From: a virus | Length of the DNA: 23,314 nt | Strand: one strand, 5' to 3' | IMG/VR virus record: IMGVR_UViG_3300025727_000055 | Location: 1 to 23,314 of that record | Part shown: positions 1 to 23,314 of the stretch, piece by piece | Position numbering within the stretch: the stretch's first letter is position 1 | How the letters are laid out: every line of letters begins with the position of its first letter | Position numbers and translations under genes: made by a program | The notes under the pieces: generated by a model | The model's database searches: none | What the model was told of the DNA's origin: nothing | Seen by the model: only the letters and a program-made list of their open reading frames with translations

Positions 1-945
1 CATACTCTGATAAACCTGAGTCTCAATCTCATCCAAGTTGACCAACATGCGCCGCTGATAATCGAACTTCGGGTAATCCCATGCCGCCTCCCGCAGATAC
101 TGGGTCCGAAACTCGCCGAGAATCTCCAACAGATCCTCGGCCTGGCGGCGGGACAACGTGACATCATTCTTGGGCGATCCTTCGACCTCATCGAATGAAC
201 GCCCAACTGGATCTATAACTTCCCCGCTGCATTTCTCGCATTCGTCACCGTCAGGATCATCTCTATGCTCCCATATGCTTCTAATTAACTCTTCCTCTGT
301 GTATTGCTGTCTAACAAATAGAGCATCGCCAAACCATTCATTTACGGGGACATATTCTTCTAAATATAATCCATAACCTCCAAGAATAGACTTTATATCA
401 TCTAGAAGAGGCGTGTCTTTATATAGAGGCTTTTCTTGTACCTCCGTTATAACACACTTTACACTCCGCAGATGATTGCCCATCCCTATTAGGGCTGCAC
501 GCTCCGCCCCTTGTAGGTCCATACAAACCATGTCTGGTTTGATTCTGCAATCGCTTAGCCAATAGTCCAGCCTGATAGCTTTAACAGTTATAGATGTTTG
601 ATCATATTGCTCATATGGATATTCCGGGTTGGCCAAGAAGCACGAAGATGCTCCATCGTTGCCATTAACAACCGGGTGAAAAGTAATGTCACAATCATCA
701 TCCCAAACAGCCTTGTCGATAATACAAACGCGAGCATCGTCCTGTGTGTTGAACGTACATTCTTCAACAGCATCCGGGCGGCATTCAAAAGCAAAGACAT
801 CTGCATTGTAGTAATCGGCAAGAGCTAAAGCGTCCATGCCGTTGCGTGAACCAAGCTCAAGGATAACTGATATATCGTCAGCCTTGATGTGTCTAGTAAA
901 AGCCTCGTTCAGGTAAGCACCAGTTGCCTCTGGGTGTATTTTCAC
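1..945 (-). CDS. FkbM-family methyltransferase, C-terminus cut by window edge
   Basis: This is an open frame of 315 codons with no stop before the window edge, so the protein is partial at its C-terminus. It starts at GTG 945, nine bases after a GGAGGG site lying in the end of the upstream gene. Residues about 28-36 carry an SAM-binding motif I (LELGSRNG), followed by VFAFECRP, whose acidic residue fits motif II. VCMDLQGAER at roughly 140-150 matches the FkbM D-x-Q-G-x-E signature. FkbM enzymes O-methylate sugars or natural products, so the target here is probably a glycan. After the fold ends (about residue 215) a hydrophilic extension follows, with one ECEKC Cys pair and a charged, probably helical tail. 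The DNA for the tail (61-180) is about 59% GC against about 42% for 241-360. The substrate is unknown; the family call is fairly sure. Confidence 0.8.
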   Translation of the reverse strand, partial: MKIHPEATGAYLNEAFTRHIKADDISVILELGSRNGMDALALADYYNADVFAFECRPDAVEECTFNTQDDARVCIIDKAVWDDDCDITFHPVVNGNDGASSCFLANPEYPYEQYDQTSITVKAIRLDYWLSDCRIKPDMVCMDLQGAERAALIGMGNHLRSVKCVITEVQEKPLYKDTPLLDDIKSILGGYGLYLEEYVPVNEWFGDALFVRQQYTEEELIRSIWEHRDDPDGDECEKCSGEVIDPVGRSFDEVEGSPKNDVTLSRRQAEDLLEILGEFRTQYLREAAWDYPKFDYQRRMLVNLDEIETQVYQSM

Positions 946-947
946 AA

Positions 948-1094
948 TCAGTCACCCTCCACAAAGACCCCGCAATTTGGACAGGAGTCCTCACATCTCT
1001 TCAGAAACTTGCGTCCAATATACCACCCGCAGGTCCAACAGCGCGCCAATTTTGGCTTTTTGTTGAGATTTTTTTTAGATGCTGGCCGAGCCAT
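948..1094 (-). CDS. 48-aa zinc-ribbon protein
   Basis: This is a small basic protein with two Cys pairs, CWTC (residues 19-22) and CPNC (38-41), spaced as in a zinc ribbon. The first 18 residues are Lys-rich. Its ATG shares its A with the TAA stop of the upstream membrane-protein gene (TAATG), and its own end contains the ribosome site of the FkbM gene. This tight coupling on both sides argues that it is real despite its size. It has no strong Shine-Dalgarno of its own, so translation probably depends on re-initiation. Function is unknown; small zinc ribbons in phages often bind nucleic acid or host proteins, which is inference only. Confidence 0.7.
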   Translation of the reverse strand: MARPASKKNLNKKPKLARCWTCGWYIGRKFLKRCEDSCPNCGVFVEGD

Positions 1095-1285
1095 TATCTA
1101 AAAAGATCTAGAAAAAGATGGTATGTAAGCACAGTCCATCCGATGATTAGGGGCCACCTTAGCCAAGTTTTTAAACATGCAGCCAAAGCTTCTGACATTG
1201 ATTGTGATCCAACAAAGTATGCGACAGCATCGACTAGTATAACTAGCCATATCAATAGAATCCAGCCGATTGTTCCGGCCGTCAT
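1094..1285 (-). CDS. 63-aa two-helix membrane protein
   Basis: This is a hydrophobic protein with two likely membrane segments, roughly residues 5-25 and 42-60, separated by a short loop (GSQSMSEALAACLKTW). Its ATG is preceded by AGAGGTG at about eight bases, and its stop overlaps the start of the zinc-ribbon gene. Size and topology would suit a class II holin-like or superinfection-exclusion protein, but no family-specific motif is visible and no lysin gene is nearby. It lies between the 208-aa unknown gene and the zinc ribbon in the leftward modification block. Confidence 0.65.
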   Translation of the reverse strand: MTAGTIGWILLIWLVILVDAVAYFVGSQSMSEALAACLKTWLRWPLIIGWTVLTYHLFLDLFR

Positions 1286-1376
1286 AGCGCATACACCTCT
1301 GTTGTGGATTTAGCATTAAAGCTTACTCCGATTGTAAGTCAGTTTGACCTATATAGCGAATTGCGTAAATTAGTGT

Positions 1377-2003
1377 TTAACCTATCTGATAGGGAGGACT
1401 CTCATCGAAGAGGTCCAGACTGTTTAACTCCCGTCGAGTGTCTTTGTCTTTCTGCATCATGGAGTGACTGACGGCTGTGACGAACGGGCCTTGTCTCATC
1501 ACAATCCAACTCTCGTCTACGATCCTATTACGGCCGGAAAGACCTAGATGTAGATCCATCAGGTCATGGCAAAACAAAGATTCATTATACTTGTGATCAG
1601 CATTGCCGTGTTCCTCACTGTACCAAGCAAGAGAATCACAAACATCTTCTTCAATATCAAATGTCAGATTGCCAATGACTGAATCCAAGTCAAGATAGTT
1701 ATAAAGAACTTCGTAGTCAGGATTGATATTCATGATGGGTACCCACCAAGGCCCAATCCCATCCCATCGAACAAATACACCTCCCAGAGTACACTCTGGC
1801 ACCGCAGCATGCCATATTTGTTTTGGATGAGTCTTGTAATCCCAAATAACTCTATCACGAGTTAGATGACTAGTAGCATATTTAGAATACGGCTCTATCT
1901 CTACATGACGGCCATACTGATGATTCGAAGTTCTCATGCCTGTTAAACAAGAAAACTCTTTACCACTGCTGTGGTCTATGTTCACAAAATTGTCTATTGT
2001 CAT
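1377..2003 (-). CDS. Hypothetical protein, 208 aa
   Basis: I do not recognise this protein. It is acidic, soluble-looking and rich in Trp, Tyr, His and Asp, with no membrane segment or obvious catalytic motif. Clusters such as WDGIGPWWVP (about residues 80-89) and HKYNESLFCHDLMDLHLG (about 138-155) could be part of a metal or ligand site, but that is only a composition-based guess. The start is well set: an AAGGAG site sits about six bases before ATG 2003. It follows the DNA methyltransferase gene by 16 bases, so it is probably in the same operon. No specific role can be assigned. Confidence 0.75.
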   Translation of the reverse strand: MTIDNFVNIDHSSGKEFSCLTGMRTSNHQYGRHVEIEPYSKYATSHLTRDRVIWDYKTHPKQIWHAAVPECTLGGVFVRWDGIGPWWVPIMNINPDYEVLYNYLDLDSVIGNLTFDIEEDVCDSLAWYSEEHGNADHKYNESLFCHDLMDLHLGLSGRNRIVDESWIVMRQGPFVTAVSHSMMQKDKDTRRELNSLDLFDESPPYQIG

Positions 2004-2019
2004 AATATTCTCCTTTTTG

Positions 2020-3003
2020 TTATTTTACCGGAATCGGTTCTGAGATCAGTCTACCAAGTAAAATGTTGTATGCCAACGTCACGCACTGAGGGACGGCTGA
2101 GTTGCCAAGAGATCGAAGCCTGTCCACCCGATAGGCAGCCCCATGAGAGTCTCCACGAACTGTGGGTTGAGGAGAACCTGACTCGTTCCATCTGTCCCAC
2201 CCTTCTGTGTCGTCCCGTGCAGGAGGGAAGCATCCGTAAGAGTCATGCCAGCTTTGGACTTCCAGTGATCCCGTCTCCCTGTTTCCCGTCTTGAATGTGT
2301 TGACGCTGTGGCTGTCGGCCATAAGGCTGCTTGAGAAGGTAGATGGCTTTGCCTGTCTGCCCTTCTCTGCGCCCAATCCATATTTGGACCCACTTCCTTC
2401 CACATGTTCGCTGTTGGCGTAGCCCATTGCAATTGATCTAAGAGTGGCGACTCTTCTGGCCCACGGCCGGATGTCAATGTCTTCTCTATGGGCCAACAGG
2501 AATAACCTTTGTCTTTTATGGGGCGCTTGGGCATCACTTGCGTTGAACAATCCCCACTCCGCAGAGTACCCCATTTTGGCAAGATCGAAGAGAACTTCAT
2601 AAAGGCCTCTTTCGACAAGTCCGGGTGTATTCTCGATAAAGATTTGGCACGGCCTGCAGTCCTGACTAATTCGATAAATGTGAGGCCAAAGCCATCTGTC
2701 GTCTGCCGTTCCTCCGTGTTTACCGGCATACGAAAAAGGCTGGCAGGGGATGCCTGCAGAGATGATGTCCACGCATCCACTCCAGTCTGTGCTGTTAAAG
2801 GTTGTGAGATCGTCCCAAATAGGCGCACGATCCAAGGTCTGTTCTTCCATCCTCGCCACAAGAATGGCCGCAGCGAAGGCATCCCTTTCGATGTAACCCA
2901 CAGTGAGAGCTCCGAGTGCTGCTTGAAGTCCAAGGTCGATTGCTCCGATACCAGAGCAGGCAGATAGGTGTTTTGGGTGTAGATCCATTGACTCAACTGA
3001 CAT
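2020..3003 (-). CDS. C5-cytosine DNA methyltransferase
   Basis: The gene encodes a Dcm/HhaI-type enzyme that transfers a methyl group from SAM to C5 of cytosine. From the ATG at 3003 (327 aa), motif I is SACSGIGAIDLG (residues 14-25). Motif IV is PCQPFS (86-91) with catalytic Cys87. ENTPG (124-128) stands for motif VI, QRLFL (165-169) for motif VIII and GNSAVP (about 300-305) for motif X. The target-recognition stretch between VIII and X is short, about 130 residues. The gene overlaps the glycosyltransferase stop by 11 bases. The start is uncertain: TTG 3024 and ATG 2988 are also in frame, and none has an ideal ribosome site. No cognate restriction endonuclease is visible, so it looks like an orphan phage enzyme protecting against host restriction or marking phage DNA. 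Confidence 0.92.
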   Translation of the reverse strand: MSVESMDLHPKHLSACSGIGAIDLGLQAALGALTVGYIERDAFAAAILVARMEEQTLDRAPIWDDLTTFNSTDWSGCVDIISAGIPCQPFSYAGKHGGTADDRWLWPHIYRISQDCRPCQIFIENTPGLVERGLYEVLFDLAKMGYSAEWGLFNASDAQAPHKRQRLFLLAHREDIDIRPWARRVATLRSIAMGYANSEHVEGSGSKYGLGAEKGRQAKPSTFSSSLMADSHSVNTFKTGNRETGSLEVQSWHDSYGCFPPARDDTEGWDRWNESGSPQPTVRGDSHGAAYRVDRLRSLGNSAVPQCVTLAYNILLGRLISEPIPVK

Positions 3004-4114
3004 GAACCTGACTGACTGCTCCAATCTCCTGGAGCCTCATAGCCATCTTGGCTGCCGCCCTGTCCCATGTGTGAGTCCTCTGTAGCCCCATTCCGGCCGC
3101 TATTGTAAGACTTTTATAAGACTCATAGTTATCAGCTACGCTTTGCATCTTTTCTCTCAAGTCGTCTTGGTCTGGCTCCGCCCACTTGCCGCCATATTGG
3201 TATAAGCCATGCTGTCCGCCTCTATGCTGATGCGTATACTCCCACTTAAAGTTCAGGGGTATTGATTTATCTGCAAATTCTGTGCAGGCGGTTGCATTGG
3301 TGCATATGGTTGGAGTGCCGCATGCAATGGCTGTAAATGGAACCAGTCCCCAGCCTTCTCCTGAAGTTGGATAAACTAAACAATGAACGCTACGGTACAG
3401 TGCAGATATCTCCTCATCTGTGATCATCTCGTCAACGACTGTGACTTGGGGGTGGTTGTAGATACTCCCAAGGTTCTCACCGTTTTTAATGTTCCTAACT
3501 GAGCAGGCGCCGGAGGATTTTACGATTAAGTGATAGTCGCTATTGCCCTCAAACAAATCCATAAACGCATTATAGGCATATTGAGCATTCTTCCTTTCTG
3601 AAGGAGAGCCGAACGATAGAAAGGTAAACTTATCTGTTCGGGGTGCTTCATATGACATCCAGTATACTTCTGGGTCAACCCCCTGGTTAAAGTCTTTAAT
3701 AGAATTGTTCACTTCTTGCTTCTCATACACGCCGCGTATGAACTTTGAAGATGTCCATATTTCATCCATTGAGTTCATATGAGGCACCCAGAATTCAGGA
3801 ACAGTATCTGTTTCCCAGTATGTCATCCCGATGTTTATACCAGTACCTTTGATATATGTATTTGGTAAGCAGTGGTTAATGACAGGGGGGCCGCCAGTAT
3901 CGACAGTAAACTCATAGATAAGATATTTAATAGCATCCTTCAACTCAGGAGCCAGGTCAGAAGGTATAATGCTATATATACCAAGCTTTTTTAAAGCTTC
4001 AGTGTATTTTGCAAATGCATATCCGTACCCCTCTTTGGGGACATACGTTGACGAATTCCAGTATACAGCCTGTTCGTTGGAGATTGCATCAAGAAGTTCT
4101 GGCTTTATTTTCAT
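2993..4114 (-). CDS. GT4-like glycosyltransferase
   Basis: This is a 373-aa protein of the GT-B fold. The second Rossmann half shows LSFGSPSERKN (about 166-176), with Arg-Lys for the donor phosphates, DYHLIVKS (193-200), and the C-terminal signature PTSGEGWGLVPFTAIACGTP (249-268). GT4 enzymes move a sugar from a nucleotide donor. The usual E-x7-E pair is E253-x7-T261, so the second Glu is missing; the rightward paralogue at 6213 also lacks it. The two share several blocks (DEIW/DQIWT, S-G/GDLPRKN, YPTxGEG, ICTNxTxCTE). A GGAGGG site about nine bases upstream fixes ATG 4114. It heads the operon with the DNA methyltransferase and probably uses the extended -10 promoter at 4142-4150. The acceptor (DNA, capsid or host surface) cannot be told from sequence. 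Confidence 0.85.
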   Translation of the reverse strand: MKIKPELLDAISNEQAVYWNSSTYVPKEGYGYAFAKYTEALKKLGIYSIIPSDLAPELKDAIKYLIYEFTVDTGGPPVINHCLPNTYIKGTGINIGMTYWETDTVPEFWVPHMNSMDEIWTSSKFIRGVYEKQEVNNSIKDFNQGVDPEVYWMSYEAPRTDKFTFLSFGSPSERKNAQYAYNAFMDLFEGNSDYHLIVKSSGACSVRNIKNGENLGSIYNHPQVTVVDEMITDEEISALYRSVHCLVYPTSGEGWGLVPFTAIACGTPTICTNATACTEFADKSIPLNFKWEYTHQHRGGQHGLYQYGGKWAEPDQDDLREKMQSVADNYESYKSLTIAAGMGLQRTHTWDRAAAKMAMRLQEIGAVSQVHVS

Positions 4115-4141
4115 TTACGCAACCCTCCATTGGTTGCAATC

Positions 4142-4150
4142 ATTATAGCA
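4142..4150 (-). promoter_or_regulatory. Extended -10 promoter for the glycosyltransferase-methyltransferase operon
   Basis: On the minus strand the site reads TGCTATAAT, a perfect -10 with the TGn extension; no good -35 is seen. The predicted start near 4135 would give a leader of about 20 bases containing the GGAGGG site of the glycosyltransferase. The identical nonamer occurs at 17610-17618 before a fibre gene. Confidence 0.55.
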
Positions 4151-4186
4151 GCCGGGATGAGTCGTGCGGTACACTCTGAGAAGAAA

Positions 4187-4285
4187 TGAGGAGGAGGGGG
4201 GTCGAACCCCTCAAGCGTGTCCCAAGGTAGGATAACTATATGGCCTGCTGCACTAACAAGCTGTTGCTCTGCACCGGCACTCCTC
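4187..4285 (-). ncRNA. tRNA-like RNA (T-arm plus acceptor stem, atypical middle)
   Basis: On the minus strand the RNA begins GAGGAG at 4285 and ends CTCCTC-A at 4187, giving a perfect 6-bp closing stem. Just inside the 3' side is a T-arm with a 6-bp stem GAGGGG/CCCCTC and loop TTCGACC; read as 7+5 there is one T-C mismatch. The two helices add to 12 bp, as in the tRNA acceptor/T stack. The middle (about 66 bases) does not fold as a normal D and anticodon arm. Instead GCC...GGC, TGCA...TGCA and AACA...TGTT pair into one long arm (4278-4243). CCA is not encoded. A TTGTTT-17-TATAAT promoter predicts a start right at 4285. It may be a degenerate or unusual tRNA, or a structured leader. A 60-aa ORF over the same bases has its ATG inside the -10. 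Confidence 0.45.
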
Positions 4286-4291
4286 TTGGAC

Positions 4292-4320
4292 ATTATAAAC
4301 TATTTTGTGTAAGAAAACAA
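4292..4320 (-). promoter_or_regulatory. Sigma-70 type promoter for the tRNA-like RNA
   Basis: On the minus strand there is TTGTTT (4320-4315), a 17-base spacer and TATAAT (4297-4292). Transcription should begin about seven bases further, at 4285-4286. It lies immediately after the terminator of the upstream leftward operon, so a fresh transcription unit starts here. Confidence 0.65.
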
Positions 4321-4382
4321 AAAAAGGCCCCAAGCACAACTGACTAAACCTTGCGGTAGATAGTCAAGGGCTTGGGGCTTCA
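4319..4382 (-). terminator. Rho-independent terminator, leftward
   Basis: The hairpin GCCCCAAGC/GCTTGGGGC has 9 bp, with an inner TGACTA/TAGTCA helix in the loop. On the minus strand it is followed by a run of seven T, as expected for intrinsic termination of the transcript from the holin-candidate gene. On the plus strand no T run follows the stem, so it works mainly leftward. Confidence 0.85.
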
Positions 4383-4412
4383 AATTCAGTATAACACTTC
4401 TGGGGTTAAAAA

Positions 4413-4655
4413 TCAACCTATATGGGGAATACTAGATGTATAAACTTTTAATATTCCTTTCACTTCTGCTAGGTCTTCACGAACCTCTGCCATCTCATCC
4501 TGCAGCTTCCCTACCTGACGAAACAGATCACCTCTCCCATTTTTAATCCCTACATTGTTTAAATTATTCTTCCTTTGACGTATGTGTGCGACTACTATTG
4601 CACCTACATTGGCAACAATGATTGCCGATAAACCAAAGATACTATTTATATCCAC
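4413..4655 (-). CDS. Holin-like protein: one membrane helix plus coiled coil (DUF2746-like)
   Basis: This is an 80-aa protein starting at GTG 4655, five bases after a GGAGGG site. Residues about 5-24 form one membrane segment followed by a basic stretch (RQRKN). Residues about 45-72 are a heptad-like acidic helix (VGKLQDEMAEVREDLAEVKG). An N-terminal helix, basic stop and charged coiled coil resemble the DUF2746-type small proteins of actinobacteriophages, often annotated as holin candidates. That likeness is by architecture and by the pattern K-N-G-x-G-x-L before the coil, not by a database match. It is the last gene before the strong terminator, so it closes its operon. No endolysin is seen in the window. 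Confidence 0.7.
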   Translation of the reverse strand: MDINSIFGLSAIIVANVGAIVVAHIRQRKNNLNNVGIKNGRGDLFRQVGKLQDEMAEVREDLAEVKGILKVYTSSIPHIG

Positions 4656-4697
4656 AAAAACCCTCCATGCAGAAAGGCCTTTGTATACTCTAAAATA

Positions 4698-4796
4698 TCA
4701 CTTATCGGCACTGTCGCCCTCCAATAACTCTGGCTCTAGTTTACCGGACAATCGTTTAAAACCCAAATACCATGCCAGCTCAGGTCGTTCACCCAT
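4698..4796 (-). CDS. Possible 32-aa small protein
   Basis: This is a short frame beginning MGERPELAWYLGF and ending TGA, placed 12 bases after the stop of the 108-aa gene and 42 bases before the holin candidate's start. The ribosome site is weak (AGAGAG). The position in an otherwise tightly packed leftward operon is the main support. No family is recognised. Confidence 0.4.
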   Translation of the reverse strand: MGERPELAWYLGFKRLSGKLEPELLEGDSADK

Positions 4797-4808
4797 GAGA
4801 CTCTCTGG

Positions 4809-5135
4809 CTAATCGTCATCATCAGTCTTCTCTCGTCTTCCATAAACCGGTAAAAGTATATCCTCAAAGACAATATATGCCTCCTCGGAAGAATAGTACA
4901 ACCTAACATACGCCTTGCGACCGTCATAATCAAAAGCGGGGCAAGATTCATAGCCACAAACGTAAATTGCCTTGTAGTGGAATACGTCTTGATCTGAGTG
5001 AATCGCATTAACAAGCTGCAGAGATCTCTCACAAAGAGCACACTGCTTGTCGGGGTATGGAAAATCCTTCCTAACGTGACCCAACATAGGTCCGCCAGGT
5101 GAAGGGTGATGACTAATCGTTGAGTTCCTCATCAT
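4809..5135 (-). CDS. 108-aa protein with two Cys pairs
   Basis: Cys32-x2-Cys35 (CALC) and Cys60-x4-Cys65 (CGYESC) could bind one zinc. The C-terminus is strongly acidic (KTDDDD). The proposed ATG at 5135 overlaps the end of the upstream gene by 23 bases, and the Shine-Dalgarno is poor (AGAAG). A later ATG (MLGHVRKDF, residue 17) would avoid the overlap and keep all Cys residues, so the true start may be at 5087. The gene sits in the leftward operon that begins at 5644. Another frame (4736-5041) is open over the same bases but has no supporting signal. Function is unknown. Confidence 0.65.
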   Translation of the reverse strand: MMRNSTISHHPSPGGPMLGHVRKDFPYPDKQCALCERSLQLVNAIHSDQDVFHYKAIYVCGYESCPAFDYDGRKAYVRLYYSSEEAYIVFEDILLPVYGRREKTDDDD

Positions 5136-5460
5136 CTTCTTCTAAGCTGGATATAAGGTTTAAAATTCTCTCTAAATCTGTAGAGTCATCCACAGAATAC
5201 CATTCTTTCATATTTTCTAAAGCATTGTCCTTTAAAGATTTCAATAAACCGCCTATCATGCAGTCCACACCGCCTATAGCCAATTCAAGCCCTGTGATCA
5301 TCAATCTGAGATGTCCTACTGTCATAGGATAGTCATCCGCTGGAGAAGTCATATAAAAGACCGGAACCAAACCATCATTAGGCTCAGGCAGAAGCTTAAC
5401 CGTTAGCGACATCTCACGAATGTCTGATATGTCTTGCCCTGTTGCTGGAATTATTTTCAA
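5113..5460 (-). CDS. Hypothetical acidic protein, 115 aa
   Basis: I do not recognise this protein. It starts at TTG 5460, seven bases after an AAGGAG site that overlaps the stop of the upstream 59-aa membrane protein. The N-terminal half is mixed (about residues 17-50 look like beta strands). Residues 50-75 are hydrophobic and glycine-containing (LRLMITGLELAIGG) and look like an amphipathic helix rather than a membrane segment. The C-terminus is very acidic (EEDDEELND). It may be an early regulatory or inhibitor protein by position and charge, which is inference only. Confidence 0.7.
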   Translation of the reverse strand: MKIIPATGQDISDIREMSLTVKLLPEPNDGLVPVFYMTSPADDYPMTVGHLRLMITGLELAIGGVDCMIGGLLKSLKDNALENMKEWYSVDDSTDLERILNLISSLEEDDEELND

Positions 5461-5464
5461 TGTA

Positions 5465-5644
5465 TCACTCCTTGCTAATTGCCGCCACTATAGGTGCAGC
5501 CAGCAAATATGCAGCATTGATCATTACCACTATACTAAAGTATCCTACCACAGTTCCGTTTATTTTAAAAGCAAACCACCACACACCGCCTACCATGAGG
5601 CTCCAGGAGAAATGGGCTATCGCTTGTCCAATGAGTTTTGTCAT
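5465..5644 (-). CDS. 59-aa two-helix membrane protein, probably leaderless
   Basis: The frame runs from ATG 5644 (MTKLIGQAIAHFSW) to TGA 5465 and has two hydrophobic segments, roughly residues 10-26 and 31-55. Its last codons AAG-GAG-TGA form the ribosome site of the next gene, a strong sign that it is translated. There is no Shine-Dalgarno before its own ATG. Instead an extended -10 (TGATATACT) ends seven bases upstream, which places the transcript start at or next to the ATG. It is the first gene of the leftward arm. Function is unknown; small two-helix phage proteins include holins and membrane-directed host-takeover factors. Confidence 0.65.
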   Translation of the reverse strand: MTKLIGQAIAHFSWSLMVGGVWWFAFKINGTVVGYFSIVVMINAAYLLAAPIVAAISKE

Positions 5645-5651
5645 AGAAATC

Positions 5652-5660
5652 AGTATATCA
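5652..5660 (-). promoter_or_regulatory. Extended -10 promoter of the leftward arm
   Basis: On the minus strand the site reads TGATATACT, seven bases before ATG 5644; a weak -35 (TGAACA) is 14 bases upstream. The 15-bp context TTTTCTGATATACTG is identical to that of the rightward promoter at 5972-5986. Confidence 0.6.
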
Positions 5661-5730
5661 GAAAAAAAATCTGTTCAGAGGTTGGAAGTTGGATTTCTTC
5701 GCGGTATCCTGTAATGGCGTGCCCAGCAAT

Positions 5731-5930
5731 CTAGCATGCTAGTAACTAGTACTAGTAATACCTCTATATTTAAGATTACTTATATATAGATATATCTTAG
5801 CTAGCTAGTAGCTAGTAGCTAGTAACTAGTACTAGTAACTTAGATCTGAAAGAGGAAAGAACTTTATTTATTTGACACATCTGGAGAAGTAGAATAAACT
5901 TTATTTAAATAGTCTAGGAAGCAGCTAGTG
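5731..5930. repeat. CTAG-rich repeat region in the divergent intergenic zone
   Basis: No gene is seen from 5645 to 6015. A 21-bp sequence, starting GCTAGTAACTAG and ending CTAGTAA, is repeated identically at 5738-5758 and 5818-5838. Between them is an AT-only-like stretch (TATATATAGATATATC, 5781-5796) and tandem GCTAGTA units. I count twelve CTAG tetranucleotides between 5731 and 5930. ACTTTATTTA also occurs twice (5861-5870 and 5898-5907). AT-richness, direct repeats and position at a transcription divergence suggest an origin or a regulator array; neither is proven. Confidence 0.7.
5872..5900 (+). promoter_or_regulatory. Rightward promoter TTGACA-17-TAAACT
   Basis: A perfect -35 TTGACA (5872-5877) is followed after 17 bases by TAAACT (5895-5900). 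It points towards the zinc-ribbon/glycosyltransferase operon, giving a leader of about 110 bases that includes the TTATCCAGC repeats. Confidence 0.5.
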
Positions 5931-5941
5931 CTGATTTGGGG

Positions 5942-5969
5942 TTATCCAGCTCTTTCTAAATTATCCAGC
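5942..5969 (+). repeat. Two TTATCCAGC direct repeats (possible operator or DnaA-like boxes)
   Basis: TTATCCAGC occurs at 5942-5950 and 5961-5969, 19 bp apart, on one face of the helix just upstream of the -10 at 5980. It matches seven of nine bases of the DnaA box TTATCCACA. A regulator site overlapping the -35 region is an equal explanation. Confidence 0.5.
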
Positions 5970-5971
5970 GG

Positions 5972-5986
5972 TTTTCTGATATACTG
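5972..5986 (+). promoter_or_regulatory. Extended -10 promoter of the rightward arm
   Basis: TGATATACT (5977-5985) lies within a 15-bp core shared with the leftward promoter. The predicted start near 5992 gives a leader of about 24 bases carrying the GGAGA site of the gene at 6016. Confidence 0.6.
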
Positions 5987-6015
5987 GTACCAACCTGATA
6001 TTGAACTGGAGAAGT

Positions 6016-6222
6016 ATGAAATATATAGCGCTTGCAGAATGTGATGATTGTCCATCTACTCCAGTGATAGATGAAGAATATATTTCAGTCTGTAGGATAG
6101 ATGGTGAGTACCTAGGGATTACAAGGTGTCAATGGTGCAAGAGACCTATCCAGTATTGGATGCCTGAAGATGATGCTTTTGAACTTAGAGATATGGGAGT
6201 TGAGATTCTAGTATGGGTATGA
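6016..6222 (+). CDS. 68-aa zinc-ribbon protein
   Basis: The protein has Cys pairs CDDC (9-12) and CQWC (38-41), typical of a small zinc ribbon, and an acidic C-terminal half. ATG 6016 is preferred over the in-frame TTG at 6001 because CTGGAGAAGT directly precedes it. It is the first gene of the rightward arm and its end overlaps the start of the glycosyltransferase gene. It does not align obviously with the 48-aa zinc ribbon at 948-1094 beyond the Cys spacing. A regulatory or host-binding role is possible; no specific function is visible. Confidence 0.7.
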   Translation: MKYIALAECDDCPSTPVIDEEYISVCRIDGEYLGITRCQWCKRPIQYWMPEDDAFELRDMGVEILVWV

Positions 6223-7226
6223 AAACAGATATATCGTGGTTCACTCCTCAGTCTTTAGACTTTACAGGCTCTTCATGGAGGAGTGCTGGTTATACTGAGG
6301 TGTCATTGCAGATATTTAACGCTCTCCTCAAGAAGGATCAAAAAGTGTTATGGAATAGCACTGGGACTAAAGCTCATGTGAATTATTGCATACCCCTCTA
6401 CTATCAGTTTCCTAGTGCTAAGGTTATTGGATATACCCCTTGGGAGTTCACTGTTATTCCTCCAGCTTGGATTGATAACCTGAACAAGTGCGATCAAATA
6501 TGGACGACTTCTTCTTGGTGTGCGGATGCCTATAAAGCATGTAACTTAGATCCTCAAATAAGAGTCGTCCCTCATGGCATTTCTGATGAGTGGGCAATTG
6601 AGGAACGAGAGATTGGTGATAAGTTTTACTTTCTGCATGTAGGTGGAGATCTACCTAGAAAGAATGTAAGAATGGTCATTAAGGCCTTCTTGGAATTGTA
6701 TGAAGGGGATAAGGACTATCATCTTATCTTGAAGGCCACTGACGCTATATCTAATCTCAAACTAGATCCTTCTTTTGATGAGGTTAAGAATCATCCGCAA
6801 ATTACGATAATCACTCAGTTCCTTAGTGAAGACGACCTGATCTCCTTGTACCACCATAGTCACTGTATGCTATATCCGACTCAAGGCGAGGGGTTTGGAT
6901 TGATTCCATTCCAGGCGATAGCTACTGGCATGCCAACTATCTGCACGAATCTAACAGGATGTACAGAGTATGCAGATTTGTCAATGCCTCTTAGGGCGGA
7001 GTTTGGTCAAGCATCCGCCTTGGATATTGATGAGCAGGGCTTGCCGTATGATGAAGAGATTCTTCTTGCTGTACCAGACTATAATCATCTTCTTGAGTTG
7101 ATGAAAGAGACTACGGATAATTATCTTTCTGTCAAAGGGAAGGCGATGCGTGGAGCCAGATATTTGCATCAATTTCAGTCGTGGGATTTTGTCACAGATC
7201 GAATATTAGACTTTTTAGAGCTATAG
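6213..7226 (+). CDS. GT4-like glycosyltransferase, paralogue of the one at 2993-4114
   Basis: This is a 337-aa GT-B fold protein. Visible elements are YTPWEFTVIP (74-83), DQIWTTSSWC (94-103), VVPHGI (118-123), the donor-binding HVGGDLPRKN (142-151) and YPTQGEGFGLIPFQAIATGMP (221-241). As in the leftward paralogue, the E-x7-E pair is incomplete: Glu226 is followed at +8 by Gln234. It is about 36 residues shorter than the paralogue. The start at 6213 has GAGA eight bases upstream; ATG 6219 with an ATGA overlap is an alternative. It probably transfers a sugar from a nucleotide donor to a phage or host acceptor. Having the pair on opposite arms suggests an old duplication or two steps of one glycan. 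Confidence 0.85.
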   Translation: MGMKTDISWFTPQSLDFTGSSWRSAGYTEVSLQIFNALLKKDQKVLWNSTGTKAHVNYCIPLYYQFPSAKVIGYTPWEFTVIPPAWIDNLNKCDQIWTTSSWCADAYKACNLDPQIRVVPHGISDEWAIEEREIGDKFYFLHVGGDLPRKNVRMVIKAFLELYEGDKDYHLILKATDAISNLKLDPSFDEVKNHPQITIITQFLSEDDLISLYHHSHCMLYPTQGEGFGLIPFQAIATGMPTICTNLTGCTEYADLSMPLRAEFGQASALDIDEQGLPYDEEILLAVPDYNHLLELMKETTDNYLSVKGKAMRGARYLHQFQSWDFVTDRILDFLEL

Positions 7227-7340
7227 TAAAATAAATTCTGCAAAGCCTTTGGGTTGGAATCGGCGCCGTGGTAGACTGGTGTTCCTGCACTAAACAAGCG
7301 TCCATCGAGATGCTGTAGTCGGCATTTTGAAGGAGGAAAA
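7227..7340 (+). other. Leader between glycosyltransferase and ribonucleotide reductase
   Basis: This 114-bp stretch has no ORF. It contains possible short pairings (GCCG 7266-7269 with CGGC 7319-7322, and GCGTC/GATGC near 7298-7313) and ends in a strong AAGGAGG site. I see no cobalamin-riboswitch B12 box, although the next enzyme should need adenosylcobalamin. CTGCACTAAACAAGC here nearly repeats CTGCACTAACAAGC at 4248-4261. Confidence 0.35.
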
Positions 7341-9425
7341 GTGGCCATTGTTAACGACACGATAGGTCGGGTTGATACCGACCAGATAGCTAATGAGACA
7401 AGCGGTGGAGATATAACTATCCCATCGTTTTTTAGAAAGGGTGGATATCAAGGTTATAAGATTTTCTTAGATCGGTACACACTGAAAGCCCCCAAGGGGG
7501 AGGTGTCTGTTGGTGATTTAGTCTTGGCAACTATTGCTGTTGACCCTAAGTGGCCGGTAAAAGAGATTGCTGTTGTTGATGAGATAGCTGATGACAGCAG
7601 GCTGGTGTCCATTACGACCTATCATGGTGTGTCATGCAAGGTTGATATTGATCTTATCATAAAGCCCTTAGAATTAGAAGTGGATGATGTTAAGAACCGC
7701 GTAGCTAAGGCTATGGCTGCTAATGAACTAGAGGTGGATATAGAGCATGTTGAGGATGCTTATCGTAGTATCCTGTTTGACTACTTTATCCCCGGTGGCC
7801 GCATTTTGGCTGGTGCCGGAGGTAAGCAGTTAACCCTTTCCAACTGTTTTGTTTTGCCTTGCCCTAAGGACTCAAGAGGAGGTATCTTCGATAGTGTTAA
7901 AGAAATGGCAGAAACTCATTCGAGAGGTGGAGGGGTGGGGATCAATCTGTCTTCTCTGCGTCCTAGGTATTCTCCTGTCATTGGTGTTAACGGCGTTTCT
8001 AGCGGCGCTGTGTCTTGGGGAAAGATGTATAACCTTTCTACAGGGCTTATTGAACAAGGAGGGTCGAGGCGTGGCGCCACGATGCTGATGATCAATGATT
8101 GGCATCCAGATGTAGAGGAGTTTATTACAGCAAAACATACAGCAGGCGAGTTTGAAAATGCAAACATGTCTGTCTGTGTCTCCGATACGTTTATGGAGGT
8201 CTTGGCGAATGACGGTGACTGGGATCTCGTATTCCCAGATACTCAAGACCCTGAGTACAATGAGCTTTGGGATGGCAATCTACACTACTGGAAAGATGTT
8301 CTTGGTAAAAAGGTAATTGTCTATAAGACATTGAAAGCTAGTGCTGTGTGGGGCGCCATAGTCTCGTCTGCGTGGGAGTCCGCTGAGCCCGGTATCCATT
8401 TTCTGGAGAGGTCTAATAAGATGAGCAACTCTTGGTACTTTGCTCCGCTGGTTGCAACTAATCCGTGCGCGGAAGAGGTTCTTGAAGCTTACGGTGTGTG
8501 TACTCTTGGCGCTCTTGATTTATCTAAGTTTGCATTGTCTTTGAATGGCTCTCCTGAGATGGACTGGGATACATTTCGCTATGTCATTCATAACGCTGTG
8601 CGCTTTTTGGATAGTGTAGTTGATATTAATGAGTATCATATTAAAGACATTGAAGAGAGTCATCTTGGTAACCGTAGAATCGGTCTTGGCGTCATGGGCG
8701 TTGGTGAGCTTTTAATAAAGATGAATCTACGGTACGGCTCTAAAGATAGTCTTATTTTCCTTGATGAACTGTTCAAGACCTTATCTGTAGAGGCGTATGG
8801 TGCCTCCATTGATTTGGCTAAGGAAAAAGGTTCGTTCCGCCTATTTAATGCAGATGCCTTTCTCGCATCTGGATACATGAAACGTATGCCCGGGGAGGTT
8901 CGTGAGAGAATCTCCAAACACGGGATTCGCAATGTCACGCTCCTCACGGTGGCCCCTACAGGAACTACTGGGACAATGATGGGAACATCGACAGGTATTG
9001 AGCCGTACTTCGGCTGGAAGTATACACGCACCTCTCGTCTAGGGACTGAGGTTGAAACCGTTCCGGTTATTAAGGATATGGGGCTTGATATAAATGATCT
9101 CCCCGACTGTTGTGTAACAGCAATGGATCTACTGCCAGAGCAGCATCTGGCAGTTCAGGCGACAGCTCAGAGGTGGGTTGATGCCGCTATTAGTAAAACG
9201 ATAAATTGTCGATCTGATATTTCTGTTGAGAGTGTTGACAAACTGTATCGTTTGGCTCATGAACTTGGGTGCAAGGGTGTTACGATTTATCGTGATGGCT
9301 CACGCAATGAGCAAGTGCTTAATAACGTTGGTGTTGAGCAGTTGCAATTGAACTTGGATGATGGCGCTGATGAAGAGCTGGCGTGCCGCATTGATAGTTC
9401 TGATTGTAAAACATGTGCCCTATAA
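7341..9425 (+). CDS. nrdJ: Class II (adenosylcobalamin-dependent) ribonucleotide reductase
   Basis: This 694-aa enzyme reduces ribonucleotides to deoxyribonucleotides for phage DNA synthesis. It starts at GTG 7341, four bases after AAGGAGG. Residues about 35-125 form an N-terminal beta-rich region (FLDRYTLKAP onward), as I recall from phage NrdJ proteins. LSNC holds redox Cys169, GGGVGINLSSLRPR (197-210) and GGSRRGA are class II-like, and NPCAE (374-378) carries catalytic Asn374, Cys376 and Glu378. YGVC holds the partner Cys387. VAPTGTTGTM (about 536-545) is the substrate phosphate loop. The tail has the reducing pair Cys689-x2-Cys692. No NrdB-type small subunit or NrdI follows, which agrees with class II. 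All key residues are present, so it should be active where the host supplies B12. Confidence 0.93.
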   Translation: MAIVNDTIGRVDTDQIANETSGGDITIPSFFRKGGYQGYKIFLDRYTLKAPKGEVSVGDLVLATIAVDPKWPVKEIAVVDEIADDSRLVSITTYHGVSCKVDIDLIIKPLELEVDDVKNRVAKAMAANELEVDIEHVEDAYRSILFDYFIPGGRILAGAGGKQLTLSNCFVLPCPKDSRGGIFDSVKEMAETHSRGGGVGINLSSLRPRYSPVIGVNGVSSGAVSWGKMYNLSTGLIEQGGSRRGATMLMINDWHPDVEEFITAKHTAGEFENANMSVCVSDTFMEVLANDGDWDLVFPDTQDPEYNELWDGNLHYWKDVLGKKVIVYKTLKASAVWGAIVSSAWESAEPGIHFLERSNKMSNSWYFAPLVATNPCAEEVLEAYGVCTLGALDLSKFALSLNGSPEMDWDTFRYVIHNAVRFLDSVVDINEYHIKDIEESHLGNRRIGLGVMGVGELLIKMNLRYGSKDSLIFLDELFKTLSVEAYGASIDLAKEKGSFRLFNADAFLASGYMKRMPGEVRERISKHGIRNVTLLTVAPTGTTGTMMGTSTGIEPYFGWKYTRTSRLGTEVETVPVIKDMGLDINDLPDCCVTAMDLLPEQHLAVQATAQRWVDAAISKTINCRSDISVESVDKLYRLAHELGCKGVTIYRDGSRNEQVLNNVGVEQLQLNLDDGADEELACRIDSSDCKTCAL

Positions 9426-9428
9426 GGT

Positions 9429-9605
9429 ATGAACAATAACCCCAGTTGGCGGTCATATTGGTATGAAAACAGAGAAGGAGATATGGAAGAGTTGGAAATG
9501 TATGTTGACATTTCTCCTCCGCCAACTCTCAACGTACACAGTATGCACGGAAATATAGAGACCTTCTTTCTCATTGAGAACGAATCTGACCTATCTTCGG
9601 AATAA
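9429..9605 (+). CDS. Small acidic protein, 58 aa
   Basis: The frame begins MNNNPSWRSYWYENREGD four bases after the reductase stop and ends at TAA 9603-9605. It is acidic, with a Pro-rich spot (SPPPT). The ribosome site for ATG 9429 is poor. ATG 9483 (MEELEMYVD) has AAGGAG only two bases away, also not ideal. Position in the rightward operon supports it, but it could be non-coding. No family is recognised. Confidence 0.45.
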   Translation: MNNNPSWRSYWYENREGDMEELEMYVDISPPPTLNVHSMHGNIETFFLIENESDLSSE

Positions 9606-9606
9606 T

Positions 9607-9648
9607 TTGACCGATATGTTGGGTTTTTGGTACACTCTGTGGTAGTAT
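9607..9648 (+). promoter_or_regulatory. Two overlapping promoters before the virion genes
   Basis: TTGACC (9607-9612), 18 bases, TGG-TACACT (-10 at 9631-9636) is the first. TGG-TAGTAT (-10 at 9643-9648) is the second, seven bases before ATG 9656, so its transcript would be leaderless. No Shine-Dalgarno is seen for the 9656 gene. Confidence 0.5.
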
Positions 9649-9655
9649 TTATACC

Positions 9656-9997
9656 ATGAGTGATCAATTCATGAAGAACAAGAGCAACGTGTACGTTCCC
9701 CAGTCGGCCTTTGGCGTTTGTTTCTGGAGGATGCCTGATGGTGGCATGATCTCTGATTCTGATGGCAATTATATGTGCGCTGAGGGGATGATTAGTGATC
9801 CGCTGGTTGAAAAACACATGCGTGAGGCTGCGAAATACTGGACAGGCTCTAGCGATGGAGAGCCGGTCTGGAAGGACGGAACGAGAAAGGTATCGCAGGA
9901 AGAGTTGGATCTGCAGGGAGAACGTCTAGAGGCAGGTTTGATTCCCGATCCATATGAAGATACTCTCAATGCTCTATCTCTTAGGAAGGGGCGATGA
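9656..9997 (+). CDS. 113-aa conserved-looking protein upstream of portal
   Basis: This is a hydrophilic protein with a Gly/Asp-rich middle (FWRMPDGGMISDSDGNYM, about residues 24-41) and an acidic helical C-terminus. Its last four bases overlap the portal start (ATGA), so the two are translationally coupled. No Shine-Dalgarno precedes ATG 9656; an extended -10 seven bases upstream suggests leaderless initiation. Small proteins placed directly before portal are common in phages, but I cannot name the family. A head-related role is inferred from coupling only. Confidence 0.7.
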   Translation: MSDQFMKNKSNVYVPQSAFGVCFWRMPDGGMISDSDGNYMCAEGMISDPLVEKHMREAAKYWTGSSDGEPVWKDGTRKVSQEELDLQGERLEAGLIPDPYEDTLNALSLRKGR

Positions 9998-11658
9998 CCG
10001 TAGATATGAATAAGACCTCTTTTGTTGAAGACTCTGCACTGGATAATGAAGTTGATGACATTAGCTATACCAAGACTGCCACTCAGTTAATTGTAACTGA
10101 TCCTTTTAAAAAGATTGATAAGTCTAGGCAGTCGGCTAAGATGAAAAGTCGATATACGAGGCTTGAGAAGGCTGCTAGAAAAAACACTGGCAAGGATGGA
10201 TCTTCTTCTAAGAGCTTGCCGGACGGTGGACCCGATGGCTATGCCTTGTATGACGTTATTGAGCCACCGCACGATATGGACATACTAGCGGATCTTTATG
10301 AGGCCAATACAACCCATTTTGCCGCCATTAACGCCAGGGTCGCTAATACAGTTGCTCTTGGCCACATGTTCGTGGACTCAGATAAGACTAAGCGTCGTAT
10401 TGAGCGAGCTGATACCCCAAACAAGAAGACAAAACTGCGTCAAGAGTTGGTCAGGGAGCGGAAGAAACTGGACAGGCTTCTGGATGAATCAAATGTAGAT
10501 GATACCTTTGTAGAGACTATGATTAAAGCTTGGACTGATTATCTGGCTATTGGAAACTGTTACTTAGAAATAGGCAGAACAAACTCTGGCAAGATTGGAT
10601 ACATTGGGCACATTCCGGCTGTCAATGTTAGGGTTCGCCGTAGTCGTGATGGCTATGTTCAAATCTCTCGTCATGGCAAAAACCAGGCGGTCTTTTTTAG
10701 GAATTTTCAAGATTTAGAAGCGTCTGACCCAATCAATGGCGATAGACGCCCAAATGAAATTATTCATTTCAAATCGTATTCTCCAACAACTAATTATTAT
10801 GGCGTACCTTCTGCTGTTACTGCCATTGGTGCTATTCTGGGAGATAAGTACGCTAAGAATTATAATATTGATTATTTTGAGAATAAAGCCATTCCTAGAT
10901 ACGCTATCGTTTTGAAAGGCGCTAAGCTTAGCAATAAGTCCAAGCAAGAGCTTGTGAACTATTTTAGGACAGAGGTCAAAGGGCGCCATCATGGCACTCT
11001 CATTGTACCTTTGCCTGCATCTCTTGGCGGGGATGTGGATATTAGATTTGAAAAGCTAGAGAGCAATATCCAGGATGCCTCGTTTGATAAGTACAGGAAG
11101 TCCAACAGGGATGAAATCCTTGTTGCTAATCGTGTTCCCGCCCCTAAGGTCGGTGTTTATGACAATGCCAACTTGGCGGTTTCAAGGGATGCTGATAAGA
11201 CATTTAAAGTTCAGGTAGTTGGTCCTGATCAAAAGATCATAGAAAAGAAAATAAATGCAATTGTAAAAGAATTTACTGATCTTCTCAAATTCAAGTTTGA
11301 GCAGATAGACCTCGTTGATGAAGATGTGCAGTCCAAGATTCGTGAACGCTATCTTCGTACTGAGGTCATGTCACCAAATGAGGTTCGTAATAACCTTGGA
11401 TTGCCCGACAGGGATGAAGGTGATGAGGTGTTGCCATATCCTAGCAACATTAGGCTCATGGAGCTTGAGATGCAGACTGGTGTAAACCCGTTTACAGGTG
11501 AAGATATGGTAGATAAGACCCCAAGTAAGCCAGAGGGCGCCCCGGAGGGAAATGACAATGCTCAAGTCCCTCCTCGCGGTAGCGACTCTGCGAACCCGGA
11601 ATCTGCAAATGAGCGTGGGTCTGCTCAGGATTCCAACGGGGTTCGGGAACAAAAATAA
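9994..11658 (+). CDS. Portal protein (PBSX-like)
   Basis: This 554-aa protein forms the dodecameric ring at the head vertex through which DNA is packaged. Family-like blocks are LADLYEANTTHFAAINARV (about 93-111), YLAIGNCYLEIGR (about 183-195), NEIIHFKSYSPTTNYYGVP (about 252-270, the typical H-F-x-x-x-S-P-x-x-x-Y-G-x-P) and YFENKAIPRYAIVLKG (about 293-308). A charged, low-complexity tail follows (about 495-554), rich in Pro, Ser, Asn and Glu. The first 75 residues are also charged and probably disordered. It begins with a four-base overlap with the preceding gene. Terminase, usually just upstream of portal, is not next to it here. Confidence 0.9.
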   Translation: MTVDMNKTSFVEDSALDNEVDDISYTKTATQLIVTDPFKKIDKSRQSAKMKSRYTRLEKAARKNTGKDGSSSKSLPDGGPDGYALYDVIEPPHDMDILADLYEANTTHFAAINARVANTVALGHMFVDSDKTKRRIERADTPNKKTKLRQELVRERKKLDRLLDESNVDDTFVETMIKAWTDYLAIGNCYLEIGRTNSGKIGYIGHIPAVNVRVRRSRDGYVQISRHGKNQAVFFRNFQDLEASDPINGDRRPNEIIHFKSYSPTTNYYGVPSAVTAIGAILGDKYAKNYNIDYFENKAIPRYAIVLKGAKLSNKSKQELVNYFRTEVKGRHHGTLIVPLPASLGGDVDIRFEKLESNIQDASFDKYRKSNRDEILVANRVPAPKVGVYDNANLAVSRDADKTFKVQVVGPDQKIIEKKINAIVKEFTDLLKFKFEQIDLVDEDVQSKIRERYLRTEVMSPNEVRNNLGLPDRDEGDEVLPYPSNIRLMELEMQTGVNPFTGEDMVDKTPSKPEGAPEGNDNAQVPPRGSDSANPESANERGSAQDSNGVREQK

Positions 11659-11670
11659 TAGGAGGATGGT

Positions 11671-11928
11671 ATGTACGGAACAAGCACTATATTGTATTCC
11701 AGTACCGGTGTTACTAGCGCCACTGGCGTAGTGTCGATTAATCATCACACTGATGCAATCTATTTCTACAACACGCATGCGTCTACTGACGCTAGCATAC
11801 AGCTAAATGGTAACAGGTCTATCCTGATTCCTGCGGGTAGTAAGGAATATGTCTGCGTCCCTGGCGATTATACGAAGTTTGAAGTAACAACTGCATCAGT
11901 AACTATTGCAGTTTACGCTATTGGCTAA
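11671..11928 (+). CDS. 85-aa small virion-type protein
   Basis: The gene has an AGGAGG site five bases before ATG. The protein is Thr/Ser/Val-rich with alternating polar and apolar residues, as in a small beta-sandwich (FYNTHASTDASIQLNG, then SVTIAVYAIG at the end). It sits between portal and protease, so a minor head or decoration protein is plausible. I do not recognise a family. Confidence 0.65.
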   Translation: MYGTSTILYSSTGVTSATGVVSINHHTDAIYFYNTHASTDASIQLNGNRSILIPAGSKEYVCVPGDYTKFEVTTASVTIAVYAIG

Positions 11929-11957
11929 TTGATATTTAGTCAATTTTATGGTATGTT
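11929..11957 (+). promoter_or_regulatory. Promoter before the protease-capsid genes
   Basis: TTGATA (11929-11934), a 17-base spacer ending in TGG, and TATGTT (11952-11957) form a plausible promoter. The leader of about 22 bases holds the AAGGAGG site of the next gene. A second TGGTACTGT follows at 11957-11965. Confidence 0.45.
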
Positions 11958-11985
11958 GGTACTGTGACTTCGCAAGGAGGAAAAT

Positions 11986-13332
11986 ATGCATGACTATGAT
12001 CTGCAATTAAGCTTCCCGATCTCTTTCATTAAGAAAGAAGAACGGGTGGTTGTGGGTATTGCTACGTCTGACAATATTGATAAGTCAGGTGACGTAGTTG
12101 ATTTTCAGGCCTCGGTGAGTGCCTTTGGGAATTGGCAAGGCAATATTCGTGAAATGCACCAGCCTCTAGCGGTAGGAAAAGCTGTTGGGTATCGCTCGGT
12201 CGATATCAACCATGAAGGACAGAACTTTAAGGGGATAGAAGTATCCGCTTACATTTCTAAGGGAGCCGAAGACACTTGGCAGAAGGTACTAGACGGAACT
12301 CTAAGTGCCTTCTCGATTGGTGGTCGCATTATGGAGCGTGTTGAAGATGAACACAGAATGTTCCGTGGCCAGCCAGTAAGCGTTGTCACTGAGTATGAAC
12401 TTGGTGAACTAAGTCTGGTTGATAATCCAGCTAACCCTGCAGCAAATATAACGCTAGTAAAGGCAGATGACGCTGGACTTGTCTATGCGTTGGATGTGGA
12501 AGAAGTGGAGTGTAATAAGTCGGGAGATTCTGTTGTATGTATCACTTCTAGTGGCACAACTGCCGGAAATGTAACTACATACTCTAACTCTTCTAATTAC
12601 ACTGTGGTCGATGGTGGCTGTAATGTTACGAAAAACTTGCAATATAAGGAAAGTTCTGGTAATATCCTGAATATGGACAACACAGATAATGTGGTTGTAT
12701 CTGACGTAGATGCATCTGAAGATGCAGTTGCTGAAGATACAGCGACGAATGTATTGGAATCAGCTATATCGGAAGATATATCTGACAGAATCTCACTTCT
12801 TCGCAGATTCTTGACATGGCTTACTGATGCCTCTGATGAGGAATTGGGGGGTCTTGTTGATTCTACTGACGAGGGTGTGGAAAAGTCCGCTGAGGCACAA
12901 GATGAAATTGAGCTTGTAGCTGACGATATCAATGATGAAGGAGAAGATATGAACATTGAAGAACTCACAGCAACTCTTTCTGCTGTCATTGATGAGAAGC
13001 TTGCTGACTTTGCCAAGGCCTCGAAGGAAGATATCGAGACTGCGGTTGAAGGAAGGCTTGCTTCTGCTATTGAGACAGTAGTGGAGAAGCATGAAGATCT
13101 TGTAAGCAAGATCGAAGAAACAAACAAAGAAGTCGCTGAGCGTGTAGATGGGATCAACGAACGTGTTGAGACTGTTGAAGATGCGGGCGCAATTAAAAAG
13201 AGTGTCGATGAGACTGAAGTTGAAGAGGACGAGGCAATCGCTAAGGTTGCTGAAGAGGACGAGGAGACTTCCATTTGGAACAACCTCTACCTACCTCAAG
13301 AGCTGATTAAGTCTCTGGGATACAAGTCATAG
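11986..13332 (+). CDS. Prohead serine protease (XkdF-like) fused to scaffold
   Basis: This 448-aa protein combines maturation protease and scaffold. Residues 1-160 are the protease: IATSDNIDKSGDVVD (25-39), EMHQPLAVGKAVG with candidate His58, LSAFSIGGRI with candidate Ser110, and ELSLVDNPANPAANITLVKA (141-160), the usual end of the domain. Residues about 165-320 are acidic, Ser/Thr/Asp-rich linker. Residues 322-420 are a helical coiled coil, as in scaffolds that fill the procapsid and are then cleaved. An internal ATG at 12949 has an excellent AAGGAG site and would give scaffold alone. The full-length start is fixed by AAGGAGG. It directly precedes the capsid gene, as in many HK97-type phages. 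Confidence 0.88.
   Translation: MHDYDLQLSFPISFIKKEERVVVGIATSDNIDKSGDVVDFQASVSAFGNWQGNIREMHQPLAVGKAVGYRSVDINHEGQNFKGIEVSAYISKGAEDTWQKVLDGTLSAFSIGGRIMERVEDEHRMFRGQPVSVVTEYELGELSLVDNPANPAANITLVKADDAGLVYALDVEEVECNKSGDSVVCITSSGTTAGNVTTYSNSSNYTVVDGGCNVTKNLQYKESSGNILNMDNTDNVVVSDVDASEDAVAEDTATNVLESAISEDISDRISLLRRFLTWLTDASDEELGGLVDSTDEGVEKSAEAQDEIELVADDINDEGEDMNIEELTATLSAVIDEKLADFAKASKEDIETAVEGRLASAIETVVEKHEDLVSKIEETNKEVAERVDGINERVETVEDAGAIKKSVDETEVEEDEAIAKVAEEDEETSIWNNLYLPQELIKSLGYKS
12949..13332 (+). CDS. Probable internally initiated scaffold protein
   Basis: This is an in-frame start within the protease-scaffold gene: AAGGAG, six bases, then ATG at codon 322 (MNIEELTATLSAVIDEKLAD). The 127-aa product would consist of the coiled-coil scaffold region without protease or acidic linker. 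Phage lambda C/Nu3 sets the precedent for nested scaffold genes. The predicted start coincides with the visible domain border, which is unlikely to be chance alone. It remains unproven without expression data. Confidence 0.55.
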   Translation: MNIEELTATLSAVIDEKLADFAKASKEDIETAVEGRLASAIETVVEKHEDLVSKIEETNKEVAERVDGINERVETVEDAGAIKKSVDETEVEEDEAIAKVAEEDEETSIWNNLYLPQELIKSLGYKS

Positions 13333-13346
13333 GGAGGAAATATACA

Positions 13347-14372
13347 ATGGCTAATGAAGACCTTCTACAAAAGGCAAATGAAGTAACAACTAGCGTTGTT
13401 GGAAATTCCGGTGGCGGCATTCTTAAGCCCGCTCAGGCCAATCGCTTCCTTGATTTCGTTGTCGATCAGTCTGTTCTATTGCAGCAGTCTCGGGTTGTGC
13501 GCATGCGCAGCGACTCGATGGAGATTGACAAGGTATCAGTAGGAACTAGGTTGCTTGCAAAGGCTACTGAGGCTACCGACACTGGAGCAAACGCAGCGGT
13601 GACCTTTTCTAAGGTTGCTTTGACGACTGTCAAGCTTAGGCTTGATTGGGAAGTCAGCACTGAGTCCCTTGAGGACAATATTGAAGGTGATTCTCTTGAG
13701 GATCACATCGCTCAGGTCATGGCGCGACAAACGTCGAATGACATGGACGATCTACTTATCAATGGTGATACAACTAGTAGCAATACGCTGCTCAAGGCCC
13801 TAGATGGCTTTGTGAAGCTTGCTAAGGCTAGTGGTACTGTTGTAGACGAGGCCGGTGACAATGTAAGTCGCTCGGTCTTTGATCGTATTCTTAGGAACAT
13901 TCCTAACAAGTACCTACAGCGTCGTAATGAGCTTCGGCTCTTTACTGGCCCAGGTGTTGTACAGGATACAATCTGGTCACTACAGAACCCTAACTCTGCC
14001 ACCTCTGCAACCGCAGGCGCACCGTCGCCCGGTTCAACATATGGTGACAGACTGCTAGATGGCGCTGCAGGCGCAAATGGTGGTCCCGGTTCAACCGGTT
14101 TGGCACCATTTGGTATTCCCCTAATTGAGGTGCCTCTCTATCCAGAGACGGTAACCGGGGATTACAGCGGTGCTTCTGGTAACCACGGTTACATTGCGCT
14201 AACCTTCCCCAACAACCATGTTGTGGGTATTCAGCGAGAGATCACGCTTTACCGTGAATTCAAGCCGAAGAAGGACACGATTGAGTTTACTCAATTCAAC
14301 CGTGTGGCTGCAAACATCGAAAACGCAGATTCTTACGTAATCGCTAAGAACGTAGCAATCCGCGCAGTCTAA
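13347..14372 (+). CDS. Major capsid protein, HK97 fold
   Basis: This 341-aa protein makes the icosahedral shell. An AGGGAGG site lies about nine bases before ATG. Typical features are the N-terminal helix region (residues 1-45), the strand-rich EIDKVSVGTRLLAKATEAT (54-72), WEVSTESLEDNIEGDSLEDHI (98-118) with MARQTSNDMDDLLINGD (122-138), and LKALDGFVKLA. The C-terminus carries NNHVVGIQREITLYREFKPK (about 294-313) and the VAANIENADSYVIAKNVAIR end usual for this family. It follows the protease-scaffold gene by 14 bases. A Gly/Ala/Ser-rich loop (about 211-246) may be surface-exposed. Confidence 0.9.
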   Translation: MANEDLLQKANEVTTSVVGNSGGGILKPAQANRFLDFVVDQSVLLQQSRVVRMRSDSMEIDKVSVGTRLLAKATEATDTGANAAVTFSKVALTTVKLRLDWEVSTESLEDNIEGDSLEDHIAQVMARQTSNDMDDLLINGDTTSSNTLLKALDGFVKLAKASGTVVDEAGDNVSRSVFDRILRNIPNKYLQRRNELRLFTGPGVVQDTIWSLQNPNSATSATAGAPSPGSTYGDRLLDGAAGANGGPGSTGLAPFGIPLIEVPLYPETVTGDYSGASGNHGYIALTFPNNHVVGIQREITLYREFKPKKDTIEFTQFNRVAANIENADSYVIAKNVAIRAV

Positions 14373-14399
14373 GTAAGTTTTAGTTAATATCTAAGACTG

Positions 14400-14440
14400 G
14401 AGAACCCTCGGGAGGCTTGACTTCTCGGGGGTTCTCTTGT
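14400..14440 (+). terminator. Hairpin terminator or attenuator after the capsid gene
   Basis: A 15-bp stem (14400-14414 with 14422-14436, three G-T pairs) has a 7-base loop. The following TTGTGTTG is only a poor T run, so termination may be partial. A promoter for the next gene begins six bases after the stem. Confidence 0.65.
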
Positions 14441-14441
14441 G

Positions 14442-14470
14442 TTGCTATTGATCCGGTATTATGGTAGAAT
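14442..14470 (+). promoter_or_regulatory. Promoter TTGCTA-17-TAGAAT, six bases before a start codon
   Basis: TTGCTA (14442-14447) and TGG-extended TAGAAT (14465-14470) are spaced 17 bases. ATG 14477 follows after six bases with no ribosome site, so the mRNA should be leaderless. Confidence 0.6.
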
Positions 14471-14476
14471 CCTTAT

Positions 14477-14794
14477 ATGATTAACGATGATGTAGTAATT
14501 ACTGAAAACATTAATAACCCAGAGATTGAGGGCGAGAAGCCTAAGCCTAAACCTAAGGCGGCAGCCAAAAAGCCTGCTGTCAAGAAGGCGCCAGCTAGCA
14601 AGGCTGCTGCTAAGAAGGATGATCGTGTAATGTTGTTTATGCGTCACGGAGCAGGCTATGCTGTGGGGGATGTGAAGTTTCTTAGTTCTCATCCATATCA
14701 GTTGGTTGATAGTGAGACGGCGAAGCAACTCCTTCAGACGGAACAGTTTGAAGAAGCTGATGCTGAAGCTGTAAAAGAATTTTATGGAGAGTAG
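14477..14794 (+). CDS. 105-aa protein with Lys/Ala-rich histone-like arm
   Basis: Residues about 20-48 are a Lys/Ala/Pro arm (KPKPKPKAAAKKPAVKKAP and repeats), like histone H1 tails. Residues 50-105 form a small domain (MLFMRHGAGYAVGDVKFLSS... then LVDSETAKQLL) resembling the short G-D-x-x-F...A-x-x-LV...A-x-x-L module found in small proteins next to phage capsid genes. The basic arm could bind DNA or the acidic inner head, or be a flexible tether. Start evidence is the promoter -10 six bases upstream. It is placed right after capsid, so it may be a head completion or decoration protein. Confidence 0.7.
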   Translation: MINDDVVITENINNPEIEGEKPKPKPKAAAKKPAVKKAPASKAAAKKDDRVMLFMRHGAGYAVGDVKFLSSHPYQLVDSETAKQLLQTEQFEEADAEAVKEFYGE

Positions 14795-14796
14795 AA

Positions 14797-15177
14797 ATGG
14801 CTGGTTTATCAAACTATCTTGAAGATAAACTTATAAATCATGTTTTAAGAAATACGTCATATACGCCCGCTACTGCGGTGTATCTGGCTTTATTTACAAG
14901 CAATCCTACTGACGCTGATACTGGTAGTGAAGTAAGTGGCGGTAGTTATGCACGACAATCGGTTGCCTTTAGTGCGTCATCAAGTGGAAGTTCTTCTAAC
15001 TCATCCAGTGTGTCCTTCGCTAGCATGCCAGCTGCGACAATTACACATGTTGGAGTGTATGATCTATCTTCTGGTGGTAACTTGTTGTTTCATGGAGCGC
15101 TGTCTGCGTCCACTGCCGTTGCTTCTGGAGATACGTTTACCATACAGGCAAACGATCTTCAAATTAGCCTCGCTTAG
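14797..15177 (+). CDS. Conserved phage structural protein, 126 aa
   Basis: The N-terminus MAGLSNYLEDKLINHVLRNT, then VYLALFTSNPTDADTG and GGSYARQSV, follow a pattern I recognise from a widespread phage protein often labelled tail fibre or minor structural protein. It is followed by a Ser-rich stretch and a beta-rich C-terminus (HVGVYDLSSGGNLLFHGAL). Its start lies two bases after the stop of the preceding gene, with GGAG ten bases upstream. Exact virion position is not known to me. Confidence 0.75.
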   Translation: MAGLSNYLEDKLINHVLRNTSYTPATAVYLALFTSNPTDADTGSEVSGGSYARQSVAFSASSSGSSSNSSSVSFASMPAATITHVGVYDLSSGGNLLFHGALSASTAVASGDTFTIQANDLQISLA

Positions 15178-15207
15178 TTGGATAAAAAAACGGCGTAATG
15201 GTATAAT
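15178..15207 (+). promoter_or_regulatory. Promoter TTGGAT-18-TATAAT, six bases before a start codon
   Basis: TATAAT (15202-15207) has a TGG extension, and TTGGAT (15178-15183) is a weak -35. ATG 15214 follows after CAAGGT, so initiation is probably leaderless. Confidence 0.6.
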
Positions 15208-15213
15208 CAAGGT

Positions 15214-15558
15214 ATGGCATTTAGTTACAACCTCACCATTAACCAGGGTGAGACCTTTTCTAAAGATTTTACGTACACGGCGGGCGGCAATGCTGTTGAC
15301 CTGAGTAGTCACACTGCGCGTATGCAAGTGAGGACTAGTTATGATGCTGCCACTACGTTGGTAAGCTTAACCAGTGGTGCTGGTGATATAGCCTTGACGG
15401 CTGCCGGTGTTATAACTGTCACCATCTCTGCAACGGCTACTGCAGCGCTCGCTGCCCCTAATAATGGGGTTTATGATTTAGAGATCATAGGTACTGATAG
15501 TACTGTAACTAGATTGCTTCAAGGTAATGTAAGTATTACACCTGAGGTAACAAAGTAA
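15214..15558 (+). CDS. Conserved phage structural protein, 114 aa
   Basis: The pattern FSYNLTINQGETFSKDFTY, then AVDLSSHTARMQVRTSY and ending TRLLQGNVSITPEVTK, belongs to a common small beta-rich phage family found among tail/baseplate-proximal genes. Leaderless initiation is likely (promoter six bases upstream). Its TAA stop overlaps the next ATG (TAATG), so the two products may assemble together. The specific role is unknown. Confidence 0.7.
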   Translation: MAFSYNLTINQGETFSKDFTYTAGGNAVDLSSHTARMQVRTSYDAATTLVSLTSGAGDIALTAAGVITVTISATATAALAAPNNGVYDLEIIGTDSTVTRLLQGNVSITPEVTK

Positions 15559-16013
15559 TGGGTACTACTTTAGTAGTAAATGAGACTGCGCAGACGATCA
15601 AGGTAGTTGCTGATGATCGTGTTCTTTTAGAAGATACAGCTCCCGGCGAAGTTCTTACGGTAGCAACCACTGGTCCTCAAGGACCTACTGGTTCTGCTGC
15701 AACATTGTCTGTTGGTTCGGTAACAACCGTAGCCAATGGTGTGGGGAGTAGCGTGTCTAATTCGGGCACATTGACGGCAGCCGTTCTGGATTTTATTCTA
15801 GAGGCTGGCCCGGCTGTGAACGCTACTGTTGTTCATACTCAGTCATCGTCTGCGTCTACGTGGACTGTTAACCATAATTTGGGGAGATACCCCTCAGTAG
15901 ACGTCATAGACTCTGCTGGAACGCAGGTAATCGGAGATGTTCAACATACGTCTGTAAATCAGGCTGTATTGACTTTTGATAATCCTTTTGCCGGTAAAGC
16001 TATTATAATTTAG
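15558..16013 (+). CDS. Fibre-like protein with short collagen motif, 151 aa
   Basis: A short collagen-like GPQGPTG (about residues 39-45) links an N-terminal piece to a beta-rich C-terminal domain. That domain carries WTVNHNLGRYPSVDVIDSAG (about 101-120) and ends FDNPFAGKAIII. This C-terminal pattern is typical of phage fibre tip or needle proteins. It is coupled by TAATG to the preceding gene and followed after five bases by a strong AGGAGG site of the next fibre gene. It is probably a short fibre or adaptor. Confidence 0.7.
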   Translation: MGTTLVVNETAQTIKVVADDRVLLEDTAPGEVLTVATTGPQGPTGSAATLSVGSVTTVANGVGSSVSNSGTLTAAVLDFILEAGPAVNATVVHTQSSSASTWTVNHNLGRYPSVDVIDSAGTQVIGDVQHTSVNQAVLTFDNPFAGKAIII

Positions 16014-16021
16014 GAGGAAAA

Positions 16022-17584
16022 ATGGCTAAAAAGTTTCTGGTCCCTATTGATCTACAATCATATATTGACCTTAATAAAAACGAGCTACGTAATTCTGTAA
16101 TACAGAATCTAGCTACAGCCCCCTCTGCACCGTCCAACGGCCAGATTTACTATGACACTAGTGATGACAAGCTCTATGTTCGTGCTGCTGGAGGATGGGT
16201 TTATATAAACCGCAATACTGCCACTACGTCTGTAGATGGCTTGATGTCTTCAACTGATAAGACAAAACTTGATGGTGTTGAAACTAGCGCCGATGTCACA
16301 GATGCAACGAATGTTGATACTGCTGGCGCTGTTATGGAGGGTGATTTCAATGCTGGTACATTCTTGTATGCTGCTGTCGATAACACTCCCGCTGTCAAGA
16401 CTGCTGCTGAAGTCCTAACCATTCTTGGTGTGGAGACTGCTGCTACTGCTGATCAAACAGCGAGTGAAATTTTAACATTGCTACTCACTGTGGATGGCGC
16501 TACTAGCGCTCTAGATGCTGACAAGTTGGACGGACAGGAAGGTACATACTATCTCGCTAGAGCTAACCATACTGGTTCTCAAACGGCTAGTACGATTTCT
16601 GACTTTGACACGCAGGTGCAAACGAGTCGTCTAGATCAGATGGCTGCACCGACTGCCTCTGTGTCAATGAATTCACAGAGAGTAACTAGTGTTAGTACGC
16701 CGACATCTGATAACGATGCTGCTACTAAGGCTTATGTTGATGCGACAAAGGCGGGCTTGAATGTTAAAGAGCCTGTACGTGTTGCGACTACTGCCAGTCT
16801 TGCTATAGCCACTGATCTGCAAAATGCAGATACTGTTGATGGTGTAACACTGGCTACAGGCGATAGGGTGTTGGTCAAGAATCAGACAACTGGTTCTGAA
16901 AATGGCATCTATGTTGTAGTTGCCTCCGGAGCGGCAGGTCGATCTACTGATTTTGACGCTTCTAGTGAAGCTATAGGTGGTGCTTTTGTTTGGATTAATG
17001 AGGGTAGTACACAGGCTGATACTCAGTATGTTGTAACGACCAATGATCCAATTACTCTTGGAACTACATCCATTACATGGACTAAGTTCTCATCTGTTTC
17101 TGGCGTGGTTGCTGGTGATGGTCTTTCAAAGACTGGTGCTACAATTTCTGTCAACCTGGATACCAATCCTGGTTTGTCGGTAAGCGCTAGCGGCTTAACA
17201 GTTGCTACTGGTCTGGCTGGAGCGGGGCTTACGCTAACAAGCGGTGCCTTGAGTGTTGATGATGTCGATCTAGCATCGGCTGTTACTGGAACACTTCCAA
17301 TTGCTAATGGCGGTACTGGTGCTACAACTAGCGCTGGTGTAAAGACTGCTCTTGGCTATATGACTCGCTATGCTGCTACATTGACTGGTGATTCTACAAC
17401 GACTTCGTTTACTGTGACACACAGTCTTGGTACTAAGTCAGTTACAGTAGCTGTGTATGAGTCTGCTTCTCCATATGCTGAAGTTGAGACAGACGTAAAG
17501 CATACCACAACAAGTGCCGTTACTGTTGCTTTCGGATCGGCTCCCGCTACGGGAACAGATTACGAAGTCGTAGTCATCGGTTAA
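16022..17584 (+). CDS. Tail fibre-like protein, 520 aa
   Basis: The N-terminus (KFLVPIDLQSYIDLNKNELRN) and the early NGQIYYDTSDDKLYVRAAGGWV (about 40-61) resemble tail-associated fibre proteins. TKAYVDATKAGLNVK (about 239-253) introduces a repeat-rich shaft domain (DTVDGVTLATGDRVLVKNQT...GIYVV) seen in many phages. TLPIANGGTGATTSAGVKTALG (about 425-446) is a classic fibre tail-collar-type motif. The last 70 residues (FTVTHSLGTKSVTVAVYE) form a beta-rich tip like that of the preceding protein. AGGAGG about six bases before ATG fixes the start. Confidence 0.8.
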   Translation: MAKKFLVPIDLQSYIDLNKNELRNSVIQNLATAPSAPSNGQIYYDTSDDKLYVRAAGGWVYINRNTATTSVDGLMSSTDKTKLDGVETSADVTDATNVDTAGAVMEGDFNAGTFLYAAVDNTPAVKTAAEVLTILGVETAATADQTASEILTLLLTVDGATSALDADKLDGQEGTYYLARANHTGSQTASTISDFDTQVQTSRLDQMAAPTASVSMNSQRVTSVSTPTSDNDAATKAYVDATKAGLNVKEPVRVATTASLAIATDLQNADTVDGVTLATGDRVLVKNQTTGSENGIYVVVASGAAGRSTDFDASSEAIGGAFVWINEGSTQADTQYVVTTNDPITLGTTSITWTKFSSVSGVVAGDGLSKTGATISVNLDTNPGLSVSASGLTVATGLAGAGLTLTSGALSVDDVDLASAVTGTLPIANGGTGATTSAGVKTALGYMTRYAATLTGDSTTTSFTVTHSLGTKSVTVAVYESASPYAEVETDVKHTTTSAVTVAFGSAPATGTDYEVVVIG

Positions 17585-17609
17585 GAAATGCGGGATTCCT
17601 GAGGGGATC

Positions 17610-17618
17610 TGCTATAAT
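17610..17618 (+). promoter_or_regulatory. Extended -10 promoter TGCTATAAT
   Basis: This is a perfect TATAAT with the TGC extension, without a clear -35. The predicted start near 17625 gives a short leader of about 14 bases before GTG 17639. The nonamer is identical to that at 4142-4150 on the other strand. Confidence 0.5.
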
Positions 17619-17638
17619 AATATAGGACGGTTGAGGTC

Positions 17639-18220
17639 GTGGCTAAATCTTTTAAGACAGTTATATCCATTGATGACGCAAGCTCTGCTGCGTCTGAAGC
17701 CCTACGTACCCGTGTCTCTGGAGATACACAATCGCGTATTTCCATTGATGCCGGTGGTAAGCTTACGTGGGGCTCTGGGGCTGCCACGGGGGATGTAACT
17801 CTGTATCGCTCTGCTGCTGACATCTTGAAGACTGATGACGTCCTTCAAGCAGCGGGCGGTGTTGTGACTTTAACAACTGCTGGCGTCCCCTCTGCTTCTA
17901 TTGCTGATGGGGCAATGGCTGTTGACACGACTAACAATGTTTTCTATTTCCGTTCTGGTTCTGCATGGCAGCAGGTATCTGGTGGTGGCGCTAGCGTCAC
18001 AGTCGCTGACACTGCCCCAAGCAGCCCCAGCGACGGGGATATGTGGTTTGAGTCTGACACAGGGAACACTTTGGTGTATTATACTGATGCTGACTCGGCT
18101 CAGTGGGTTGAGATTGGACACACTCCTGACTCATCTCATGAGTTTTTCATTAGTATGGATGGCGGGGTCCCTGATAGCAACTATGGTGGTATCAGCACTG
18201 TTGATGGGGGTGTTGTTTAA
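17639..18220 (+). CDS. Fibre-like protein with WFESDTG module, 193 aa
   Basis: It starts at GTG 17639; the site GGACGG lies eight bases upstream. The first 110 residues resemble shaft sequence (VTLYRSAADILKTDDVLQAAGGVV). Residues about 125-160 hold one copy of the module PSDGDMWFESDTG...W-V-E-I-G-H that is repeated three times in the next gene. The end is a short motif MDGG-x5-NYGGISTVDGG, also shared with the next gene. The stop overlaps the next ATG (TAATG). It is probably a receptor-binding or adaptor fibre. Confidence 0.75.
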   Translation: MAKSFKTVISIDDASSAASEALRTRVSGDTQSRISIDAGGKLTWGSGAATGDVTLYRSAADILKTDDVLQAAGGVVTLTTAGVPSASIADGAMAVDTTNNVFYFRSGSAWQQVSGGGASVTVADTAPSSPSDGDMWFESDTGNTLVYYTDADSAQWVEIGHTPDSSHEFFISMDGGVPDSNYGGISTVDGGVV

Positions 18221-18810
18221 TGGCAACTAACTTCCCATCTTCTCCGGCGCTGAATGACACTTGGTCTGTTGGCAATACGATTTGGTTCTGGAATGGAACC
18301 TATTGGGAGCTTCAGGCGAACACAACTAAGTTCTCCTCTAGTGATAATGCTCCTGCTAATACCGTGGAGGGTGACTTCTGGTTTGAGTCTGATACGGGTA
18401 AGCTTTTTGTTAGGTATGACTCTGCGTGGATAGAAGTTGGTCACGCTTCAGATGGACAGTCATTCCAGGTAGGAGACACTCTTCCTGCATCTGGAACAAA
18501 TGGGGATATATGGTTTGAATCTGACACAGGAAAAACTTTTATATATTATATTGATGCTAACTCTAGCCAGTGGCTGGAGATAGGTCATGCTTCTGACGGG
18601 CAATCTTTTATTGTTGGTGATACTGTCCCTTCTTCCGCTAGTACTGGTGATATTTGGTTTGAGTCTGATAGTGGCGGGGCGTTTATTAGATACGATAGTA
18701 CATGGGTAGAGTTGGGCCATTCTGTGAGCGGGGTCAATGTTAATATTGATGGTGGCAAATCTGGTACCAACTATGGCGGTATAACTGCTCTCGATGGAGG
18801 TTCTTCATAA
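18220..18810 (+). CDS. Fibre-like protein with three WFESD repeats, 196 aa
   Basis: The N-terminus (FPSSPALNDTWSVGNTIWFWNG) resembles the tip-attachment region of the genes at 18810 and 21552. Three tandem modules of about 45 residues follow, each reading G-D-x-W-F-E-S-D-(T/S)-G ... W-(I/L/V)-E-(V/I/L)-G-H. The C-terminus repeats the IDGG-x5-NYGGITALDGG ending of the upstream gene. Both ends overlap neighbours by TAATG. Repeat number may vary between relatives, which would change fibre length. Confidence 0.75.
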   Translation: MATNFPSSPALNDTWSVGNTIWFWNGTYWELQANTTKFSSSDNAPANTVEGDFWFESDTGKLFVRYDSAWIEVGHASDGQSFQVGDTLPASGTNGDIWFESDTGKTFIYYIDANSSQWLEIGHASDGQSFIVGDTVPSSASTGDIWFESDSGGAFIRYDSTWVELGHSVSGVNVNIDGGKSGTNYGGITALDGGSS

Positions 18811-19118
18811 TGGCTATTAGCTTCCCCTTGTCTCCCAACACTGGCGATATACATCAGGTGGCTGATCGTGTATGGCAATGGGATGGCGAGAAATGGAAGG
18901 CCACAGGGACTACATCTAGTTCATCTGTAGGCGCCACGGTGGTATTTGAAGGCGCAACAGCGGATGCGTATGAGACTACGTTGACGGTGGTTGATCCTAC
19001 TGCTGATAGGACGGTTACGATTCAGAATGCGGATGGGACGCTGGCTTTTACTTCTGACGTACCTGCGGTGGTGCCTGTGGATGATGAGAATACCGTTCTT
19101 GCCGGTCAGGTGTTCTAG
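18810..19118 (+). CDS. Short fibre-module protein, 102 aa
   Basis: This looks like a shortened paralogue of the 276-aa protein at 21552. Both begin MAI-x-FP-x-SP-x-TGDIH and continue W-x-WDGEKW-x-A, and both contain FEGATADAYETTLTV followed by DPTADRTVTI. The central domain of the longer protein (GINQTTPIYSLDVTG...) is missing here. It ends PVDDENTVLAGQVF, which may be a coupling peptide for the next gene, whose start lies two bases on. It starts in a TAATG overlap. Confidence 0.7.
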   Translation: MAISFPLSPNTGDIHQVADRVWQWDGEKWKATGTTSSSSVGATVVFEGATADAYETTLTVVDPTADRTVTIQNADGTLAFTSDVPAVVPVDDENTVLAGQVF

Positions 19119-19120
19119 GT

Positions 19121-20680
19121 ATGTCTAGGTTTGATGGAAGATGGTTTCCAAGTAGTAAGACCTCAGATTGGGCTACCGGCAAGTTTGGTACTCCGGGTTG
19201 GTCTCCTGCACCTCCTACTAGTGTAACACCAACAGAGGGTGATGAACAGGTTGCTTTGTCATGGACTGCAGGATATGCAAACGGTTCAGATATTACTGGA
19301 TATAAAGTAGAAAAGAATGACGGTTCTTGGTCTACTGTAACATCCGACACAGGAAGTGATGCTACTTCTTATACTGCTACTGGCCTTACAAATGGAACAG
19401 GTTACACTTTTCGTGTTACTGCCATAAATGCTGTAGGAGTTGGTGAAGAGGCTTCTTCAGCCAGTTCTTCTAAAATACCACGGGGTGTGCCGGGAGCGCC
19501 AGGAACTCTGTCGTTGGCTGAAGGCAGCCCCGGCCACACGGATATTGATCTGTCGTGGTCAGCTGGATCGACTAACGGTGCCGCTATTACCGGATATAAA
19601 ATCCAAAGATCTACTGATGGTTCCTCTTGGTCAAACGTTGTTGCCGATACAGGCAGTACGGGTACTACATATACTAATACAGGTTTGACTGGATCAACTA
19701 CATATCATTATAGAGTGGCAGCAATCAATGTAGCTGGCGCTGGTAGTTACGGTAATGCTCCAAGTCGTACTACTAGTGCTCCGATTATGGCATACAGCAC
19801 AACTGGTTCTCCAACGCTTACAACTTATTCAGGATACAAGTCTCTTACTTGGACAGGTTCTGGGTCGGTTACATTTACTGGAAATCCCAACAGTGCTACG
19901 CTTGAAATTCTTACTATTGCTGGTGGAGGCGGTGGTGCATGTTCCAACTCTAGTGGTGGAGGCGGTGGTGGTGCGGGTGGTATGAAGACGTTTACTTCTC
20001 AAAGTATTAGTCTTAATAGTGCTTATACTGTTACTGTTGGGGCAGCGGGTGCTGGCTTAACAAGTCCTACTGGAAAAGGTGGCAATGGGAGCAGCACTCA
20101 GTTTGGATCATTGGAGACAATGGTAGGTGGAGGTGGAGGCGCACCTACTGTTGGGTATGGCAGCGCTGGCGCAGGTAACAGTGGAGGTTCCGGTGGTGGC
20201 GGTGGTGGAGCTAACAACTACGGCGGCGGGCCGGGAACGGCAGGTCAGGGTACTGAGGGTGGGAATGGCAATTATTCATGGCAAACTTACAACTGCGGTG
20301 GTGGTGGCGGCAAGGGTTACCGGGGCGCTTACGCATCGAACAGCTTCTGGTCTGGTGGTATCGGAGCGTCTAACAACTACAAGACAGGCTCTAATATCGA
20401 CTACGCTGGCGGTGGCGGTGCTGGTGGCGGCAATAGCAGCGCTGATAATATCAAGGTGATGGGTGGTGGCGACTGGGGTGGTGGAACTTCTTCTTCTGGA
20501 ACAGGAAATCCCGGTGATGACAACCAGTCCTATGGCGCTGGTAATGGTGGTGGAGCTTCTTCTCATGGAGGCGATGGAGGAAGTAATACTGGTGGCGGTG
20601 GTGGCGGTAATGGTAATGGTAGTCAATATGATGCTGGAAATGGCGGATCTGGAATTGTAGTTATCCGTTGGGCGACTTAG
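19121..20680 (+). CDS. Adhesin with two FN3 domains and a polyglycine tip, 519 aa
   Basis: Residues about 30-118 and 125-220 are fibronectin type III domains (ALSWTAGYANGSDITGYKVE; DLSWSAGSTNGAAITGYKIQ; YRVAAINVAGAG). From about residue 225 a beta leader (SGSVTFTGNPNSATLEILTIAGGGGG) leads into some 280 residues dominated by glycine. It ends GNGGSGIVVIRWAT, the standard close of the phage glycine-rich tip domain. Such tips pack as polyglycine helices and bind host receptors. AGGTG eight bases upstream supports the start. FN3 domains in virion proteins may aid weak adsorption to carbohydrate. This is the best candidate for host-range determination, along with the protein at 22382. Confidence 0.85.
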   Translation: MSRFDGRWFPSSKTSDWATGKFGTPGWSPAPPTSVTPTEGDEQVALSWTAGYANGSDITGYKVEKNDGSWSTVTSDTGSDATSYTATGLTNGTGYTFRVTAINAVGVGEEASSASSSKIPRGVPGAPGTLSLAEGSPGHTDIDLSWSAGSTNGAAITGYKIQRSTDGSSWSNVVADTGSTGTTYTNTGLTGSTTYHYRVAAINVAGAGSYGNAPSRTTSAPIMAYSTTGSPTLTTYSGYKSLTWTGSGSVTFTGNPNSATLEILTIAGGGGGACSNSSGGGGGGAGGMKTFTSQSISLNSAYTVTVGAAGAGLTSPTGKGGNGSSTQFGSLETMVGGGGGAPTVGYGSAGAGNSGGSGGGGGGANNYGGGPGTAGQGTEGGNGNYSWQTYNCGGGGGKGYRGAYASNSFWSGGIGASNNYKTGSNIDYAGGGGAGGGNSSADNIKVMGGGDWGGGTSSSGTGNPGDDNQSYGAGNGGGASSHGGDGGSNTGGGGGGNGNGSQYDAGNGGSGIVVIRWAT

Positions 20681-20687
20681 GAGAATC

Positions 20688-21155
20688 ATGGCTCATTTTG
20701 CTGAAATAGACGAGAATGATATTGTTTTAAGAATCATTGTGGTATCTAATGATGAGATTCTTGATGAAGAGGGTGTCGAGACTGAATCTATCGGGCAGCA
20801 ATTTTGTACTGATCTTTTAGGTGGCACTTGGGTTCAGTGTTCGTATAATAGCAATATACGAGGTCGCTATGCTAGGATTGGTGATACTTATGATTCTGAT
20901 TTAGATTTATTTATTTTGCCAAAACCATTTCCTTCGTGGACTCTCGCTGAGGATACGGGAGGCTGGGAGCCGCCTACGCCTTATATCGTTGGTTATATTT
21001 GGGACGAAGATACTTTGTCGTGGGTTAAACCAGATGCTCCGTTTGCTTCTTGGGAGTGGAATGATCTTCGCTGGATAGCACCGGTTGATTATCCAGACGA
21101 TGGGTTGGCATACAACTGGGACGAAGATAGTCTTTCGTGGGTTGAGGTAGAATAA
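20688..21155 (+). CDS. Conserved phage tail-associated protein, 155 aa
   Basis: The pattern MAHFAEIDENDIVLRIIVVSN, GGTWVQCSYNSNIRGRYARIG and PKPFPSWTLAEDTGGWEPP is one I recognise as a very common small protein of marine and freshwater phages, usually located beside fibre genes. The C-terminus has two or three W-D-E-D-(T/S)-L-S-W-V repeats (YIWDEDTLSWV, YNWDEDSLSWV). AGGAG seven bases upstream supports the start. It may be a fibre-tip or chaperone-like component; its role is not established to my knowledge. Confidence 0.75.
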   Translation: MAHFAEIDENDIVLRIIVVSNDEILDEEGVETESIGQQFCTDLLGGTWVQCSYNSNIRGRYARIGDTYDSDLDLFILPKPFPSWTLAEDTGGWEPPTPYIVGYIWDEDTLSWVKPDAPFASWEWNDLRWIAPVDYPDDGLAYNWDEDSLSWVEVE

Positions 21156-21164
21156 ACAAATAAG

Positions 21165-21173
21165 TGATATAAT
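21165..21173 (+). promoter_or_regulatory. Extended -10 promoter TGATATAAT
   Basis: TATAAT at 21168-21173 with a TGA extension lies nine bases before ATG 21183. The intervening GGAGA could act as a ribosome site on a leader only if transcription began early, so near-leaderless initiation is likely. Confidence 0.5.
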
Positions 21174-21182
21174 GGAGACACG

Positions 21183-21542
21183 ATGGCGACATATTCTAAA
21201 CAATATTTAACAGGTGGTGCCGCTGATGGTACCGGAATTAAATTAGATATCGATTCTGGAGCGTATACTACTATCCATACGTCTAGCGCAGGTCAGGCTG
21301 GTCACATAGATGAGATTTGGTTGTATGGATCCAACACCCACACTTCAGATATCAAAGTGACTTTACAATTTGGTGGGTCGGATGATCCTGATGACATTAT
21401 TGAGATAACTGTAGGCGCAGAGGCGGGGCTAGTGTTGTTGGTCCCTGGGCTTGTCCTTAAGGGTAATGGATTGGTGTTGAAGGGTGCTGCTGCGGTAGCG
21501 TCTAAAGTTACGGTGTTTGGGTACATCAATAGAATTTCATAG
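21183..21542 (+). CDS. Conserved small virion-type protein, 119 aa
   Basis: The sequence is beta-rich with HIDEIWLYGSNTHTSDIKVTLQFGG (about residues 41-65), DDIIEITV and VPGLVLKGNGLVL, ending YINRIS. I recall this pattern from small structural proteins of aquatic phages. The start has GGAGA five bases upstream and an extended -10 just before that. It lies between two fibre genes; position suggests a tail-fibre or decoration protein. Confidence 0.7.
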   Translation: MATYSKQYLTGGAADGTGIKLDIDSGAYTTIHTSSAGQAGHIDEIWLYGSNTHTSDIKVTLQFGGSDDPDDIIEITVGAEAGLVLLVPGLVLKGNGLVLKGAAAVASKVTVFGYINRIS

Positions 21543-21551
21543 GAGATAACA

Positions 21552-22382
21552 ATGGCAATAGATTTTCCAAACAGTCCCACAACCGGCGATATTCATACCG
21601 TTAGTGGTCGGCAATGGAGTTGGGACGGTGAGAAATGGAATGCTTATGGCGCTTCGTTGGCTCCTGATGTTTTAAAAGTAGATTCTGGGAATAACCGGGT
21701 TGGAATAAATCAAACAACCCCCATTTATTCATTGGACGTAACAGGGACTGCACGTATCACTGGAGACTTGACGGTTCAAGGGACTACTACCACTATTGAC
21801 TCCGCCACTATTGCGGTTAAAGATTCATTTGTATTTGAAGGAGCGACAGCTGACGCTTATGAAACTACTCTAACTGTTACTGACCCTACTGCTGATAGAA
21901 CTGTAACTATTCCTGATAGCACCGGCACTATGGCGCTTACTTCTGATATCCCCACTGTTGCTGGCGTATACCTGCCCCTGGCTGGCGGAACATTGAGTGG
22001 TGCAGTCAATGTCGCTGATCAAACGATGCAGCGGCCGGTGATGAAGGATTATGGAGAAACATTATCAACCAACGTAACTTCTGGTGCTGCTGCTACACTA
22101 GACTTAGTGAATGGCAATGTCTTTGATTTAACATTGACCGCGAATTGTACGATCACACTATCAAACCCCCCTGCCTCTGGCACGGCTGGTTCTTTTACTC
22201 TGATCGCACGACAGGATGGCACTGGCTCACGCATTATCACATGGCCCGTAAGTGTGAAGTGGGCCGGTGGAACGGCGCCTACGCTGACTACCACAGCGAG
22301 CGCCGTTGACATCCTGACTTTCTCCACTGTAGATGGCGGATCTAATTGGTTTGGCTTTTCTGCCGGTTTGGAAATGAGCTAA
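21552..22382 (+). CDS. Fibre/structural protein, 276 aa
   Basis: Modules in order: tip-attachment (DFPNSPTTGDIHTVSGRQWS, residues 3-22); RVGINQTTPIYSLDVTG with TARITGDLTVQGTT (about 51-83), a repeat known from cyanophage and pelagiphage structural proteins; FEGATADAYETTLTV...DPTADRTVTI (about 97-121) shared with the gene at 18810; and a C-terminal beta domain (FDLTLTANCTITLSNPP ... WPVSVKWAGGTAPT) of a type common in phage tail proteins. AGGAGATAAC upstream fixes the start. The stop overlaps the next start by TAATG. Confidence 0.75.
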   Translation: MAIDFPNSPTTGDIHTVSGRQWSWDGEKWNAYGASLAPDVLKVDSGNNRVGINQTTPIYSLDVTGTARITGDLTVQGTTTTIDSATIAVKDSFVFEGATADAYETTLTVTDPTADRTVTIPDSTGTMALTSDIPTVAGVYLPLAGGTLSGAVNVADQTMQRPVMKDYGETLSTNVTSGAAATLDLVNGNVFDLTLTANCTITLSNPPASGTAGSFTLIARQDGTGSRIITWPVSVKWAGGTAPTLTTTASAVDILTFSTVDGGSNWFGFSAGLEMS

Positions 22383-23212
22383 TGCCTTTAGGTATGGCTA
22401 AGTCTGCAGTTATGGCAGCAGCCGGTGGCGGTGCTGCTGGGTTGACGGCGTTCGGTGGGATCATCACTCAGTACACGGATTCTGGTACGACGTATCGTGT
22501 CCATACGTTCCGTGGTTCAGGCAAGTTCTTCGTGTCTGCTGGGACGGCTGATGTGGATTATCTGATCGTCGCAGGCGGGAGTGCTGGTGCCGTAGGGGGT
22601 GGCGGTGCTGGCGGCATGCAGACAGGCACGGGTTACGCCGTGTCCGCTGGCACCTACACAGTCACCGTCGGTGCAGGTGCGGCCACCAATACCGCTATTG
22701 GCAACACGGGAGCGTCTGGTTCCAACTCTGTGGCCTTGGGGACCACTTCTACGGGTGGCGGTGGCGGGGCTGGTGGCACCTCGGGACAGAACGGTGCTGC
22801 TGGCGGTTCGGGTGGTGGAAAGTATGGAGGCCACACCGCAGGGGCAGGGACCGCAGGGCAAGGCAACGATGGCGGTAGTTCAAGCGGGGTAGGCGGTGGC
22901 GGCGGCAAGGGCGAAGAGGGCGACACCGACGCTGCTGGTTATGGCGGTGATGGGGCTACGGGCTATGGAATAACGGCGACAACGCCGATCTACGCAGGCG
23001 GCGGCGGCTCTGGCGGTTACACGGGCCTTGGTGGCGAGTTCGGAACGGGCGGCGACGGCGGTGGCGGTTCTGGTTCCTCTGGGAACAATGGCAGCGGCGG
23101 TGTACCCAATACGGGTAGCGGTGGTGCGGGTGGTCAAAACAGCCCGACGCTCAAGGATGGCGGCGCAGGCGGTGCGGGCATTGTCATCATCCGATACGCG
23201 GTGGCCGCATAA
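22382..23212 (+). CDS. Glycine-rich tip protein from GC-rich DNA, 276 aa
   Basis: The start ATG 22382 shares a base with the preceding TAA; the frame is also open upstream to 22346, but TAATG coupling fits the neighbouring genes. After about 40 residues a beta leader (YRVHTFRGSGKFFVSAGTADVDYLIVAGG) passes into a glycine-rich domain ending GGAGIVIIRYAVAA, the same architecture as the tip at 19121-20680. The DNA from about 22560 to 23200 is about 70% GC in sampled 60-base rows, and Gly codons are mostly GGC. A sampled row of the earlier tip (20101-20160) is 53%. This points to acquisition of the gene or tip from a GC-rich relative. Confidence 0.8.
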   Translation: MPLGMAKSAVMAAAGGGAAGLTAFGGIITQYTDSGTTYRVHTFRGSGKFFVSAGTADVDYLIVAGGSAGAVGGGGAGGMQTGTGYAVSAGTYTVTVGAGAATNTAIGNTGASGSNSVALGTTSTGGGGGAGGTSGQNGAAGGSGGGKYGGHTAGAGTAGQGNDGGSSSGVGGGGGKGEEGDTDAAGYGGDGATGYGITATTPIYAGGGGSGGYTGLGGEFGTGGDGGGGSGSSGNNGSGGVPNTGSGGAGGQNSPTLKDGGAGGAGIVIIRYAVAA

Positions 23213-23314
23213 TGGCTGACAGACGATCAACGCGCTCCGCATTTCTTCGTGGCAACCTCGCAATCATACCGCTACAAGATGGAACAGAATCTATTACTGA
23301 CAGTTGCCATTTCG
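23212..23314 (+). CDS. Partial gene, cut by window end
   Basis: ATG 23212 overlaps the previous stop (TAATG), and the frame stays open for 34 codons to the edge. It begins MADRRSTRSAFLRGNLAIIP. GC content falls back towards the phage average within this gene. The product cannot be identified from the fragment. Confidence 0.6.
   Translation, partial: MADRRSTRSAFLRGNLAIIPLQDGTESITDSCHF

Follow-up and report, generated by a model that had tools for sequence, protein, structure and literature searches.

The locus lies in the viral metagenome record IMGVR_UViG_3300025727_000055, and the window analyzed here is the whole of that record (23,314 nt, positions 1 to 23,314). According to Pfam and PHROG assignments, the minus strand up to about 5.5 kb encodes a methyltransferase, a glycosyltransferase (GT), and small proteins, and beyond about 5.5 kb the plus strand carries GT2, ribonucleotide reductase, portal, protease, and capsid genes. 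The portal protein shares 46% identity with its counterpart in Streptomyces phage Faust (Stanwilliamsviridae), and the gene layout is common to both phages. Searches of isolate phage and plasmid databases, at the DNA or protein level, gave short partial matches only and no full one, and the same phage was present at about 100% identity in three further contigs. The L004 contig is about 80% identical to the window over 7.5 kb. The L108 contig (85 kb) is far more distant and was reached through a search with the neighboring 80-aa gene. An actinobacterial host is likely for these phages because L108 carries two WhiB genes. At the start of the methyltransferase gene (window about 2708-2990), third positions differ between the window and L004 by 6.7%, against 38-52% in neighboring genes, which suggests a recent exchange of that stretch. 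The features of the locus are as follows.

2993-4114, minus strand: GT gene of 373 aa with the Shine-Dalgarno site GGAGG, downstream of the tRNA-like RNA (Pfam/PHROG).
4142-4147, minus strand: separate −10 box TATAAT before the GT gene, read from the sequence; TACAAT in L004.
4187-4285, minus strand: tRNA-like RNA of 99 nt, with a predicted 5′ end at G4285, a discriminator-like A4187, and no CCA.
4188-4193, minus strand: 3′ strand CTCCTC of the acceptor-like stem, in perfect 6-bp pairing with GAGGAG (4285-4280).
4194-4212, minus strand: T-like arm with a 6-bp stem, GAGGGG (4212-4207)/CCCCTC (4199-4194), and the loop TTCGACC (4206-4200); compensatory changes in 2 of 6 pairs.
About 4221-4232, minus strand: small hairpin where type II tRNAs have their variable arm; 3 pairs, with 8 of 9 cells paired and both-side changes in 2; the weakest helix.
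4243-4278, minus strand: long arm standing where a tRNA has its D and anticodon arms, made of three helices with an A bulge; 11 pairs, paired in all three sequences, with both-side changes in 3.
4280-4285, minus strand: 5′ strand GAGGAG of the acceptor-like stem; compensatory changes in 2 of 6 pairs (window, L004, and L108).
4292-4320, minus strand: promoter of the tRNA-like RNA, with −35 TTGTTT (4320-4315), a 17-nt spacer, and −10 TATAAT (4297-4292).
4319-4381, minus strand: conserved small RNA with a terminal T run, a separate gene.
4388-4416, minus strand: promoter of the small RNA, TTGATT-17-TATACT, with equal spacing in L004, L027, and L035.
4413-4655, minus strand: 80-aa gene upstream of both RNAs, the synteny anchor.

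The small RNA is roughly 65 nt long and consists of a 9-bp outer stem, an inner helix, a capped ACC/GGU helix, and the T run. It lies directly behind the 80-aa gene, and 4 of its 16 pairs show compensatory changes. A sequence-only reading of this DNA had taken its end for a strong terminator that isolates the downstream RNA from the upstream operon. The hairpin with its T run is indeed there, but it closes a complete small RNA gene that is conserved and has a promoter of its own. About ten related contigs have the gene in this position (L004, L027, L035, L108, L116-L118, and L120-L123), and possible analogues were seen in L036, L109-L111, and L113. Neither the tRNA-like RNA nor a homologous GT gene was found downstream of it in the regions read or scanned of L027, L035, L116-L118, and L120-L123. 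One locus holds, in other words, a second small RNA gene that is conserved more widely than the tRNA-like RNA. No Rfam family matched the small RNA, with only a weak resemblance to NsiR1 (E 0.068). A model built from seven relatives matched the L108 copy weakly (E 0.048) and missed the window copy, probably because the RNAalifold structure omitted the middle helix; the window copy was identified by alignment with the relatives.

The tRNA-like RNA reads GAGGAG-(67 nt)-GAGGGG-TTCGACC-CCCCTC-CTCCTC-A on the minus strand (4285-4187). Its acceptor-like stem and T-like arm form a 12-bp stack split 6+6, as the sequence-only reading had described, and the comparison with relatives upholds the stem, the arm, the loop, and the stack. 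The single long arm of that reading was also found, but the interior has 67 bases, not 66, and the second, small hairpin had been missed. The window contains a single 12-bp stack of this kind with a TTCRANY loop; dinucleotide shuffling reproduced it in 5 of 150 sequences when G-U pairs were allowed and in none of 150 when only Watson-Crick pairs counted. The minimum free energy of the window RNA is unremarkable by itself (z −1.42), and that of the L108 homologue gives z −2.77. Folded alone, the L004 RNA prefers a different interior with two shorter arms, so the interior fold rests on comparison and not on energies. There is a GG near positions 11-12 of the window and L004 RNAs, but it falls within the long arm. 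No shared D-loop GG partner for the T-loop was identified, so a true D-loop/T-loop elbow would be hypothetical.

The promoter places G4285 seven bases past the −10 box. The −35 box matches the consensus in 3 of 6 positions and hence was not listed by a consensus promoter scanner. In L004, the −10 box is identical and the −35 box nearly so, while about half of the 17-nt spacer differs; L108 has TTGACA-18-TATTAT in the equivalent position. The proposal that the RNA has its own promoter is borne out by these data, and so is the separate −10 box proposed for the downstream genes. The proposal that it stands alone is not, as no terminator was found between the RNA and the downstream gene in the window or L108. 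A homologous GT gene follows the element in both L004 (86%) and L108 (60%). The order is RNA and then GT in the window and L004, and RNA, ferredoxin, and GT in L108. Reading L108 by eye, the ferredoxin ATG begins 4 nt past the discriminator A (CAAAAUG) and lacks a Shine-Dalgarno site, and the GT gene has a TATACT box 7 nt ahead of its ATG. Also by eye, the starts of ferredoxin (L108 5551-5555) and GT (5863-5879) both appear leaderless. The linker to the next gene differs completely by lineage, with 72 nt against 4 nt.

Three lineages only (the window, L004, and L108) form the basis of the family. The L004 element differs from the window element by 6 substitutions in 99 nt and one inserted base, a divergence below that of the surroundings (6/99 against about 20%, 19.5%; p 1.4e-4). 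One acceptor pair is changed from G-C to A-U in L004, and the T-loop is TTCGAYY in all three sequences (TTCGACC in the window, TTCGATC in L004, and TTCGATT in L108). The L108 homologue is 100 nt long, GGGAAG-(68 nt)-GAGAAG-TTCGATT-CTTCTC-CTTCCC-A, and its sequence is largely different from that of the window. Its position matches, after the equivalent 80-aa gene and small RNA, and its fold predicted on its own has the same architecture. A covariance model made from the window and L004 alone matched L108 at E 9.5e-6 in a search of 530 kb, and the next-best match was a genuine tRNA-Leu at E 4.7. Weak matches in L060 and L053 were a coding repeat and a terminator-like hairpin and were rejected as homologues. 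A scan with a 17-mer interior pattern found, besides the close copies and the L004 contig, unrelated coding sequences only.

MAFFT put the long arm of the three RNAs out of register, and we replaced its alignment with a structure-aware one made through the two-sequence model. Standard pairs then fill 77 of 78 cells, and both sides are changed in 9 of 26 pairs (acceptor 2, long arm 3, small hairpin 2, and T stem 2), in keeping with the sequence-only expectation of compensatory changes in relatives. Since this alignment was fitted to the structure, the pair counts are somewhat inflated, although the changes in the acceptor and T stem can be seen with no fitting at all. None of 500 shuffles reached the observed pairing, and partners slid by one column were paired in about 50-52% of cells. 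The shape persists in two related viruses although the letters differ, so we take the tRNA-like structure, on this sequence comparison, to be a conserved real RNA beyond chance.

An open frame of 60 aa (4293-4111) runs through the element, and the element might be part of a small protein gene or a chance fold. The frame shares 4 nt with the start of the following gene, and its third positions account for 4 of the 6 L004 changes within the RNA (p 0.10). However, it is frameshifted in L004, all three L108 frames contain stops, and its ATG falls within the −10 box of the RNA promoter; the conserved protein frame that the sequence-only reading had raised was not found. Third positions within the element differ between the window and L004 in 4 of 33 cases, against 0.38-0.52 in neighboring genes (methyltransferase excepted), far too few for a protein gene alone. 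Searches with the frame found neither a protein family nor a distant homologue. We regard the frame as rejected and a small gene or chance fold as the least probable account of the locus, with a negligible chance of being right.

Among known RNAs, ARAGORN and Rfam RF00005 gave no match to a canonical tRNA in the window element, L004, or L108. An anticodon arm (5 bp, 7-nt loop, U33) reaches at most 3 of 5 pairs in the window and L004. Neither Rfam nor ARAGORN reported a tmRNA, and the element has only 99-100 nt. The Rfam YrlA model did not match it at E up to 10. By the sequence features tested, the element is not a canonical tRNA, a tmRNA, or a YrlA-type Y RNA. Outside the family, the three-sequence model scored best in phage Faust on tRNA-Ser(UGA), the 3′ part of tmRNA, and four more tRNA genes (best E 0.051), which fits a type II-like outline. 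The Faust genome carries many tRNA and RNA ligase genes, together with a polynucleotide kinase and a Ro protein. In the whole 85-kb L108 record (L148-L152) no canonical tRNA gene was found, though many relatives have several; the only tRNA-shaped RNA seen there is the tRNA-like RNA.

The sequence-only reading had offered, besides a decoy or mimic, an unusual tRNA or a decayed one. A functional but aberrant type II tRNA would still decode through a CUUGU anticodon-like loop (Thr UGU, or in another register Asn GUU/Asp GUC). Within the interior, CUUGUYRGUGCA ranks among the best conserved stretches. Aligned to phage tRNA-Asn/Thr, bases 1-46 of the window RNA outscore 395 of 400 shuffles (5 do as well), and three tRNA-Thr genes lie in the corresponding region of Faust, with the tRNA-Ser match noted above pointing the same way. 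Yet the tRNA programs fail in all three sequences, no proper anticodon arm can be drawn, the long arm covaries, and the 5′ half of the L108 RNA does not resemble tRNA (its score is reached by 306 of 400 shuffles). We therefore find a decoding tRNA quite improbable, and descent from tRNA-Thr/Asn is possible, with weak sequence signs in the window and none in L108. A decayed tRNA pseudogene would explain a tRNA-like T-arm and acceptor where related phages hold tRNA genes. However, all helices are kept by compensatory changes across phages whose GTs are only about 60% alike, the promoter is kept, and the element diverges less than its surroundings. Because the covarying helices include the non-tRNA long arm itself, decay is very unlikely. 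The element might also be a partner of Ro60 (Rsr), a Y RNA-like tRNA mimic of new topology. Bacterial Y RNAs are known tRNA mimics and have been reported in phages (PMC8394870; PMC12282133), and in the related Faust a Ro-like protein gene has a YrlA-like RNA just upstream. Against this, no TROVE gene was found in the 23-kb window record or the 85-kb L108 record, either of which may be a fragment, and YrlA has a separate basal stem whereas the ends of the element form an acceptor. We consider a Ro60 partner unlikely. The Faust RNA is unannotated and lies at about 68.7 kb (L147 about 1195-1360), upstream of the annotated Ro-like gene gp159; it has a basal stem CCCCTGAAGATT/AATCTTCAGGGG and a permuted tRNA-like domain with GGGTTCGAATCCC (Rfam YrlA E 0.19). 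With the Ro-like gene and this RNA in Faust, tRNA mimicry exists in the phage group in another form.

As the best explanation, we tentatively propose that the element is a phage gene for a tRNA mimic of about 100 nt that is matured at its 3′ end by the host and acts in trans. The structure, conservation, and promoter of such a mimic are supported by the sequence comparisons. Transcription would start at the first acceptor-stem base or no more than about 3 nt away, leaving little or no 5′ trimming and thus little work for RNase P. The RNA would fold into the 12-bp acceptor/T stack with a canonical T-loop sequence, and with the long arm where the D and anticodon arms belong and the small hairpin at the variable-arm site, it is probably unable to decode. 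RNase Z, which cuts CCA-less pre-tRNAs and recognizes the elbow (PMC4810234), may cut after the discriminator A and free the RNA from the downstream mRNA, perhaps followed by CCA addition; we infer this enzyme because CCA is missing and a discriminator A is present. The mature RNA might then occupy a host tRNA-binding protein during infection, such as a processing, modifying, or tRNA-cleaving enzyme. Phage tRNAs counter tRNA-cleaving defenses according to two reports (PMC10264068, PMC11555353). The covarying structure, RNA-level constraint, the kept promoter, the tRNA-like model matches, the separate −10 box of the GT gene, and the tRNA, RNA ligase, kinase, and Ro genes of Faust favor a mimic. 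Against it speak the failure to identify a D-loop partner, the small number of lineages found (three), the missing terminator, and the constant adjacency to a homologous GT gene.

The last two of these points fit the main rival, a cis-acting tRNA-like 5′ leader of the downstream operon, which would protect the mRNA 5′ end or be cut by tRNA-processing enzymes, with the released RNA as a by-product. The cut would set a new 5′ end, in L108 that of a nearly leaderless ferredoxin mRNA; with the ferredoxin ATG 4 nt past the discriminator A, the L108 RNA is also a 5′ leader. The RNA always lies immediately upstream of GT or ferredoxin-GT genes and is absent from relatives that share the small-RNA synteny but not the GT gene. 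Suitable enzymes exist: tRNA-like structures of other phage RNAs and mRNAs are RNase P substrates (PMC11143913), and RNase Z accepts CCA-less tRNAs. On the other side, GT has its own promoter-like −10 box in the window (4147-4142) and L108, so the RNA would not be needed as its leader in the window. The wholly different linkers argue against a leader too, and a full tRNA-like fold seems elaborate for such a role. Between a decoy or mimic and a cis-acting leader, we regard the leader as a serious possibility, somewhat less probable than the trans-acting mimic. It is a more speculative, rather doubtful extension of the mimic proposal that the three RNAs represent a new family of anticodon-less phage tRNA mimics in actinophage relatives, decoying host tRNA-handling or tRNA-cleaving enzymes. 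At least one member would come from a large contig in which no canonical tRNA gene was found.

Phages commonly encode tRNAs and tRNA mimics. If the element is a mimic, it keeps only the acceptor/T half of a tRNA and would set resemblance to a tRNA, as tRNA enzymes see it, apart from being one. It would also be a compact test object, an RNA of a DNA phage with a conserved non-decoding arm. Because tRNA finders miss it, further members may sit unannotated in phage genomes.

Canonical type II tRNAs (Ser/Leu) and phage tRNAs share with the element the 12-bp acceptor/T stack, the T-loop UUCRANY, a discriminator A without CCA, a hairpin in the variable-arm position, and a similar length. Their stack is split 7+5 rather than 6+6, and they have D and anticodon arms with an anticodon where the element has one long covarying arm. 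YrlA (RF02553) is likewise a phage-encoded tRNA mimic with a T-arm, but its Ro60 basal stem stands apart from the tRNA-like domain, with a Ro60 gene nearby, and the Faust Y RNA has a T-arm-first order that the element does not share. The tRNA-like domain of tmRNA also combines an acceptor/T-arm mimic with a long helix replacing the anticodon arm; the element, at about 100 nt, has no tag frame. C4 antisense RNA (P1/P7) and bacteriophage M3 RNA are phage RNAs recognized by a tRNA-processing enzyme, RNase P (PMC11143913). The parallel concerns such recognition; for the element, whose transcript would begin directly with the stem, maturation at the 3′ end would be the more important step. The 3′ tRNA-like structures of plant viruses such as TYMV (PMC4810234) show viral mimicry of the acceptor and T-loop, with another topology elsewhere; they use a pseudoknotted acceptor at the genome 3′ end, whereas the element belongs to a DNA phage and lies at an mRNA 5′ end or forms a separate RNA.
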